DNA of 64,000 nt from Larkinella humicola (lineage in GTDB: Bacteria; Bacteroidota; Bacteroidia; Cytophagales; Spirosomataceae). The notes under the pieces are model-generated. The model saw only the letters and a list, made by a program, of their open reading frames with translations, had not been told where the DNA came from and did not search any database. This document shows positions 1 through 64,000 of this stretch, piece after piece. The translations under genes were made by a program, and so were the position numbers. Each line of letters begins with the position of its first letter. Positions within the stretch are counted from its first letter, which is position 1. The DNA lies in the NCBI RefSeq assembly GCF_008727875.1, contig NZ_VTWS01000002.1, positions 682,001-746,000 of the forward strand. Direction: 5' to 3'.

Positions 1-360
1 AAACACGTCGATAAACACCTGCACCGGCTCCTGCCCCTGCACATCGACTTTGATGATGAACTTGTCGCCCCGCTGCCCGTTCAGGCGATACCCGAGCGCG
101 AAAGGGCGGGAGGATGAGAAATAACCGCTTTCGCGGTACGGCACCGTGATCAGCACCGAATCTTTCAGAGCCCGGTCGGCTGTCGTCAGCCAGCCGGTGC
201 CCAAAGCTGTGCGTTCCAGCCGCGCATCCCGCAGCGACTGGGCGTATTGATCGTGGGGTGATGCCGACCGAAACAATTTACCCGGCCCGACACTCGTGCA
301 GGCTCCCAGCAAACTCAGTACGGCAAAAAAGAGAAGTCGGTTGATGAAAGAAACGTTCAT
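1..360 (-). CDS. Lipoprotein, N-terminal part (possible M23 peptidase family), cut by window edge
   Basis: The minus-strand frame is open from ATG at 360 to the left edge, giving 120 codons with no stop. Residues 1-20 form a signal peptide ending in a lipobox LLGAC, so Cys21 would be lipidated and the protein exported to the envelope. The following segment (about 40-120) contains a PYRESGYF-type stretch and a beta-rich run ending VQVFIDVF. I associate this kind of N-terminal region with lipoprotein M23-type peptidoglycan endopeptidases of Cytophagales, but the catalytic part lies outside the window, so the family is a guess. It lies 51 bases downstream of the response-regulator gene on the same strand and may be cotranscribed with it. 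Confidence 0.7.
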   Translation of the reverse strand, partial: MNVSFINRLLFFAVLSLLGACTSVGPGKLFRSASPHDQYAQSLRDARLERTALGTGWLTTADRALKDSVLITVPYRESGYFSSSRPFALGYRLNGQRGDKFIIKVDVQGQEPVQVFIDVF

Positions 361-411
361 TGATGAGCAGTCGTTTGAATAGTAAACGGCTACCCTGGCT
401 GCAAGGTTTCT

Positions 412-1194
412 TTATTTTCCCATCCAGACCTTGAAATCGCTCACCTTCTCACGGCTGACGATGGCTTCTTTTTCGAATACCGGTTTGAGGGTGAGAGACA
501 GGCGGTTTCCGAAATACGGTTGAATCTGTTCGACGGTGCTGTGGGTAACGATGACGCCCCGGTTAATCCGGAAAAACATACCCGGATCCAGCGCATCCTC
601 CAGTTCGTCGAGGGTGTAGTCGATCAGGTATTTCTGGTTATTCCATGTTTTGAAGAAACTGAACCGCTCATCGGTGAAGAAAAAAGCAATGTCCTGCACC
701 TCGACCGAAAGCAGCCGCTGCCCCAGCCGCACCAGAAACCGTCGCCGGTATTCTTTGGGTTGTTGCAATTGCAGTTCGCGCAGAAGTTTATCCAAATTGA
801 AGGCCGGGTTGGCCTGGGCACTCGCTTCGTCCCTGCGAACTTTCAAATCCCGGAATTTTTTCAGACTGCGCTGTAAATCATCCTTTTGAATCGGTTTCAG
901 CAAATAGTCGATGCTGTTGACCTTGAAAGCCTGGAGCGCATATTCGTCGTAGGAAGTTGTAAAAATAACCGTACTGTTCACTTCCACCTGCTCGAATATC
1001 TCGAAGCTCTGCCCGTCGGCCAGTTCAATATCCATGAAAATCAGGTCGGGGGCCGGGTTGTTTTTGAGCCAGGCGACGGTATCTTCAATGCTGGCCGTGA
1101 TGCCCGCCACTTCGAGCGTCGGGTCCACTTCCTGCACCAGTTTCCGCAACTTGCGCACCGCCAGATCCTCATCTTCAACAATCAATACATTCAT
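412..1194 (-). CDS. LytTR-family response regulator
   Basis: A 260-residue two-domain regulator. Residues 2-115 are a receiver domain with acidic pocket E7/D8, phospho-acceptor D55 (in FMDIE), T80 and the conserved Lys in LLKPI (K100). Residues about 150-258 are a LytTR DNA-binding domain (RRRFLVRLGQRL, then FFRINRGVIV and NRLSLTL). Such proteins bind direct-repeat operators after phosphorylation by a LytS-type membrane kinase. No kinase is next to it: the gene upstream is a permease and the one downstream a lipoprotein, so the partner is elsewhere or outside the window. The ATG at 1194 begins the canonical receiver strand MNVLIVEDE, so the start is secure. Confidence 0.93.
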   Translation of the reverse strand: MNVLIVEDEDLAVRKLRKLVQEVDPTLEVAGITASIEDTVAWLKNNPAPDLIFMDIELADGQSFEIFEQVEVNSTVIFTTSYDEYALQAFKVNSIDYLLKPIQKDDLQRSLKKFRDLKVRRDEASAQANPAFNLDKLLRELQLQQPKEYRRRFLVRLGQRLLSVEVQDIAFFFTDERFSFFKTWNNQKYLIDYTLDELEDALDPGMFFRINRGVIVTHSTVEQIQPYFGNRLSLTLKPVFEKEAIVSREKVSDFKVWMGK

Positions 1195-1321
1195 CAGAAT
1201 AATTTTTCAGGAAACAACAGCAAGTAATTGCATTTCGGCCAATTTCCGAAAAGAATCCTGACCGAAATGCGGTATCTGATGGGTGTATTGCGAAAACCGG
1301 TGCCGGAATTGTAAAGTATTC

Positions 1322-1408
1322 TTGCTCCTAAAGCCCGAAGCGTCGGCCCGGCCTAAAGGGGACTTGGACTCAGAAACATACAGAGCCGAAAGCCCCCTTT
1401 AAGAGCAA
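1322..1408. repeat. Palindromic intergenic repeat, CCCCTRAAGGGG family (copy 1)
   Basis: Inverted repeat between the permease and response-regulator genes. Outer arms TTGCTCCTAAAG (1322-1333) and CTTTAAGAGCAA (1397-1408) pair with one mismatch. Inside them CCTAAAGGGGACTT (from 1352) faces AAGCCCCCTTT (1390-1400). It shares the core of the copies near 10.6, 18.2, 33.1 and 59.7 kb but is the most diverged. It may act as a transcription terminator for the permease gene. Confidence 0.6.
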
Positions 1409-1410
1409 TC

Positions 1411-2874
1411 TTAATTCTTCCGCCCGCGCGATGTCATGAAATAAATTGGGACGCCGAGACCGGCAATCAACAGTCCCATGCCCGTATTGAATGTTTTTTC
1501 TTTCAGCAGTATCAGGCAGATGGTCACCCCGGCCACGATGTAAAGCGCCGGAACCAGCGGATACCCAAAAGCTTTGTAGGGCCGCTCGGCATTGGGTTCC
1601 TTGCGCCGAAGCAGAAAAAGACCGCCGATGGTAATGATGTAGAACACCAGTGAGGTAAAGGTACAGTAGTCCAGCAAATCGCCATACGTCCCTGACAAAC
1701 AAAGAATTGACGCCCAGCCACATTGCAACCAAAGCGCAATACCGGGAACAGAATTCTTGTTGAGTTGGGCAGCGGTTTTCAGAAAAAGACCTTCTTTCGC
1801 CATGGCGTAATAGAGCCGCGCACCCGATAGAATCAGGCCGTTGTTGCAGCCGAATGTCGATACCATGATCAAAACCGCCATGATGGCCACGGCCACATCC
1901 CCGAAAATCAGCGAAACCGAGGCTGTGGCCACACGGTCGTAGGAAGCAAACTGAATGCCCCGGCCCACCACATCGGCGGCATTGGGCGATCCCTGCAAGG
2001 GGAGCAGCGAGAGATACGCAATATTGGCGAGTACGTAAATGGTGGTTACCATCAGTGTTCCCACGAACAAGCTCAGGGGAATATTCCGGCGCGGATTCCG
2101 GATTTCGCCGGCAATGAACGTCACGTTATTCCACGAATCGGCCGAGAAAAGCGAACCAATCATCGACACGCCCAGCGCCAGCAGCAACGCCATGCCACCG
2201 AGCGAAACCACGGAGCCATCGGCCGTCGTTTGGGTGGCCGCCCAGGCATTCTGAAAGTTTGCCGAGAGCGTTCCGGTTTTTGATCCAACACCGATGCCCA
2301 CCACAATCAAACCCAAAAGAGCCAGCAGTTTAGCCGATGTGAATACATTCTGAATCAGCTTTCCACTTTGAATGCCCTGGCTGTTGATCCAGGTTAGCAA
2401 CACCACACTGCCAATGGCAAAGAGCGCCGACGCTTTAATGGGAAAGCTGCCAACGTTGAACAGGATATTTTCAGGATTTAAAGCCGGAATAAAAACCGCC
2501 GTAAACTTGGTAAAGGCCACGGCGACCGCAGCAATGGTTCCCGTTTGAATCACGGCAAAAACCGTCCAGCCATACACAAATCCGAGCAGCGAGCCATACG
2601 CCCGCTGAATATACACAAACTGTCCGCCCGCTTTGGGCATCATACCGGCCAGTTCACCGTAACTCAAAGCCGCCGTAACGGTAATGACACCCGTTAACAC
2701 CCACAGTAACAGCAGCCACCCCGCCGACCCAACGTTGCGGGCCATATCGGCACTGACAATAAAAATACCGGAACCAATCATCGACCCCGATACGAGCAGG
2801 GTGGCATCGATGAACCCCAGGGAGCGCTTTAATTCGGTTTTCTCTTCGGTTAACAGGTTTGCGGAATCAGACAT
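1411..2874 (-). CDS. APC-superfamily amino acid permease
   Basis: A 487-residue integral membrane transporter of about 12 hydrophobic segments. Near the N-terminus it has the APC signature GSMIGSGIF, followed by SYGELAGMMPKAGGQFVYI, which is typical of the LAT-like amino acid exchanger/permease branch. It would carry amino acids across the inner membrane by proton symport or exchange; the substrate cannot be told from sequence. The frame stays open upstream to 2955, but those 27 residues look unlike permease sequence. I take ATG 2874 (MSDSANLL), which gives the usual short cytoplasmic N-terminus. The gene is followed by a palindromic repeat at 1322-1408. Confidence 0.92.
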   Translation of the reverse strand: MSDSANLLTEEKTELKRSLGFIDATLLVSGSMIGSGIFIVSADMARNVGSAGWLLLLWVLTGVITVTAALSYGELAGMMPKAGGQFVYIQRAYGSLLGFVYGWTVFAVIQTGTIAAVAVAFTKFTAVFIPALNPENILFNVGSFPIKASALFAIGSVVLLTWINSQGIQSGKLIQNVFTSAKLLALLGLIVVGIGVGSKTGTLSANFQNAWAATQTTADGSVVSLGGMALLLALGVSMIGSLFSADSWNNVTFIAGEIRNPRRNIPLSLFVGTLMVTTIYVLANIAYLSLLPLQGSPNAADVVGRGIQFASYDRVATASVSLIFGDVAVAIMAVLIMVSTFGCNNGLILSGARLYYAMAKEGLFLKTAAQLNKNSVPGIALWLQCGWASILCLSGTYGDLLDYCTFTSLVFYIITIGGLFLLRRKEPNAERPYKAFGYPLVPALYIVAGVTICLILLKEKTFNTGMGLLIAGLGVPIYFMTSRGRKN

Positions 2875-3101
2875 ACAGGGGTTTTGAGCTTGAAAGGTTG
2901 GAATCGGAAGATAAAGAAAAAAACTACGATTCGGTAAAACCGCTCTGAAAAACAAGTTTTAGGTCGTTAAAACGGCCTGTTGGCTCTCTTTAATACTTCC
3001 TTTTGCGGTTTTTACCTTTTGATTGAACGGTCGGTTCCTGTCGGCAAATGTTGCTTTTTTGACGCATTCCGACACCGCCAAACCCACCCCTAGACGCTTA
3101 A

Positions 3102-3121
3102 TTTGTATCCGTAAATACAAA
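3102..3121. promoter_or_regulatory. Perfect 7-bp inverted repeat upstream of cytochrome c gene
   Basis: TTTGTAT and ATACAAA separated by six bases, 26 bases before the ATG at 3147. The symmetry and place fit a dimeric regulator operator overlapping the promoter. No regulator is identified. Confidence 0.4.
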
Positions 3122-3146
3122 TACTACTCATTAATTATTCCCTTGT

Positions 3147-4121
3147 ATGAAAAAAGTACTGCGCATTGTACTGATCGTAGTCGGTTTTGTCGTCGTTGGC
3201 TTGCTGGGCTTCGTCAGTTTTGTTGCCGTCCGTGGTATTCCCACGTACGACCCTCCCATGGTTCAGGAAATGAACATCGAAGCCACCCCGGCCCGGCTGG
3301 AACGGGGAGCCAAGATTGCCCAGATGCACTGCATCGCCTGCCATTCCGATCAAAATAATCAATTGACAGGCCGACACATGAACGACCTTCCCGGGCTGTT
3401 CGGAACCATTTACTCCATGAACATTACACAGGATAAAGTAGTCGGCATTGGCAACTGGACCGATGGTGAACTGCTCCATTTTTTGCGAACCGGTGTTCGT
3501 AAAAACGGCACCTTCGCCGGAATCATGCCGAAATTTGCGACCATGGCCGACGAAGACCTGAAATCGGTTGTGGCCTGGCTCCGGTCGGATGCGGCCCCGG
3601 TGCAAGCCTCCGGCCAAGAAGCTCCTCCATCGGAATTTTCGCTTTTCACCAAACTGCTCGCCAATACCGTTATCAAACCGCTTCCCTACCCGGAAAAGCC
3701 CATTGTGATTCCGGATAGCACCGACGTAGTGGCATTCGGGCGTTACGTAGCCGACGGTTTGGGAACCTGCTATGCCTGTCATTCCGCCGACTTTACCAAA
3801 CAAGATCCCATGCACCCCGAGTTGTCAGCGGGGTACTACGGCGGTGGAAACGAGATGAAAACCCCCGATGGCAAACCCATTTTCACGTCCAACCTGACCT
3901 TTGATGAAGAAACCGGCATTGGCAGGAAATACACGAAAGCGCAGTTCATCCAGGCCGTCAAAGCCTGTATACGGCCGGATGGCAGCCTGATTCGCTCCCC
4001 GATGTTTCCGCACCAGATGACCGACTACGAAGTAGGAGCCATTTACGAATACCTGAAAACGGTGCCTAAAATTAAAAATGACGTTGCGAGTAAGGAGAAA
4101 GAAGCCCTGGCCAGTAACTAA
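3147..4121 (+). CDS. Membrane-anchored diheme c-type cytochrome
   Basis: 324 residues with one N-terminal hydrophobic segment (about 5-27) that exports and probably anchors the protein facing the periplasm. Two heme c attachment motifs are visible: C62-I-A-C-H66 and C208-Y-A-C-H212. Candidate axial Met ligands follow in IMPKF (M127) and in RSPMFP near the C-terminus, so two class I cytochrome domains lie in tandem. The layout resembles cytochrome subunits of membrane-bound dehydrogenases, but no dehydrogenase gene adjoins it, so it may be a free electron shuttle. It is convergent with the hexosaminidase gene, with only eight bases between the stops. Confidence 0.9.
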   Translation: MKKVLRIVLIVVGFVVVGLLGFVSFVAVRGIPTYDPPMVQEMNIEATPARLERGAKIAQMHCIACHSDQNNQLTGRHMNDLPGLFGTIYSMNITQDKVVGIGNWTDGELLHFLRTGVRKNGTFAGIMPKFATMADEDLKSVVAWLRSDAAPVQASGQEAPPSEFSLFTKLLANTVIKPLPYPEKPIVIPDSTDVVAFGRYVADGLGTCYACHSADFTKQDPMHPELSAGYYGGGNEMKTPDGKPIFTSNLTFDEETGIGRKYTKAQFIQAVKACIRPDGSLIRSPMFPHQMTDYEVGAIYEYLKTVPKIKNDVASKEKEALASN

Positions 4122-4129
4122 ATCCGGGC

Positions 4130-6484
4130 TTACTCGACCGTGATTTCATCCGCCATCACCCAGGCTTCTTTGCCAGCCTGGGGCATGCCGGTGGGCACTT
4201 TTCCCACATTTCGGGCCATGATCCGCACATACCGACACATCACCGGTTCAAAGGTGAGGGTCTGGCGGATGATGGCCTTTTTTCCACGTTCCGTGGGGTC
4301 CATCGACACGGTTTTGACGGTGCGGAACGTCCGGCCATCGTCTGAAACGGCCACGGCGATTTGTCTGGGCAGCAGAATCGCTCCGGCAGTGGCTTTTACC
4401 AATCCAATCGTTACCAGTTGAATCGACTTCGGTTCAGCCAAATCCAGAGTGGCCGTCAGGTCGGCGGTTTTCACGCCAACTACGTTCTGCATCTCCTCCA
4501 GGTAGCCAATGGTGGTTCCGTAGCGCCCGTCGATCAACGTTGAAGGCTCCGCATTTTTCGGACGGGTTGGTGCTGTGTCGAGTTGGATCGATTTGCCGGT
4601 CGCTTTGGAAACCGCAAAATCCCACGCTTGCACATCGCCAATCCGTATACCATTTTTCACCGCAACGGCTTTTACCGTCGTGGGTTTTGTCAGGTTCAAC
4701 GGGCGATCATACCGAACGGATTGGTCCGTGGGCGTCGAGCCATCGGTTGAATACCGGATTTCGGCGGTTTCTTCCTGGGTTGCCAGCGCAATCTGCAAGC
4801 TACCATCCGGCTGCGGACGGGTTTCGGCCACCACATCGTAATAGGCGCGGGAATACGAAACCCCCAGTGCCTCTAGTCGTTTGAAGAGAACCGGAAGCCG
4901 CCGGGTGAAGTCCGGCCAGTTCTTCTGATCGAGGGGTGTCCATACCACTTCGGCCACGGCAGCCGCCCGGGGCCAAACCATATATTCGACCTGATCGGCG
5001 GTTTTGAGGTATTCCGTCCAGACGTTGGCCTGCGCACCGATGAGGTGTTTTTGGGCCGTGGCCGGTAAATCAGCCGGCGTTGGATCATACGAATACGTTT
5101 TTTCGAGGGGCGTAAACCGGCCAAAAGCCAGCGGTTCCTGCGACCGGTCGGCTTGGTAATGATCCAGATACAGAAAATCGCCGGGTGTCATGATCACATC
5201 GTGGTTCTGCCGGGCGGCTTTCAAACCGCCGTCGATGCCGCGCCAGCTCATGACGGTTGCACCCGGCGACACCCGAATGGCCGGACTGTTCCCTTCCAGA
5301 ATCTCATCCCAGCCAATGGTTTTCCAGCCTTTGGAAGTCACCCATTTATCAATTCGGGAAATAAAATAACTTTGCAACTGATTCTCGTTTTTCAGTTTGA
5401 GCCTCTTCATCAGATTCTGGCAAAACGGGCTTTTTTTCCAGGAAGTTTTCGGGCATTCGTCACCACCAATGTGAATATAGGGGCCAGGGAACAACGTCAT
5501 CACTTCCATCAGGACGTCTTGCAGAAAAGTAAATGTCCGGTCGTAGGGACACAAAACGTCCGTGAAGATCCCCCATTTGGTGGCGGTTTCGTAGGGCCCG
5601 CCCGAACAGCCAAACTCCGGATATGCCGCTAAAATGGCCAGGGCGTGACCCGGCATTTCTATTTCAGGAATAATAGTTACATATTTGGATTTCGCATACC
5701 GCACCACCTCGCGCACTTCATCCTGCGTATAGAAACCGCCGTACGGTTGTCCGTCAAACTGTTGTGGATCCGATTCATAATAGTGGCCAATGAGGGTTTC
5801 TTTCCGCCGACTACCAACCTGAGTCAATTTGGGGTATTTTTTTATTTCGATCCGCCAGCCCTGATCGTCGGTCAGGTGCCAGTGAAAGGTGTTGAATTTA
5901 TACAGAGCCAGCAGGTCGATGTATTTTTTGATGAACGAAACCGGGAAGAAGTGTCGGGCCACATCCAGGTGCAACCCCCGGTAGCGGTAGCGGGGCTTGT
6001 CCTCGATGCGGCAAGCCGGAATTGACCAGTTAACCGACGAGTCGGCGGGTGTGGAACGGAAGATTTCGGGCGGCAGAAGTTGATACAGCGATTGGATGGC
6101 GTAAAAAAAACCAGCCGGTTTGCTCGCTTCAATCGTTATAGTAGTGGTGGTAACATCGAGCCGGTAGCCTTCGTCGCCCAAATTAGCGTAAGAAACCGGC
6201 ACAAAAGCGAGGAAAGTGCCGGTTGGCGTCGCTCCGGAGCGGTTTTCCGTTCGCAGCGAAAAACCGGTAGCGGCCTGGAATTGCCGGATAAAATTTTCGG
6301 CCATTGTTTTCAGGTCGGCGTTGCCCGGGGGAAACCGGATGGTGGTTTCGTTGCTGAACATAAACCGACCCTCGCGCGATTCCATTTTAGCCGGTTTGGG
6401 AATGATTTGGAAGTCTTTATCCGACTGGCCGAAGCCGGAAAAAGACAGCAGCAAACCCAGCCACAGACAGACAATTCGGGGCAT
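4130..6484 (-). CDS. Secreted GH20 beta-N-acetylhexosaminidase
   Basis: A 784-residue exo-hexosaminidase that would release terminal GlcNAc/GalNAc from glycans, chitin fragments or peptidoglycan sugars in the periplasm or outside. The signal peptide is residues 1-20, ending GFGQ. A GH20b-type alpha/beta domain follows (about 25-160), then the GH20 TIM barrel with FHWHLTDDQGWR and the catalytic pair D342-E343 in HIGGDE. The C-terminus holds a chitobiase-type beta-sandwich (YSTDGSTPT) and a last domain like F5/8-type carbohydrate-binding modules. The frame extends upstream to 6586, but ATG 6484 begins the signal peptide. It is divergent from the DUF6134 gene with 55 bases between starts. Confidence 0.94.
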   Translation of the reverse strand: MPRIVCLWLGLLLSFSGFGQSDKDFQIIPKPAKMESREGRFMFSNETTIRFPPGNADLKTMAENFIRQFQAATGFSLRTENRSGATPTGTFLAFVPVSYANLGDEGYRLDVTTTTITIEASKPAGFFYAIQSLYQLLPPEIFRSTPADSSVNWSIPACRIEDKPRYRYRGLHLDVARHFFPVSFIKKYIDLLALYKFNTFHWHLTDDQGWRIEIKKYPKLTQVGSRRKETLIGHYYESDPQQFDGQPYGGFYTQDEVREVVRYAKSKYVTIIPEIEMPGHALAILAAYPEFGCSGGPYETATKWGIFTDVLCPYDRTFTFLQDVLMEVMTLFPGPYIHIGGDECPKTSWKKSPFCQNLMKRLKLKNENQLQSYFISRIDKWVTSKGWKTIGWDEILEGNSPAIRVSPGATVMSWRGIDGGLKAARQNHDVIMTPGDFLYLDHYQADRSQEPLAFGRFTPLEKTYSYDPTPADLPATAQKHLIGAQANVWTEYLKTADQVEYMVWPRAAAVAEVVWTPLDQKNWPDFTRRLPVLFKRLEALGVSYSRAYYDVVAETRPQPDGSLQIALATQEETAEIRYSTDGSTPTDQSVRYDRPLNLTKPTTVKAVAVKNGIRIGDVQAWDFAVSKATGKSIQLDTAPTRPKNAEPSTLIDGRYGTTIGYLEEMQNVVGVKTADLTATLDLAEPKSIQLVTIGLVKATAGAILLPRQIAVAVSDDGRTFRTVKTVSMDPTERGKKAIIRQTLTFEPVMCRYVRIMARNVGKVPTGMPQAGKEAWVMADEITVE

Positions 6485-6539
6485 ACACACAAGCAGTTGA
6501 GTTTTTAATCGGTTAAAAGTACATAAAACCAGTTCGAAC

Positions 6540-7142
6540 GTGCTACAGTTTTTTCTCATTACCAGCTTATTGATACTGACCTGCACGCGAAGCTTTTGCC
6601 AGACGGTAAATCAAAAATACGAAATCGATATCGCCGGTTTTCGCGTTGGGACAATGACGGTCGCCCAGATTACCAGCCCCGGCTCAGTGGTTTACGATCA
6701 GGTCAGCGACGTTGAATTCTGGTTTTTCGGGAAAATCAAAGTGTATTACAAAACCGTTTCCCGCCACGATCCCACCTCCCGCCAGCTCCTGCATTCCGAC
6801 ATCGATGCGCTGTCCAATCACGGGAATTACCAGTCTGACATTCTCTGGAAAAAAGACCACTACGACATCAACGTCAGGCAGTATAAATACGAACGAAAAG
6901 CGATTGAACCGAACCCGATCGATTTCACCACCATGCGGCTTTACTTTGAAGAACCGGTGGGTCGTACCCGGGTCTTTGCGGAATACTTTGGCGATTACGC
7001 CACCATCGAACCCACGAAAAAGGGAAGTTACCGCATTCGGATCGATGACCGGGAAGACGAGTACTTTTACGTAAAAGGAAAATTGGTGAAAATCATAAAA
7101 AAGAATCCAATCAAGAACTTTGTAATACGATCGATTAACTAA
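6540..7142 (+). CDS. DUF6134 family secreted protein
   Basis: 200 residues starting with GTG, with a signal peptide (residues 1-20, ending SFCQ) and a beta-rich mature part (YEIDIAGFRVGTM, then FWFFGKIKVYYKT, and DREDEYFYVKGKL near the end). I recognise the DUF6134 pattern, a Bacteroidota family of unknown role predicted to be periplasmic. The GTG start is chosen because it opens directly into the signal peptide. It stands alone, divergent from the GH20 gene; the promoters of both must fit into 55 bases plus gene starts. No function can be assigned. Confidence 0.75.
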   Translation: MLQFFLITSLLILTCTRSFCQTVNQKYEIDIAGFRVGTMTVAQITSPGSVVYDQVSDVEFWFFGKIKVYYKTVSRHDPTSRQLLHSDIDALSNHGNYQSDILWKKDHYDINVRQYKYERKAIEPNPIDFTTMRLYFEEPVGRTRVFAEYFGDYATIEPTKKGSYRIRIDDREDEYFYVKGKLVKIIKKNPIKNFVIRSIN

Positions 7143-7517
7143 TCACCAAATAGCAGTATTTTATTGCCCAGTATCTATTAACTGCAAAACATCATAAAAA
7201 AGATAAAAAATATACAATATTTAATTTTACAACTTCATCAATAATCTCCAAAATATTTTGACAATTTCAATATTTTCAAAATTATATTTGCACTTCAAGA
7301 ATAAGTACCTATAATTGCATCGTCAGTTTCTCTGACGCTTTACAAAACCAGCAGGTCAAAACCATCTCCGGCAAACTTCCCGGTTTGCTGCCCTTTTTCT
7401 TCCCATTCTGAACGATTAGGCTGCCTCTCCATGGTGGAGAGCGCACACTTTTTATTGCCTTTACTCAACACCCGCAGTGCTTGTTTCTTCCATTTTTATA
7501 ACCCAAACTATTCACTA
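7143..7517 (+). promoter_or_regulatory. AT-rich promoter and long 5' leader of the first susC gene
   Basis: No gene is seen here. TATATTTG at 7283-7290 is an exact match to the Bacteroidota -7 box TAnnTTTG, with TTTG at 7257-7260 as a candidate -33 element. That predicts a leader of about 220 bases before the ATG at 7518. The leader holds two small hairpins: CGTCAG/CTGACG (7321-7337) and GCAAAC/GTTTGC (7371-7388). The second is followed by a T-rich run at 7392-7400, which looks like an attenuator or intrinsic terminator ahead of susC. Confidence 0.5.
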
Positions 7518-10500
7518 ATGAAGCAAATCTACTCTCTGCTCCTGGTCTGGATCGTCGTCAGCGGCCTCGGAAAAGCCTGGGCGCAAGACCGAACGCTTTC
7601 CGGCAAAATCACCAGTTCGTCCGATGGCTCTCCCCTGCCCGGCGTCAATGTGGTGGCCAAAGGTTCTTCAAAAGGCAGCGTTTCGGACGTCAACGGGAAT
7701 TATTCCCTGCTGGCTCCCGCCGGCACCAAAACGCTAGTCTTTTCCTACATTGGCTTTCTGACCCAGGAAGCACCCGTTTCGGCCTCCTCCAACGCCATCA
7801 ATGTGACGATGACGGAAGCCAGTCAAAGCCTCGACGAAGTCATTGTTTCGGGTCTGGCAACGAGCGTCAAACGAAGCAATGCCGCCAATGCCGTTACCCG
7901 GATTTCGTCGGACGAACTGGTCGGAAAAACCCGCCCGGTGACCCTCGATGCCGCCATGAGCGGTAAAATTGTCGGGGCCAACATCGTGCAGAACAGCGGA
8001 GCGCCCGGTGGCGGGATTTCCGTGAAACTACGCGGAATTTCGTCCATCAACGGAAGTTCCGAACCGCTGTATGTCATCGATGGCGTTTTCGTCAACAACT
8101 CGCAGTTTGCCACCGGGGCCGGTTCCGGCTCGTTCAGCGGGGCGGGCACCAACCAGGATCAAGCCCCCAACCGGATTTCGGACATCAACCCCGCCGACAT
8201 TGAGTCGATGGAAATCCTGAAAGGTCCCAGTGCAGCCGCTATCTACGGAACCCGCGCCAATGCCGGAGTTATCATCATCACCACCAAAAAGGGAAAAGCG
8301 GGCAAAACCAAAGTGAGCTTTGGCCAGGATGTCGGCTTTTCGTCCGCCATCAAACTGCTGGGCTACGAAGGCTTCAGCCTGGACCCCATCGGCCCGGAAG
8401 GACAGACCAAATTCGACTACGTTTTCGGCAACGGAACTGTGGGCAGTGGTAGCAAAACCGAAATCGACCTCTGGCAGAAAGCTACCGCCGAAGGCAAGCT
8501 GTATGATTACGAAAAATACATTTATGGCAATACCGGCAAAATCACCAACACCCGGCTGAGCATTTCCGGCGGGAACGACAAGACCAAATTTTATATGGCG
8601 GCTGGTTTGAACGACGAAACCGGTATTCAGAAAGGAACCGGTTTCCAACGGAAGTCGCTCCGTCTGAATGTGGATCATAAACTGGCGAAGTGGATCGACT
8701 TTTCGATTGGTTCCAGTTACATGCAGACGGGCGCCCAGCGGAGTTTCAGCGGGAACGACAACCGGGGCGTTTCGATTGGCTACACCCTGGCCTATACCCC
8801 TAATTATGCCCAGTTAATGCCCGTCAACGGCGTTTACCCGCAATCCCGCTACACCGGCGATAGCCCGATTGCCATTGCCGAGCGGACGATCAACGACGAA
8901 CTCACCAACCGGTTTATTCAGTCGTTTACCAGCAACATTTACTTCCTGCAAAAACCGAACAGCACGCTGAAACTGGCCCTCCAAGGCGGTCTGGATTACG
9001 TCAATACGGAAGCGGAGGTGTATTTCCCGGAAGATTTGCAATCGCAGCTCACCCGGGCCACGCCCGGTGCTTCCCGGTATTCGAAAAGCCGAAGCTTCAA
9101 CACCAATCTACAGGCTTTCCTGATTTACAACTGGCAGTTGCTGGGTGGCAAACTCGACCTGACGTCGCAGGTGGGAACGGTGCGGCTCTCGACCGACAAC
9201 GACTTTAGCTGGATTCAGGGGGATGGTTTGTTACCCAAGCAGAAAAACCCCAACACCGGGAGCGTCCGTACGTTCAGCGAAACCTGGCAGGCTTGGCAGG
9301 ATGTGGGGCTGATTGCCCAGCAGGAAGCCAATTACCAGGACAAAATCATCGGTACGCTGGGGATTCGCTTCGACAAATCGAGCCTGAACGGCGACAATGC
9401 GAAATGGTACGGTTTTCCTCGGGCGTCACTGGCTATTAACCTGACGAAATTCGGTTTTTGGTCCTACGAACCCATCAGCCAGTTCAAACTCCGGGGCGCT
9501 TTTGGCCGGACCGGGGGCGTACCGGCTTACGGAAACCTCTTCACCTCGCTGGGAACCACCATCATCGACGGCCAACTGGGTTCTGTAACCCCCACGAGCG
9601 TTGGAAACCCGACCATCGAGCCCGAAACGGCGCAGGAAATCGAATGGGGTATCGATCTGGGCTTGTTCAAAAACCGGGTTAATCTGGAAGCGACGTATTA
9701 CGACAAAAAAATCTTCAACCTGCTGAATCCCTACACCTTATCATCCGGAACCGGGGTTACGCAGTTCAACGCCTACCCGGTCGGCGATTTGCAAAACCGG
9801 GGGGTTGAGTTGGGCCTGAACGTTACACCGGTCGAGATGTCGAATTTCACCTGGACCTCTTCGGTGCAATACTGGTTTAACCGCAGCAAGATTACGCGGC
9901 TGGAAATTCCGAACACGACGGTGGGTTCCGGTTTCAGTATTTACGGACGCAACCAGTTGCGTTTGGGCGAATCGCCAACCCGCTGGTATGGCTCCCCAAA
10001 CGTTCCGGATGCGCAGGGCGTTGCCCAGGCAACCCGCTACGAAGACGCGCAGCCGAAATACCAGGTTTCGTTTTCCAACCAGTTCAAGCTTTTCCAAAGC
10101 TTCGACTTCGGATTTCTGCTGCACACCAGCCAGGGAAACTTCAACTCCAACCTGACGACCAAACAGAAAGATACGGGCGGTACGACGAAAGACTGGAGCC
10201 AGGTCGACAATTTGTATGGCAACGTGGGCCTGCCCAACGGACGCGCCCGGCTACCGGCCAACCCCAACGTAACGGCCCGCGAATTCATCCAGGATGCGAG
10301 TTATGTGCGGTTGCGCGAGGTTTCACTCTACTACACGGTTCCCAGGGCCATTCTGGGCAAAGCGTTCGCCAATGTAGTGTCCAACATCCGGATCGGCACG
10401 TCGGCCCAAAACCTGCTGACCTTCACCAACTACGAAGGCTACGACCCCGAGGTTTCGAACTTTGGGAACCAGTCGGTGGGCGCCAGCGTCGACAATGCCG

Positions 10501-10550
10501 CTTTCCCGAACAGCAAACGGATCTTCTTCCACATTGCGGTTGATTTTTAA
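7518..10550 (+). CDS. SusC/RagA-type TonB-dependent outer membrane receptor
   Basis: 1010 residues. The signal peptide is 1-22 (ending KAWAQ), then comes a carboxypeptidase-regulatory-like beta-sandwich (about 25-105; LSGKITSSSDGSPLPGVNV). The plug domain includes the SusC signature VKLRGISSINGSSEPLYVIDGVF and IYGTRANAGVIIITTKKGK, and a 22-strand barrel fills the rest, ending with an aromatic residue (AVDF). With its SusD partner it would import an oligomer using TonB energy. The frame opens at 7431, but ATG 7518 begins the signal peptide. The genes downstream are SusD and two secreted hydrolases, none a glycosidase, so the ligand may be a peptide or ester-bearing compound rather than a plain glycan. 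Confidence 0.95.
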   Translation: MKQIYSLLLVWIVVSGLGKAWAQDRTLSGKITSSSDGSPLPGVNVVAKGSSKGSVSDVNGNYSLLAPAGTKTLVFSYIGFLTQEAPVSASSNAINVTMTEASQSLDEVIVSGLATSVKRSNAANAVTRISSDELVGKTRPVTLDAAMSGKIVGANIVQNSGAPGGGISVKLRGISSINGSSEPLYVIDGVFVNNSQFATGAGSGSFSGAGTNQDQAPNRISDINPADIESMEILKGPSAAAIYGTRANAGVIIITTKKGKAGKTKVSFGQDVGFSSAIKLLGYEGFSLDPIGPEGQTKFDYVFGNGTVGSGSKTEIDLWQKATAEGKLYDYEKYIYGNTGKITNTRLSISGGNDKTKFYMAAGLNDETGIQKGTGFQRKSLRLNVDHKLAKWIDFSIGSSYMQTGAQRSFSGNDNRGVSIGYTLAYTPNYAQLMPVNGVYPQSRYTGDSPIAIAERTINDELTNRFIQSFTSNIYFLQKPNSTLKLALQGGLDYVNTEAEVYFPEDLQSQLTRATPGASRYSKSRSFNTNLQAFLIYNWQLLGGKLDLTSQVGTVRLSTDNDFSWIQGDGLLPKQKNPNTGSVRTFSETWQAWQDVGLIAQQEANYQDKIIGTLGIRFDKSSLNGDNAKWYGFPRASLAINLTKFGFWSYEPISQFKLRGAFGRTGGVPAYGNLFTSLGTTIIDGQLGSVTPTSVGNPTIEPETAQEIEWGIDLGLFKNRVNLEATYYDKKIFNLLNPYTLSSGTGVTQFNAYPVGDLQNRGVELGLNVTPVEMSNFTWTSSVQYWFNRSKITRLEIPNTTVGSGFSIYGRNQLRLGESPTRWYGSPNVPDAQGVAQATRYEDAQPKYQVSFSNQFKLFQSFDFGFLLHTSQGNFNSNLTTKQKDTGGTTKDWSQVDNLYGNVGLPNGRARLPANPNVTAREFIQDASYVRLREVSLYYTVPRAILGKAFANVVSNIRIGTSAQNLLTFTNYEGYDPEVSNFGNQSVGASVDNAAFPNSKRIFFHIAVDF

Positions 10551-10553
10551 GAA

Positions 10554-10624
10554 TTGCCCCCCACCCCCTGAAGGGGGCTTAAACAAACCGAGTGCAAAAG
10601 CCCCCTTCAGGGGGTGGGGGGCAA
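10554..10624. repeat. Palindromic intergenic repeat, CCCCTGAAGGGG family (copy 2)
   Basis: Perfect 27-bp arms (10554-10580 and 10598-10624) around a 17-base loop, between susC and susD of one operon. The core CCCCCTGAAGGGGG is itself palindromic. The RNA hairpin would be very stable and may set the susC:susD ratio. Confidence 0.85.
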
Positions 10625-10644
10625 AACACTCAAATGATTCTTCT

Positions 10645-12027
10645 ATGAAATTTTCTCTAAAACATACCATTCTCCTGGCCGGACTTTCTTTTGCGATGCC
10701 GTCCTGTAGCTTTTTCGAGGTCGAAGACACCATCGACCCCAACAACCCTGCCCTGGAGTCTGTCCTGACCAACGCGTCACGGATTCAGATCAACCAGATG
10801 GGCATCGGCATTCAGTCATCCTTCCGCAACGGCCAGTCCAATCTGGTTCGGGTTGCTGGCTCCATTGGCCGGGAAATCTACAATCTGGCTTCTACGGAGC
10901 TGACCTGGACCACCGAATTGCTGGGAACGACCAACGGCGGTTTTAGTGCTACCACCTTATTCAACGGCTATTACAGCGATTACGCCCAGACCCGTCGCCG
11001 GGCCGAATACTTTAAACTGGCTGCCGAAAACTCTGCTCCCAGTGCGCTAACTGATGCTGAAAAGCAAGGCATTCGGGGTTTTGCCAATACCGTATCGGCT
11101 TACACGATGCTGTATATGCTGAACATGCAGTATAAAAACGGCATCCGCATCAAGTACACGGACTTGTACAGTCCGGGCGACATGCTGAAACCGGGACCAT
11201 TTGTTTCGTACGAAGAAGCGCTGAAGGAAATCCGTCGCTTGCTGGACGAAGGGGCGACGCAACTGGCTGCCGGTGGAACGGCTTTCGGATTTACGATGAC
11301 GAGTGGCTATGCCGGGTTCAATACGCCCGCCAATTTCCGGAAATTCAACCGGGCACTGGCCGCGCGGACGGCGATGTACCAGCAGGACTGGACGGGTTTG
11401 TTGACCACCCTGAACGAGTCGTTTTTCGATCTGAACGGTGCGCTGACGACCGGCCCCAACTTCACGTATTCAACCACCTCGGGGGATATTACGAATCCGC
11501 AATTTCAGCAACTGAACACCACGGCTTCGCCCGTGGTCGCCCAGGCGTTGTTTATCACTCAGGCCGAAGCCGGAGATATGCGGGTAACGAAAAAAGTGAC
11601 GAAACGCACCTCCGCCCGCGCCCTGAACGGGATTATTGGTGAGTACGACGTGTCGATGTATCCGCTCAGTACCAATCCGATCTCGATCATCCGGAACGAA
11701 GAACTGATTCTGATGTATGCCGAAGCGATGATTCAAACCGGCAAACTGACGGATGCCGTGACGGCCCTGAACAAGGTTCGGGTTGGTGCCGGATTAAAGG
11801 AACTGGCGACCGCCAAACCGGCGATTCTGAACGACAAAAATGCCCTGATCGACGAGTTGCTGAATCAACGCCGGTATTCGTTGTTTTTCGAAGGCCACCG
11901 CTGGTTCGACATGCGACGCTACGGCCGTCTGGCCCAGCTTCCGAACGATCAGCCGAATCATAAAGTATATGATCAACTGATCCGTCCGTTTGCCGAAATT
12001 CAGTGGGATGCTAAAAATCCGCAGTAA
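10645..12027 (+). CDS. SusD/RagB-family outer membrane lipoprotein
   Basis: 460 residues with a signal peptide ending MPSC, so Cys21 is the lipidation site. The mature protein shows the SusD pattern: N-terminal VEDTIDPNNPALESVL, TPR-type helices, and the C-terminal LIDELLNQRRYSLFFEGHRWFDMRRYGRL that closes SusD-like proteins. It would sit on the cell surface as the lid of the SusC barrel encoded just upstream and capture the substrate. ATG 10645 is preferred over upstream in-frame codons because those would run through the palindromic repeat. At about 460 residues it is on the short side for the family. Confidence 0.93.
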   Translation: MKFSLKHTILLAGLSFAMPSCSFFEVEDTIDPNNPALESVLTNASRIQINQMGIGIQSSFRNGQSNLVRVAGSIGREIYNLASTELTWTTELLGTTNGGFSATTLFNGYYSDYAQTRRRAEYFKLAAENSAPSALTDAEKQGIRGFANTVSAYTMLYMLNMQYKNGIRIKYTDLYSPGDMLKPGPFVSYEEALKEIRRLLDEGATQLAAGGTAFGFTMTSGYAGFNTPANFRKFNRALAARTAMYQQDWTGLLTTLNESFFDLNGALTTGPNFTYSTTSGDITNPQFQQLNTTASPVVAQALFITQAEAGDMRVTKKVTKRTSARALNGIIGEYDVSMYPLSTNPISIIRNEELILMYAEAMIQTGKLTDAVTALNKVRVGAGLKELATAKPAILNDKNALIDELLNQRRYSLFFEGHRWFDMRRYGRLAQLPNDQPNHKVYDQLIRPFAEIQWDAKNPQ

Positions 12028-12049
12028 CCTAACCCCTAACCCCCATTTT

Positions 12050-13681
12050 ATGAATCATTTCCACAGTAACCGGATAGCCCGGCGATTTCTGATCGTGCTG
12101 GCCCTTCTGACCTCGTTTACCGGTTTTTCCCAGACGAAGCTCAAGTTTGAACTTTCGTTTCCGGCCGCCATCAGTGCAACGCCCCTGACGGGCCGGATGT
12201 TTCTGATCATCACGCGCAAGGACAGCACCGAACCCCGCCAGCAGGTGGGCCGCTATGGTACGCAGTTCTGGGGAGCCGATTTCGAAAAACTGGCCGCGGG
12301 CAAAGCCGTTACCATCGACGGTTCTACGCTGGGCTATCCTATCAACGCGCTGAACGATGTTCCGAAAGGCGAGTATTTTGTGCAGGCGGTTTTGAACAAA
12401 TATACTGAATTCAAGCGATCGGACGGCCACACGGTCTGGATGCACATGGACCAGTGGGAAGGCCAGCAATGGACCCGATCACCGGGCAACGTGTACAGTG
12501 CCGTTCAGAAAATCACGATCGACCCGGCCAAAAGTGAGACCGTCAAGCTAGAGGTGACGAAGGTGATTCCGCCCATTTCGGTGCCTGCGGATACCAAATG
12601 GGTGAAGCACATCAAAATCCAGAGCGCGAAACTGACGAAATTCTGGGGCCATCCGATTTTTATCGGCGCGACCATTCTGCTGCCGAAAGGCTACGAAGAG
12701 GAACCCACCCGGCTCTATCCGACGGTGTATCAGCAAGGTCACTTTTCGACCGCGCCCCCGTTCCGGTTTGCCGAAAACCCGAACAACGAGTTTTACAAAG
12801 ACTGGACAGCGGACAGTGCCCCCCGGTTTATCGCCATCACGCTGCAACATCCGTCGCCGTATTTTGATGATTCGTACGCCGTCAATTCGGCCAACAATGG
12901 CCCGTTTGGCGACGCCATTCATGAAGAATTGATCCCGGAAATTGAAACGAAATTTCGTTGCATCCGCGAAGGCTACGCCCGTTTACTCACGGGTGGTTCG
13001 ACCGGCGGTTGGGAATCATTCGCACTCCAGGTCTGGTATCCGGAATTTTACGGCGGCACCTGGTCGTTTGCCCCCGATCCGCTCGATTTCTGGAACGTCG
13101 AAGGCATCGATATTTACAAGGATAAAAATGCGTTTTACAAAGAATACGAATGGTACAAGGTTCCAACAACCAACACACGCATTCCGGCCACGGGCGAACC
13201 CCGCCTGACCTCCGAACAGCGCAACATGATGGAACTGGTCAACGGCACCAAAGGCCGGTCGGGCGGTCAGCTCGACGTCTGGAGTTCGGTGTTCGGGCCG
13301 GTCGGTGCCGACGGGTATTTCAAACCGCTGTTCGACAAAAAAACCGGGGTGATCGATCCCAGCGTGGCCGCTTACTGGAAAGAACATTACGATTTGCGGC
13401 AGTATCTGGAGAAAAACTGGGCAACCGTCGGGCCGAAGCTGGTGGGCAAGCTGAACATCATCGTTGGGCGGATGGACGATTTCTTCCTTAACTTTGGGGT
13501 GTATAAAGTCGACGAGTTTTTGAGCAAAACCACCAATCCGGCTTACGGCGGTTCGGTGACCTACGGCGATCGCGGTGGTCATAGCTGGCGGCCCTACTCC
13601 AACGGCGAATTGCTCAAAATCATGGATGCGCACATCAAAAAGATGGCTCCGGCCAAGGGTGCAACGACGAAAGCCAATTAG
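12050..13681 (+). CDS. Secreted alpha/beta-hydrolase (esterase-like)
   Basis: 543 residues with a signal peptide ending GFSQ. The N-terminal third is beta-rich. The rest is an alpha/beta-hydrolase of the putative esterase type, with nucleophile elbow GGSTGG (S317) followed by WESFALQVWYPEFYGG, and a late His in GGHSWRP that fits the triad. The substrate is unknown; esterases of this type cleave acyl or feruloyl esters, and some relatives are peptidase-like. It follows susD by 22 bases and precedes a CocE-type hydrolase by 18, so it belongs to the SusCD operon and would process the imported or surface-bound ligand. Confidence 0.82.
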   Translation: MNHFHSNRIARRFLIVLALLTSFTGFSQTKLKFELSFPAAISATPLTGRMFLIITRKDSTEPRQQVGRYGTQFWGADFEKLAAGKAVTIDGSTLGYPINALNDVPKGEYFVQAVLNKYTEFKRSDGHTVWMHMDQWEGQQWTRSPGNVYSAVQKITIDPAKSETVKLEVTKVIPPISVPADTKWVKHIKIQSAKLTKFWGHPIFIGATILLPKGYEEEPTRLYPTVYQQGHFSTAPPFRFAENPNNEFYKDWTADSAPRFIAITLQHPSPYFDDSYAVNSANNGPFGDAIHEELIPEIETKFRCIREGYARLLTGGSTGGWESFALQVWYPEFYGGTWSFAPDPLDFWNVEGIDIYKDKNAFYKEYEWYKVPTTNTRIPATGEPRLTSEQRNMMELVNGTKGRSGGQLDVWSSVFGPVGADGYFKPLFDKKTGVIDPSVAAYWKEHYDLRQYLEKNWATVGPKLVGKLNIIVGRMDDFFLNFGVYKVDEFLSKTTNPAYGGSVTYGDRGGHSWRPYSNGELLKIMDAHIKKMAPAKGATTKAN

Positions 13682-13699
13682 TCTAACCAACGCAATCGC

Positions 13700-15613
13700 A
13701 TGAAAATCAGTCTGAAAATACCGTCGATTTACCAGCTTCTGCTACTGGTGGTGGTCGTTGCTCTGAGTAATCCACTGCTGGCGCAAGTGCCGGGGGTCAA
13801 CAAGGCGGATTCGTTGTACATCCGGGAAAACTACGTCAAGACGGAAGTGATGGTGCCGATGCGCGACGGGGTGAAACTGTTCACATCGATTTATACGCCG
13901 AAAAACACCTCGCAGAAATACCCGATCATGTTCGATCGCACGCCCTACAGCGTGGCGCCCTACGGAGCAGACGCGTATAAAACGTCGCTGGGGCCTTCGA
14001 TGGCGTTCGCCAAAGACGGTTATATCTTTGTTTATCAGGACGTTCGAGGTCGCTGGATGTCGGAAGGCAACTTTGTAGCGGTTCGGCCGCACATTCCCGA
14101 CAAAAAGAAGAAAACCGATGTGGACGAAAGCTCGGACACCTACGATGCCATCGACTGGCTGATCAAAAACATTCCGAACAACAACGGGAAGGTGGGCACC
14201 TGGGGCATTTCGGCACCCGGTTTTTACACCACCATGACCGCCATCGACGCCCACCCGGCGCTGAAAGCGGTTTCGCCCCAGGCTCCGGTAACGGACTGGT
14301 ACATGGGCGACGACCGGCACCACAACGGCGCGTTTTTTCTGATGGGTACCTTCGCCTTTTTGTCGTCCTATGGCCAGCCCCGCCCGGTTCCGACCACGAA
14401 AGGGGGGCCGCGTTTCAACGGGTATTACACCCCGGATTCGTATAAATTTTACATGAACGTCGGGCCGCTGTCGAAGGTCAACGAGAAGTATTTCAAAGGC
14501 GAAAATGCGCTCTGGCAGGAGATGATGGTACACGATGCCTATGACGAATACTGGCAAAGCCGGGCGGTGGTTCCGCACCTGAAAAACATCAAACCGGCCA
14601 TCATGACCGTGGGCGGGTGGTTCGACCAGGAAGATTTGTATGGGCCGCTCAAGACCTACGCGGGCATCGAAAGCAAGAATCCGAAGACGACTAACAAGTT
14701 GGTGATGGGGCCGTGGATTCACGGCGGCTGGGCGCGCAGCACCGGCGAATCGCTGGGAAATATTCGTTTTGGGGCCAAAACATCGCTGTATTACCGGGAA
14801 AAAATTGAGCTGCCGTTTTTCAATCATTACCTGAAAGATGGCCCTGACCCGCAACTGCCGGACGCGTCCATCTTCCTGACGGGTTCCAATGAGTGGAAAC
14901 AGTACAGCCAGTGGCCCCCCAAAGAGTCGCAGGAACGCAATATTTACCTGCACACCGGTGGCAAACTGTCGTTCGAACCACCGAAGGAAACCGAAGCGGT
15001 TTTTGACGAATACGTAAACGATCCCAAGAAGCCGGTTCCGTATACGAACAACATCCAGATTATCCGGGGGGCCGATTTCATGTACGAAGACCAGCGGTTT
15101 GCGGCTGCCCGCCCCGACGTGATGGTGTATGAATCCGAACCGCTGACGGAAGACCTGACGATTACCGGGAATGTGATGGCGAATCTGTTCGTGACTTCAA
15201 CGGGAACGGATGCGGATTTTGTGGTGAAACTGATCGATGTCTATCCCGACACGACGACGGCCACCAGCCCGATTCCAACGACCAAAATGGCGGGTTTTCA
15301 ATTGATGGTTCGGGGCGAAGTGATGCGGGCCAAATTCCGCAACAGCTTCTCCAAACCGGAACCGCTGAAACCGGGCGAAGTGGCTGAAGTGAAGTTTGAC
15401 ATGCAGGATGCGGCTCACACCTTCAAGAAAGGCCACAAAATGATGGTGCAGGTGCAAAGCTCCTGGTTTCCACTGGTGGACCGCAATCCGGGCAAATTCA
15501 TGAACATCTACGACGCCACGGAAGCGGATTTCCAAAAAACCACCCAACGGGTTTACTTCTCGAACAAGAATCCGTCGCACGTCAAAGTGCGGTTGCTGAA
15601 CAAGGGTATTTGA
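13700..15613 (+). CDS. Secreted CocE/NonD-type hydrolase (X-Pro dipeptidyl-peptidase S15 family)
   Basis: 637 residues. The signal peptide ends LLAQ (residue 29). The catalytic domain carries MRDGVKLFTSIYTP, YQDVRGRWMSEG and the nucleophile motif GISAPG (S171), which mark the CocE/NonD and Xaa-Pro dipeptidyl-peptidase fold. A C-terminal beta-sandwich (about 400-637; ITGNVMANLFVTSTGTDADFVVKLIDVYPD) completes the usual architecture. Family members hydrolyse cocaine-like esters, glutaryl-amides of beta-lactams, alpha-amino acid esters or X-Pro peptides. The true substrate cannot be read, but its place at the end of a SusCD operon suggests periplasmic processing of an ester or peptide nutrient. 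A terminator-like hairpin follows at 15628. Confidence 0.9.
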   Translation: MKISLKIPSIYQLLLLVVVVALSNPLLAQVPGVNKADSLYIRENYVKTEVMVPMRDGVKLFTSIYTPKNTSQKYPIMFDRTPYSVAPYGADAYKTSLGPSMAFAKDGYIFVYQDVRGRWMSEGNFVAVRPHIPDKKKKTDVDESSDTYDAIDWLIKNIPNNNGKVGTWGISAPGFYTTMTAIDAHPALKAVSPQAPVTDWYMGDDRHHNGAFFLMGTFAFLSSYGQPRPVPTTKGGPRFNGYYTPDSYKFYMNVGPLSKVNEKYFKGENALWQEMMVHDAYDEYWQSRAVVPHLKNIKPAIMTVGGWFDQEDLYGPLKTYAGIESKNPKTTNKLVMGPWIHGGWARSTGESLGNIRFGAKTSLYYREKIELPFFNHYLKDGPDPQLPDASIFLTGSNEWKQYSQWPPKESQERNIYLHTGGKLSFEPPKETEAVFDEYVNDPKKPVPYTNNIQIIRGADFMYEDQRFAAARPDVMVYESEPLTEDLTITGNVMANLFVTSTGTDADFVVKLIDVYPDTTTATSPIPTTKMAGFQLMVRGEVMRAKFRNSFSKPEPLKPGEVAEVKFDMQDAAHTFKKGHKMMVQVQSSWFPLVDRNPGKFMNIYDATEADFQKTTQRVYFSNKNPSHVKVRLLNKGI

Positions 15614-15627
15614 GAGTTGCTGATTAA

Positions 15628-15674
15628 AAACCGCCGGGCTGTAAGGGAGAGATTCCTTTACGGCCCGGCGGTTT
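15628..15674 (+). terminator. Rho-independent terminator after the first SusCD operon
   Basis: Stem of about 20 bp with two mismatches: AAACCGCCGGGC pairs with GCCCGGCGGTTT, and the last arm merges into GTTTGTTTAT. It is placed 14 bases after the hydrolase stop codon. Confidence 0.75.
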
Positions 15675-15722
15675 GTTTATGGTACAATAAGTCGTAAAAT
15701 AGGCTGTCTGCGGCAAAAAATA

Positions 15723-15870
15723 CCAGCCCCCGGTTTTAACTGTGGGATTTCAAAAAACCGATCAAATTCATTGCAACCGTTTTAACGGTTGTGGTAGATT
15801 CTAAACCGTTAAAACGGTTTTCCAGCCGGAATTGAATCGCTGTTACCCCACGGTTGAAACCGTGGGCTGG
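15723..15870. repeat. MITE- or REP-like intergenic element with terminal inverted repeats
   Basis: A 148-base element bounded by 24-base inverted ends (15723-15746 and 15847-15870, 21 of 24 matching) of the type CCAGCCC...GTGGG. Inside are two 18-base palindromes, CAACCGTT-TT-AACGGTTG (15774-15791) and AAACCGTT-AA-AACGGTTT (15803-15820), which resemble each other. No open frame lies inside. The form is that of a non-autonomous mobilisable repeat; no transposase is in the window. It occupies most of the gap 15614-15962. Confidence 0.6.
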
Positions 15871-15915
15871 TCCAAATCCCGCTAAAATTTGCAATTAATT
15901 TCCAATCGAAACCAA

Positions 15916-15923
15916 TACCTTTG
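15916..15923 (+). promoter_or_regulatory. -7 promoter box of the sialidase-like gene
   Basis: TACCTTTG matches the Bacteroidota -7 consensus TAnnTTTG, 39 bases before the ATG at 15963, with TTTG at 15888-15891 upstream. Confidence 0.5.
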
Positions 15924-15962
15924 GATGAAATTCCTATCCTTAAAATTTAGTTGTATTCTTTC

Positions 15963-17012
15963 ATGAAAACCCGATTGACCCTTCTTTTCCTCAGTCTTCT
16001 ACCCGGTTTTTTAGCGGCCCAAACCACCGGCATCGTCAAATCCGAGTTCATTTACGAAACCGCCCCTTTCCCCTCCTGCCACGCGTCCACGCTGGCCGAA
16101 ACCCCGGATGGCATCGTAGCCGCCTGGTTTGGTGGAACCGATGAACGGGACCCGGACGTCGGCATCTGGTTCAGCCGGAAAACCGGTGCGGGCTGGACGG
16201 CCCCCGTCGAACTGGCGAATGGTATTCAGGCTCAGGGGAAACGGCAACCCACCTGGAATCCCGTTCTGTTCCAAATGCCGAATGGACCGTTGCTGCTGTT
16301 TTACAAAGTCGGCCCCAGCCCGTCGACCTGGTGGGGCATGCAGATGAGTTCGGCCGACGGTGGCAAAACCTGGTCGAAACCCACACGGCTCCCCGACGGA
16401 ATCGTTGGACCGATCAAGAACAAACCGGTTTTGCTGGCCTCCGGCAAATTGCTGAGTCCGTCGAGCAGCGAAGACAACGGCTGGCGACTGCACATGGAAA
16501 GCAGCACCGATGGCGGAAAAACCTGGCAGAAAACCCCGGCGCTCAACGATGGCAAGCAATTCAGTGCCATTCAGCCCAGCATTCTGTTCCACCCCAACGG
16601 AAAATTGCAGTTGCTGTGCCGCAGTAAAAACGGCCGGGTGCTGGAAGCCTGGTCGGAAGATGGCGGTACGAAATGGACGGAGTTGAAAACCACCGAATTG
16701 CCCAACCCGAATTCCGGGACGGATGCGGTAACGCTCCAGGACGGCCGCCAACTGCTGGTGTATAACCACACGCCCAAAGGCCGCTCACCGCTCAATGTGG
16801 CCTTGTCGCCCGATGGCAAACGCTGGCAGGCTGCGGCCGTGCTCGAAAACGAGCCCGGTGGCGAGTTCTCCTATCCAGCCGTGATTCAATCCCGCGATGG
16901 TCTTGTTCACATCACCTACACGCACCATCGCAAGAAGATACGCTACGTGGTGCTGGACCCGGCCAAACTGACGCTGACCGATATCAAAGAAGGGCAATGG
17001 CCAAAACCGTAG
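15963..17012 (+). CDS. Secreted Asp-box (BNR) sialidase-like protein
   Basis: 349 residues with a signal peptide ending FLAAQ, then a six-bladed beta-propeller with Asp-box repeats: SADGGKTWSKP, STDGGKTWQKT, SEDGGTKWTEL and SPDGKRW. The N-terminal HASTLAETPDGIVAAWFGGTDERDPD is typical of Bacteroidota BNR sialidase-family proteins (PF13088 type). Many of these act on other glycosides and not sialic acid, and I did not confirm the arginine triad of true sialidases. ATG 15963 is taken over an in-frame TTG at 15951 because it opens straight into the signal peptide and lies downstream of a -7 box. It is transcribed alone. Confidence 0.82.
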   Translation: MKTRLTLLFLSLLPGFLAAQTTGIVKSEFIYETAPFPSCHASTLAETPDGIVAAWFGGTDERDPDVGIWFSRKTGAGWTAPVELANGIQAQGKRQPTWNPVLFQMPNGPLLLFYKVGPSPSTWWGMQMSSADGGKTWSKPTRLPDGIVGPIKNKPVLLASGKLLSPSSSEDNGWRLHMESSTDGGKTWQKTPALNDGKQFSAIQPSILFHPNGKLQLLCRSKNGRVLEAWSEDGGTKWTELKTTELPNPNSGTDAVTLQDGRQLLVYNHTPKGRSPLNVALSPDGKRWQAAAVLENEPGGEFSYPAVIQSRDGLVHITYTHHRKKIRYVVLDPAKLTLTDIKEGQWPKP

Positions 17013-17045
17013 GGATTGGCTCCGAAAGGTTGTTATAAACCAGGA

Positions 17046-17531
17046 TCAGCGCGTGACCTGTTGTTGCTGAATGGTGCTTTTAAGGCGCTCGATTTCCTGT
17101 TGCTGGCTGTCGGCTTTGAAGTAATAATACAGCCCGGCGATCAGAAAGATCTTGGATAACACAAAAACAATCACGAAAGCCAGTCGCCAGTATTTGTGGA
17201 CGCGGATAAACGAGTCGCTTACCTCCACTTCCACGTAATCGGATTTAGCGGTCCGGGGTTCCGCGTCTTTTTTATTGTCCGTTTCGGGCTCCCGTTTTTT
17301 GATTTCCTGACCGGGAATGCGCGCCTGGATGAGTTCCCAGGTGCCGGGGGGCGGGGGAACCGAATTTTCGACACAATACGTTTCAATCACCACCTCAAGC
17401 TCGTTCAAAGCCGAAGACACTTCCGGATAAAGAACCTTCATCTGCTGGACTTCGTGTTGCTCCTCTTCGGACGCTAATCCCAACAGATAGGCCTCTAAAA
17501 CTCCACTATCTATGTATTGACGAATTTCCAA
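17046..17531 (-). CDS. Membrane-bound anti-sigma factor
   Basis: 161 residues. The N-terminal 1-75 (IDSGVLEAYLLGLASEEEQ, then a helical stretch) resembles the cytoplasmic sigma-binding domain of RskA-type anti-sigma factors, without a zinc-binding HxxxCxxC motif. A charged linker follows, then one transmembrane helix (about 117-137) and a short Gln/Glu-rich coiled coil (141-158) outside. The usual periplasmic sensor domain is absent, so the sensing part is minimal. It starts 12 bases after the stop of the sigma-factor gene and is surely its cotranscribed partner. It would hold the sigma factor at the membrane until a signal releases it. Confidence 0.8.
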   Translation of the reverse strand: MEIRQYIDSGVLEAYLLGLASEEEQHEVQQMKVLYPEVSSALNELEVVIETYCVENSVPPPPGTWELIQARIPGQEIKKREPETDNKKDAEPRTAKSDYVEVEVSDSFIRVHKYWRLAFVIVFVLSKIFLIAGLYYYFKADSQQQEIERLKSTIQQQQVTR

Positions 17532-17543
17532 TTTCCTGCGTAA

Positions 17544-18050
17544 TTACGATCGACGAAACACGTGAATAAAATCCCGAATGGCTTTTACTAATTCCGGTCT
17601 GGAAAGGCCAGACTGCTCGGAAATCGTTTCAAAGGAGTAGCCCTGACGAAAGGATAGGTCAAAAATATACTCCGGTGAATAACTGTTGTTTACCGAAAAT
17701 GGTTCCGTGCGGTCAGTCTCCCGTTCTTTCGCCTTATCCTTCAACTCAAGCGCTTTGGCGCGTGCGATTCGGATGACCGCAATCGCCGGATTAACCGGTG
17801 AATTGGCGAAAGCGGGTAAGTGTTCGGCGGAAAAAACCTCCATCAGCGCCTTCTGGGCTAAGGCCGATTGCGGAAGAATCTGCAAGATAATCCCATAGGC
17901 CAGTGCGCCAAACCGATCGTAGAGCGCTCGTTGATCAACCGGCCGGCGACGATGCCGAAAGGCACCATTTTCTGCTGATCGTTCCAGTTCATTCATGCCA
18001 TACCCCATTAGTGAAACAAATTCGAATGATCTCCAGATCGGGTTAGACAC
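17544..18050 (-). CDS. ECF-like RNA polymerase sigma factor
   Basis: 168 residues. The segment ALYDRFGALAYGIILQILPQSALAQKALMEVFSAEHLPAF is a diverged sigma region 2, and the end (FDLSFRQGYSFETISEQSGLSRPELVKAIRDFIHVFR) is a region-4 helix-turn-helix. The region 2 core is less acidic and aromatic than in typical ECF factors. It is paired with the anti-sigma gene directly downstream. The start may be ATG 18050 or an internal Met (17996). A TAnnTTTG box at 18114-18121 on this strand fits either. Target genes are unknown. Confidence 0.75.
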   Translation of the reverse strand: MSNPIWRSFEFVSLMGYGMNELERSAENGAFRHRRRPVDQRALYDRFGALAYGIILQILPQSALAQKALMEVFSAEHLPAFANSPVNPAIAVIRIARAKALELKDKAKERETDRTEPFSVNNSYSPEYIFDLSFRQGYSFETISEQSGLSRPELVKAIRDFIHVFRRS

Positions 18051-18187
18051 GGTTGTCGTTAACCAGCTTCTGATGCAATGTAGTCTTTGTATCTCGTTTC
18101 CAGCCCAATTCGCACAAAGTTAATGCCAAATTTAAGGTGAAAATGTAGAAAAATACATACCTATTTATACTGAAACCTTCGCTTTTT

Positions 18188-18262
18188 GCCCCGTTCCCCT
18201 AAAGGGGACTTTTAGCATCCGGATTATGCTGTGTCCAAGTCCCCTTTAGGAGATTTAGGGGC
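18188..18262. repeat. Palindromic intergenic repeat, CCCCTAAAGGGG variant (copy 3)
   Basis: Arms at 18188-18210 and 18238-18262. The inner part CCTAAAGGGGACT pairs perfectly with AGTCCCCTTTAGG; the outer ends pair as GCCCC/GGGGC with slippage. It lies in the space between two divergent genes, so it cannot be a simple terminator of either. Confidence 0.75.
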
Positions 18263-18410
18263 GATTTATAAGTGTAAAAGAATGATCAGACATAGGTAAT
18301 ACATACCCTTCTTTCAAAAATAAAGGAATCATTTTCTTTCTCTGCAACCGAAAAACCGTTTGGCCCCGTTCCTCTTCCCCGCACGGCCATGCGTTCCGCC
18401 CAATTTTCCG

Positions 18411-18418
18411 TATCTTTG
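18411..18418 (+). promoter_or_regulatory. -7 promoter box of ileS
   Basis: TATCTTTG fits TAnnTTTG. It lies inside the longest possible reading frame of ileS, so translation must begin downstream; this supports the GTG at 18446. Confidence 0.6.
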
Positions 18419-18445
18419 CGGTCAATTCCAAATCCCAGTACGATC

Positions 18446-21868
<3,423 letters not shown>

Positions 21869-21875
21869 CGTAGGA

Positions 21876-21907
21876 TATCCACGGATTCAGGTTCGTGGGT
21901 ATTTTTT
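21876..21907 (+). terminator. Rho-independent terminator of ileS
   Basis: TATCCACG pairs with CGTGGGTA (one G-U pair) across a ten-base loop and is followed by six T residues, eight bases after the stop codon. Confidence 0.75.
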
Positions 21908-21995
21908 ATAAAAAAGATGGTGAATCCTCCGGCACATTCCTCTCTACACATGATCCACCATCTATGTGTAGAAACATCAAAGAAATCGTATTGTT

Positions 21996-22688
21996 TTAAA
22001 TAAGACTAAATTCGACTGCTGCCATCGCGTGAAGCGTCGTGGTATCGAACAGCGGCACGTCTGTATGCTCCGCCTGAACCAGGATGGGAATTTCAGTACA
22101 GCCTAAAATCACCCCTTCCGCACCCTGCCCGGCGAGTTTTTCGATGATCTCTACAAAGCGGATGCGGGTACTGTCGCTGAAGATGCCTTTGCTGAATTCG
22201 TGGTAAATCTTGTCGTGAACGTATTTCTGATCCTCTTCGTCGGGCAAAATGACGTCGATGCCAAAACGCTCTTTCAATCGCCCGCGAAAAAACGGACGTT
22301 CCATCGTAAACCGGGTTCCCAACAACCCGACTGTCCGAAAACCGGCTTTCTGAATGGCTTCGGCGGTCACATCGGTAATGTGCAACAGCGGAACCAGCAA
22401 GCGTTCGGTTACGCCGTCAGCTACTTCGTGCTGGGTGTTGCAGGCAATGACCACAAAGTCGGCTCCGGCCCGAACCAGTCCCTGCGCCATGTCGTCAACA
22501 GCGGTTTCAATCGCCTTCCAGTCGTCGGCTTTTTGCCACTGGCTGAATTCTTCAAAATTGGCACTCGACAGCACGAGTTTCGCCGAATAATGACCGCCCA
22601 ATCGTTTCCCAATCTCCTGATTGATCAGGCGATAGTAAACCGCCGAGCTTTCCCACGACATGCCGCCGATGATTCCGATGGTTTTCAT
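21996..22688 (-). CDS. Aspartate/glutamate racemase family protein
   Basis: 230 residues of the cofactor-free Asp/Glu racemase fold: two Rossmann-like lobes, each giving one catalytic cysteine. C83 lies in ACNTQH and C197 in LGCTEI, and MKTIGIIGGMSWESS is the expected first strand. Both thiols are present, so the enzyme should interconvert L- and D-amino acids, most likely aspartate (YgeA/RacX-like). It starts 84 bases downstream of the end of menA on the same strand. A role in D-amino acid metabolism is inferred from family only. Confidence 0.9.
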   Translation of the reverse strand: MKTIGIIGGMSWESSAVYYRLINQEIGKRLGGHYSAKLVLSSANFEEFSQWQKADDWKAIETAVDDMAQGLVRAGADFVVIACNTQHEVADGVTERLLVPLLHITDVTAEAIQKAGFRTVGLLGTRFTMERPFFRGRLKERFGIDVILPDEEDQKYVHDKIYHEFSKGIFSDSTRIRFVEIIEKLAGQGAEGVILGCTEIPILVQAEHTDVPLFDTTTLHAMAAVEFSLI

Positions 22689-22710
22689 TTTTCAAAATCG
22701 GTTACGGTGA

Positions 22711-23604
22711 TTACCCTACCAACGCTACGCCCCACAACACGACAAACAGCAAGGTCGACAAGGCCAGTTGCCCCAGACGCGGGTTCAACTCGCCCGGTTT
22801 CTGGTGATTAGCAACCGCCCGACCATTCAGCACAAACAGCGGAAAGGCCAGCAAATACAGCCAGCTAAATACATTGTGGCCAATGAGCAACGTGTAGATT
22901 ACGGCACAAAGCATACCACCCAGCAGCAGCAGCCAATGGTAGCGAACGGCCCGTTGCCGCCCCAGCCGCACCGGAATGGAGTATTTGCCGGTTTTGGCGT
23001 CGGTTTCAATATCGCGGATGTTGTTGATATTCAGAACGCCGGTGGCCAGTAAACCAACACTGGTGGCGGGTAACAGCAGAATGGGTTCGAAGGACAAGGT
23101 GTGCAGAAAGTAGGTTCCCAGAACGCCTACCCAGCCGAAGAAAAGCAGGACAGCAATGTCGCCAAAACCGCTGTAGCCGTAAGGACGTTTGCCGTTGGTG
23201 TAGGCAATGGCGGCTCCGATGCAGAGCAAACCCAATCCCACGAAAATCCAGAAAACTTCCGTCGGCGCGTTCTTCAGCGACTCGACCAGCAGCCAGATAC
23301 CAGAAACCAGTGCCAGGATGGACGTGACGATCATCGCGCGCAGCATGGATTCTTTGGTAATCAGGCCGGTTGCCACCGCCCGGCGGGGTCCTACGCGCTC
23401 GGCGGTATCCTTGCCCGAAACCGCATCGCCGTAATCGTTGGCAAAATTGGAGAGGATTTGCAGGAAAATCGTGGTGAGCGACGCCAGAACGCAGATGGTC
23501 CAGCTAAACCGGCCAGCCGAGGCCGCCAGAAAACTTCCCAGAATGATGCTGGCTAGTGCCAGCGGTAATGTACGCGGCCGGGCAGCCGCAAGCCAACTTT
23601 TCAT
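22711..23604 (-). CDS. menA: 1,4-dihydroxy-2-naphthoate polyprenyltransferase
   Basis: 297 residues, a UbiA-family membrane prenyltransferase with about eight or nine hydrophobic segments. The two Asp-rich motifs that bind prenyl diphosphate through Mg are visible: NFANDYGDAVSGKD (about 53-66) and NNIRDIETDAKTGK (about 193-206). The pair with this spacing is typical of MenA, which joins a polyprenyl chain to DHNA in menaquinone synthesis at the inner membrane. Only 22 bases separate it from the racemase gene downstream. The intergenic space upstream is filled by TTAAGAG-type repeats. Confidence 0.93.
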   Translation of the reverse strand: MKSWLAAARPRTLPLALASIILGSFLAASAGRFSWTICVLASLTTIFLQILSNFANDYGDAVSGKDTAERVGPRRAVATGLITKESMLRAMIVTSILALVSGIWLLVESLKNAPTEVFWIFVGLGLLCIGAAIAYTNGKRPYGYSGFGDIAVLLFFGWVGVLGTYFLHTLSFEPILLLPATSVGLLATGVLNINNIRDIETDAKTGKYSIPVRLGRQRAVRYHWLLLLGGMLCAVIYTLLIGHNVFSWLYLLAFPLFVLNGRAVANHQKPGELNPRLGQLALSTLLFVVLWGVALVG

Positions 23605-23612
23605 AGTGATAA

Positions 23613-23694
23613 GTTAAGAGTTAAGAGTTAAGAATGAAGAGTTGGCTGACGCATACAAACTCTTAACTCTTAACTCATCACTCTTAATTTTTAA
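23613..23694. repeat. Intergenic inverted and tandem repeat of the TTAAGAG word
   Basis: Two and a half copies of GTTAAGA on one side (23613-23629) face AACTCTTAACTCTTAAC (23658-23674); the 17-base arms are perfect. More degenerate copies (CACTCTTAATTTTTAACTC) follow to 23694. The same word recurs at 38054-38264. Confidence 0.75.
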
Positions 23695-23695
23695 C

Positions 23696-24313
23696 TCAAA
23701 TACCAACAGCCGACTTGAATTCCGGATCGGTTGGTAATACTTTGGATGCGAAGAAGTGCGTCAGTTCGCCTTTTTCGTTGATGACGTATTTGCAGAAGTT
23801 CCAGGTTGGCACCTTGTCATTCCAGCCATTCAACGACTTGTCCGACAGCCACTTGTAGAGCGGAGCCTGGTTTTCGCCCAGCACTTCAGTTTTCTCGAAC
23901 ATGGGGAACGATACACCATAGTTCTTTTTGCAGAATTCGGCAATTTCGGAGTTGGTACCGGGATCCTGGCTCTTGAAGTTGTTGGATGGGAACCCTAAAA
24001 CGACCACTTTGTCGCCGTGTTCTTTGTAGAACGCTTCCCATTTTTCAAACTGTGGCGTAAAACCGCACTTGGAAGCCGTGTTCAGGATCACCACCTTTTT
24101 GCCCCGGTATTGTTTCAGGGGGACGGTTTTGCCTTCGATGGAATTGACGGTAAAATCGTACAATGATTTGGTTGGAGCAACCGCGTTGGCCGGACGAACA
24201 GCGACTTCACTCTTGTCGCTCAGCAGGAAATTTAAAACAGTTTTTACAGACATAAAGCTGGATAAGGTTACAGCCAGGACACCAACAGATACAAGAAGAA
24301 GTAGCTTTTTCAT
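23696..24313 (-). CDS. Glutathione peroxidase family protein, exported
   Basis: 205 residues. A hydrophobic N-terminus (MKKLLLLVSVGVLAVTL) suggests export or an inner-membrane anchor, and the rest is a thioredoxin-fold GPx domain. The peroxidatic Cys is C83 in NTASKCGFT, and the WNF motif (PTWNFCKYV) is present. The usual Gln of the catalytic tetrad is replaced by Asn (GFPSNNF), as in some Bacteroidota homologues. It would reduce hydroperoxides with thioredoxin-like donors and not glutathione. ATG 24313 is chosen because an upstream ATG (24352) would overlap argS and precede the hydrophobic segment with 13 polar residues. It follows argS by 16 bases. Confidence 0.9.
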   Translation of the reverse strand: MKKLLLLVSVGVLAVTLSSFMSVKTVLNFLLSDKSEVAVRPANAVAPTKSLYDFTVNSIEGKTVPLKQYRGKKVVILNTASKCGFTPQFEKWEAFYKEHGDKVVVLGFPSNNFKSQDPGTNSEIAEFCKKNYGVSFPMFEKTEVLGENQAPLYKWLSDKSLNGWNDKVPTWNFCKYVINEKGELTHFFASKVLPTDPEFKSAVGI

Positions 24314-24329
24314 TTGAGTTGGGAAAGGT

Positions 24330-26108
24330 TTACATTTTTGTAGGCACTTCAATTCCTAATAACTCCATTGTTTTACAGATAGTTTCGACAACGGCTTTCG
24401 ATAAGGCCACCCGAAATTTGAGTTTGTCGGCATCCGGTTCCGACAGGATCGATAACTCCCCGTAAAACTGGTTGTAGGCCTTGGCTAACTCGAAGGCATA
24501 CTGCCCCAGGTACGAGGGAGCGTAGTCGGTTCCGGCTTCGGTAATCCGCTGGTAAAACTGCGTCAACAAATAAACCAGTTGTTGCTCACTATCAGCCAGT
24601 TCTACTGTTTTCAAGGAACCCGCAGGGTCGATTCCCAACTGGGCCGCTTTCCGTAAAACCGAGCAAATCCGGGCGTGGGTATATTGAATAAAAGGTCCGG
24701 TATGTCCCTGGAAATCAATCGACTCTTCCGGGTTAAACGTCATCCTTTTTTTCGGATCCACCTTCAATAAATAATATTTCAACGCCCCCATCGCCAGCAT
24801 GTGATAGAGGTTCGTAGCTTCCTCGCTTTCAAAATCGTCAATTTTACCCAATTCCCGGGTGCGGTTCCTGGCGGTTTCGACCATCTCTTCGATCAGGTCA
24901 TCGGCATCGACCACGGTGCCTTCCCGCGATTTCATCTTGCCACTCGGCAAGTCGACCATGCCGTAGGAAAGGTGGAACAGGCCGTCGGCATACGGGCGGC
25001 CCAGCCGGCGCAGAATCGCAAATAATACCGCAAAGTGGTAGTCCTGCTCATTACCCACTACCCAGATGCCGCGCTGAACCGGATAATCCTGAAATTTCAG
25101 ATCGGTGGTTCCTAAATCCTGCGTGATGTAGACCGAGGTGCCATCCGACCGCAGCACCAGCTTCTGGTCGAGCCCTTCGTCGGCGAGGTCGATCCAGACC
25201 GAGCCATCCGGTTTACGGTAGAAAACATGTTGGCGCAAACCGTCTTCGATGACGTCTTTACCCAGCAGATAGGTCTCCGATTCGTAGTAGGTTTTATCGA
25301 AACTGACGCCAATTTCGTGGTAAGTTTCGGCAAAACCGGCGTAGACCCAGGCATTCATCTGCTTCCAGAGCGCGACGGTTTCGGGGTCACCCTGCTCCCA
25401 CTTCCGCAGCATTTCCTGCACTTTCAGCAGCAGGGGCGTCTTTTTCTCGGCTTCTTCCCGCGGCATTCCCTCCTCAATCAGCTCTTCGATTTGCTGTTTG
25501 TGGGCTTTGTCGAACCAGACGTAGTATTTCCCGATCAGGTGATCGCCCTTCATGCCTGTCGATTCGGGTGTCTCGCCATTGCCAAACTCCTGATAGGCCA
25601 GCATCGACTTGCAGATGTGAATGCCCCGGTCGTTGACCAGACAGGCTTTCACGACTTCGTAGCCGTTGGCTTTCAGAATCCGGCTGACCGAATCGCCCAG
25701 AAAGTTGTTGCGCAGGTGGCCGAGGTGCAGCGGTTTGTTGGTGTTGGGCGACGAAAACTCCACCATCACCGACTCGTTTCGCGACGGCAACTGCCCCCAA
25801 GTCGGATTCGCCAGCATCGCGCTCAACTCTTCGACCCAGACCGAATCGGCAATGGTGAGGTTCAGAAAGCCCTGAACAACATTGAATTGGCTGATGATCG
25901 TCGTGTTTTCTTTCAGGTACGTTCCGATGGCCTGCCCGATTTCCACCGGCGGTTTTCGGGTTGTTTTGGTCAACGGGAAGGTCACGAAGGTATAGAGCCC
26001 TTCAAATTCTTTTTTGGTAGGTTGCAGAATAACGGTTTCAACGGGCACATTGAACAGCGAATTGATCGCTTCGGCAATGGCTAGTTTGAGTTGTGCTTGA
26101 ATGTCCAT
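24330..26108 (-). CDS. argS: Arginyl-tRNA synthetase
   Basis: 592 residues; class I synthetase. The N-terminal additional domain (1-100) recognises the tRNA D-loop. The HIGH signature is H128-L-G-H131 in PNTNKPLHLGHLRNN, and the DALR anticodon-binding domain ends the protein (QFYGELSIL, then KAVVETICKTMELLGIEVPTKM). As in most ArgRS, KMSKS is relaxed (SGKMKSREGT). A -7 box lies at 26132-26139. The peroxidase gene downstream is probably cotranscribed. Confidence 0.97.
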   Translation of the reverse strand: MDIQAQLKLAIAEAINSLFNVPVETVILQPTKKEFEGLYTFVTFPLTKTTRKPPVEIGQAIGTYLKENTTIISQFNVVQGFLNLTIADSVWVEELSAMLANPTWGQLPSRNESVMVEFSSPNTNKPLHLGHLRNNFLGDSVSRILKANGYEVVKACLVNDRGIHICKSMLAYQEFGNGETPESTGMKGDHLIGKYYVWFDKAHKQQIEELIEEGMPREEAEKKTPLLLKVQEMLRKWEQGDPETVALWKQMNAWVYAGFAETYHEIGVSFDKTYYESETYLLGKDVIEDGLRQHVFYRKPDGSVWIDLADEGLDQKLVLRSDGTSVYITQDLGTTDLKFQDYPVQRGIWVVGNEQDYHFAVLFAILRRLGRPYADGLFHLSYGMVDLPSGKMKSREGTVVDADDLIEEMVETARNRTRELGKIDDFESEEATNLYHMLAMGALKYYLLKVDPKKRMTFNPEESIDFQGHTGPFIQYTHARICSVLRKAAQLGIDPAGSLKTVELADSEQQLVYLLTQFYQRITEAGTDYAPSYLGQYAFELAKAYNQFYGELSILSEPDADKLKFRVALSKAVVETICKTMELLGIEVPTKM

Positions 26109-26131
26109 TCGACCAGGTAAGATTCAAAGCA

Positions 26132-26139
26132 CAAAACTA
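26132..26139 (-). promoter_or_regulatory. -7 promoter box of argS
   Basis: Reads TAGTTTTG on the minus strand, an exact TAnnTTTG, 23 bases before the argS ATG. Confidence 0.55.
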
Positions 26140-26194
26140 CGCCAAAAATTAGTTTCCATCCGTGTTGAGGGAAAGGAACTGCATTAAAAACCGC

Positions 26195-26965
26195 TCATAC
26201 GTCCCGGTTCTTCCGTTTGCTGAGCCGGATTGGATAGGAAGCCGTGATCCGAAACGCGGAGCCTCTAGCTGCCATTCGCAGGAAATACGCGGTTTGGTTG
26301 ATGGTATAATCCACGTCGGCGGTTACCAATTTTCTCAGGCCCTGCGAATAAACGAACTGAATATCGAGCCGGTCTTTGTCGTGGCTTTTGAACTGAAAAC
26401 CGATCCCGGCCTGAATCGATGCCCCGTGCCGGTGGAGGACGTTGGGGAGTTTTTCGTCGATTTCGATTGGATCTAATTTGGGGTCTAAAACTTTTATTGA
26501 AAGAATACCCGCCCCATAATTATTAAAACGAAACCAGTCATAGGTTAAACTAGTGGTCGCATACAAATCGAAAATCATGGCATACCGATAATTAGCCTTA
26601 TCAAGTCGTCCTAATCTGACATTTTCTTTTAACAAAAAATCGGCTTTTAGTGGAAATTGAATGATTGGAGCTGCTGTTCTCTGTGCTGCTCGTGTTGTGG
26701 GGGCTTTAACTTTATACCCCCAACCAATATCACTCTCACTAACTCCGGTTGAAATTCTCAACTTAGAGTTAATATCACATTGGACTAACAAACTCCAAAA
26801 ATCGTAATTCCCAAAAGATTTCCGAAGGTGCCCATAACTTGGACGTTGAGTGAAATCTGAAAATAGCGTTTGCAAACCAACAGTTGGCTTCAGATAAACG
26901 TTGGTTTGCGCTGTAGCTCCAGCGACCATAAAGAGGCTAAAACCTAAATACGCTACTAATTTCAT
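26195..26965 (-). CDS. Predicted outer membrane beta-barrel protein, unknown function
   Basis: 256 residues with a signal peptide ending GATAQ and a mature part of alternating beta-strand character, with repeated aromatic-ended strands (DFWSLLVQCDINSKLRISTGVSES, RYAMIFDLYATTSLTYDWFRF). It ends in basic residues and not the usual aromatic, so barrel closure is not certain. I recognise no family. The gene is clearly more AT-rich than its neighbours, which may mark recent acquisition. The frame continues upstream to 27109, but ATG 26965 opens the signal peptide. The upstream segment (LLAIRRLFPEALHELEVRL) has higher GC and a protein-like look, and could be a remnant of another gene. Confidence 0.65.
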   Translation of the reverse strand: MKLVAYLGFSLFMVAGATAQTNVYLKPTVGLQTLFSDFTQRPSYGHLRKSFGNYDFWSLLVQCDINSKLRISTGVSESDIGWGYKVKAPTTRAAQRTAAPIIQFPLKADFLLKENVRLGRLDKANYRYAMIFDLYATTSLTYDWFRFNNYGAGILSIKVLDPKLDPIEIDEKLPNVLHRHGASIQAGIGFQFKSHDKDRLDIQFVYSQGLRKLVTADVDYTINQTAYFLRMAARGSAFRITASYPIRLSKRKNRDV

Positions 26966-27277
26966 AGGTGTTAGTCTTAAAACCATTCCATTCGTACCTT
27001 CCGGCAAGCGCTGGAAAACAAGCCGTACTTCCAATTCATGCAAGGCTTCCGGAAACAACCGCCGGATGGCCAGGAGTTGATCGAACAGCTTTTTTTTCGC
27101 CGAAACCATAACTGAGGAGTTGAAGAGAAGTGTCCCAGATTTGACGGACGGGTGTGCCGTAAGTCACTTTCTGCCTATTTAATAGTACAGAATTGAGAAT
27201 TTCCATTCACGCAAAAACCCGCTGTTTGATTTGACAAAAGGGGCGGAATACGTACCTTTAATCAGTACTTAATCAAA
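26966..27277. other. Intergenic region between divergent genes of unknown function
   Basis: About 310 bases without a convincing gene. Toward the plus-strand gene, TACCTTTA at 27253-27260 is a one-mismatch -7 box, 18 bases before the ATG at 27278. A stretch near 26966-27109 reads as possible degenerate coding sequence on the minus strand. Confidence 0.35.
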
Positions 27278-28891
27278 ATGCTGATGATCAATCGTCTCAC
27301 GAGAGGGCTTTGGTGCTGGATGCTGGTGGCATGTATTCCCGCGATGGCCCAATTTGAGCCTTCCATCCGCCTGGAATTGCCCGTTAGTCAGAATTCGGAA
27401 GAGTTTTTCGACGTGACGACGCTCGGGGATCAGGGCGTTCTGGTGAACGTCCGGCATGGCGATTACTATTCATCGGCCCCCACCAAGTTTTCCTTCAAAC
27501 GCTACGATACCGACCTCAAACTGCTCTGGTCAACGGAGTATAAAATTGATGCGTTCTACGAACCGGTTCGGTCGGCCCGCACGGAACATTACCTCTACTG
27601 GCTGCTGAAAGAAACCGCCAACGAGAAAATTGCCATCCTGCGGATCAACCTCACCGACGGAGCGATGGAAACCTACCGGGGTGATCTGGTGACACCCATG
27701 GATATTTTTCATTTCAAGGTCCTGGACAACATCGCCTACCTCGGCGGCTATTACCGCTCCCGGCCGGTGGTGGTGTCGTTCTCGTTTTTCGATCTGACTT
27801 CCAAAGTGTTACCCGGTTTGTATTCCAACCACATTCAGCTCAACAACATCGAAGTCGATGAGCAACGGCGGCTGGTGCACGTCATGACCGATGCCACGCA
27901 CCAGCGGAACTGCGAGTTTACGGTTCGGACGTATTCGTATGAAGGCAAACTGATCCGGACGGTGAACCTGGACGGCAACAAACACAGTCTGATTTCGGGC
28001 AAACTGCTTCCCCTCAACGACGAGGAATCGCTGCTCGTCGGCAACTATTCCAACGACTGCACGCCCTATTCGCAGGGGGTTTACATCACCCGAATCCGCA
28101 ATGCCGCGTCGCCTTTGGGTGAAAGCACGGTGATTACCCCGACCGAAGACACGCGGTATATCGACTTTTCGGAGCTTCAGAATTTCTTCAACTACATGAA
28201 ACCCAAACGCCAGCAGAAGATGATCGAGCGGCTGGCGCGTCGGAAAGACCAAGGCAAAGACACCAAGTTCCGGTATCGGCTGCTGGTCCACGATCTGGTG
28301 CCGACCGACGAAGGTCTGATGCTGATTGCGGAAGTGTATTACCCCCAATACCGGGGCAGTTCCTATCCGTATCTGGGCGCCGGGCGTTCCTTTGATCGCT
28401 ACCAGGAGGGCTATCGGTATACACACGCGTTTCTGTGCGGTTTCGACAAAAAAGGCAAGCTGCTGTGGGACAACTCCCTGCCCATTCCCGATCTGAGCAG
28501 CTATGATTTGAATCAGATGGTGCAGGTTTCCCGACAGGGCAACACGACCATTCTGGCCTATCCACACGACGGCGAAATCCACGCCGAGGTGATTCAGGGC
28601 GGCAAGGTGGTGCGGGAGCAGGAGAAGTATTCGCTGAAAAAATTACGGGAAAACGAGAAAGTGGTCTATTCCGAAAACGAACAACTGGAAGCCTGGTATG
28701 ACGGCCATTTTCTGGCCTGTGGATTTCAGAAAATTTCGACTGAACGCTCCCTGGCTCCTCCGCGTGAAGTGTTCTATATCAATAAAGTAACCCGCATTCC
28801 CGACGATCCGGACACCCGCCCGTCGAGCCGCTCGGCCAGCCCGGACGATACCAACGCTACCCGAAAAACTTCCGGATCAAAACAAAAATGA
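27278..28891 (+). CDS. Secreted protein of unknown function
   Basis: 537 residues. The N-terminus (CWMLVACIPAMAQ) is a signal peptide with cleavage near residue 25, and the second Met codon at 27284 is an alternative start. The body is made of repeated strand-turn-strand units with a WD- or propeller-like rhythm (VLVNVRHGDYYSS, ILRINLTDGAMETYRGDLV, VYITRIRNAASPLGES), so a periplasmic beta-propeller is my best structural guess. The last 30 residues are Ser/Pro/Asp-rich and disordered. I know no named family. Its 3' end overlaps the convergent DUF2905 gene by 35 bases. Confidence 0.75.
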   Translation: MLMINRLTRGLWCWMLVACIPAMAQFEPSIRLELPVSQNSEEFFDVTTLGDQGVLVNVRHGDYYSSAPTKFSFKRYDTDLKLLWSTEYKIDAFYEPVRSARTEHYLYWLLKETANEKIAILRINLTDGAMETYRGDLVTPMDIFHFKVLDNIAYLGGYYRSRPVVVSFSFFDLTSKVLPGLYSNHIQLNNIEVDEQRRLVHVMTDATHQRNCEFTVRTYSYEGKLIRTVNLDGNKHSLISGKLLPLNDEESLLVGNYSNDCTPYSQGVYITRIRNAASPLGESTVITPTEDTRYIDFSELQNFFNYMKPKRQQKMIERLARRKDQGKDTKFRYRLLVHDLVPTDEGLMLIAEVYYPQYRGSSYPYLGAGRSFDRYQEGYRYTHAFLCGFDKKGKLLWDNSLPIPDLSSYDLNQMVQVSRQGNTTILAYPHDGEIHAEVIQGGKVVREQEKYSLKKLRENEKVVYSENEQLEAWYDGHFLACGFQKISTERSLAPPREVFYINKVTRIPDDPDTRPSSRSASPDDTNATRKTSGSKQK

Positions 28892-29084
28892 GGTTCAGCA
28901 GAACGCTGACGACGATGCAGGTGACAATCGGGAAATAAAAACCGCCGTTTTTACCTTCGATGCGAATGTCGCCCGGCAACCGACCGAGCCAGCCCAGTTT
29001 ATCGCCAAAAAAATAAACGATCAGCCCGATCAGGACCACCACAACCCCAATTCCGATCAGATACTTGCCAATTCCTGCGTTCAT
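28857..29084 (-). CDS. DUF2905 small membrane protein
   Basis: 75 residues with two transmembrane helices (about 6-23 and 50-70). Between them is the family signature GRLPGDIRIEGKNGGFYFPI, which I recognise as DUF2905, an uncharacterised inner-membrane family widespread in bacteria. The frame is open further up to 29186, but ATG 29084 gives the standard short N-terminus. Its end lies inside the 3' end of the convergent upstream neighbour. Confidence 0.85.
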   Translation of the reverse strand: MNAGIGKYLIGIGVVVVLIGLIVYFFGDKLGWLGRLPGDIRIEGKNGGFYFPIVTCIVVSVLLNLIFVLIRKFFG

Positions 29085-29455
29085 ACCAGTACATACGGTC
29101 GCTAACCCGTGAATGAATCGTTTCCTGCAAGTATAGACTACGTTCCTCAGAAAGACAATTTCCTCCCTCGCTAAACTTTTTTTCACTCGTCCGGCATACT
29201 CTGGACGCTCAATTACCAGACTTTGGAATAGATTACCGGTAACTCAAAATAAGGAATGCCAATGGTTTCGAAAACCGGCAAGTTTAGCGGTTTTCGCCAA
29301 ACCGGATACTAAAACCCGATCTCTTTCCAGGAAATTATTGTATTTATTTGCTCCAACAATTGCACTTCCCAAAGTAGACTGGCTAGAACATCAAGGATAG
29401 ACCGGGTTGGCCATCGCCCGATGTATCTACATTCACACCGTTCATCCAGAAAGCC
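29085..29455. other. Intergenic region with a hairpin, between DUF2905 and the AraC-type regulator
   Basis: About 370 bases with no gene. It holds a 9-bp inverted repeat CGAAAACCG/CGGTTTTCG (29269-29277 and 29288-29296, ten-base loop). Both flanking genes point away from it, so the repeat is a candidate operator or RNA hairpin, not a terminator. Confidence 0.4.
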
Positions 29456-29863
29456 ATGAATCCGTTTCAATCCGTTGCTGTCCGAGACCATACCGTGTTG
29501 AAGTTGTGGGGTCAGATCGAGCAAAACATCGACAATCCCGATTTAAGCGTGACGGACCTCCTTGAATCGGCTGCGATGAGCCGCACCAACCTCTACCGTC
29601 GGCTCACTGCCAAAACCGGGATGTCGGCCACGGCCTTTATCCGGTACGTCCGGCTGACGAAAGCGCGCGATCTGCTCCTCGATCAAACGGATCTGACCAT
29701 TTCCGAGATTGCCTTCTCGGTTGGCTTCAACAGCCTGAGCTACTTCACCAAACGGTTTACGGAGGTATTCGGCGTTTGCCCCCGGCGGTACCAGGAGACC
29801 CATGAACTCAAACCGCTTTCGGAACATCCGTTCAAGTTTTTGGAACATGCGTTGAAAGGTTAG
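29456..29863 (+). CDS. AraC-type DNA-binding regulator lacking a sensor domain
   Basis: 135 residues, essentially one AraC/XylS DNA-binding domain. The first helix-turn-helix is about 30-55 (LSVTDLLESAAMSRTNLYRRLTAKTG), the second about 80-110 (LTISEIAFSVGFNSLSYFTKRFTEVFGVCPRRYQ). Full AraC proteins have a further 150-200 residues for ligand binding, and hybrid sensors have a kinase; both are absent. It resembles the isolated C-terminal output domain of Bacteroidota hybrid two-component systems. It is followed at 107 bases by the putative precursor peptide gene and then the radical SAM gene, so it is the likely local regulator of that cassette. Confidence 0.88.
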   Translation: MNPFQSVAVRDHTVLKLWGQIEQNIDNPDLSVTDLLESAAMSRTNLYRRLTAKTGMSATAFIRYVRLTKARDLLLDQTDLTISEIAFSVGFNSLSYFTKRFTEVFGVCPRRYQETHELKPLSEHPFKFLEHALKG

Positions 29864-29902
29864 GAACATCCGTAAAAGCGAAATTCTTCGGGATTAACAA
29901 AC

Positions 29903-29953
29903 TTTACATCGGCCAATAAAACACTATTGGTCAGGTATTTATATCGATGTAAA
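29903..29953. promoter_or_regulatory. Nested inverted repeats upstream of the putative precursor gene
   Basis: An outer perfect 9-bp repeat, TTTACATCG (29903-29911) and CGATGTAAA (29945-29953), encloses an inner perfect 6-bp repeat, CCAATA (29913-29918) and TATTGG (29925-29930). The set ends 16 bases before the ATG at 29970. It may be an operator for the adjacent AraC-type protein or an RNA leader structure. Confidence 0.5.
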
Positions 29954-29969
29954 ACTAAAGCTAAACACC

Positions 29970-30398
29970 ATGGAAAAGAGACCGCTGAAAGAACAGATCG
30001 ACGCGTTGGAAAAACTGGCCAAAGACCCGAAAAGTCAGCAGGAAATCGGGAAAAGGCTGATTCAGGAAGTAGCGAAGGCGATGTATGAAGAACGGAAAGG
30101 GCTCGAAATATCGACCCCCGACGCCGAGATTCCGATTCGGAAAGGCGAGATGGTTCCCCTCGAATTACGGAACCAGATCAAAACCGATGAAACCGGTTTG
30201 GCCCTCCAGGATGCGCTGGTGCAGAACCTCAACCTCCGCATCTGGTTCCGGATCTGGGTTCGTTTCTGGTTCCGGATCATCGTCGACATTCCCCGGTTTG
30301 AAACCAGTCCGCTGAATTCGTTCAAGGATTTTGCTGATTCCATCGGCTTTTCGGACGAAGAGATCAAACTCGTAGACCGGCTCAAAGGCATGTCCTGA
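29970..30398 (+). CDS. Putative RiPP precursor with Trp/Arg tetrad repeats (142 residues)
   Basis: I recognise no family. Residues 1-85 are charged and helical (a leader-like region), with a basic/acidic stretch and LQDALVQ before the repeat. Residues 90-105 are four tandem tetrads: RIWF, RIWV, RFWF, RIIV, followed by DIPRFE. Each of W92, W96 and W100 is followed by X-Arg, the aromatic-X-X spacing at which cyclophane-forming radical SAM enzymes join an aromatic ring to a side-chain carbon. A 32-residue acidic/amphipathic tail (SPLNSFKDFADSIGFSDEEIKLVDRL) follows, so the core would be internal. A terminator-like hairpin and then a radical SAM/SPASM gene lie downstream. Function as a precursor is inference from repeat and context. 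Alternatives are a structural protein or a small membrane-active protein. Confidence 0.7.
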   Translation: MEKRPLKEQIDALEKLAKDPKSQQEIGKRLIQEVAKAMYEERKGLEISTPDAEIPIRKGEMVPLELRNQIKTDETGLALQDALVQNLNLRIWFRIWVRFWFRIIVDIPRFETSPLNSFKDFADSIGFSDEEIKLVDRLKGMS

Positions 30399-30417
30399 AA
30401 CCGCTTGCCATCCCCCG

Positions 30418-30454
30418 CCGAAGAATCCCGACCAAAAGGGGTTCTTCGGTTTTT
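30418..30454 (+). terminator. Intrinsic terminator/attenuator between precursor and radical SAM gene
   Basis: CCGAAGAA (30418-30425) pairs perfectly with TTCTTCGG (30442-30449), with further CCC/GGG pairing inside, and is followed by five T residues. It lies 19 bases after the precursor stop codon. Partial read-through would give much precursor and little maturase, as in many RiPP operons. Confidence 0.8.
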
Positions 30455-30491
30455 CACTCCCTTTCCGAACCGTCCTACAACAACCTCTATC

Positions 30492-31628
30492 ATGGACAAT
30501 TCCCTCAGCCTGATCATCAAATCGACCCGGAAGTGCAACCTGCGCTGCTCTTACTGCCACGACTGGCGGTCGCGCGGAACGGTTATTTCCTTCGAAATTC
30601 TGGCCAACATCGTCGCGAAAGCGTTTCGTGCCCAACGCTACAAGGTCATTAATTTTATCTGGCACGGGGGCGAACCGCTCCTGCTGGGGATCGATTTCTT
30701 TCGCCGGGCGCTCAGCCTGCAGCAGGCTTTTATTCAGGAAGGGCAATACGTCCTCAACAGCGTCCAGATCAACGGTACGCTGCTCACGGAGGAATGGTGT
30801 GACTTTTTCAGGAAAAACCACTTTCAGGTGGGCGTCAGCGTGGATGGCCCCGAAGAAATCCACAACCGAAACCGGTCTTTTGCATCGGGAAAAGGGAGTT
30901 TTCAGCAGGTGATCAAAAGCATCGACCTGCTCAAAGAATACGGGATCGGCCACGGCGTTCTGCTGGTTTTGAACGAAAACACCAAGCGTTTACCGGCTCC
31001 CGAAATTTTTGATTTCATCACCCGGGATCTGAAAGTCGACAACTTCTCGTTCCTGCCCGCCGTTCCCGACAACCTCATCGGCCAGAACTCCGGCGAACGC
31101 GCGACGACTGATTACCTGTCGCTCGAAGACTACGAAGAGTTTATGATCCGGATTTTCGACCATTGGTATGCCCTCGACAACCCCGACATTCGGGTGCGCG
31201 AGATCGACGGCATTGTGCGTTCGGTGATGCGGGGCAATCCACAGGTCTGCACGCTGGCCGGGAATTGCCTCGGCGGTTATTACCACATCGAGCCCGAAGG
31301 CGACGTTTACCACTGCGACAAATACGTCGGTGATCCGATGTATAACCTCGGCAACATTCTGGAATCGGATTTCGATTCGCTGTTTAAATCGCCCCAAATG
31401 CGGGCGTTGCGCCGACAGGAACGGGACAACCTCCAGCGACTATCGGCCTGTCAACACTACGGAATCTGCAACGGCGGCTGCCCGCACGACCGCTACATCG
31501 CTAAAAAATACCGTACGGATTTTACCGGCGAGTGTTGCGGTCAAAACCGGCTGATCTCCCACATCATCCGGGCGTTGGGACAGGACATCGGCGCAGAAAA
31601 AATGGCGGTTTTTGGCCATACGGTTTAG
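30492..31628 (+). CDS. Radical SAM/SPASM peptide-maturase-like enzyme
   Basis: 378 residues. The radical SAM cluster motif CX3CX2C is C15-NLR-C19-SY-C22, followed by HGGEPLL (58-64), the SAM-binding GGEP element. The C-terminal SPASM domain has C253, C259, G270-X4-C275, then C320-X5-C326-X3-C330 and C348, enough ligands for two auxiliary 4Fe-4S clusters as in anSME, although the first Cys of the usual CX2CX5CX3C is missing. Such enzymes mature sulfatases or cross-link ribosomal peptides (cyclophane/triceptide, sactipeptide types). No sulfatase is near, but a repeat peptide gene is 93 bases upstream, which favours peptide modification. ATG 30492 is chosen; upstream codons would run through the terminator. 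The stop abuts that of the convergent gene with no base between. Confidence 0.88.
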   Translation: MDNSLSLIIKSTRKCNLRCSYCHDWRSRGTVISFEILANIVAKAFRAQRYKVINFIWHGGEPLLLGIDFFRRALSLQQAFIQEGQYVLNSVQINGTLLTEEWCDFFRKNHFQVGVSVDGPEEIHNRNRSFASGKGSFQQVIKSIDLLKEYGIGHGVLLVLNENTKRLPAPEIFDFITRDLKVDNFSFLPAVPDNLIGQNSGERATTDYLSLEDYEEFMIRIFDHWYALDNPDIRVREIDGIVRSVMRGNPQVCTLAGNCLGGYYHIEPEGDVYHCDKYVGDPMYNLGNILESDFDSLFKSPQMRALRRQERDNLQRLSACQHYGICNGGCPHDRYIAKKYRTDFTGECCGQNRLISHIIRALGQDIGAEKMAVFGHTV

Positions 31629-33071
31629 CTATTTCTTCAGGCCAAAACCCGCAAACGGCGCTTTCGCATCGTCCAGCACAAGCACCCAGTCCGTGGTTGG
31701 GCCGACAATCGGGGCCTTGAACTCCTGCGGGCCGGTATTCGGAAACACCCCGATTTTCTGGCTCTTTCCATCGCGGGGATTATACCAGTAGGCCAGCACA
31801 TTCGGCGAAGCGGTCAGCCGGGCGAGGTCAATTTTCAGCGGACTGCCGTTGGGCGTGTAGGCAAACAAGAAATTGTCGTCTTCCGAAATGGCCGCCACCT
31901 GGTGATTGCCATCGTCGGGATTGGTGTTCTGAATCAGCCGCTCGTCGGGCATCAGCCGCGTCCACGGATGCGACTCGTACAACCGGCGTAAAATTCCCAT
32001 CTGAAACGCCCCGGCATGGTCGAGCGCCCGTTTCCAGTGCGTACGGGCGGCCGAAACCGGCGGATTTCGATCGTTGTCGAAAAACTGCCAGATGTTGTGG
32101 TTGCCGTAGGTATGTCCGCAACCGCCCGACAAAACCGCCCACCAGGCCGCCTGCCGCACGTCGAAATCGTCAAAATAGCCCTGCTCCGGTTTGTGCGCAA
32201 TTGGATGGTCTTCGTAACGTGGTTCACCATCGAGCGTCGGCTTGGGTGGAAACATCGCGTAGTTCTGCCGTTGCATCACGTAATTCTTCTTGTTCCTGGC
32301 ACTGTGTCCCGACTGAAACAGATTAATGTTCAGCCATTTATCGCTATGAAAAAATCCTGACGAGTTGCTGTCGCCCTGCGGGTGATAGGTCATGAGCTTG
32401 GTGCCGCCGTCGCCTTTCTTGATGCCTTCCGCCATCGCCCGGACAATGGCCAGCCGTTGCTCGCCCTCCGGATTGCGGTCACCGCCCAAAATCCAGATAA
32501 CCGGTTTGCCCCGGTAGCGTTTGCCAATAAACTCACCATACGTCCGGGCATTGGCAGTATTGAAAATTTCGGGGCCTTTTCCCCACTTCTTATTGAATTT
32601 ATCTCCCCAGGTCGGCAGCAGCCCAACGACCAGCCCCAGCTCCGTGGCCCGGTTGACCACCCAGTCGACATGCTGGAAATACGCTTCATTCGGTTTGGTG
32701 GGGTCGTTGCCCACCAGTGGCAATTGACCGTACTGATTGGGTTGCGTCAGCCCGTCGAGTTCGGCCAGCACCACCGCCTGAATCACGGTAAACCCTTTGG
32801 CCGCCCGGTTTTTCAAATACAGATCGGCTTCTTCCTTCGTCAGCCGGTGGAACAATTCCCAGGCCGTGTCACCCAGCCAGAAAAACGGTTTCCCATCCCC
32901 CCGCATGATGTACCGTTTGTCGGGAATGATGTAGAGTTTGGACAAGGCAACGGTTTCCTTTGAGGCCGCAGCGGGTTTCTGAGCGTAGCCCAGAGCGGAC
33001 AGGAACAAATAGACTATCCCCAAAACGATCGCTCGTTTTGTCCAGATACCGGAAAAGTTTGAACGATTCAT
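31629..33071 (-). CDS. Secreted DUF4038 apiosidase-like glycoside hydrolase
   Basis: 480 residues with a signal peptide ending LGYAQ. The catalytic TIM barrel is of the DUF4038 (apiosidase-like, GH140-related) type: GKPFFWLGDTAWELFHRLTKEEADLYLKNRAAKGFTVIQ, then VIWILGGDRNPEG and later SGGCGHTYGNHNIWQF. The last 90 residues match the collagen-binding-like beta domain often fused to it. The family removes apiose or related sugars from plant pectin side chains; the true substrate here is not known. The frame is open to 33188 but that part is the palindromic repeat; ATG 33071 opens the signal peptide. It stands alone, convergent with the radical SAM gene. Confidence 0.85.
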   Translation of the reverse strand: MNRSNFSGIWTKRAIVLGIVYLFLSALGYAQKPAAASKETVALSKLYIIPDKRYIMRGDGKPFFWLGDTAWELFHRLTKEEADLYLKNRAAKGFTVIQAVVLAELDGLTQPNQYGQLPLVGNDPTKPNEAYFQHVDWVVNRATELGLVVGLLPTWGDKFNKKWGKGPEIFNTANARTYGEFIGKRYRGKPVIWILGGDRNPEGEQRLAIVRAMAEGIKKGDGGTKLMTYHPQGDSNSSGFFHSDKWLNINLFQSGHSARNKKNYVMQRQNYAMFPPKPTLDGEPRYEDHPIAHKPEQGYFDDFDVRQAAWWAVLSGGCGHTYGNHNIWQFFDNDRNPPVSAARTHWKRALDHAGAFQMGILRRLYESHPWTRLMPDERLIQNTNPDDGNHQVAAISEDDNFLFAYTPNGSPLKIDLARLTASPNVLAYWYNPRDGKSQKIGVFPNTGPQEFKAPIVGPTTDWVLVLDDAKAPFAGFGLKK

Positions 33072-33084
33072 TCTTTGTATGATA

Positions 33085-33161
33085 ACCCCTGAACCCCCTG
33101 AAGGGGACTTTTTGCATCCGAAGGAATTCGCGTCAAAGTCCCCTTCAGGGGATTTAGGGGC
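33085..33161. repeat. Palindromic intergenic repeat, CCCCTGAAGGGG family (copy 4)
   Basis: Arms 33085-33111 and 33135-33161; the inner CCCCTGAAGGGGACTTT pairs perfectly with AAAGTCCCCTTCAGGGG, and the outer ends pair with a few mismatches. It lies directly upstream of the DUF4038 gene start. Confidence 0.8.
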
Positions 33162-33279
33162 AGTAAGCGAAACGACTGCTAAATTCATGGGTCAGGAATA
33201 AGGGGCTGTAAAAACCGACATTTGAATGAAATCTAAGACGGTTTGCTTATAATTCAAACACCTTTCCAAAAACTTGCCG

Positions 33280-33287
33280 TACTTTTG
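33280..33287 (+). promoter_or_regulatory. -7 promoter box of the Sua5-like/cca operon
   Basis: TACTTTTG fits TAnnTTTG, 15 bases before the ATG at 33303, so the transcript leader would be very short. Confidence 0.5.
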
Positions 33288-33302
33288 CGGCTTGTTACAA
33301 CT

Positions 33303-33821
33303 ATGACACCAACGCCACGCGATATTGTTGCCGAACTCCGGCAGGGACGACTCATCCGGCTGGCCGACGAAACCGGCGTTTCACTGGCCTGCGATCCCGG
33401 CCATGCGGAAGCCGTCGAACATCTGCTGGATGTCCGGAAAGACCTGGTTCCGGCCCCCCTCCCCACCATTCTCATTTCCGACAGTGGTCAGCTCAACCTC
33501 TATGTCCGGCCTGTGCCGGATGTGGCCTGGGATCTGATCGAGTTCGCCGAAATGCCCCTGACGGTTTTAATGTACAACGGCATCAACCTGCCCGACGCCT
33601 TCCGGTTGCAGGTGCCGCTGCGGAAAACCCTTAGCGAATCGGTGCGACAACTCATCGGCGCGTTTGGCCGGGGGCTGTTGACCCTGCCGTTTGAAGACGC
33701 CGAATGGCCGGTCGGTCTGGCAAAACCGCCCGTTTCCTGGGGCGAACTGCCCGCCAAAATTCAATTGCCGCGTATTATGGAGTTAGGTCCAAAAGGGGAA
33801 GTAGCCTTTTTACGAAAATAA
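33303..33821 (+). CDS. Diverged Sua5/YciO/YrdC-family protein
   Basis: 172 residues. The pattern ELRQGRLIRLADETGVSLACDPGHAEAVEHLLDVRK corresponds to the N-terminal fold of threonylcarbamoyl-AMP synthases. The nucleotide-binding signatures are lost: the PTDTVYGL segment is changed to LADETGVSL, the KxR motif is RKDL, and the late STSAN-type loop reads PVSWGEL. It is therefore probably not an active TsaC/Sua5, and may be a paralogue with another role. ATG 33303 follows a -7 box. Its TAA stop is followed at once by an ATG (TAATG at 33819-33823) leading into cca, suggesting one transcript; both would concern tRNA if any old role is kept. Confidence 0.75.
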   Translation: MTPTPRDIVAELRQGRLIRLADETGVSLACDPGHAEAVEHLLDVRKDLVPAPLPTILISDSGQLNLYVRPVPDVAWDLIEFAEMPLTVLMYNGINLPDAFRLQVPLRKTLSESVRQLIGAFGRGLLTLPFEDAEWPVGLAKPPVSWGELPAKIQLPRIMELGPKGEVAFLRK

Positions 33822-33877
33822 TGAGCCGTACCGCCACTGCCGACCAGGATCGGAACGATTCGTTATTCCTGTGTTCT

Positions 33878-35410
33878 ATGAACTTTACGGAGACCCTACA
33901 TAGCAATCCCATTTTTGAAGTCATCGCCCGTCAGGCGGCTGCGCTGGACGTTCGTGCGTATGTCATCGGCGGTTTTGTACGGGATCTGATTCTGAAACGT
34001 CCGTCGAAAGACATCGACATTGTGTGCATTGGCAGTGGCATCGACCTGGCCGAAGCCGTGGGCCGGGAGTTGAAAGTGCCCGTGATTGTGTTTAAGAATT
34101 TCGGAACGGCCATGTTACCGGCTCATCCCGATCAAACTACGTATACCGAGGCAACCGAAACCGTTCCAGGCAGTCGTTCGCTGGGCTGGGAAGTGGAGTT
34201 TGTGGGCGCCCGCAAAGAATCCTACCGCTCCGATTCGCGAAAACCGCTGGTTGAAAACGGCACCCTCGAAGACGACCAGAACCGCCGGGATTTTACCATC
34301 AACGCGATGGGCATTAGCCTGAACGGGAGCGATTTCGGCCAGTTGCTCGACCCGTTTGGCGGTCTGGACGATTTGCGCCGGAAAACCATTCGCACCCCGC
34401 TCGAACCAAAAATTACGTTTTCCGACGACCCGCTGCGCATGATGCGGGCCATCCGGTTTGCGTCGCAACTGGGTTTCGACATCGAGCCGGACACGTTCGA
34501 TGCGATTATTGAAATGAAAGACCGGCTGGCGATTGTTTCGCGGGAACGGATTACGGACGAACTGAACAAGATTATTCTGTCGTCCAAGCCGTCATACGGT
34601 TTTAAACTGCTGTATCACGCCGGTTTGCTGGATCTTATTTTTCCGGAACTACTGGCGTTGAAAGGCGTTGAAACCATTGAAGGAAAGGGCCACAAGGACA
34701 ATTTTTACCACACGCTGCAAGTGCTGGACAACGTAGCCGAACGCTCCGACGACCTCTGGCTGCGGTGGGCGGCTTTGCTCCACGACATTGCCAAACCGGC
34801 TACCAAACGCTTCGATCCGAAAGTGGGCTGGACGTTCCACGGCCACGAGGATCTGGGAGCCAAACAGGTTCCGGGCATTTTTCGCCAGATGAAATTGCCG
34901 CTGAACGAAAAAATGCGGTTTGTTAAAAAACTCGTTCGGTTGCACCTGCGGCCCATTGCCCTGGTGAAAGAACAGATTACCGACTCGGCACTCCGGCGGC
35001 TGCTGATCGAAGCGGGCGACGACCTGGAAGCGCTGATGAACCTCTGCCGGGCCGATATTACGTCGAAAAACTACGACCGCGTCAAGAAACACCTTGCTAA
35101 TTTCGATAAGGTGGAGCGCAAACTCCGCGAGCTGGACGAACGGGATAAACTGCGTAATTTTCAGCCGGTTATTACGGGAGAACTCATCATGGAAGCCTTT
35201 GGTCTGAAACCGTCGAAAGAAGTCGGACTGATCAAAGTGGCCATTCGGGAAGCTATTCTGGAGGGAACCGTCGTCAACACGCTGGAAGCCGCGATTCCTT
35301 TTATGATCGAAGAGGGCCGGAAAATGGGTCTGGAACCCGTCAAAGAGTTATCAATGCGGGCAGACCATTCCACAACCGCTGATTCCACTTCACCAGAAAG
35401 CCCGCAATAG
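33878..35410 (+). CDS. cca: CCA tRNA nucleotidyltransferase with HD domain
   Basis: 510 residues. The class II nucleotidyltransferase head shows G31-G-F-V-R-D36 and metal ligands D45 and D47 in KDIDIV, followed by DDQNRRDFTINAMGISL (NTP selection) and RMMRAIRFASQLGF. An HD-type phosphohydrolase domain follows (WAALLHDIAKPATK, and VRLHLRP). It adds or repairs the 3' CCA end of tRNAs in the cytoplasm. An earlier in-frame ATG at 33821 overlaps the stop of the Sua5-like gene, but MNFTETLHSNPIF is the usual N-terminus, so I take 33878. A small disordered tail (STTADSTSPESPQ) ends it. Confidence 0.93.
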   Translation: MNFTETLHSNPIFEVIARQAAALDVRAYVIGGFVRDLILKRPSKDIDIVCIGSGIDLAEAVGRELKVPVIVFKNFGTAMLPAHPDQTTYTEATETVPGSRSLGWEVEFVGARKESYRSDSRKPLVENGTLEDDQNRRDFTINAMGISLNGSDFGQLLDPFGGLDDLRRKTIRTPLEPKITFSDDPLRMMRAIRFASQLGFDIEPDTFDAIIEMKDRLAIVSRERITDELNKIILSSKPSYGFKLLYHAGLLDLIFPELLALKGVETIEGKGHKDNFYHTLQVLDNVAERSDDLWLRWAALLHDIAKPATKRFDPKVGWTFHGHEDLGAKQVPGIFRQMKLPLNEKMRFVKKLVRLHLRPIALVKEQITDSALRRLLIEAGDDLEALMNLCRADITSKNYDRVKKHLANFDKVERKLRELDERDKLRNFQPVITGELIMEAFGLKPSKEVGLIKVAIREAILEGTVVNTLEAAIPFMIEEGRKMGLEPVKELSMRADHSTTADSTSPESPQ

Positions 35411-35446
35411 ATTCGACACGAAACCACCACAAACACACAAACTACT

Positions 35447-35650
35447 ATGGATAAGAACAACTTCCGGCGCTTTTTCGGCGCCACACTGACCATTCTGGGC
35501 ATCATCGTCGTCTTGTTTGCCTGTGTAGCTTTCCTGTCGGATGCCAAACCGGTGTTGGGCATGAGCATCACGAAATGGGAATCCCTGGCGCCTTTCATTG
35601 TCGGTCTGGTGTTCTTGGGTTCGGGCGTTAGTCTCATCAATAATTCGTAG
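35447..35650 (+). CDS. Small two-helix membrane protein, unknown function
   Basis: 67 residues: a basic N-terminus (MDKNNFRRFFG), a transmembrane helix (about 11-31), a polar loop and a second helix (about 47-63). There is no known motif. It starts 36 bases after cca and may be cotranscribed with it. Codon use and the clean ATG support a real gene, but no role can be given. Confidence 0.7.
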   Translation: MDKNNFRRFFGATLTILGIIVVLFACVAFLSDAKPVLGMSITKWESLAPFIVGLVFLGSGVSLINNS

Positions 35651-35821
35651 CAGTTGATTGATCCGCTGTTCCGGTTCTACGAGGAACCCCATCCGCGAAA
35701 CGGGGTAATTCATCCACAGCACTCACCTATTAACTTTCTATTTTTCAGGCGATTAATTACTGGTATAGCATTTGAGCATAGGATGGAAACTCAATGTTAA
35801 ACCTGTTAATCAATTACCTGT

Positions 35822-36643
35822 ATGGCTTCTTTCACGGAACAGTTAGCGAATTTTTTTGGCACGAGGGACACGGACACATCACTGCGTGAATTATTCATCA
35901 GCGAGTTGAAAGGCATCTATTATGCCGAAAAACAAATTGCTGATGCGCTGCCAAACATGGCCGAAGCGGCTACCACCGATGTAGTACGCGACGGTTTTCA
36001 CCAGCACCTGGCTGAAACAGAGAATCAAATCCGCCGGATCGAGCAAATCTTCCAGCAACTGGGGGTTGATGCCGACGAGAAAAGTTGCAATGCCATCGAC
36101 GGCCTGATCGACGACGGCGACGTGGTTATTTCCGACACGGATTCCGGTTCATTGACCCGCGATGCCGGTTTGATCATTGCCGGTCAAAAAGTTGAACACC
36201 ACGAAATTGCCGCTTACGGCTCACTTCATTCGCTGGCCCGGTTGCTGGGGTATCACGATGCCGCTCAACTCCTGGGTGAAAGTCTGGAGGAGGAAAAAAA
36301 TACAGACCGGAAACTGACTGAAATTGCGGAATCGTTCATCAATGAACGCGCCAAAATGGAGTCCGACAACGACGACGACACCGACCGGGATGGCATTCGC
36401 GACCGGATGCGGGACACGGTTCGCGATGGCGACTACGGCCAGACTACCGGCACGTATGCAGGTGGCAGCAGCTATTCCGGCGTGACCGGCAGCGGCACCG
36501 AAGAGAATGCGGATGCGGCAACCTGGCAGCGGGATCAGGAAAACCGCACCTGGAAATCAGATGATGACACCCGATCCAATTCAGGCAACACGAACTACCG
36601 GCGCGATACCGATCCGTTGACCGGCGGCCCGAGCGGTTTTTAA
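35822..36643 (+). CDS. DUF892 (YciE/YciF) ferritin-like stress protein
   Basis: 273 residues. Residues about 18-175 form the DUF892 four-helix bundle (LRELFISELKGIYYAEKQIADALPNM, AGQKVEHHEIAAYGSL, LLGESLEEEKNTDRKL), whose Glu and His residues (E in ELKGIYYAE, H in EHHE, E in EEEK) can bind a di-metal site. The family is induced by stress and osmotic shock in other bacteria. After residue 180 there is a 90-residue low-complexity tail rich in Asp, Arg, Ser, Gly and Thr, not found in short family members and predicted to be disordered. The tail resembles that of stress proteins which stay soluble on drying; that reading is inference. Confidence 0.88.
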   Translation: MASFTEQLANFFGTRDTDTSLRELFISELKGIYYAEKQIADALPNMAEAATTDVVRDGFHQHLAETENQIRRIEQIFQQLGVDADEKSCNAIDGLIDDGDVVISDTDSGSLTRDAGLIIAGQKVEHHEIAAYGSLHSLARLLGYHDAAQLLGESLEEEKNTDRKLTEIAESFINERAKMESDNDDDTDRDGIRDRMRDTVRDGDYGQTTGTYAGGSSYSGVTGSGTEENADAATWQRDQENRTWKSDDDTRSNSGNTNYRRDTDPLTGGPSGF

Positions 36644-36651
36644 GGTTTTGT

Positions 36652-36755
36652 AACCGCAAACTGTAAAAGATTGAACGCCCACTGTAAAAGTGAAGAGGCT
36701 AAGCGCTCTTAAACCACTTTTACAGTGGGCGTTCAATCTTTTACAGTTTGCGGTT
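36652..36755. repeat. Perfect 41-bp intergenic inverted repeat
   Basis: Arms 36652-36692 and 36715-36755 are exact reverse complements over 41 bases, with further AAGAG/CTCTT pairing in the loop. Each arm contains the word CTGTAAAAG twice. It lies nine bases after the DUF892 stop and 14 before the convergent DUF2851 stop, so it could serve as a bidirectional terminator, but it is far longer than needed. Confidence 0.9.
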
Positions 36756-36768
36756 AATTTTTCAGGTC

Positions 36769-38052
36769 TTACTTTCCCCGCAACAAACTCACCCCAATCT
36801 GGCACGACAGGCACTTTTTAAGCTGACAAAAATTCTTGTATAGCTCAATGGAGGCCTGTGAATCGAATGCGGTGCGAACCGTAAGGTTTAAATCCTGCCA
36901 AACCCGGGTCACGCGGTTGTCTTCCGCCGGGAGTTGTTCCAGCAAGCGGATGGCCCGCTCCCGGTATTCCGGCTGATCCTTGTGATGGGAATAGGCAATC
37001 AGCAACGGAACAATGGCATTAATGATCAGATTTTCAGCCGCTTTTTGTCCCATTGCAGCCAGTACAAGATCAGATGTTTTTCCAAACCGGTAATGAGTCT
37101 GCCAATACGTGGATGGCGTAACCTGCAAATGCCGCAGCAAAATCCGGCTGTCGTCCGTTTCGATAAAGACTGAAAACAGGCTATTCCGGAAGGTCAGAAG
37201 TTGGGCAAACTGGGCCAGCCGGAGCGTCGGAAAGTTGGCCGGACGAAGTTTAGCCCATTTCCAGGCATAGGCCGGTAGTTTTTTGGCGGTAAGCTGGTAT
37301 TTGGCTGCCAGAAAACGGTATTCCCTCTGCAATTCCGCTTCATAGGCATCCGGTTTTTCGCTGTTCAGCAAACCGGCCGTTCCAAACAACATCGCTTCCA
37401 GTTGCAGAAGTGTATTGCGGTGTTTTTGCAAGGTCTTCAGCGGCACCTGACGGCTCAACTGCCCAAAGGGCACGGTATTTACCTGAAAACCAAAGGCTGT
37501 GGCCAGGAGCTGGTACGTCGTCTCCTCCCAATCCAGATCGGTGCTTTGAAAGAGGGCCATCACCCCGGCGGCTTTTCGTTCCAGACGTTGCAGCAAGGCT
37601 TTATCCAGCATGGCCGTCCGGCGCAGAGGTTCTACGCGGGCTATCTGAGCAGCACACGGTATGGGTCCCGATTCAGCCAGCAGGGTCTGATACCGTTGCA
37701 GCAAAGCCAGATCCGCCCAGTCGCTCAGGCACAAGGTCGGAATAACCGAACCGTCCGATCGTTTCAATTCAAGAGACTCTTTTTCCCAGACGATGTGCAG
37801 AATTACGTTGTCGTAGGCCCGGTCGTGCTGGTGGCGATGGAGCAGCCAGTCGGCGGCCCGAACGTGCGCTTCCACCGTTCCAACCCACTCGACCTCCCCC
37901 ACAAAAAGGCGGGCGTGCGTAAAATCCGGCCCGGCATCCGGATTGCGGTATCCCGGATGAATCACCCGCAGGCTCTCCCCTTCCTCCGTTCGCAGATCGG
38001 TAGTGCGGAAATAGTGAAATTGCCAGAGAAAATAAATAAACTCTTCGGACAT
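36769..38052 (-). CDS. DUF2851 family protein
   Basis: 427 residues. The N-terminal third is the DUF2851 signature: FLWQFHYFRTTDLRTEEGESLRVIHPGYRNPDAGPDFTHARL, then VEWVGTVEAHVRAADWLLHRHQHDRAYDNVILHIVWE. The acidic/His pattern and the GPDF motif recall nuclease-like folds, but the family has no proven function and is typical of Bacteroidota. The C-terminal part is helical and carries a Cys pair near the end (LKKCLSCQIG). No signal peptide, so cytoplasmic. TTAAGAG-type repeats lie upstream. Confidence 0.88.
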   Translation of the reverse strand: MSEEFIYFLWQFHYFRTTDLRTEEGESLRVIHPGYRNPDAGPDFTHARLFVGEVEWVGTVEAHVRAADWLLHRHQHDRAYDNVILHIVWEKESLELKRSDGSVIPTLCLSDWADLALLQRYQTLLAESGPIPCAAQIARVEPLRRTAMLDKALLQRLERKAAGVMALFQSTDLDWEETTYQLLATAFGFQVNTVPFGQLSRQVPLKTLQKHRNTLLQLEAMLFGTAGLLNSEKPDAYEAELQREYRFLAAKYQLTAKKLPAYAWKWAKLRPANFPTLRLAQFAQLLTFRNSLFSVFIETDDSRILLRHLQVTPSTYWQTHYRFGKTSDLVLAAMGQKAAENLIINAIVPLLIAYSHHKDQPEYRERAIRLLEQLPAEDNRVTRVWQDLNLTVRTAFDSQASIELYKNFCQLKKCLSCQIGVSLLRGK

Positions 38053-38053
38053 A

Positions 38054-38264
38054 AAGAGTTAAGAATTATGAGTTAAGAGTTAAGACGGGGTCGCCCGAGC
38101 GGTTAAAAACAGGTACAGGATTGCAAGACTGTTTAGCATTGGAAGTCGAAAAGGGCAAAAAGTCACACTTATCACCAACATTCTTTCCGAATTACCCACT
38201 TAGCACTCTTGATTCCTCACTCTTAACTCATCACTCTTAACTCTTAACTCATCACTCTTAACTC
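38054..38264. repeat. TTAAGAG-word repeats flanking a 120-base spacer
   Basis: AGAGTTAAG words at 38054-38085 face a run of CTCTTAACTCATCA units at 38216-38264, so that the ends are inverted copies. The right block itself contains three tandem CACTCTTAACTCAT-like units. The same word family occurs at 23613-23694. The sequence between shows no gene. Confidence 0.7.
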
Positions 38265-39075
38265 AAAGGTACCCCGCCATTTCCTGCTGCAACGCCCGGG
38301 CTTCATCAGCTGCTTTTTGCGCGAAATCGGTGCCGCCGGACGCGTACAGAATGCTGCGGGAGGCATTGACCAACAGACCGCACTGCTGGTTCATGCCATA
38401 GCGCGACACCTCAGCCAGGCTACCGCCCTGCGCACCTACGCCCGGAACGAGCAGGAAATGATCGGGGATGAGCGTCCGGATGTGCGCCAGTTCGTCGGCA
38501 CGGGTGGCCCCAACCACGTACATCATCCGGTCGGCTCCGGCCCAGGTTTGCGACGTCCGGATCACGTTTTCGTAGAGCTTTTCGCCCCCAACGGGCCATT
38601 GCTGGAAATCCGAACTCCCGGCATTGGACGTCAGGGCCAGCAGAATTACCCATTTATTTTCAAATTCAAGGAACGGTTCGACGGAATCCCGGCCCATGTA
38701 AGGGGCCACCGTAACGGCATCAAAATCCAGCCCCGACGAAGCCGGGTCGAAAAACGTACGGGCGTATAAACCGGAGGTGTTGCCAATGTCCCCGCGTTTG
38801 GCATCGGCAATGGTAAAACAGTCTTTGGGAATGTATTCGAGGGTTCGCTGGAGGCTTTCCCAGCCGCGGGGTCCCTGGGCTTCGTAAAAAGCAATATTGG
38901 GTTTGTAGGCAACGGCATACTCCGCCGTGGCTTCAATGATTTGTCGGTTAAAGGCTGCTACCGGATCCGGTTCGCGTTGAAGATGCGTCGGTATCCGGCG
39001 AATGTCGGTGTCCAAACCCACGCACAAATAGGATTTTTTAGTTAAAATAGTCGTATACAACTCATTAGCCGTCAT
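38263..39075 (-). CDS. pyrF: Orotidine 5'-phosphate decarboxylase (type 2)
   Basis: 270 residues, TIM barrel. Residues 18-25 (VGLDTDIR) and the catalytic DAKRGDIGNT motif (near residues 90-99) identify OMP decarboxylase, the last step of UMP synthesis in the cytoplasm. The longer length and the VPGVGAQGG phosphate loop near the end fit the type 2 (Mycobacterium/Myxococcus-like) subgroup found in Bacteroidota. The gene is alone on its strand, divergent from rfbC. Confidence 0.95.
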   Translation of the reverse strand: MTANELYTTILTKKSYLCVGLDTDIRRIPTHLQREPDPVAAFNRQIIEATAEYAVAYKPNIAFYEAQGPRGWESLQRTLEYIPKDCFTIADAKRGDIGNTSGLYARTFFDPASSGLDFDAVTVAPYMGRDSVEPFLEFENKWVILLALTSNAGSSDFQQWPVGGEKLYENVIRTSQTWAGADRMMYVVGATRADELAHIRTLIPDHFLLVPGVGAQGGSLAEVSRYGMNQQCGLLVNASRSILYASGGTDFAQKAADEARALQQEMAGYL

Positions 39076-39160
39076 AGGTTGATCGTCTGCTAAAGTTAAA
39101 TTAGTTGGGCACTCGCAAAAAAGGTGAGGCTCAAAATTACTGGAAGTAGATAGAGTTTCC

Positions 39161-39168
39161 TAAATTTG
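39161..39168 (+). promoter_or_regulatory. -7 promoter box of rfbC
   Basis: TAAATTTG matches TAnnTTTG, 47 bases before the ATG at 39216. Confidence 0.5.
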
Positions 39169-39215
39169 TCCGCTGATGCCGGACAAACCGGTTCTTTATG
39201 CTCAATTAGTATTTC

Positions 39216-39761
39216 ATGCAGGTCATCAAAACGTCGATTGAAGGGTTGGTCGAATTACGCCCGAAGACATTTAAAGACTCCCGTGGCAGTTTTCTGGAGA
39301 CATACAACCAACCGGTTTTCCACGAATTAGGGATTACTGCTCATTTTGTGCAGGACAATCAATCCTTTTCAACCAAAGGGGTCTTGCGGGGGTTGCATTT
39401 TCAGAACGCCCCGTTTGCGCAGGGCAAACTGGTCCGGGTCATTACCGGCAAAGTAATGGACATTGCCGTAGACCTGCGCGAAGGCTCGCCAACCTTCGGA
39501 AAATACGAAGCGTTTATCCTGGATTCGGAAACCAGCAATATGGCCTACATTCCGGAGGGGTTTGCCCACGGTTTTGTAGCCCTGGAAGACAGCATTTTTA
39601 GTTACAAATGCACCAACGTCTATAACAAATCCTGCGAGTCGGGAATCATCTGGAACGATCCTGATCTGAACATCGACTGGGGCATCGAAAACCCGAACGT
39701 GTCTGATAAAGACCAGCAATTAGCGCGTTTCCGTGAATTATTTCCGCAAACGGTGTCTTAA
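39216..39761 (+). CDS. rfbC: dTDP-4-dehydrorhamnose 3,5-epimerase
   Basis: 181 residues, a cupin-fold epimerase. The motifs DSRGSFLETYN, VQDNQSFSTKGVLRGLHFQ (catalytic His in RGLHFQ) and YIPEGFAHGFVALEDS are all present. It makes dTDP-4-dehydro-L-rhamnose for cell-surface polysaccharide. The other rfb genes are not in the window. A terminator follows at 39788, so the gene is transcribed alone. Confidence 0.95.
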   Translation: MQVIKTSIEGLVELRPKTFKDSRGSFLETYNQPVFHELGITAHFVQDNQSFSTKGVLRGLHFQNAPFAQGKLVRVITGKVMDIAVDLREGSPTFGKYEAFILDSETSNMAYIPEGFAHGFVALEDSIFSYKCTNVYNKSCESGIIWNDPDLNIDWGIENPNVSDKDQQLARFRELFPQTVS

Positions 39762-39787
39762 TTTTCCGACGCATACCGATCCGAACC

Positions 39788-39813
39788 AAACCGCTCAGGT
39801 GAGCGGTTTTTTT
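39788..39813 (+). terminator. Rho-independent terminator of rfbC
   Basis: ACCGCTCA pairs with TGAGCGGT around a two-base loop, followed by a run of seven or more T residues; 26 bases after the stop. Confidence 0.85.
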
Positions 39814-39951
39814 GTATCCGTTTAATAAACGAGCACTACCCATATTGTTAGTTTTGGCACGATTCATGTCCATTAATGAAGCAGATTAAGGATGCCGTGC
39901 CAAACTTTTATTCGACACCCGAATCTCCTAACTTTCTAGTTACATACCCCA

Positions 39952-40722
39952 ATGCCATTCGGTTTTCTGACTCGTGCCCGTACAAAAACCGCTAAGCCCG
40001 ACGCGTCGGCTTCGGCTTCCGAGCTTCGTGTCGATGTCCACGCCCAACTGCTGCCGGGCAGTCAGGACGGAACCGATTCGGTCGAACACAGCATCAGTCT
40101 GCTTCGTGAACTCTCCGCTCTGGGATTTCGGAAGGTCGTTGCAACCCTCCACATCATGGATGGTTTCTACCAAAATACCACCGACAGCATTTTTGCGGCT
40201 GCGTCGATTCTGAAGTACGAATTGCAAAAATTAAAGATTAACATTGAGGTGGAGGTAGCTGCCGAGTATTTTGTCGACATCAATCTGCTACGCGTTCTGT
40301 ATTCCAAAGCCGAGCTGTTGACCTTTGGCCAGAGCACAACCGAGCGCTACCTGCTTTTCGATACCAGCCTGGTTAAACGGCCCTACGAACTGGACAAGGT
40401 CATTACGGCTCTTCAACACCGGAACCTGGTGCCGGTTATGGCTCATCCAGAACAATACATTTACCTGCAAAAAAATCCCGAAACGATGCGGGACCTTCAT
40501 TATCAAGGCGTTAAGTTCCAATTGAACCTGCTTTCCCTCTCGGGTCAGCCCTCGCGGGAAGCCCGAAATCTGGCAGAATGGATGATTGACCAACGGCTCG
40601 TGTCCTTCGTCGGAACGGATATTTACCACGAAACCCAGCTACCCGCCATCAAACAGGCCCGCAAACTTCCTTACTACCAGAAGGTTTTGGAGAGCGGTTT
40701 GTTGAACAACACCCTGATTTAA
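39952..40722 (+). CDS. CpsB/CapC-like PHP-fold protein with changed metal ligands
   Basis: 256 residues resembling the PHP-fold tyrosine phosphatases that control capsule/exopolysaccharide tyrosine kinases. Matching stretches are VDVHAQLLPGSQDG, GFRKVVATLHIMDGFY, AAEYFVDINLL, VPVMAHPEQYIYL and FQLNLLSLSGQPSREARNLAEWMI. Compared with the family, the second His of the HxH ligand pair is Gln (H30-A-Q32), HPER is HPEQ, and the late DxH is D223-I-Y225. At least two metal ligands therefore look lost, and catalysis by the usual three-metal mechanism is doubtful. An N-terminal basic stretch (FLTRARTKTAK) precedes the domain. It may be a regulatory pseudo-phosphatase for polysaccharide export; the neighbouring rfbC fits. 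Confidence 0.82.
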   Translation: MPFGFLTRARTKTAKPDASASASELRVDVHAQLLPGSQDGTDSVEHSISLLRELSALGFRKVVATLHIMDGFYQNTTDSIFAAASILKYELQKLKINIEVEVAAEYFVDINLLRVLYSKAELLTFGQSTTERYLLFDTSLVKRPYELDKVITALQHRNLVPVMAHPEQYIYLQKNPETMRDLHYQGVKFQLNLLSLSGQPSREARNLAEWMIDQRLVSFVGTDIYHETQLPAIKQARKLPYYQKVLESGLLNNTLI

Positions 40723-40756
40723 CGGGAAAGAAATCGAACCATTCCTGCCGGGTTTC

Positions 40757-41449
40757 TTATTTTTCGACCATTTCTTCCATCACTTTCTTGCCGACTTTTC
40801 GGGCCGAGATCGGATTTTGACCCGTTACCAACCGGTCGTCTACTTCAATGTAGGGCAAGAAGGGAATTAAACTTTTCCGGTAAAGCGCATTCCGTTTCCG
40901 AAGTTCGTCTTCCAGCAAAAAGGGTACTTCCTGGGTCAGTCCCAGAAGCCGCTCTTCCACGTTGGCAAAACCCGTGATCTGCCGGCCCTGAATCAACAGG
41001 CTACCATCCGACAGGCGCACATTCAACAGCCCGCTCACACCGTGGCACACAGCCGCGACCATTCCACCACCTTCGTAGATCTGCCGGGTGATCTGCTGAA
41101 GGGGTTCGTTCTCCGGAAAGTCCCAGAGCGTTCCGTGCCCCCCGGTAAAGTAAATCAGCTGGTAATGACCGGCATTCACTTCTTCCGGTTTCAGTGAATT
41201 CTCCAGCTTCGCTTTCAGTACCGGATTGGGATACCATTTGTCGTTCGTGTTGTCTTTCCGCTTCAAACTCCGCGCATCAATTGGCACTCTTCCCCCCTTC
41301 GGACTCACGATATCGTATGGAATCTCTTTGTCTGATAATTCATCATAAAAGTGGGTCAGTTCACTCAACCAAAGGCCCGTTTTCTCCGGCTTGGTTTTGT
41401 AATCCGTGTGGTTAGTGCAAACGATGAGTGCCCGGATGGAAGGATTCAT
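40757..41449 (-). CDS. DJ-1/PfpI family protein (Hsp31-like)
   Basis: 230 residues. Nucleophile elbow VAAVCHG (C135, H136) after the strand YFTGGHGTLWDFPENEPLQQITRQIYEGGGM, with the GLWLSE glutamate (E30) that tunes the Cys in this family. Such proteins act as glyoxalase III/deglycase or chaperones in the cytoplasm. ATG 41449 is chosen because the usual first strand ALIVCTNH follows it; the upstream extension to 41521 is unlike the family. A TAGTTTTG (minus strand) -7 box lies at 41521-41528. Confidence 0.88.
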   Translation of the reverse strand: MNPSIRALIVCTNHTDYKTKPEKTGLWLSELTHFYDELSDKEIPYDIVSPKGGRVPIDARSLKRKDNTNDKWYPNPVLKAKLENSLKPEEVNAGHYQLIYFTGGHGTLWDFPENEPLQQITRQIYEGGGMVAAVCHGVSGLLNVRLSDGSLLIQGRQITGFANVEERLLGLTQEVPFLLEDELRKRNALYRKSLIPFLPYIEVDDRLVTGQNPISARKVGKKVMEEMVEK

Positions 41450-41634
41450 AGAAGGTTTCGGAAAGTAGATTGGGTCACAAATATCCGCAAAATCGCCGAA
41501 AAGAAAGACCCGGTATTTCACAAAACTACCGCCAACTAAAATTCTTTACTTCTTCTCCATGACCACTATATTATTTGGATTATTTTGCTATTTTTGACCT
41601 AACCGTACTGAAAACTTGTAAAAAACCTATTATC

Positions 41635-42036
41635 ATGAAAACCGCATCCTACGAGTCGATCAAAGCAGATCAGGCCTGGATCACTGTAACGCAACACCTT
41701 CAACGCCGAAACCAGCTCATCTCCGACGGTATTACCTTTCTGGAAAAACACCCCGCCGACCACGTTCTGGCAGGCCGGTTAGTCGTCATTCAATACCATT
41801 TACGCGCCACGGTCCGGCGGTTAATGGAGGAGACATCAGCCACCCGCTCTCCTGCTTCTCTCAAACAGCAAATCAAACGACAGTGGCTGATGGTTCATCA
41901 ACTGAATTTTTTGTTGCGGCAGATTGACGATGAACTGAGCAAAATGGGCTTCAACAGCCCGGTTTTTCGGTCGTGGATGGGGGCAAAATTAAACCGGTTT
42001 TCGTACAAGGCACCGACCGGTGTTTATCTGAATTAG
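41635..42036 (+). CDS. Small helical protein of unknown function
   Basis: 133 residues, all-helical and basic (HLQRRNQLISDGITFLEKHP, YHLRATVRRLMEET, QIKRQWLMVHQLNFLLRQIDDELSKM), with no signal peptide or membrane segment. TATTTTTG at 41589-41596 fits a -7 box, and ATG 41635 follows it at a good distance. I recognise no family. It is convergent with the next small gene, 16 bases apart. Confidence 0.65.
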   Translation: MKTASYESIKADQAWITVTQHLQRRNQLISDGITFLEKHPADHVLAGRLVVIQYHLRATVRRLMEETSATRSPASLKQQIKRQWLMVHQLNFLLRQIDDELSKMGFNSPVFRSWMGAKLNRFSYKAPTGVYLN

Positions 42037-42052
42037 ACACCGGTCGCCCATT

Positions 42053-42484
42053 TCAGCTTATCACCTTCCAGCCAACACATCCGTTGGCATCAAACTGCTG
42101 CAGACCTTTCCGCAGCTTTTCGATGTCTTCGACGGGCCAGTCCAGCCGTTTATTGGCCGACATCCGCCGGAGATGCAACTGCGTAGCCTGCTCCAGAAGC
42201 CGGCGTTTGGAGGGCGGCATCTGCAATGCCTGATTCATGAAGGGCGCTAATTCCTGCTCCAGGCGCACACAAGCGTTATCGGGCAAACCAAAGTACTCAG
42301 CCAGCAACCGAACTTCGCTGACCCGCCAGAGACCCGGTTTTTGACGCCGTAAGCGGATGGTATTTTCAGTCAGCCGAACGGTTTCGCTCAGTCCCCGGCT
42401 GTCGACAGACCGGTCTTTCATCCGCCACATAATGGCCCGGTACGTATTCATGTAAGAGTCAATGAGCTGTTGCAATGGTTCCAT
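42053..42484 (-). CDS. Small protein with an XRE-like helix-turn-helix
   Basis: 143 residues, basic. Residues about 25-62 (GLSETVRLTENTIRLRRQKPGLWRVSEVRLLAEYFGL) have the form of an HTH of the XRE/Cro type: helix, turn, recognition helix, and a last helix with LAEYFGL. This suggests a small DNA-binding protein, but the similarity is by eye only. ATG 42484 is preferred over an upstream codon at 42580, whose extension looks non-coding. Its target is unknown. Confidence 0.6.
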   Translation of the reverse strand: MEPLQQLIDSYMNTYRAIMWRMKDRSVDSRGLSETVRLTENTIRLRRQKPGLWRVSEVRLLAEYFGLPDNACVRLEQELAPFMNQALQMPPSKRRLLEQATQLHLRRMSANKRLDWPVEDIEKLRKGLQQFDANGCVGWKVIS

Positions 42485-42703
42485 GATCAGTGTCTTTAAT
42501 GTGATTTGGGTTAATACCAGACACTGAATCAAAAAAAAAGCCATCTGAATGATCAGATGGCATGAATTGACTTTTAGCACTTACTTGATGGTTAAAAGTA
42601 ACCGATCATCGAAATAGACAGATTTGCAGTATCGCACAAACCCCGCATTGGTGACAACAAAAGTCTGCTGGCAATTACTATGCCTTATTACTAAAAAATT
42701 TAA

Positions 42704-43732
42704 CTAATTCGCAAATTGATTTACTTTCTGACTCAGTGCATCGTCGGAAACCGAGCCGCTTGTGATTAATACCTGATACCGGAAGGTTACCGACTTGCCC
42801 GCAGGTAGTACATAGTTCATCGGCTTGTCTTTGCCTTCACTCATCACACTGGGAGCCAATGGATTAGCCGCATATAAACCGTACCCACGGGAGTGCCAGT
42901 AGGTCGGATAGCCGATGTTTTTCGGGTTATCCAGCAAGGCGACAGAAACGTTTTCACCGTTGATCACACCCGTCAGATTCATCCACTTGGCGCGCGTTCC
43001 CCAGACTTTTTCGCCTTCTACTCCTTCGCTGCTTTTGTATTTTCCGGTGACCCCCGTGTTGTCCATCTGCGATACTTTCGTCGCCACACCACTCGCATCC
43101 GTGAACACTTCCGGCTTGTTCGACGGGTGTTCCAGTTGCCGGGCCAGCCGAATCGCCACCATGCCTTCTTTGTTGTCTTTAAACGTCACGTCCTTGCCCA
43201 GGGCTTTCAGCGTCGTTGTCCGGTCGATGATGCGTTCTTTTGGCGTACCGCGAAAAACAAACGTTGTCGTTTCCTGCAACATCGGTTTACCATCTTTATC
43301 GAGCCAGTCGGCGGTTACGACCAATTCGCCCACGTCTTTTCCACTCTTCAGCGATTTAATACCGGTGTGAACAATGGTACCAAACGGGCCACCATGCCCT
43401 TTGACATCGTTGGAATTGTTCCAGAAATCGTGACCATTTACATCGCCGTAATTGAGCCACATGCCCACGTGGTGCGGGTGGTCAACGCGCTCACCTGGCC
43501 GGGGATCCATCGGCCAGCCGCGCGTGATGAAATTGCCGCCTGCCGTCCGGATCGGATACAACACCGGTTTTTTCAAGACGTCCGGACCCGGGTAAATGTA
43601 AGAGGTAAACGGTTTACCATCAATAGTAACATCCACGCGTTTCTGCGCTTCGTTGTTCGTCAGTTGAACGGCTTGCTTCTGGGCCATTGCGCCGAGCGCC
43701 AACAAGCAGAAAGCAAAGGTTAGTTTTTTCAT
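42704..43732 (-). CDS. Secreted DUF6807 (PmoA-like) protein
   Basis: 342 residues with a signal peptide ending GAMAQ. The body is the DUF6807/PmoA-like beta domain: DVTIDGKPFTSYIYPGPDVLKKPVLYPIRTAGGNFITRGWPMDPRPGERVDHPHHVGMWLNYGDVNGHDFWNN. The conserved His pair HPHH and the KPVLYPI motif are clear. Despite the historic name it has nothing to do with methane oxidation; the family often sits with Gfo/Idh/MocA oxidoreductases and DUF1080 hydrolases, as here. It is probably the last gene of the FecR-SusCD block and would act on a sugar or sugar derivative in the periplasm. Confidence 0.85.
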   Translation of the reverse strand: MKKLTFAFCLLALGAMAQKQAVQLTNNEAQKRVDVTIDGKPFTSYIYPGPDVLKKPVLYPIRTAGGNFITRGWPMDPRPGERVDHPHHVGMWLNYGDVNGHDFWNNSNDVKGHGGPFGTIVHTGIKSLKSGKDVGELVVTADWLDKDGKPMLQETTTFVFRGTPKERIIDRTTTLKALGKDVTFKDNKEGMVAIRLARQLEHPSNKPEVFTDASGVATKVSQMDNTGVTGKYKSSEGVEGEKVWGTRAKWMNLTGVINGENVSVALLDNPKNIGYPTYWHSRGYGLYAANPLAPSVMSEGKDKPMNYVLPAGKSVTFRYQVLITSGSVSDDALSQKVNQFAN

Positions 43733-43758
43733 TTTCAGGTGGCTATTTATAGGAACGT

Positions 43759-43837
43759 GGCCGGGTCGTCGATGTGATTAGACGGATTGAACAGTTTTAA
43801 TCTGTTCAATCCGTCTAATCACATCGGCGACCCGGCC
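43759..43837. repeat. 36-bp intergenic inverted repeat between Gfo/Idh and DUF6807 genes
   Basis: Arms 43759-43794 and 43802-43837 pair over 36 bases with one mismatch, around a seven-base loop. It lies between two same-strand genes of the putative glycoside operon, so it would form a strong hairpin in the mRNA. Confidence 0.9.
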
Positions 43838-43855
43838 GCATTCCGGTCTAGTCAA

Positions 43856-45205
43856 TTAAACTTTTACGGTTTTCCCACTTGCCATGATTTCCTGCTTGGC
43901 GTTATCGAAAGTAACCCGCTCGCCGGTTTGGTAGGCGATGGTCGACATGATGCTGGCCACGGAGTGATTATAGCCGACTTTGGCCGGTGCATTCGGTTCT
44001 TTCCGGCTGCGAACGCACTCCATCCAGTTCCGCATGTGCGCCGAAGTCATCGGGTCAGCGCCGGTGTTGGCCGAAGTCACCTGTTTTTCACCGGTTGTGG
44101 CCAGTGACTGTGCAGCCAGCAAATTGGGTTTCATGCCCATTTCAGCCGCAGCCTTGGCTTCCAGACCACCTTCTGAGCTAATTTTGTTCGTGTCCAGGTT
44201 GATCATACCGCCGTTCGAGTAGTATAATTCTTTCGTTCCGCCCGCTTCGTTGTTCATTCGTGAGCTATACAGCACCTGAAAACCTTTGCTTTTGTCGTTA
44301 TCCGGGCCGTAATCGAAAACCGCCGTGAATGTATCGGGGTTCACACGCCCGTCTTTCCAGACATAAATTCCCCCGTTGGCAACCACGCTGCGCGGGTGAT
44401 CATAGCCACTGAACCAGTGAACGGTATCGATTTGGTGCGACATCCACTGACCCGGGATACCCGAAGAATACGGATAGAACAGTCGGAATTCCAGATACTT
44501 GCGCGGATCCCATTCCACCATCGGGCGGTTCATCAAAAACCGCTTCCAGTCAGTTTCTTCTTTCTTGATTTCGGAAACGAGTTTTGCCCGGCGCCACCGT
44601 CCCGGCTGGTTGACATTCCAGGTCATTTCGACCATCGTGATGTCCCCGAATTTGCCGGATTTAATGTACTCATTGGCCGCCCAGTAGTTTGGCGTACTCC
44701 GGCGTTGCGAGCCTACCTGTACAATTTTCTTGCTTCTTTCCACCGCTTTCAATGCCTTGCGGGCATCTTCCAGCGATTCGGCAAACGGTTTTTCGACGTA
44801 CACATCGCGTCCGGCATCTACGGCCTCCGCACAGTGCAGAGCGTGTTGAAAGTCAGCGGTACTGATGATGACCGCATCCACATCTTTCCGATCGTAGAGT
44901 TCGTCGTTGTTACGGCATTTGGCAAAATTGTCATTGCCAATGAATCCTTTTCCCTTCAGATAAGCCTCCGCTTCGTCACGCCGACGGCTCCAGAGGTCAG
45001 AAACCGCCACAAACTCGAAGTTGAGTTCTTTGGCATGGCTGGCAAAACTGGGGGCCAAAGCACCCCGGAACCGGTCTGAGAACCCGACAATGCCAACCCG
45101 AACGCGGTCGGCGGAACCCAGGATTCGGGCATAGCTGGCGGCAGAGAAGCTCATTCCGAGCCCTGCCAGTGCAGATTTCTTTATAAAGTCGCGACGATTT
45201 TCCAT
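43856..45205 (-). CDS. Exported Gfo/Idh/MocA-family oxidoreductase
   Basis: 449 residues. The N-terminus (ENRRDFIKKSALAGLGMSFSAASYA) is a Tat-type signal, so the folded NAD-loaded enzyme would be sent to the periplasm. A Rossmann fold follows (RVRVGIVGFSDRFRG), then the EKP motif in VEKPFAESLEDA, typical of the family, and a C-terminal alpha/beta domain with WMSHQIDTVHWFSG. Related enzymes oxidise C3 of glucosides to 3-keto compounds, or open C-glycosides. Its neighbours are a DUF1080 hydrolase, an isomerase and DUF6807, which fits oxidation as the first step in such a pathway. Confidence 0.9.
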   Translation of the reverse strand: MENRRDFIKKSALAGLGMSFSAASYARILGSADRVRVGIVGFSDRFRGALAPSFASHAKELNFEFVAVSDLWSRRRDEAEAYLKGKGFIGNDNFAKCRNNDELYDRKDVDAVIISTADFQHALHCAEAVDAGRDVYVEKPFAESLEDARKALKAVERSKKIVQVGSQRRSTPNYWAANEYIKSGKFGDITMVEMTWNVNQPGRWRRAKLVSEIKKEETDWKRFLMNRPMVEWDPRKYLEFRLFYPYSSGIPGQWMSHQIDTVHWFSGYDHPRSVVANGGIYVWKDGRVNPDTFTAVFDYGPDNDKSKGFQVLYSSRMNNEAGGTKELYYSNGGMINLDTNKISSEGGLEAKAAAEMGMKPNLLAAQSLATTGEKQVTSANTGADPMTSAHMRNWMECVRSRKEPNAPAKVGYNHSVASIMSTIAYQTGERVTFDNAKQEIMASGKTVKV

Positions 45206-45399
45206 GCGGCTGGTCGTTTAAATGATAAATAGAATACGTCTGGTTACTGACAAAAGACTATTAGTGAAAGACTTATTTGTCGAAAGTCTACTAATTTTGG
45301 TTGATTCTCTTCGCTATTCGATGTTCGCTATTCAGTGTTCGATTTTACATTCTTGACTTCGATTAAAAATCGAAGGATGAATGACGAAAGAAAGGGCAT
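45206..45399. other. Intergenic space with a TTCGCTATTC direct repeat
   Basis: No gene is present. TTCGCTATTC occurs at 45310-45319 and again at 45324-45333, followed by a partial third copy (GTGTTCGATT). This is the same style of short-word repeat as the TTAAGAG and GACGATTGACC words elsewhere in the window. Confidence 0.5.
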
Positions 45400-46143
45400 T
45401 TACAGCGCTTTAATCTTCATATTCCGGAACGAAACACGGTCGCCGTGATCCTGGAGCAGAAGGTGGCCTTTAGGGGCTTCGCCAAACCGTCCGTGGGCGT
45501 TATAAGAAGGGGCTTTGTATTTGCTCTGCGCAACCAGCTTCCGAAATTCCTCACTCCCCCGTTCGTATTCGACAACTTTCTTGCCATTCAACCAGTGTTC
45601 AACGTGACTGCCTTTCGACACCACCCGCCCCTGGTTCCATTCGCCAATCGGATTGGCTTTCTTGCCTTTGGCCGGAATCAGGTCGTAGAGCGAGCCGACA
45701 GTTCGGTTGCCGTCGCGACCCATTTTGGCATCCGGGTGTTTGTCATCATCCAGCACCTGAAATTCCAGTCCGTAGGCTGATCCTTTCGGCTTGGGGGATT
45801 CTTCCACCACAAAATACTTCAGGCCGCTGTTGGCTCCTTCCGTCAGTTTGAACTCGAACATCAGGTCGAAGTCGCCGTATTCACCCTCTGTCACAATGTC
45901 CCCGTAGTGCGTCGATTCCGATCCGTCGGTTTTCGAGATCGTCAGCAAACCGTCCTGAACGAGCCAGCCTTTTTCCGGAAATTGGTCCTTGTATGCACCC
46001 CGCCAGCCTTTGGTGGTTTTGCCGTCGAAAAGCAGTTGCCAGCCTTCTTTTTTCTCTTTGGCCGTCAGCGTGTTGGGGGCCTGCGGTTTTTCAGCAGCTA
46101 TTAGTCCTACCCATAAAACCGCCGTTATCAGTAATGCTTTCAT
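45400..46143 (-). CDS. DUF1080 3-keto-disaccharide hydrolase-like protein
   Basis: 247 residues with a signal peptide (about 1-17). The LamG-like beta-sandwich of DUF1080 is clear: WQLLFDGKTTKGWRG, WLVQDGLLTISK, YGDFDLMFEFKLTEGANSGLKYFV and VEHWLNGKKVVEYERG. Some members cleave 3-keto glycosides after C3 oxidation by a Gfo/Idh/MocA enzyme, which is encoded just downstream here. It would act in the periplasm. Which glycoside is attacked cannot be told. Confidence 0.9.
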   Translation of the reverse strand: MKALLITAVLWVGLIAAEKPQAPNTLTAKEKKEGWQLLFDGKTTKGWRGAYKDQFPEKGWLVQDGLLTISKTDGSESTHYGDIVTEGEYGDFDLMFEFKLTEGANSGLKYFVVEESPKPKGSAYGLEFQVLDDDKHPDAKMGRDGNRTVGSLYDLIPAKGKKANPIGEWNQGRVVSKGSHVEHWLNGKKVVEYERGSEEFRKLVAQSKYKAPSYNAHGRFGEAPKGHLLLQDHGDRVSFRNMKIKAL

Positions 46144-46152
46144 AAGTTTCTT

Positions 46153-46246
46153 CTCCGCGTAACTCTGTTTTTCTCTGCTTATCTCCGCGAAACAGTTTAA
46201 AAGTTATTTCGCAGAGTTAAGCAGAGAAAAACAGAGTTACGCAGAG
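46153..46246. repeat. 40-bp inverted repeat between isomerase and DUF1080 genes
   Basis: Arms 46153-46192 and 46207-46246 pair with three mismatches across a 14-base loop. The sequence is built of words such as CGCAGAGTTA and ACTCTGTTTTTCTCTGC. Confidence 0.88.
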
Positions 46247-46248
46247 GG

Positions 46249-47172
46249 TTAAAGTGGGAAGTTTAACGTTTTGGTAATGTAATCTTTGTTGATTTGGGCG
46301 CACTGCAAGGGGGTTTTGTTCGGGTCTGGAACGCCGTCCAGTTCGACCACGCCCCAGCCTTTGAACTTGATTTTCTCCAGGGCCGCAAAAACCGCCGGAA
46401 CGTCGACATTGCCCTGTCCTAACTCGACAAATTTATACGCTTTCGGATCATCCGGTTTATCGGGCAGCGGGCTTTTGGTATCTTTCAGGTGCAGCGTGTG
46501 CAGAACGTCCTTGTATTGCACAACGGCTTTGGCCGGGTCGCCCCCGCCCTGCTTGTAGTGGGCAATATCGAGCAGCAGCCTGACATACTTCGGGTTCATT
46601 TCCTGCACCAGAACATCCACTTCTTCGGGTGTTTCGCCCCACTGTTTCATGTGGTTGTGATACGTGGCCTGAACGCCCAGGTCGGCGGTTTGTTTGCCAA
46701 TTTCGTTCATCACCCTGGCGAGTTTCTTGAGTTCTTCGGTAGTCGGAGCCTGTCCGTTTTTCCGAAGGCTGTTGGTCATCTGGAATGCCGAACCACCCAG
46801 GGCTTTCACAAAGCTGGCGTGGGCCACGTGCATATCCACGGTGCTGTCAAATTTCGCCGGGTCGACCTCCACATTGCCGCTCGAAAACATCGCCAGCTTT
46901 AACTGGTGCTGGTCAAGCAGGGCCTTCAGTTCCGACGGTTTGGTCTTGTAGGGTGCAAAGGTGTTGGCCCGGAGTTGAATTCCCTTATAGCCCAGGGAAG
47001 AAAGGTCTTTGATGGCCTGTTCGTCTTTGCCACCCCAGGTAATTCCGGAATACCCGATCTTCAGTCCCGATTTTTTAGCGGTATCGGCCAGCAGATTGGT
47101 TCTGGCTGCCAGAACGAGAGCCGATAAACCGGCGGTGGTAAGAAACTGGCGTCTGTTTACAATAGCCTGCAT
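46249..47172 (-). CDS. Exported TIM-barrel sugar isomerase/epimerase-like protein
   Basis: 307 residues. A Tat-like signal (NRRQFLTTAGLSALVLAARTNLLA) is followed by an AP-endonuclease-2-like xylose isomerase TIM barrel: LKIGYSGITWGGKDEQAIKDLSSLGYKGIQL, VQATYHNHMKQW, RLLLDIAHYKQGGGDPAKAV, LHLKD and WGVVELDG. The acidic and His residues of the metal site (TYHNH, LDIAHY, HLKD, VELDG) are present. It probably isomerises or epimerises the keto-sugar made by the neighbouring oxidoreductase, inferred from context. The last codons (NFPL) lie three bases from the repeat at 46153-46246. Confidence 0.87.
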   Translation of the reverse strand: MQAIVNRRQFLTTAGLSALVLAARTNLLADTAKKSGLKIGYSGITWGGKDEQAIKDLSSLGYKGIQLRANTFAPYKTKPSELKALLDQHQLKLAMFSSGNVEVDPAKFDSTVDMHVAHASFVKALGGSAFQMTNSLRKNGQAPTTEELKKLARVMNEIGKQTADLGVQATYHNHMKQWGETPEEVDVLVQEMNPKYVRLLLDIAHYKQGGGDPAKAVVQYKDVLHTLHLKDTKSPLPDKPDDPKAYKFVELGQGNVDVPAVFAALEKIKFKGWGVVELDGVPDPNKTPLQCAQINKDYITKTLNFPL

Positions 47173-47280
47173 AGTAGGGTAGTATAGTCGGCAACTCTCG
47201 AATTCGGTTGCTTTTTTGTTGAAAGAATTCTAAAGGAAGGAAGGAATTTCACCCTGAAATCTACTCAGCACGGCCGCAAA

Positions 47281-47320
47281 CAACAGGCCCTGAACCGGAA
47301 TTCCGGTTCAGGGCCTGTTG
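47281..47320 (-). terminator. Perfect 40-base palindrome after susD
   Basis: CAACAGGCCCTGAACCGGAA meets its exact reverse complement with no loop base. On the minus strand it follows the SusD stop by 21 bases and runs into TTTGCGG, so it can act as a weak terminator or as a stability hairpin between susD and the isomerase gene. Confidence 0.8.
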
Positions 47321-47341
47321 GTCTTTCTTCAGCAATTCGGA

Positions 47342-49063
47342 TTAATAGCCGGGATTTTGCGGGTATTTGGCCGCTCCACCCGCCGTACGGTCAATCTGAT
47401 CCTGTGGAATTGGACGAAGTACGTGGAAATCCTTGACGTTCGGAGCTCCGTCGGCATTGTACGCTTTCACGCGTTCAACCAGGTTCCCCCAACGCTTCAG
47501 GTCAAACCAACGGTGCATTTCACCGGCCAGTTCACGCTCCCGTTCTTCCATGATAAAGTCCATTGTGGCCTGAGCCGCCGTAATTTCCATGTCTTTCTCT
47601 TTACCCGCCCAGGCTGCCCGACGACGAACAGCATTGATGAAGGGCACCGCATCGGCCGCTTTTCCCTGTTTGATCAGGGCTTCTGCCGCGATGAGGTAGG
47701 TCTCGGCCAGGCGGAACATGATAAAATCGCGACTTCCGGCTTCGTAGGTCCGGTCAGGACGCAGCGCATCCATGAATTTCTGCAAATTGGGGAACAAATT
47801 GGGCTTGTATAAACTCGGCACCAACACCTGATACCGTCGTTTCGCCCGTTCTGCCAACGGCATTTCGTAACCCGGAATGAAGATGGCCGTATCACCAGCA
47901 ACAAACTTCAGCGCAGTTTTCGAATTATCAAAAATCGGCGTCGTCTTACTCGGATTGTTGGAGTACCAAGTGTCCTTGAAAGTCTTCTTGTAGCGCGAAT
48001 CGATTACCCGGTCCTTTTCGGCAAACACTACGTTCAACAAATAAGGGGTAGGCATAAACCGCCGGAAAGGACGCCCGTTCACGATATCACGCTGCATACC
48101 CGCCTGATTATCGTATTCCATCACGAAGTACAGGTGCGTCTGATTCCCGTTGATGGTGACGGTGCTGGTCGTGGTACTGTTGAAGCCCGAACCGATGTTC
48201 GTGATGGGCTCGGAAGTATACTGCGTAGCGAAAATCACTTCGTTATTCACTTCACCTCCACCCTGCACAAATACACTGGCAAAGTCGGGCAGCAGGCTGT
48301 AGCTGTAATTTTTAATTACATTCTGAGCGTAGGTAGCGGCTTTGGCAAAATCATCAGCCGCCATCGCATCTTTATCAGTGGCTTTCGTCAGGTACACTTT
48401 TGCCAGCAAATGTTCGGCGGCTCCCTTGGTTACCCGGCCATAATCCGTAGTCGGCGGAGTGAGATCGGTTAGCGAACTTTCCAGATCCGTCACAATCTGC
48501 GCGTATACCTCTTTCACTGGAGAGCGGGTAAACTCTTTGGTCGGAACCAGGTTTCCTTTGGTCAGTAACGTGACGGGGCCAAACATCTGCACCAGAATAA
48601 AATAATGATGCGCCCGCAGGAATTTCAGTTCCGAAATCCGGCGTTTCTTAATGGTTTCGTCCAGTCCCGTAATGGTCGGAGCAGCTTCCAGCGCCACATT
48701 GATGGTATTGATGGCTTTGTAAAACGCGTTCCAGATATTATTGGTAACGCCCAGCCGGCCGTCGATCTGGGACGTATACTGGTTAACGAATTTAAAGCTG
48801 CCATCCGATCCCATGGTATAGGTGTCTGTTCCAAAAACCGTCAGCGTCATCGCATCTTCCCGCCCATAATATTCGCGCAGGGATGAATAGGCCGCTTTCA
48901 CCACCGCTTCAAAACCGTTCGGTGTAGTGGCATACTGGCTGCCAACCTGCGAAATCGGGTCCTCTTGCAGCAAATCTTTACAGCCCGTTGTACTGAGCAA
49001 TAGCGCACTCACGATCAATACCGAATGTGTGAATGAGCGAATGAATATTTTATAGGTTTTCAT
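47342..49063 (-). CDS. SusD/RagB-family outer membrane lipoprotein
   Basis: 573 residues with a lipobox STTGC (Cys28). Typical SusD features are SLREYYGRED early, RAHHYFILVQMFGPVTLLT in the TPR-helix region, DFIMFRLAETYLIAAEALIKQGKAADAVPFINAVRRRA, and the end EERERELAGEMHRWFDLKRWGNL. It would bind a glycan on the cell surface together with the SusC product upstream (34 bases away). It belongs to the putative 3-keto-glycoside operon. Confidence 0.96.
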   Translation of the reverse strand: MKTYKIFIRSFTHSVLIVSALLLSTTGCKDLLQEDPISQVGSQYATTPNGFEAVVKAAYSSLREYYGREDAMTLTVFGTDTYTMGSDGSFKFVNQYTSQIDGRLGVTNNIWNAFYKAINTINVALEAAPTITGLDETIKKRRISELKFLRAHHYFILVQMFGPVTLLTKGNLVPTKEFTRSPVKEVYAQIVTDLESSLTDLTPPTTDYGRVTKGAAEHLLAKVYLTKATDKDAMAADDFAKAATYAQNVIKNYSYSLLPDFASVFVQGGGEVNNEVIFATQYTSEPITNIGSGFNSTTTSTVTINGNQTHLYFVMEYDNQAGMQRDIVNGRPFRRFMPTPYLLNVVFAEKDRVIDSRYKKTFKDTWYSNNPSKTTPIFDNSKTALKFVAGDTAIFIPGYEMPLAERAKRRYQVLVPSLYKPNLFPNLQKFMDALRPDRTYEAGSRDFIMFRLAETYLIAAEALIKQGKAADAVPFINAVRRRAAWAGKEKDMEITAAQATMDFIMEERERELAGEMHRWFDLKRWGNLVERVKAYNADGAPNVKDFHVLRPIPQDQIDRTAGGAAKYPQNPGY

Positions 49064-49096
49064 CTTGAAAATCGTTTATGATCCGATTAATCCGGG

Positions 49097-52000
49097 TTAA
49101 AATTTCAGGTTTAAACCAAACGTGGTTTGCCGTACGGCGGGTGATTGATCCGCGTTGACATCGCCATCGGTTTCGCTGTCGATCCCTTTGTATTTGGTCC
49201 GGTATTCCGAGAAAATGAAGGGTTGCTGAATACTGGCAAAAAACCGCAGGGAACCGATGCCCAGTTTTTCCGTCAGACTCGCCGGGACGTTGTACCCGAA
49301 GTTGATGTTCCGGATTTTTACGAACGTACCGTCAAAATACAACAGGGTTGAGCGGTAGGGAGGAAATTCCTGGTTCTGGTTCGGGCGCGGAAATTCGTTG
49401 GTCGGATTGTTGGGCGTCCAATAATCAACATCAAGGCTGTTATACCGGCCAGCCAGCGTCAGGAAGTCCTGGTGGAAAATGCTGCGGAACATGTATCCCA
49501 CCCGGGCAAATACGAAAAACGACAGGTCAAAGCCTTTGTATTCGAAGCGGTTGGTCAGACCCAGGCTGAATTTAGGTACCTGCGAACCGAGAATCGTGCG
49601 GTCGGCCGGATCGATTTTTCCGTCGTTATTCAAATCCTGAATCTTGATTTGACCCACCGCGCTCTGGTATTTCTTCGCTTCTTCGGCTTCGTTGGTCTGC
49701 CAGATGCCAATTTTCTTGTAGTCAAAATAGGCGGTCAGCGGCTGCCCGATGAACCGGGAGTTGCCCACATCGTCGACTTTGCCATTGAACAGTTCCAGGA
49801 TCGATTCCCGGTTGCGGGTAAACTGGAAGTCGGTCGTCCACCGGAATCCGCCGGGCGCATCCACGTTGACCGTCGACAGGGTCAGTTCAATCCCCTGGTT
49901 CCGGGTTTTTCCCACGTTGCGAAGCACACGGTCGAAACCGCTCGTCAATGGCAACTGGTCGAACAGCAGCAGGTCGCGCGTATCAGCCCGGTAGTATTCG
50001 AGCGAGCCGGAAACCCGTCCGCTGAACAGACTGAAATCCAGCCCGACGTTGCTGTTGGTGGTCGATTCCCACTTCAAATCCGGATTGCCAATGGTGAAAG
50101 GCCAATAGCCAAATGCACCCGTTGAACCGAAGGCATACGACGAACGGGCTAACTGAGCCTGGGTTTGGTAGGGGTCGATGGCGGTGCTACCGATTGAACC
50201 ATAGCTGGCCCGAAGTTTCAGGTTATCGATCCAGCGAACGGACTTCAGAAACCCTTCGTTGCTCAAATTCCAGCCGACTGCCGCTGAGGGGAAAAAACCG
50301 TATTTCGTGTTTTCACCAAACCGCGATGAACCGTCGTAGCGGGCCGTCAGCGTCAGCAGGTATTTTTCCTTGTAGTCATAATTCACGCGGGCCATGTAGG
50401 AGTTCAGCACCCAGCGACGCACGTTGGAACCCACGGAATTGATCAGGGAAGCCTGCCCTAAGTTGTAGAACTGCTGCGTTTCAGCCGGTACGCCCGTCAC
50501 CGAAATCTGATTGGTTTCGTAATCGTCTTTCTGAACCGAATGAAGCGCCGTAACATTCAGGTTGTGAATATCGTTGAATTTCTTGTTGTACGTCAGGATG
50601 TTCTCCAGCGTCCAGTTGAACTGATACTCATTGAACGAGAAAGCGGTCGGATCGGCACCGCGACGCGAATTCGTCTGGCTACCGACAAACCGGCCCACGC
50701 GACGGTTGGTGAGGTCGGGGCCGAAATTGACGCGGTATTTCAAGCCGTCGATGATGTTCCATTCGCCGTAGATGCTGTTAAAAATCCGCATGCGTTTGGT
50801 GAGGTCGATCTGCGCGCCCGGAATTACCTCGGCGATGGGGTTCGTCCGTAAACCGTCGGAGGTGGGCAGGAAAATCAGGTTGCCGTTGTCGTCATACGGT
50901 TTTCCCAAGGGGTTTTCGGCATAGGCTCCACCCAGCGGATTGAAGTTTTCACCGTTCCGGGTGCTGTAAACGCCCAGGGTCGAAATACCCACTTTAACGT
51001 TCTTACTAATCTGGTGATCCAGGTTAATCCGGAACGTATAGCGGGCAAAATCCTGGTTCTTCACGACACCCACGTCCTTGAAGTAGTTACCGGAAATCGA
51101 AAACTGGGTTTTCTCATTTCCACCCTGCACCCCAACCTGATGGCTCTGAATGTTGCCTTGTTGCATCAGGTAGGATTGGTAATCCGTGCTGCGGTTGTTT
51201 TTGATCCCGTCCAGTTCAATCGGTTCAAAGAGTTTATCATCGGTTGTGTAGGCGTTGACCGCCCGACGGGATTCCCGCTTGTATTCGGCAAATTCGGCTC
51301 CGTTGAAAACGTCAATGTTGCCAAGGCGGTCCGAAAAACCGTAATACCCATCATAACTGACAACGGTTTTGCCCGGCTTACCCCGCTTCGTGGTGATCAA
51401 CACAACCCCATTGGAACCCCGCGATCCGTAGATGGCCGTTGCCGAGGCATCTTTCAACACTTCCATCGAAGCAATGTCGTATGGATTGATGTCGTCGATC
51501 CCGCCCGCCAACGGAATTCCGTCAACGACATACAGCGGGTCATTCGACGCGTTGATGGACCGGCGACCGCGAATCCGGACGACCGGGCCAGCGCCCGGTT
51601 TGCTGCTATTTTGCACCACATCGACCCCGGCAGCCCGGCCCTGGAGTGCCTGACGAGCGTTAGTGATGGGCAATTCAGCAATTTCTTTTGCGCCAACCGA
51701 GGAGATCGCTCCGGTTAACTGGCTCTTTTTCTGCGTACCATAGCCCACCACCACCACTTCGTTGAGTGTGCGCTGATCAACGGCCAGTTTGACGTTGATG
51801 CTCGATTGCGCACCCACCGTAACTTCCTGTGAAAGAAACCCAACCGATGAAAAAACCAGCACGGCATTGTTGTCCGGAATAGCCAGCTTATAATTGCCTT
51901 CGGCGTCCGTGGTGGTTCCGCGCGTCGATCCTTTCACGGCCACGTTAACGCCCGGCAGGGGAGTGTTGTCTTCCGCCGTCAGAATCCGGCCCGAAACCGT

Positions 52001-52228
52001 GCGTTCCTGAAGAGCAGGATCGATGATTTCACCAGGCTTCAGACCGGCCAGCGTCAGGCCCTTCAGGTTCGCAGCGTGTACATCTGCCGGGTGCCGATGT
52101 GGGCCGAAGGCGGCCTCGACAGGCAGGCTACCGGCCAGCAGACCTGCCAGCCCGCAAGCTCCCAGGCGCGTTGCAGCGGCAAACCGCCCTGCTTTAGCAG
52201 AGAGAAATGAGGTAATTATGTATTTCAT
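49097..52228 (-). CDS. SusC/RagA-type TonB-dependent outer membrane receptor
   Basis: 1043 residues. After a hydrophobic start (LGACGLAGLLAGSLPVEAAF) there is a long linker (about 50-78). Then comes the carboxypeptidase-regulatory-like domain (RTVSGRILTAEDNTPLPGVNV), the TonB box-like EVVVVGYGTQKK, the plug (RIRGRRSINASNDPLYVVDGIP, IYGSRGSNGVVLITTKRG) and the barrel, ending in an aromatic residue (GLNLKF). There is no STN domain, although a FecR gene lies 45 bases upstream and such receptors usually need STN to signal to FecR. It would import oligosaccharides with its SusD partner. Confidence 0.95.
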   Translation of the reverse strand: MKYIITSFLSAKAGRFAAATRLGACGLAGLLAGSLPVEAAFGPHRHPADVHAANLKGLTLAGLKPGEIIDPALQERTVSGRILTAEDNTPLPGVNVAVKGSTRGTTTDAEGNYKLAIPDNNAVLVFSSVGFLSQEVTVGAQSSINVKLAVDQRTLNEVVVVGYGTQKKSQLTGAISSVGAKEIAELPITNARQALQGRAAGVDVVQNSSKPGAGPVVRIRGRRSINASNDPLYVVDGIPLAGGIDDINPYDIASMEVLKDASATAIYGSRGSNGVVLITTKRGKPGKTVVSYDGYYGFSDRLGNIDVFNGAEFAEYKRESRRAVNAYTTDDKLFEPIELDGIKNNRSTDYQSYLMQQGNIQSHQVGVQGGNEKTQFSISGNYFKDVGVVKNQDFARYTFRINLDHQISKNVKVGISTLGVYSTRNGENFNPLGGAYAENPLGKPYDDNGNLIFLPTSDGLRTNPIAEVIPGAQIDLTKRMRIFNSIYGEWNIIDGLKYRVNFGPDLTNRRVGRFVGSQTNSRRGADPTAFSFNEYQFNWTLENILTYNKKFNDIHNLNVTALHSVQKDDYETNQISVTGVPAETQQFYNLGQASLINSVGSNVRRWVLNSYMARVNYDYKEKYLLTLTARYDGSSRFGENTKYGFFPSAAVGWNLSNEGFLKSVRWIDNLKLRASYGSIGSTAIDPYQTQAQLARSSYAFGSTGAFGYWPFTIGNPDLKWESTTNSNVGLDFSLFSGRVSGSLEYYRADTRDLLLFDQLPLTSGFDRVLRNVGKTRNQGIELTLSTVNVDAPGGFRWTTDFQFTRNRESILELFNGKVDDVGNSRFIGQPLTAYFDYKKIGIWQTNEAEEAKKYQSAVGQIKIQDLNNDGKIDPADRTILGSQVPKFSLGLTNRFEYKGFDLSFFVFARVGYMFRSIFHQDFLTLAGRYNSLDVDYWTPNNPTNEFPRPNQNQEFPPYRSTLLYFDGTFVKIRNINFGYNVPASLTEKLGIGSLRFFASIQQPFIFSEYRTKYKGIDSETDGDVNADQSPAVRQTTFGLNLKF

Positions 52229-52273
52229 AATAGAGATTGGTTGGTTAAACGTATAGAAACAATAGAGAATGTA

Positions 52274-53116
52274 TTAGATCAAATAGATGACCGACGACGG
52301 TTGCAGATCCGAATCGTTCGGGATAAATGATGTTTTATGCTGAACCGTAACGGGTGTTGGCGTCGGGATTTCGACGGATTCACCCGGTTTCATTTCGATA
52401 ATCTGCGGATCGTCGTTGCGCATCAGCTTTATTTTACCGGCCGAAAGCTCAACCCGGGTTCCTTTCTTTCGTTGAGAGACATTGAACCGGGTTCCCTGTG
52501 CTTCCACGGTCAGGGTGGTCGTATGAACCCTAAACTTGCTGTCTTCACCGGAACCGTAGCGTTGGGCAACAGTAAAAAATGCTTCACCTTCGAGCCAAAC
52601 CGCCCGGGGCACCTCTTCCGACCAGACGCGGGCATAGCGAATCTGGCTGTTGCCAATCAGTTTTACCAGCGTTCCATCGGGCAACTTCACCGTTTTAGCC
52701 ACGCCAACCGGTGTCCGGACGGTCTCCATCGCATGTGACCACTGCGTCCACAGAACCCAGCCGATAAACAGAATGATACCGGCCGCGGCACTTATCCAGC
52801 GGAAAATATACCAGTTTGTTACCCAACTTTGGATTTCGGGCTGCAGGGGTTGCAACTCCGGCATTTCCTGAATCGATGACCGGATTCGCCCCCACAACGA
52901 CATCACCTCCTCTCCTTCCATCGGCCGCGACGCCGGGCTTGATGCCATGCGAACCAGTTCGCGGGCGAAATCGACAACTTCCGTTTTGTAAGGATGGTGA
53001 GCCAGCCAACCCTCCCAATACGCCGAAACCTCAGCGTCATCAGGATGTTGAACCCACCGAATGAATAATTCGTCAGCGGCTAACTCCTCGGCAGTATAGG
53101 CGGAGAAGTGTTTCAT
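52274..53116 (-). CDS. FecR-family anti-sigma/sensor protein, short form
   Basis: 280 residues. The cytoplasmic N-terminal part (1-100) is FecR-like, followed by one transmembrane helix (about 110-128; WISAAAGIILFIGWVLW) and the periplasmic FecR domain (VRTPVGVAKTVKLPDGTLVKLIGNSQIRYARVW, EGEAFFTVAQR). The C-terminal DUF4974 domain that normally follows in Bacteroidota FecR is absent; the protein stops after VEIPTPTPVTVQHK and a short tail. There is no ECF sigma gene next to it. It may inhibit a distant sigma factor, or act in another way. It is the first gene of the SusCD block. Confidence 0.88.
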   Translation of the reverse strand: MKHFSAYTAEELAADELFIRWVQHPDDAEVSAYWEGWLAHHPYKTEVVDFARELVRMASSPASRPMEGEEVMSLWGRIRSSIQEMPELQPLQPEIQSWVTNWYIFRWISAAAGIILFIGWVLWTQWSHAMETVRTPVGVAKTVKLPDGTLVKLIGNSQIRYARVWSEEVPRAVWLEGEAFFTVAQRYGSGEDSKFRVHTTTLTVEAQGTRFNVSQRKKGTRVELSAGKIKLMRNDDPQIIEMKPGESVEIPTPTPVTVQHKTSFIPNDSDLQPSSVIYLI

Positions 53117-53254
53117 TTAGTATTTTTTGTAGATAAAGTTTACTATGCCATAAAAGAAGCCCATCCAAACGTTCTACTTGCCGTACTTTGAAATTTGACG
53201 ACAAGACTTTTTTACAACCCTGATTTTAGAGTACCCCGCCTGATTAGTGGCTTA

Positions 53255-53276
53255 AAACCGCACGGCAAAGCGGTTT
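53255..53276 (-). terminator. Hairpin terminator of the downstream CAP-domain gene
   Basis: AAACCGC and GCGGTTT pair across eight bases; on the minus strand the second arm runs into TTAAG. It lies about 80 bases beyond the CAP gene stop at 53354. Confidence 0.5.
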
Positions 53277-53309
53277 CCGGAAAATATACTTAAGTACATT
53301 TCCCGGAAA
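53274..53309. promoter_or_regulatory. 36-base imperfect palindrome between CAP and FecR genes
   Basis: TTTCCGG...CCCGGAAA with a TACTTAAGTA centre; 18-base half-sites match with few mismatches. It could be an operator of the FecR-SusCD block or part of the CAP terminator region. Confidence 0.45.
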
Positions 53310-53353
53310 CGTAAAATCAATAAACCGGTGAACAGGCCGTTCCGGAAGAAAAT

Positions 53354-54211
53354 TTACGGAAGAGAATACGGGCAATCGGGGGCCGGGTCAACCAGATTCA
53401 TGACCACAACGTGGCCAACCCGCTGATAACCCGGCATTTTGGAGCAAGGGCCATAGTCGGCCCGCGTCGACAGCCCGACGCCCAGAAAACCTTCGCTGCC
53501 GACGCCCCCCCGGTTGTTCTGAAACCCTTTTCCACCGGACGCATCTTTGTCCTGGATCAGCATCGTTTCCCGATGTCCCCACGCCACGGCGGCATCCTGG
53601 TAGAGCCAGGAAAAAATGGCTTGTTCCACGATGAAAACTGGTAGCTCCAGAACCGGTTTGTCACTGGAATAGTAGCAAAACATGTAGATATTTTCGGCTC
53701 GTGACATGAACTCGTAGCATTTTCCGCTAAACACCGTCTGGGCATTGATGCGTTGCAGGGCCGTTCGGCCATCCCGGCTGGTGTGTCCAAAAAAGTTGTG
53801 CGTGGTCATGTCCGCAGCGTGGGCCTGGGCAACGGCGTTCAGGTGGGTTTCCAGGGCTTCGAGCGGCAGACCGAGTGCTTTTTCGTCCCCGTAATTCACC
53901 TCCGCCCGCGCTTTTCGTTCCCAATTCGTCAGCAGCAACGCCCGTTCTGCGGGGGCTAGTTTGGTGTAATTTTCCGGTAAAGACAGGGTTCCCAGGCTGT
54001 TGGCAGGCAATCTCATCTGCTTTTCCTCCTGCCGACGGGCGTAATTGAACGCATTCATAACCTGAGCCGGTGTGTCAAAAACCGGGAAACCGTTGGGCGC
54101 ACTGGTGTACGTCGGCTCTTTCGGTAATTTCACATCCGCTTTCAGGTTTTTTGGTGCCTGACCGAACGCTAAACCGGAAATCAACAGAAGGGCACTGGTA
54201 AGTTGTCGCAT
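53354..54211 (-). CDS. Secreted CAP-domain (SCP/PR1) protein
   Basis: 285 residues with a signal peptide ending LAFGQ. The CAP fold is seen in ALLLTNWERKARAEVNYG, AQAHAADMTTHNFFGHTSRDGRT (His ligand), AENIYMF, and AVAWGHRETMLIQDKD (second His), then VGHVVVMNLVD. Four Cys residues may pair outside the cell. The protein ends near the CAP domain (CPYSLP) without a sorting tail. It is a paralogue of the next gene upstream, whose N-terminal half matches closely (ARRQEEKQMRLPANSLGTLSLPENY versus ARRAEETQLGLPANSLGTLTLPANY), so the two arose by tandem duplication. Function unknown; CAP proteins bind lipids or sterols in other organisms. Confidence 0.87.
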   Translation of the reverse strand: MRQLTSALLLISGLAFGQAPKNLKADVKLPKEPTYTSAPNGFPVFDTPAQVMNAFNYARRQEEKQMRLPANSLGTLSLPENYTKLAPAERALLLTNWERKARAEVNYGDEKALGLPLEALETHLNAVAQAHAADMTTHNFFGHTSRDGRTALQRINAQTVFSGKCYEFMSRAENIYMFCYYSSDKPVLELPVFIVEQAIFSWLYQDAAVAWGHRETMLIQDKDASGGKGFQNNRGGVGSEGFLGVGLSTRADYGPCSKMPGYQRVGHVVVMNLVDPAPDCPYSLP

Positions 54212-54319
54212 CAAAAGGGCGTTAGTTGCCAAACCGGGTCACCTGCACCGTTGCGAAAAATACGGAACGAACGCAAACAACCCAACCGTTTACCGTTGTG
54301 ATTTCGGAAGACCCGGTTT

Positions 54320-55747
54320 TTAGTGGCCCACCAGCAGCCGCAATACATTCTGTACCCGGCCCTTGGCATCCCGTACCTTCACCCAATACAGACCGGGCGC
54401 CAGCACCTGACACGGGATGACGGTTGTGGAAGAGGATGTAGCCACCGTTCGAACCGGTAGTTCAATCCCTGCCGTATTGATCAGTTGCAGGCTGAATTCA
54501 TCCGCCCCCGAAGGTACCAGCGTAAACCGTCCGTCGGCACTGGGATTGGGAAAGAGGTAATGATTCCGATCTAGCGATTCCAGGTTGATGGCCACTAGTT
54601 TCGAGAGTTCCGTGCGGCCATTGGCGTCGATTTGCCGCAACCGGTAATAATACGTCTGGCCCGGTATCACTTCCTCATCCGTCCAACCGTACGTATTGGT
54701 TTCCGAACTCGTTCCGTTTCCACGGACAAACCCAATTTTCTCAAACGATTGGGCATCCCGGCTTTTCAGGACATCGAACCCCAGACTGCCCTGCTCCCAG
54801 GCGGTTGACCAGCCCAGCACGGCTTTCCCCTGGCGGGAAACGCCTGAAAAATACAGCAGATGGACGGGAAGGGCATCCGTCGTATTGAATGGACAGCTAG
54901 CATCGGCCGTCGGGTCGGCAATGTTCATCACCACGACGTGCCCGGCGAAGCTACCCGAGCAAGATGCCGAATAAGCTCCAACGGCGGTAGAGGCAATTCC
55001 AATACCCAGAAAGCCTTCACTGGAAGCACTTCCGTGGTCGTTGACATACCCCTGAAGGGGTGCTGAGGTGTACATATCCGTGTTTTGAATCAAAACGGCT
55101 TTGCGGTGTCCCCACCCGGCGGCCGTGTCGCGATAGAGCCAGTTGAAAATGGCTTGTTCTACCAAAAAAGTGGGTGTAGATGCACTACTGGTACAGGCGA
55201 CATAAATATTTTCGGAATAGCCCATTCCCGATAGGCAGCTTGCCGGATACGTGGCCTCCACGCGATCGAAAGGATCTGACCCGCCAGCGCCAGTATGGGA
55301 GAACACGTTGTTAGCCACCATAAACGCAGCGTGAGTCTGAGCGGTATTGATCAGCGCGCTTTCGGTTGCTTCCATCGGCAAGCCCAGAACGGCCGTTGTT
55401 CCGGGATACGTAACGCCAGCCCGGGCGATCCGTTCCTGATTAATGAGATACAACGCCCGGTCATTGGGCGAAAAGGTGGCATAATTAGCCGGTAAGGTTA
55501 AGGTACCCAAGCTATTGGCGGGCAATCCCAACTGGGTTTCTTCAGCGCGTCGCGCCGTATTGAAAGCCGCAACAAGCTGGGCCGTGCTCGAAAAAAAAGC
55601 AGAAGGGGCAAAATCCGTTTCGGTCGGTGCGGTTAATGCGATGTTGGTCGTCAGGTTCGTCGGCGATTGGGCGTTCCCGCTCAGGAAGGAGAGCGAAAAA
55701 AGGAGGATAACACAAAGGCGATTTAGGGTCAGTAAGATTGTCGTCAT
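54320..55747 (-). CDS. CAP-domain protein with type IX secretion sorting domain
   Basis: 475 residues. The signal peptide ends FLSGNAQ. The CAP domain is in the first 280 residues (LINQERIARAGVTYP, AQTHAAFMVANNVFSHTG, AAGWGHRKAVLIQNTD, AGHVVVMNIAD). A fibronectin-like linker follows, with LHLLYFSGVSRQGKAVLGWSTAWEQGSLGFDVLKSRD, a pattern often ahead of Por-type tails. The last 80 residues (NHYLFPNPSADGRFTLV, then APGLYWVKVRDAKG) are a T9SS type A sorting domain, so it should pass the outer membrane and be attached or released. Its neighbour downstream is the same protein without the tail. Confidence 0.9.
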   Translation of the reverse strand: MTTILLTLNRLCVILLFSLSFLSGNAQSPTNLTTNIALTAPTETDFAPSAFFSSTAQLVAAFNTARRAEETQLGLPANSLGTLTLPANYATFSPNDRALYLINQERIARAGVTYPGTTAVLGLPMEATESALINTAQTHAAFMVANNVFSHTGAGGSDPFDRVEATYPASCLSGMGYSENIYVACTSSASTPTFLVEQAIFNWLYRDTAAGWGHRKAVLIQNTDMYTSAPLQGYVNDHGSASSEGFLGIGIASTAVGAYSASCSGSFAGHVVVMNIADPTADASCPFNTTDALPVHLLYFSGVSRQGKAVLGWSTAWEQGSLGFDVLKSRDAQSFEKIGFVRGNGTSSETNTYGWTDEEVIPGQTYYYRLRQIDANGRTELSKLVAINLESLDRNHYLFPNPSADGRFTLVPSGADEFSLQLINTAGIELPVRTVATSSSTTVIPCQVLAPGLYWVKVRDAKGRVQNVLRLLVGH

Positions 55748-56025
55748 AAAAGTCGGGATTTCGGCGAACACCGAAGAAATGTCTGGCTCCGGATGTGCCT
55801 TTTATTGAGACGATTAGGACGAAGTTTAGTAACAAATTCCACCGGGAATTTTTACTTGTTCTGCATTGGCGTCTTCATTCGAGCCTTTAACCCGCTTTTC
55901 TGATCGTTCAAAACCCATTCCGGGAAATTCTGCTTCTTTTTCGCTAAGAATTTCCACATTAACTACAATTATTTCAAAAACAAATACTATTTTACACCTT
56001 TACTATTCAGCCAATCTTTACTGAT

Positions 56026-57705
56026 ATGAACACGTTACGCTCTGATTTTCAGAAAGGGCAGACGCTGCTTGACTATTTTTATTATTGGGAGAAACAACAA
56101 CCCAAAAAAGTCTACCTGCGGCAACCCGAAGGCGACCGATACCGCGACTATACCTGGCGCGATGTCGGGAAACAGGCACGGACGCTGGCGACGTACCTGA
56201 ATTCGCTGGGCTTACCCCCGAAGAGCAATATTGGTCTCGTATCTAAAAATTGTGCGCATTGGATTATTGCCGATCTGGCGATTCTGCTCAGTGGCCACGT
56301 GTCCGTTCCTTTCTACCCAACCCTGACAGCCAGCCAGTTACATCAGGTACTGGAACACAGCGGCTGCCCGGTACTGTTTGTCGGAAAACTGGATAAATGG
56401 CCTGAAATGAAACCGGGTGTCCCCGAAACCCTACACTGCATCGATTTCCCGGGCTACACGGCCGATCCGGATCACGCGCAGTGGGATACGATTCTGAGTC
56501 GTTATGAGCCGATGACGGACAATCCGCAACCACATTCCGAGGATTTATTCACGATCATTTACACGTCCGGGACAACGGGCAGCCCCAAAGGCGTTATGAT
56601 GCCCTACCAGGCGATGATCAGCGCCATCGACGCGACCAAACCGCTGATGTGCGTCGACGTGCCGGATTCGCGTTTTTTTTCGTATTTGCCCCTTTGCCAT
56701 GTGGCCGAGCGGAACCTCGTCGAAGCCCTCAGCCTCATTACGGGCGGTACGGTTTATTTTGTAGAATCGATGGCGACGTTTGCCAACAATCTGGCGGCCG
56801 CGCGTCCGACGCATTTCCTGGGTGTTCCCCGCATCTGGTTGAAATTTCAGCAGAACATTCTTGCCAGTCTATCGCAGCAAAAACTCGATCGGTTGCTCAA
56901 AATTCCGGTGATTTCCGGGTTGATCAAACGAAAACTCCGCGTGGCCCTCGGCCTCAACGACGTCCGGCTGATTCTGACCGGTGCGGCCCCCACGCCCGTT
57001 GCCATCATCCGGTGGTTTCGGGAATTGGGCATCACCATCCAGGAAGCCTACGGCATGACGGAGAACCTGGGCGTGGTGTCGGTGATGCCTCCTTCTACGA
57101 TCAAAGACGGCACCGTTGGAATGCTCTACAGCGGTATTCAGGTCAAGTTCGACCCGATCACGGGCGAGCTCATGACCCGCTCCGACTGGACGATGCGCGG
57201 CTATTTCCGGGAGCCGGAGATGACCGCAGCGGCCCTGGATGCCGACGGCTGGCTCCATACCGGCGACGTTGGCGTGCTGGACGACGACGGTTTTTTAGCC
57301 ATTACGGGCCGGGTGAAGGAGATTTACAAAACCACCAAGGGCGAATACGTGGCTCCGGCGCAGATTGAAACCGGTTTTGCTGAGAACAATTTTGTCGATC
57401 AAATCTGCGTCGCCGTTCAGCAATTGCCGCAACCGATCGCGCTGATTGTGTTGTCGGAAACGGGACTCAAGGCGGATAAGACGCAGGTTTCTCAAAGTCT
57501 GGAGGAGACGCTCAACGCCTTGAATCCCAATCTGCACACGTATCAGCGCGTTAAAAAAGCCGTGATCGTGAAAGAGCCGTGGACGGTCGACAACGACCTG
57601 ATGACGCCCTCCCTGAAAATAAAGCGAAAAATGATCGAATCCCGGTACGAATCCCACCTCCAACCCTGGTTTGAACGGGAGGAAACGGTGATCTGGGAGT
57701 GTTAA
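56026..57705 (+). CDS. Long-chain acyl-CoA ligase-type AMP-forming synthetase
   Basis: 559 residues of the ANL superfamily. The P-loop is T180-SGTTGSPKG (YTSGTTGSPKG), the A5-type motif AYGMTEN, then WLHTGDVG and GRVKEIYKTTKGEYVAPAQIE. It would activate a fatty or similar acid with ATP to acyl-AMP and load it onto CoA. Chain length is unknown; FadD15-like proteins of this type favour long chains. It stands alone and is followed by a strong bidirectional terminator at 57783. Confidence 0.93.
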   Translation: MNTLRSDFQKGQTLLDYFYYWEKQQPKKVYLRQPEGDRYRDYTWRDVGKQARTLATYLNSLGLPPKSNIGLVSKNCAHWIIADLAILLSGHVSVPFYPTLTASQLHQVLEHSGCPVLFVGKLDKWPEMKPGVPETLHCIDFPGYTADPDHAQWDTILSRYEPMTDNPQPHSEDLFTIIYTSGTTGSPKGVMMPYQAMISAIDATKPLMCVDVPDSRFFSYLPLCHVAERNLVEALSLITGGTVYFVESMATFANNLAAARPTHFLGVPRIWLKFQQNILASLSQQKLDRLLKIPVISGLIKRKLRVALGLNDVRLILTGAAPTPVAIIRWFRELGITIQEAYGMTENLGVVSVMPPSTIKDGTVGMLYSGIQVKFDPITGELMTRSDWTMRGYFREPEMTAAALDADGWLHTGDVGVLDDDGFLAITGRVKEIYKTTKGEYVAPAQIETGFAENNFVDQICVAVQQLPQPIALIVLSETGLKADKTQVSQSLEETLNALNPNLHTYQRVKKAVIVKEPWTVDNDLMTPSLKIKRKMIESRYESHLQPWFEREETVIWEC

Positions 57706-57710
57706 GGGGC

Positions 57711-57786
57711 TTTTGACGATTGACCACTGACGATCGACGATTGACCATCGACCAGTTGTCGCGATGTCAGCGGTCAATCGTCAAAA
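57711..57786. repeat. Inverted repeat of the GACGATTGACC word
   Basis: Arms of 21 bases (57711-57731 and 57766-57786) pair with one mismatch. GACGATTGACC occurs twice directly within the left half and loop, and its complement in the right arm. It overlaps the start of the following terminator. Confidence 0.8.
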
Positions 57787-57829
57787 AAGGGACCCGTCAG
57801 GTTTTCAAAACCTGACGGGTCCCTTTTTT
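57783..57829. terminator. Bidirectional intrinsic terminator
   Basis: Perfect 23-base arms around a single C: A6-GGGACCCGTCAGG... with T runs on both strands. It sits between the convergent acyl-CoA ligase and small secreted protein genes. Confidence 0.92.
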
Positions 57830-57883
57830 GAACTGACAAAGGTGGACGAGAATTAGGGAGTGGAAGCGGAAAGGCCCGAGGGC

Positions 57884-58291
57884 TTAGTTCCGCGCCAGAA
57901 CCACACGGCTCACTTGGGTTTGAATGGCGAATGACTGAGAAACTTTCTCTTTGCCATAGGCTACTTCGATCACATATTTACCGTCCGCCAATTGTGAGAA
58001 ATCATATACCCGGCCCAGTTGTTCTTTTTTGGTCAGCGTGCCGCTGTACAGCTTGTTGTTGGAATCGTCAGCAATTGAAACAACAATTTTAGAATCAACC
58101 GGCTGATTGACCGACACTTTGAATTTCAGGTTACCAACTTCCCGGATCGAAACCGGAGCGGCTTTCGTTTCTGCTTTCGGGCCATCTAATACACGGGCAA
58201 CAGCCGATGAAGGAGCAATGGCTACCAGAGTCGTTGCGGCCAGCATCGCTAAGCCCAACGCTACATTATTATTAACAAAATTCGTTTTCAT
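57884..58291 (-). CDS. Small secreted protein of unknown function
   Basis: 135 residues with a long signal peptide (about 1-32; LAATTLVAIAPSSAVA) and a compact beta-sandwich-like mature domain (KFKVSVNQPVDSKIVVSIADDSN, LYSGTLTKKEQLGRVYDFSQLADGKYVIEVAYG). The last part is the form seen in Por-tail-like and DUF3244-type beta domains. A good promoter lies upstream (58396-58426). It is typical of abundant small periplasmic proteins in Cytophagales, but no function is known to me. Confidence 0.78.
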   Translation of the reverse strand: MKTNFVNNNVALGLAMLAATTLVAIAPSSAVARVLDGPKAETKAAPVSIREVGNLKFKVSVNQPVDSKIVVSIADDSNNKLYSGTLTKKEQLGRVYDFSQLADGKYVIEVAYGKEKVSQSFAIQTQVSRVVLARN

Positions 58292-58395
58292 AATTTTCTA
58301 CAGGTTGTGTTCGAACTAGGTTGTATTCAGACTTGATATAGTACAATAAACTAATTGCTTACCCTACTGAACCCTTGTCAACTCCTTTGTTGATA

Positions 58396-58426
58396 CAAAT
58401 TTATACAACATTGAATACAAGTCAAT
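58396..58426 (-). promoter_or_regulatory. Promoter of the small secreted protein gene
   Basis: On the minus strand TAAATTTG (58403-58396) is an exact -7 box, with TTGAC 17 or 18 bases upstream. The predicted leader is about 100 bases. Confidence 0.55.
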
Positions 58427-58593
58427 TACCGAATTGTTAATAATTGAAAAGTTGTTTATAATTTAAAGGTTAAACTTAGAAAAATTCAATACTTTACGGT
58501 TGTTTACTACTAATACTTTAAATAGTGAAATGTCCATTTTCCAGGATTAATACCAGCTTTTATAAAATAGTACAATTCATTCCTGCGGTAATG

Positions 58594-58629
58594 AAAAAAG
58601 CCCCAAACACGGTGTCCGGAGCTTTTTTT
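58594..58629. terminator. Terminator-like hairpin
   Basis: AAAAAAGC (58594-58601) pairs with GCTTTTTT (58621-58628), with inner CC/GG and ACA/TGT pairs. It lies about 117 bases beyond the nucleotidyltransferase stop on the minus strand. Confidence 0.6.
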
Positions 58630-58745
58630 ACTTTTTCAGATTTGGGCCGAAAATTGTCTTATTTTATCATAAACAAAGCCAATTTCCCCAATATCAGTGG
58701 TAAAATAAAGTTAGAAACATTCACCAAGTACCTTTTCTTCAAAAA

Positions 58746-59657
58746 CTACCATAATCTTTCAGGGTACTTTCCTTCTTCGTGCAGCCGTTTGAACGACGCC
58801 TGTACCAGCGGTTTGTCATCCGGGTACGTAACACCAAACCATTCCGACTGGCTGCGAAATACCTGGCACTGACCCTGGTTCCGCTGGATGAGATTGGTCA
58901 TGATGGTTGGGATGTAAAACTCGGCTTTGGGTGCGTTATAATTCGCACGGGCATAATCGGCAAACTGCTCCTCGACGAGGGGAAAAACCGCCGGTTTGAA
59001 ACCCCAGAAATTCATCGAAACCGGGGTGTCGGGTGCCAGCACCGTTAGCCCGTCCGCTTCTTCAAACACTATTTGACCCACGTCGTCGCCGGCACTTTGG
59101 CGGTAGATTTTGGTCCGTTCGATCACCGACGACAGGGTTTCATCGGCATTGAGGTCGCAAACACCCCGCGAAACCGATCCATAATCCGACAGCGTATTCT
59201 GAACTTCGTAGCCCACCAGGGCGTGCATCGCATCATCGGTGTTATTCACCAGAAAGTCGGCCAGAATCCGAAACGCTTCCTGCCCATAGAAATCATCAGC
59301 GTTGATGACCGCAAACGGCGTGTCGGTTTGCTCCCAGGCACAGAGCATGGCGTGGCCCGTCCCCCAGGGTTTGGTCCGCTGAATGGCGCCCAGTTCTTCC
59401 GGTACGTAGGAGTCTAAGGCCTGGATCGCAAAATCCACGTCGATTTTACCGGCGAGCTTCGGCAGAAAGATCTCTTCAAAATCTTTCCGCAATTCTTCGC
59501 GAATGATGAATACGACTTTGCCGAAACCGGCCCGAATGGCATCATATAAGGAATAATCAATGATCGTCTCACCGTTCGGACCAAATTGATCCAGTTGTTT
59601 GATTCCACCGTAGCGGCTGCCAATACCGGCGGCCAAAATCAGGAGCGTGGGTTGCAT
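58746..59657 (-). CDS. Sugar-nucleotidyltransferase-like protein
   Basis: 303 residues. The GT-A-like nucleotidyltransferase signature ILAAGIGSRYGGIKQLDQFGPNGETIIDYSLYDA at the N-terminus gives the nucleotide-binding loop (AAGxGSRYGG). The metal-binding Asp pair is in AVINADDFYG. Homologues are annotated as nucleotidyltransferases joining an NTP to a sugar phosphate, but the exact sugar is unknown for this subgroup. It is cytoplasmic. A copy of the CCCCTGAAGGGG palindrome lies just upstream. Confidence 0.87.
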   Translation of the reverse strand: MQPTLLILAAGIGSRYGGIKQLDQFGPNGETIIDYSLYDAIRAGFGKVVFIIREELRKDFEEIFLPKLAGKIDVDFAIQALDSYVPEELGAIQRTKPWGTGHAMLCAWEQTDTPFAVINADDFYGQEAFRILADFLVNNTDDAMHALVGYEVQNTLSDYGSVSRGVCDLNADETLSSVIERTKIYRQSAGDDVGQIVFEEADGLTVLAPDTPVSMNFWGFKPAVFPLVEEQFADYARANYNAPKAEFYIPTIMTNLIQRNQGQCQVFRSQSEWFGVTYPDDKPLVQASFKRLHEEGKYPERLW

Positions 59658-59682
59658 CAGGTTTATGGAGTTGAAAGTTAAG

Positions 59683-59747
59683 CCCCCAACCCCCTGAAGG
59701 GGGCTATATAACCCGGATTTAAATAGTCCCCTTCAGGGGGTTGGGGG
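59683..59747. repeat. Palindromic intergenic repeat, CCCCTGAAGGGG family (copy 5)
   Basis: Perfect 20-bp arms (59683-59702 and 59728-59747), CCCCCAACCCCCTGAAGGGG and its complement, around a 25-base loop. It lies between the divergent nucleotidyltransferase and hmgA genes. The rest of 59658-59953 is AT-rich; TATAATTG at 59890-59897 is a weak -7 candidate for hmgA. Confidence 0.85.
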
Positions 59748-59953
59748 TAATCGCGGGCAAAAATAAGGAAATGCTGATTGCTCCCTACACGGGTTCGTAT
59801 TAAATGCACTTTATGGCCTGCAAATCCATAAAATCAATTTATAAGAAAATTATTTCCTGAAATTGTTCAATATATTTCAAGAATAACGTTATAATTGTAA
59901 GCAAAACAATAGTTAGTAAAACAAGTATTACTTCGCAGATTTCATCAACGCCC

Positions 59954-61132
59954 ATGCCATTCTATCACACATTGGGTCAGATTCCGCCCAAGCGGCACAC
60001 CCAGTTCGAAAAACCGCCGGGCCGCGACGGGGTTGCCGGGCTTTATTACGAGCAGTTATTCGGCACCATCGGTTTCGAGGGCATGTCGTCGCTGCTTTAT
60101 CATGTACACCGGCCCACGATGGTTAAAGCGGTGCTGGAAAGTGTGGAAAAAACACCGGTGGTGGCGGTTGAGAAGAACATTCTTTCGCGCAAGCTGCTCG
60201 GTTTCAATCTGGAACCCACCAACGCGGATTTGGTGGAAAGCCGTATTCCTTTGTTGGTCAATAAAGAGGTGATCGTGGGGCTGGCAGCTCCAACCCGTTC
60301 GATGACGGATTCCTTTTATAAGAATGCCGATGCGGATGAGTTGATCTTTGTCCACCGGGGTTCCGGACGGCTCCGCACCTTGCTGGGCACCATCCCGTTC
60401 GAATACGGGGATTACCTGATCATTCCGCGCGGCATGATTTACCAGATCGAGTTCGACCCGGACACGCAACCGCGATTGCTTTACCTGGAATCGCATTCAC
60501 CGATTTACACGCCCAAGCGGTATCGCAACCAGTTCGGTCAGTTGCTCGAACATTCGCCGTTTTGTGAACGCGACATCAAGCGCCCACAAAACCTCGAAAC
60601 CCACGACGAAACCGGCGACTTTCTGATCAAAATCAAGAAACAAGGCGCGCTGCACTCACTCATCTATAGCTCGCACCCGTTCGACGTCGTGGGGTGGGAT
60701 GGCTACAATTATCCGTACGGTTTTTCGATTTTCAATTTCGAACCGATTACCGGGCGCGTTCACCAGCCCCCGCCGGTTCACCAGACGTTTCAGACCGACG
60801 CCTTTGTGGTTTGCTCGTTCTGCCCGAGGCTCTACGACTATCATCCGAAAGCAATTCCGGCCCCGTATAACCACTCCAACATCGACTCCGACGAGGTGAT
60901 TTATTACGTCGACGGCGATTTCATGAGTCGCAACGACATCGCACCGGGCCACATCACGCTGCATCCGGGCGGTATTCCGCACGGCCCGCATCCCGGCGCA
61001 ATGGAACGGAGCATTGGCAAGAAAGAGACGCACGAATACGCCGTGATGGTCGATACGTTCCGGCCGCTCATGCTGACGGACGCGGCCCTGCAACTGGACG
61101 ATGGGAAGTATTACCAATCCTGGATTGACTAA
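59954..61132 (+). CDS. hmgA: Homogentisate 1,2-dioxygenase
   Basis: 392 residues, cupin-type Fe(II) dioxygenase that opens the homogentisate ring to maleylacetoacetate in tyrosine breakdown. The sequence shows VVGWDGYNYPYGFSIFNFEPITGRVHQPPPVHQTF, then YNHSNIDSDEVIYYVDGDF (His and Glu ligands) and LHPGGIPHGPHPGAMERS (third His), as expected for the family. It is first in a run of catabolic genes, 14 bases before hppD. Confidence 0.95.
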   Translation: MPFYHTLGQIPPKRHTQFEKPPGRDGVAGLYYEQLFGTIGFEGMSSLLYHVHRPTMVKAVLESVEKTPVVAVEKNILSRKLLGFNLEPTNADLVESRIPLLVNKEVIVGLAAPTRSMTDSFYKNADADELIFVHRGSGRLRTLLGTIPFEYGDYLIIPRGMIYQIEFDPDTQPRLLYLESHSPIYTPKRYRNQFGQLLEHSPFCERDIKRPQNLETHDETGDFLIKIKKQGALHSLIYSSHPFDVVGWDGYNYPYGFSIFNFEPITGRVHQPPPVHQTFQTDAFVVCSFCPRLYDYHPKAIPAPYNHSNIDSDEVIYYVDGDFMSRNDIAPGHITLHPGGIPHGPHPGAMERSIGKKETHEYAVMVDTFRPLMLTDAALQLDDGKYYQSWID

Positions 61133-61146
61133 ATCATCAACAACCA

Positions 61147-62283
61147 ATGGAAACCGCAGAATTGACACAAACAAAACCGGCCTCCGATGAGGCAAAAGAT
61201 TTTCTGCCCCTCAATGGTACCGATTATATTGAATTATACGTCGCCAACGCCCTCCAGTCGGCGCACTATTTCCAGACGGCGTTTGGCTTTCAGCCGCTGG
61301 CCCATGCCGGGCTGGAAACCGGCTGGCGCGACCGTGAATCGTACGTTGTCGTTCAGGGTAAAATCCGGCTGGTGCTGACCTCGCCCCTGCACGGCGGTAC
61401 GGACATCGGTCAACACATTGATAAACACGGCGATGGCGTTCGGGTGGTGGCCTTGTGGGTCGATGACGCGACAAAAGCCTACGAAGAAACCACGCAGCGG
61501 GGCGCGATTCCATTCATGGCCCCCACGCGTGAAGTCGATGCAGACGGTTTTGTAGTTCGGTCGGGCATTCACACCTACGGCGACACGGTCCATGTTTTTG
61601 TCGAACGGAGTCAGTTTGGCGGTATTTTTCTGCCCGGTTACAAAACCTGGGAGCCGGAACACCATCCCGACGACGTGGGTCTGAACTACGTGGATCACAT
61701 GGTCGGCAATGTGGGTTGGAACGAGATGAACACCTGGGTCAATTTCTACGCCAACGTAATGGGATTCAACCAGTTGGTATCCTTCGACGACAAGGACATC
61801 TCGACCGATTACACGGCCCTGATGAGCAAGGTAATGAGCAATGGCAACGGGCGCATCAAATTCCCGATCAACGAACCCGCCGAAGGCAAGAAAAAGTCGC
61901 AGGTGGAAGAATACCTGGATTTCTACGGCGGCCCCGGTATTCAACACATTGCCGTGGCCACGGACGACATTGTAAAAACCGTAACGGAATTACGGAATCG
62001 CAGCGTGGCGTTTCTGAAAGTGCCGGATGCCTATTACGACGATCTGCTCGACCGGGTGGGCCATATTGACGAAGAAATCAACGCGTTACGGTCGCTCGGC
62101 ATCCTGGTCGACCGCGACGACGAAGGCTATCTACTCCAGATTTTCACCAAACCGGTGGGTCCGCGCCCGACCCTGTTTTTCGAAATTATCCAGCGGAAAG
62201 GCGCCAAATCATTTGGAAAGGGCAACTTCAAAGCCCTCTTCGAAGCCATCGAACACGAGCAGGAATTGCGGGGCACCCTGTGA
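61147..62283 (+). CDS. hppD: 4-hydroxyphenylpyruvate dioxygenase
   Basis: 378 residues, two vicinal-oxygen-chelate halves. The Fe(II) ligands are H184 (YVDHMVG), H267 (GIQHIAV) and E346 (FFEIIQR), all in the C-terminal half, with the ending GKGNFKALFEAIEHEQELRG that forms the gating helix. It turns 4-hydroxyphenylpyruvate into homogentisate, the substrate of the hmgA product. A long perfect hairpin follows the stop codon, before phhA. Confidence 0.97.
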   Translation: METAELTQTKPASDEAKDFLPLNGTDYIELYVANALQSAHYFQTAFGFQPLAHAGLETGWRDRESYVVVQGKIRLVLTSPLHGGTDIGQHIDKHGDGVRVVALWVDDATKAYEETTQRGAIPFMAPTREVDADGFVVRSGIHTYGDTVHVFVERSQFGGIFLPGYKTWEPEHHPDDVGLNYVDHMVGNVGWNEMNTWVNFYANVMGFNQLVSFDDKDISTDYTALMSKVMSNGNGRIKFPINEPAEGKKKSQVEEYLDFYGGPGIQHIAVATDDIVKTVTELRNRSVAFLKVPDAYYDDLLDRVGHIDEEINALRSLGILVDRDDEGYLLQIFTKPVGPRPTLFFEIIQRKGAKSFGKGNFKALFEAIEHEQELRGTL

Positions 62284-62285
62284 AT

Positions 62286-62364
62286 CGGTTTTCAGTTTAC
62301 GGTTTTCGGTGGCTGACGCACGATGCAAATGCGTCAGCCACCGAAAACCGTAAACTGAAAACCG
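62286..62364. repeat. Perfect 35-bp inverted repeat between hppD and phhA
   Basis: Arms 62286-62320 and 62330-62364 are exact reverse complements around nine bases. The words TTTTCAGTTTACGG and GTAAACTGAAAACCG recur in each arm, and a third partial copy (ACCGTAAACTAC) follows. It lies inside what is otherwise one operon. Confidence 0.92.
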
Positions 62365-62378
62365 TAAACTACAAAACC

Positions 62379-63101
62379 ATGAACCAGGCATACGACACTT
62401 ACACCGCTGACGACCAGGTCGTCTGGCGGTTGCTCTTCGAACGGCAGATGACACTTTTGCCGGGAAAGGCCAGTCAGGCTTATCTGGACGGCATCGATCA
62501 GGTCGGTTTTGTGGCCGATCACATTCCGGATTTTGAACGCGAGCTGAATCCCCGCTTGCTAAAGCTCACCAACTGGCGGGTTTCGGCGGTGCCGGGTTTG
62601 ATTTCCAACCGCGCGTTTTTCGAACTGATGGCGGCCCGCAACTTCCCGGCCACCACCTGGTTACGTCGGCGCGAACAACTGGATTATTTGCAGGAACCGG
62701 ACCTGTTTCACGATACGTTCGGGCATGTTCCGATGCTGTCGAATCAGGCATTCTGCGATTTTCTGGCGGCTCTGAGCCGGATTGCACTCGCCCACGTCGA
62801 TCATCCCGAAGCCATTGAGATGATTTCGCGGCTCTACTGGTATACGGTTGAGTTTGGCTTGATTCAGGAATCGGAATTGCGTATCTACGGCGGGGGCATT
62901 CTGTCCTCGACGGGCGAAACCACCTACAGCTTATCCGATCCACGACCGAGCCGCATTCCGTATCAGGTCGGAAAACTGCTGCAAACGCCCTACGTCATCG
63001 ACCGGTTTCAGGACCGGTATTTTGTCATTGAATCGTACGAGCAACTGTATCAATCCATTCCGGAAATTGAAGAGAAACTGGAAGAATTGTTAGTCACTTA
63101 G
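62379..63101 (+). CDS. phhA: Phenylalanine 4-monooxygenase
   Basis: 240 residues, the catalytic core of aromatic amino acid hydroxylases without a regulatory domain, as in bacterial PhhA. The iron site is H111 and H116 (FHDTFGHVP) and E158 (WYTVEFG), with the pterin region around VPGLISNRAFFELMAARNFPATTWLR. It hydroxylates phenylalanine to tyrosine using a tetrahydropterin. ATG 62379 is chosen; the frame upstream runs through the inverted repeat. The missing step, transamination of tyrosine, is not encoded in the window. Confidence 0.95.
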   Translation: MNQAYDTYTADDQVVWRLLFERQMTLLPGKASQAYLDGIDQVGFVADHIPDFERELNPRLLKLTNWRVSAVPGLISNRAFFELMAARNFPATTWLRRREQLDYLQEPDLFHDTFGHVPMLSNQAFCDFLAALSRIALAHVDHPEAIEMISRLYWYTVEFGLIQESELRIYGGGILSSTGETTYSLSDPRPSRIPYQVGKLLQTPYVIDRFQDRYFVIESYEQLYQSIPEIEEKLEELLVT

Positions 63102-63200
63102 TTTGGACTACTTTTGTGGTTGGGTTTTGTCATGCTTTTTCGCGGCATGATACAGCCTGTCGCTCCGGCGAATGAACCAGTGAAAACCGCTATCAGACGA

Positions 63201-63638
63201 ATGACGCATCCCTCCGATCACCGGGCTTATTTTTTTAAGATTGACACGACCATCAAGAAAATTCGGAATGCGCTCCAGAAGCAGTTCAACGAAACCGGTT
63301 TTGACTTGACCGTCGATCAATGGGTGCTCATCGATCACCTCTACCGCAACCCCGGTATCAGCCAGAATGTACTGGCCGACCTGACAACGAAGGACGCGCC
63401 AACCGTGACCCGGATGATTGATCTGCTCTGCAAAAAAGGACTGACCGAACGACGCATGGCCGAAGAAGACCGCCGGAAATTTCTGATTTTTCTGACCCCC
63501 GAAGGCCAGACCAAATACGACGAAGTGTTGCCCACGGTGGTCGATATTCGCCGGAAAGGCTGGGGCGACCTGAGCGAAGAAGATTACCAGCATTTCGTCC
63601 GCATCATGGATTCGATTTACAACAACATCAGTGAATGA
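63201..63638 (+). CDS. MarR-family transcriptional regulator
   Basis: 145 residues, a winged helix-turn-helix dimer: DLTVDQWVLIDHLYRNPGISQNVLADLTTKDAPTVTRMIDLLCKKGLTERRMAEEDRRKFLIFLTPEGQ. The recognition helix and the wing (EEDRRKFLIFLT) are clear. Upstream in-frame ATGs (63132, 63147) would add residues unlike the family, so 63201 is preferred. Its gene lies between phhA and fahA, and its stop overlaps the fahA start (ATGA). It is probably the local regulator of the phenylalanine/tyrosine catabolic genes, responding to an intermediate; that is inference. Confidence 0.9.
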   Translation: MTHPSDHRAYFFKIDTTIKKIRNALQKQFNETGFDLTVDQWVLIDHLYRNPGISQNVLADLTTKDAPTVTRMIDLLCKKGLTERRMAEEDRRKFLIFLTPEGQTKYDEVLPTVVDIRRKGWGDLSEEDYQHFVRIMDSIYNNISE

Positions 63639-64000
63639 CCCTCCCTTACGGCCTATTCAGCACCGACGGTTCCAGCCCCCGCTTGGGCGTCCGGCTTGAC
63701 AACCAGATTCTTGATCTGGAAATGGTCGGTCGGCTCGGTTTTTTCGATGACCTTTCGTTCGATCTGGCGGTATTCAAAAAATCAGTTCTGAATGATTTCA
63801 TGGCGTTGGGAAAACCCGTTTGTCGGACCATTCGCCAGCGTCTGATCGACTTGCTGACCGATCCGGAAAAACCGCTCGAAGCCTTTGCCGACTTCGTGCT
63901 GATCGATGCCGAAGCCGCAACGCTCCACCTGCCGATTCGCATTGGTGATTACACGGATTTTTACGCCAGCGAAGAACACGCCAGCAATGTGGGCCGGATG
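63635..64000 (+). CDS. fahA: Fumarylacetoacetase, N-terminal part, cut by window edge
   Basis: 122 codons to the edge, starting at ATG 63635 that overlaps the MarR stop (ATGA). The N-terminal SH3-like domain of fumarylacetoacetase is seen in LPYGLFSTDGSSPRLGVRLDNQILDL. The visible end DYTDFYASEEHASNVGRM carries the metal-site Asp and His region of the catalytic domain (DYTDFY, EHASNVG). It hydrolyses fumarylacetoacetate to fumarate and acetoacetate, the last step of tyrosine catabolism. Maleylacetoacetate isomerase is not in view. Confidence 0.92.
   Translation, partial: MTLPYGLFSTDGSSPRLGVRLDNQILDLEMVGRLGFFDDLSFDLAVFKKSVLNDFMALGKPVCRTIRQRLIDLLTDPEKPLEAFADFVLIDAEAATLHLPIRIGDYTDFYASEEHASNVGRM

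Follow-up and report, generated by a model that had tools for sequence, protein, structure and literature searches.

In a window of 64,000 nt from Larkinella humicola (the whole stretch analysed; GCF_008727875.1, NZ_VTWS01000002.1, positions 682,001-746,000, forward strand) we found three genes on the plus strand encoding an AraC-type regulator, a small protein with a tetrad repeat (P0001) and a radical SAM/SPASM enzyme (P0002), with the coordinates and motifs that an initial annotation had assigned to them. The regulator (29456-29863) is short, as had been described, and its 135 aa consist of the HTH part only (Pfam HTH_18, E 4.6e-24), with no sensor domain recognised by Pfam over this length. 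Before the precursor gene lie three direct repeats of GGAACATNCGT with an exact spacing of 21 bp (29821-29873, plus strand, with starts at 29821, 29842 and 29863). An exact pair of GGAACATNCGT occurs at one place in the L. humicola genome and at the corresponding place in L. punicea and nowhere else in both genomes, while pairs with two mismatches occur at two other places in L. humicola. The repeat region is identical in both species (0 of 56 bases differ). Judging from the sequence, these three 21-bp repeats are probably the operator of the AraC-type regulator. A sigma-70-type scan of the plus strand between 29100 and 31800 revealed no promoter-like site.

The candidate RiPP precursor P0001 (29970-30398, plus strand, 142 aa) had been described as a protein of no known family, in agreement with our searches, in which Pfam gave no match and NCBIfam a single one at chance level (12.3 bits against a cut-off of 110). 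Comparison with solved structures likewise yielded one chance-level match (E 0.3), and a PHROGs search with P0001 and with P0008 and P0005, two Cupriavidus ORFs described below, found nothing better than E 0.05. Residues 90-105 (R90-V105; 30237-30284, plus strand) read RIWF/RIWV/RFWF/RIIV and correspond to a 12-bp tandem array in the DNA (30235-30278). The four tetrads, the numbering of the Trp residues and the three Trp-X-Arg steps, W92-x-R94, W96-x-R98 and W100-x-R102, had all been given correctly, and we propose these steps as crosslink sites. All 3 of the 3 Trp residues in P0001 stand in W-x-R, which was equalled in 32 of 100,000 composition-preserving shuffles, and the background in long ORFs of the window is 15 of 261 Trp. 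Compared with its L. punicea counterpart P0001 shows 22 nucleotide differences, distributed 5/0/17 over the codon positions, and dN/dS values between the two species indicate purifying selection on regulator (0.012), P0001 (0.038) and P0002 (0.043). P0001 is a coding, constrained protein. A chance origin of the repeat was ruled out by the shuffles, the background frequency and the selection on P0001. Loss of the repeat in homologues had been named as a finding that would speak against the proposal; none of the repeat residues differs in L. punicea, which carries little weight given the near-identity of the two copies. When genomes of the order were scanned with a DNA pattern for three consecutive W-x-R, 164 of 390 matched; no conclusion follows from this count, since the reversed control was also found in many genomes and the pattern takes no account of reading frame. 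The structure predictions for P0001 and P0002 (pLDDT 47.7 and 40.5) had too low a confidence to be used. We tentatively divide P0001 into a leader (about 1-88), a core (about 89-105) and a follower (about 106-142). As a precursor it would be long, with the core in the middle, which we counted against reading the locus as a RiPP operon.

Between P0001 and P0002, where a terminator had been noted, we found a terminator-like hairpin of 13 pairs with a T tail (30417-30450, plus strand). Its energy of -23.3 kcal/mol was reached by 0 of 200 shuffles. In L. punicea three stem bases are changed and 13 of 13 pairs are kept (-20.8 kcal/mol, 4 of 200 shuffles as good). Because the terminator scan overall was near chance, with 5 such sites against 3.9 expected, the call rests on the strength of the stem. 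This putative terminator probably sets the ratio of precursor to enzyme.

The same place with common flanks was recognised in all nine Larkinella genomes examined; the three genes are present in two of them, L. humicola and L. punicea, and absent from seven. P0001 had matches in 2 of 59 genomes, including L. humicola itself, and a scan of the genome_contigs data gave one locus, in L. punicea only; no homologues were found in viral contigs or in plasmids. The L. punicea protein (98% identical) is the sole homologue found, and in both genomes P0001 lies immediately 5' of the enzyme gene. The initial annotation had regarded homologues lacking a radical SAM neighbour as counter-evidence, and this one homologue has the enzyme alongside. 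The pairing of a small precursor gene with a peptide-modifying enzyme, conserved together as in RiPP systems, was thus found on two near-identical copies. We recognised no gene for a transporter, a protease or immunity in the nine ORFs tested on the flanks, of which three lack a Pfam match, and no sulfatase either; the initial annotation had likewise noted no adjacent transporter, protease or sulfatase.

P0002 (30492-31628, plus strand, 378 aa, ATG start) is a putative DarE-like peptide maturase with the Pfam domains Radical_SAM (4.5e-21) and SPASM (1.8e-9). The CX3CX2C motif of the radical SAM cluster (C15/C19/C22; 30534-30557, plus strand) is present as reported. On one point the initial annotation needs correcting: the SPASM cysteines (C253, C259, C275, C320, C326, C330, C348 and C349; 31248-31538, plus strand) fall short of the complete sulfatase-maturase set. 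Where the solved anaerobic sulfatase-maturating enzyme has Cys, P0002 has Leu (position 317), giving LSACx5Cx3C versus CxxCx5Cx3C. Absence of the CxxC pair together with presence of CCG was seen in P0002, in the L. punicea and Cupriavidus enzymes and in the one DarE read, and the opposite combination in 16 of 16 other homologues read. According to PMC9055067, purified DarE contains about two [4Fe-4S] clusters, which agrees with the lost SPASM ligand. Among the best 25 of 73 NCBIfam families, P0002 reached no cut-off. The top models within these 25 were DarW (299 bits), sulfatase_rSAM (284), DarE (266) and DynA (244), and two further sulfatase-maturase models (210 and 199 bits) ranked before the cyclophane ones. 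Still within this set, P0002 came closest to the cut-off of sulfatase_rSAM (TIGR03942; 284.1 of 349.45 bits), ahead of DarE (266.1 of 650) and DynA (243.9 of 450), and it was also below the cut-offs of XyeB (87.5 of 450), GrrM/OscB (162.8 of 310), FxsB (123.8 of 370), YhhB (150.4 of 445) and AmcB.

In a tree of 20 enzyme rows including one DarE (a long branch), P0002 and the L. punicea and Cupriavidus enzymes formed one clade with DarE (support 100/98), apart from the sulfatase maturases, and the four enzymes stayed together (100, SH-aLRT, quick tree) after removal of two long rows. The tree program warned of long branches meeting, and the Cetobacterium row L049 stood beside this clade. Within the clade the Cupriavidus enzyme paired with DarE (93/76) and not with Larkinella. 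Membership in the DarE clade together with the same SPASM cysteine set, seen against one DarE, supports a relationship of P0002 to this darobactin-making enzyme.

The closest enzyme found outside Larkinella is encoded on plasmid p1 of Cupriavidus sp. KK10 (L006, 41.5%) and scored 318 bits with DarW, 270 with DarE and 235 with sulfatase_rSAM. It has the SPASM signature of P0002, and small ORFs just 5' of its gene contain the motifs WVR and WEK in P0008 and WSR in P0005; both ORFs were chosen after their motifs had been seen. In a third upstream ORF, P0006, the two Trp lie outside W-x-K/R, and there are none in an 80-aa ORF. P0001 and P0008 share a weak likeness (16.5 bits, E 0.099 for a single comparison). 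L006 differs from the Larkinella locus in that the ORFs read there lack the tetrad repeat and a glycosyltransferase gene lies downstream. Enzyme searches in overlapping samples of 222 family (E <= 1e-60), 390 order and 395 class (both 1e-60) and 395 phylum genomes (1e-55) gave four matches beyond L. humicola and L. punicea (L008, L009, L014 and L015), all with the full CxxC of sulfatase maturases. Viral contigs gave no match to an alignment of P0002 with the L. punicea and Cupriavidus enzymes, to P0001, to the Cupriavidus enzyme or to DarE. Phage records contained 15 matches with 26.8-34.4% identity.

P0002 might instead be an anaerobic sulfatase maturase that generates formylglycine on sulfatases encoded elsewhere, with P0001 as an unrelated small protein. 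Its 284 bits with the sulfatase_rSAM model would fit this function but remain below the curated cut-off, and while its best sequence match among solved structures is an anaerobic sulfatase-maturating enzyme (4K36-4K39), related along most of its length (1.9e-48), P0002 is short of one cysteine of the SPASM CxxC pair, which is intact in 16 of 16 other homologues read. The L. humicola genome encodes 23 sulfatases (E <= 1e-40) and P0002 is its sole sulfatase_rSAM match at E <= 1e-20; yet there are 11-23 sulfatases in each of the nine Larkinella genomes and the enzyme is missing from seven, and no sulfatase_rSAM match above 84 bits was found in the nine besides P0002 and the L. punicea copy. The sulfatases were of the Cys type at 30 of 30 loci read (of 176 matches). 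Such sulfatases can be matured by the oxygen-dependent formylglycine-generating enzyme, and some anaerobic maturases accept them as well. We consider sulfatase maturation by P0002 unlikely. A clade with a non-peptide substrate had been named as a possible objection to a peptide maturase, and P0002 groups with DarE and not with the sulfatase maturases.

Among known peptide systems, the daropeptides (DarA/DarE) share with the cassette the DarE clade and, in the one DarE read, the altered SPASM cysteines. PMC9055067 describes that a DarE joins Trp to Arg in WNWSRSF, that DarA of Yersinia intermedia has a Trp-to-Arg C-C link, as we propose for P0001, that leader and follower are removed by E. coli proteins, and that one daropeptide cluster is without the DarBCD transporter. 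P0001 differs from the daropeptides of that text in having neither a WNWxKxF nor a WT(F/Y)RF core, no aromatic residue two positions after Trp and instead three W-x-R, and in its 142 aa with a core in mid-precursor versus 58 aa in DarA. No DarBCD, which is not strictly required, was recognised among the nine flanking ORFs; P0002 is far under the DarE cut-off and without the N-terminal extension of DarE, and the host belongs to the Bacteroidota. An ether-type daropeptide core in P0001 was ruled out by Arg at +2 of all three Trp. The triceptides (XncB, OscB, MscB and YhhB), as presented in PMC11002830, resemble P0001 in the i, i+2 motif, and XncB links Trp C6 to Arg C-beta at this spacing. The motif aromatic-x-(Arg/Asn/Asp/Ser and others) occurs three times in P0001 as W-x-R, whereas P0002 falls outside the XyeB, GrrM/OscB, FxsB and YhhB families. 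Dynobactin (NCBIfam DynA; DynE in PMC11002830) is likewise made from a precursor peptide by a radical SAM enzyme that is DarE-like, but its links, as given there, connect Trp with Asn (i, i+3) and Tyr with His (i, i+2), and P0002 is below the DynA cut-off.

With a probability of about two thirds, we read the cassette as a minimal RiPP operon in which the DarE-like P0002 introduces up to three W-x-R cyclophanes in the middle of the precursor. We infer from sequence that P0001 is the substrate of P0002, and the crosslinks, trimming, export and any biological activity are predictions of the same kind. The AraC-type protein would bind the three 21-bp repeats and turn on the precursor gene, and many transcripts would end at the hairpin, leaving precursor in excess over enzyme. 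P0002 would then connect each of W92, W96 and W100, through its indole, to the C-beta of the Arg at +2. Up to three small, strained rings would form one after the other along the chain, each at the cost of 2 H, and cell proteases would trim leader and follower, so that a stiff rod of cationic Trp/Arg character remains, about 15-18 residues long. As a candidate, the minimal RiPP cassette proposed in the initial annotation is supported, though on thin evidence, by two near-identical Larkinella copies and one distant enzyme relative; the DarE-likeness of the enzyme and the likely operator had been overlooked there.

It is also conceivable, if rather doubtful, that P0002 modifies P0001 in another way, by an ether, by hydroxylation (of which DarE is capable), with fewer rings or with links from Phe. 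DarE makes both ether and C-C links, but the daropeptide ether connects a Trp with an aromatic residue at +2 (PMC9055067), a position at which the three Trp of P0001 have Arg; other aromatic residues in the repeat are F93, F99 and F101. A further reading, in which P0001 is a small protein that stays unmodified, such as an amphipathic one that binds membranes or a regulator, and P0002 acts on something else in the cell, seems very unlikely. The repeat does alternate R/W with I/F/V like an amphipathic strand, and there is no second homologue family linking P0001 to radical SAM enzymes; against this, all P0001 Trp residues are at crosslinkable spacing, neither P0001 nor the enzyme was found without the other, and DarE, the nearest relative whose function is in print, has as its substrate a peptide from its own cluster.

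Going beyond the minimal RiPP operon, we suggest tentatively, and with less than even odds, a new RiPP family reaching across two or more phyla (Bacteroidota and Pseudomonadota), in which DarE-like enzymes would read a W-x-[K/R] code. Its Larkinella member would carry three Trp-Arg cyclophanes repeating strictly every four residues, forming a rigid cationic beta-strand-like rod, and an AraC-type switch that lacks a sensor would control it from an operator of three iterons. In Gram-negative bacteria darobactin blocks BamA, a protein of the outer membrane (PMC11002830), and by analogy the Larkinella peptide may plug a barrel-assembly protein, or some other target in the outer membrane, of bacteria that compete with its host. 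Because the core system consists of two genes, direct testing is feasible. If the proposal is true, the regular W-x-R code would represent a simple test bed for how DarE-like enzymes choose and place their links, and would offer a route to building cyclophane ladders.

All three genes named by the initial annotation, an AraC-type regulator, a tetrad-repeat peptide and a radical SAM/SPASM enzyme, were found on the + strand. Window ORFs and Pfam placed an AraC-type HTH protein of 135 aa at 29456-29863 and the radical SAM/SPASM protein P0002 (378 aa) at 30492-31628, with the ORF of the candidate precursor P0001 (142 aa) at 29970-30398. The precursor had been described as belonging to no known family, and it matched none in Pfam and only one, at chance level, in NCBIfam. 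Its tetrads read R90-I-W-F, R94-I-W-V, R98-F-W-F and R102-I-I-V105. In the DNA encoding them a 12-bp unit recurs in tandem (3.7 copies, 71% matches), a pattern probably left by short duplications that extended the repeat and by later drift. P0001 contains exactly three W-x-R steps (Trp, any residue, Arg) with a period of four, the number claimed. All 3 of its Trp stand in such a step, a placement equalled in 32 of 100000 shuffles; the background in long ORFs of the window is 15 of 261 Trp. P0001 matched the Larkinella punicea record NZ_QOWE01000005.1 at 98%, with 5 differences at first, 0 at second and 17 at third codon positions, and the tetrad repeat was conserved with zero amino acid changes. 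The dN/dS ratios between the two species were 0.038 (P0001), 0.012 (AraC gene) and 0.043 (enzyme). The three-gene unit is real and under selection.

Querying nine Larkinella genomes with 8.1 kb of the window, we found the left and right flanks of the cassette site in 9/9 and the three-gene stretch in L. humicola and L. punicea only; direct comparison of the seven other sites confirmed its absence. There the flank matches were 66 bp (G001 and G004), 175 bp (G005), 250 bp (G003), 1059 bp (G007), 1161 bp (G008) and 6898 bp (G002) apart. The G002 site held several other genes, and the ORF in G007 and G008 resembled, by eye, a 321-aa PD40-repeat protein that lies immediately left of the unit in L. 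punicea. Since content differs between common flanks and the three genes are present or absent jointly, the site is variable and the AraC-type regulator belongs to the unit.

Three direct copies of GGAACATNCGT, spaced exactly 21 bp apart (starts 29821, 29842 and 29863), overlap the 3' end of the AraC gene and extend past it, the last stopping 96 bp upstream of P0001. The exact pair is unique to this site in L. humicola and L. punicea; two pairs with two mismatches occur elsewhere in the former. The repeat region had 0 differences in 56 bases between species, weak evidence alone given the ~5% usual for this region. AraC-type proteins usually bind direct half-sites two helical turns apart. Upstream of the AraC gene, at 29386, stands a lone GAACATC similar to the 21-bp repeat unit, through which the regulator could control its own gene. 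Lying 3' of P0001 is a hairpin of 13 pairs with a T tail; in L. punicea three stem bases are changed with every pair retained, and the tail is shorter. Such hairpins after a precursor often hold its level above that of the enzyme.

Nine flanking ORFs (24330-36643) were run against Pfam and, as the initial annotation stated, none was recognised as a transporter, peptidase or sulfatase. They comprised arginyl-tRNA synthetase, DUF2905, apiosidase-like hydrolase, Sua5/YciO-type, polyA-polymerase/tRNA-nucleotidyltransferase-like and DUF892 proteins, and three ORFs without a family. Adjoining the cassette (31629-33188, - strand) is the apiosidase-like glycoside hydrolase, which has a putative collagen-binding domain and whose DNA has matches in 9/9 Larkinella genomes. 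A dispersed repeat of ~87 bp at 33086-33172 sits in the N-terminal part of this ORF, so that the true start is probably further downstream. Matches to the whole 8.1-kb query numbered 60 in L. humicola, 74 in L. punicea and 59 in G003, most of those listed falling in this stretch, and 4-9 in each of the other six.

P0002 reached the cut-off of none of the NCBIfam families, scoring 299 bits for DarW (cut-off 650), 284 for sulfatase_rSAM (349), 266 for DarE (650) and 244 for DynA (450), followed by two further sulfatase-maturase models (210 and 199 bits) and cyclophane families from 163 downward. That sulfatase_rSAM outscores DarE, the darobactin maturase, and DynA speaks against a DarE-like reading. 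The claim of SPASM cysteines held for the domain and not for the full CxxCx5Cx3C of sulfatase maturases, which in P0002 reads LSACx5Cx3C. The first Cys is missing and CCG is present in 4/4 of P0002, its L. punicea and Cupriavidus homologues and DarE; CxxC is present and CCG absent in 16/16 other homologues read. Purified DarE carries ~two [4Fe-4S] clusters according to PMC9055067, which would fit the missing Cys. The same four enzymes, including the peptide maturase DarE, form one clade (100/98; 100 by SH-aLRT alone in a quick tree with two long rows dropped), with Cupriavidus pairing with DarE (93/76), in a small tree of 20 rows whose single DarE row has a long branch and for which the program warned of long-branch attraction. 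Another row comes from a 9.4-kb Cetobacterium somerae plasmid (L049:1459-3883), on which a divergent radical SAM gene of sulfatase-maturase-like type overlaps a gene for an MFS transporter.

Because the cysteine signature and the clade are common to these four, we weighed P0002 toward the DarE side. At E <= 1e-40, each of the nine Larkinella genomes has between 11 and 23 sulfatases (176 in total; 30/30 loci read were of Cys type), and 2/9 have a P0002-type enzyme; at E <= 1e-20 the maturase model gave two further matches, of 83.5 and 81.1 bits. The sulfatases of the other seven therefore manage without P0002, and it seems improbable that P0002 acts on a sulfatase in the two genomes carrying it.

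The nearest enzyme found outside Larkinella (41.5%) is on plasmid p1 of Cupriavidus sp. KK10, downstream of two small ORFs, one of 110 aa containing WVR and WEK, the other of 78 aa containing WSR. Together these have 3/4 Trp in W-x-[KR] (equalled in 494 of 100000 shuffles), or 3/6 when P0006, also upstream, is included, compared with 30/261 in long ORFs of the window; picked post hoc, this enrichment is a lead. Likeness between P0001 and P0008, one of the small upstream ORFs, was not significant. On this plasmid the stretch L006:4671-8388, unannotated in the gene table, carries small ORFs, the gene of the DarE-like enzyme and that of a glycosyltransferase, all pointing the same way, and is possibly a separate RiPP operon.

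In the open-access full-text literature we found no paper on the cassette by title or abstract, and none combining Larkinella and radical SAM; subscription journals and bioRxiv lie outside that scope, and a printed account may exist. According to PMC9055067, DarE links Trp with Lys and, in the Yersinia intermedia DarA, Trp with Arg; according to PMC11002830, the triceptide maturase XncB forms a Trp C6 - Arg C-beta bond (i+2). P0001 offers three candidate steps of this Trp-Arg kind; unlike substrates of an ether link, it contains no Trp-x-aromatic step. The cassette probably works like both daropeptides and triceptides, but it would be filed outside both because it lacks a defining feature of each. 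Its product is most likely a new W-x-R cyclophane RiPP, matured by a DarE-like enzyme.
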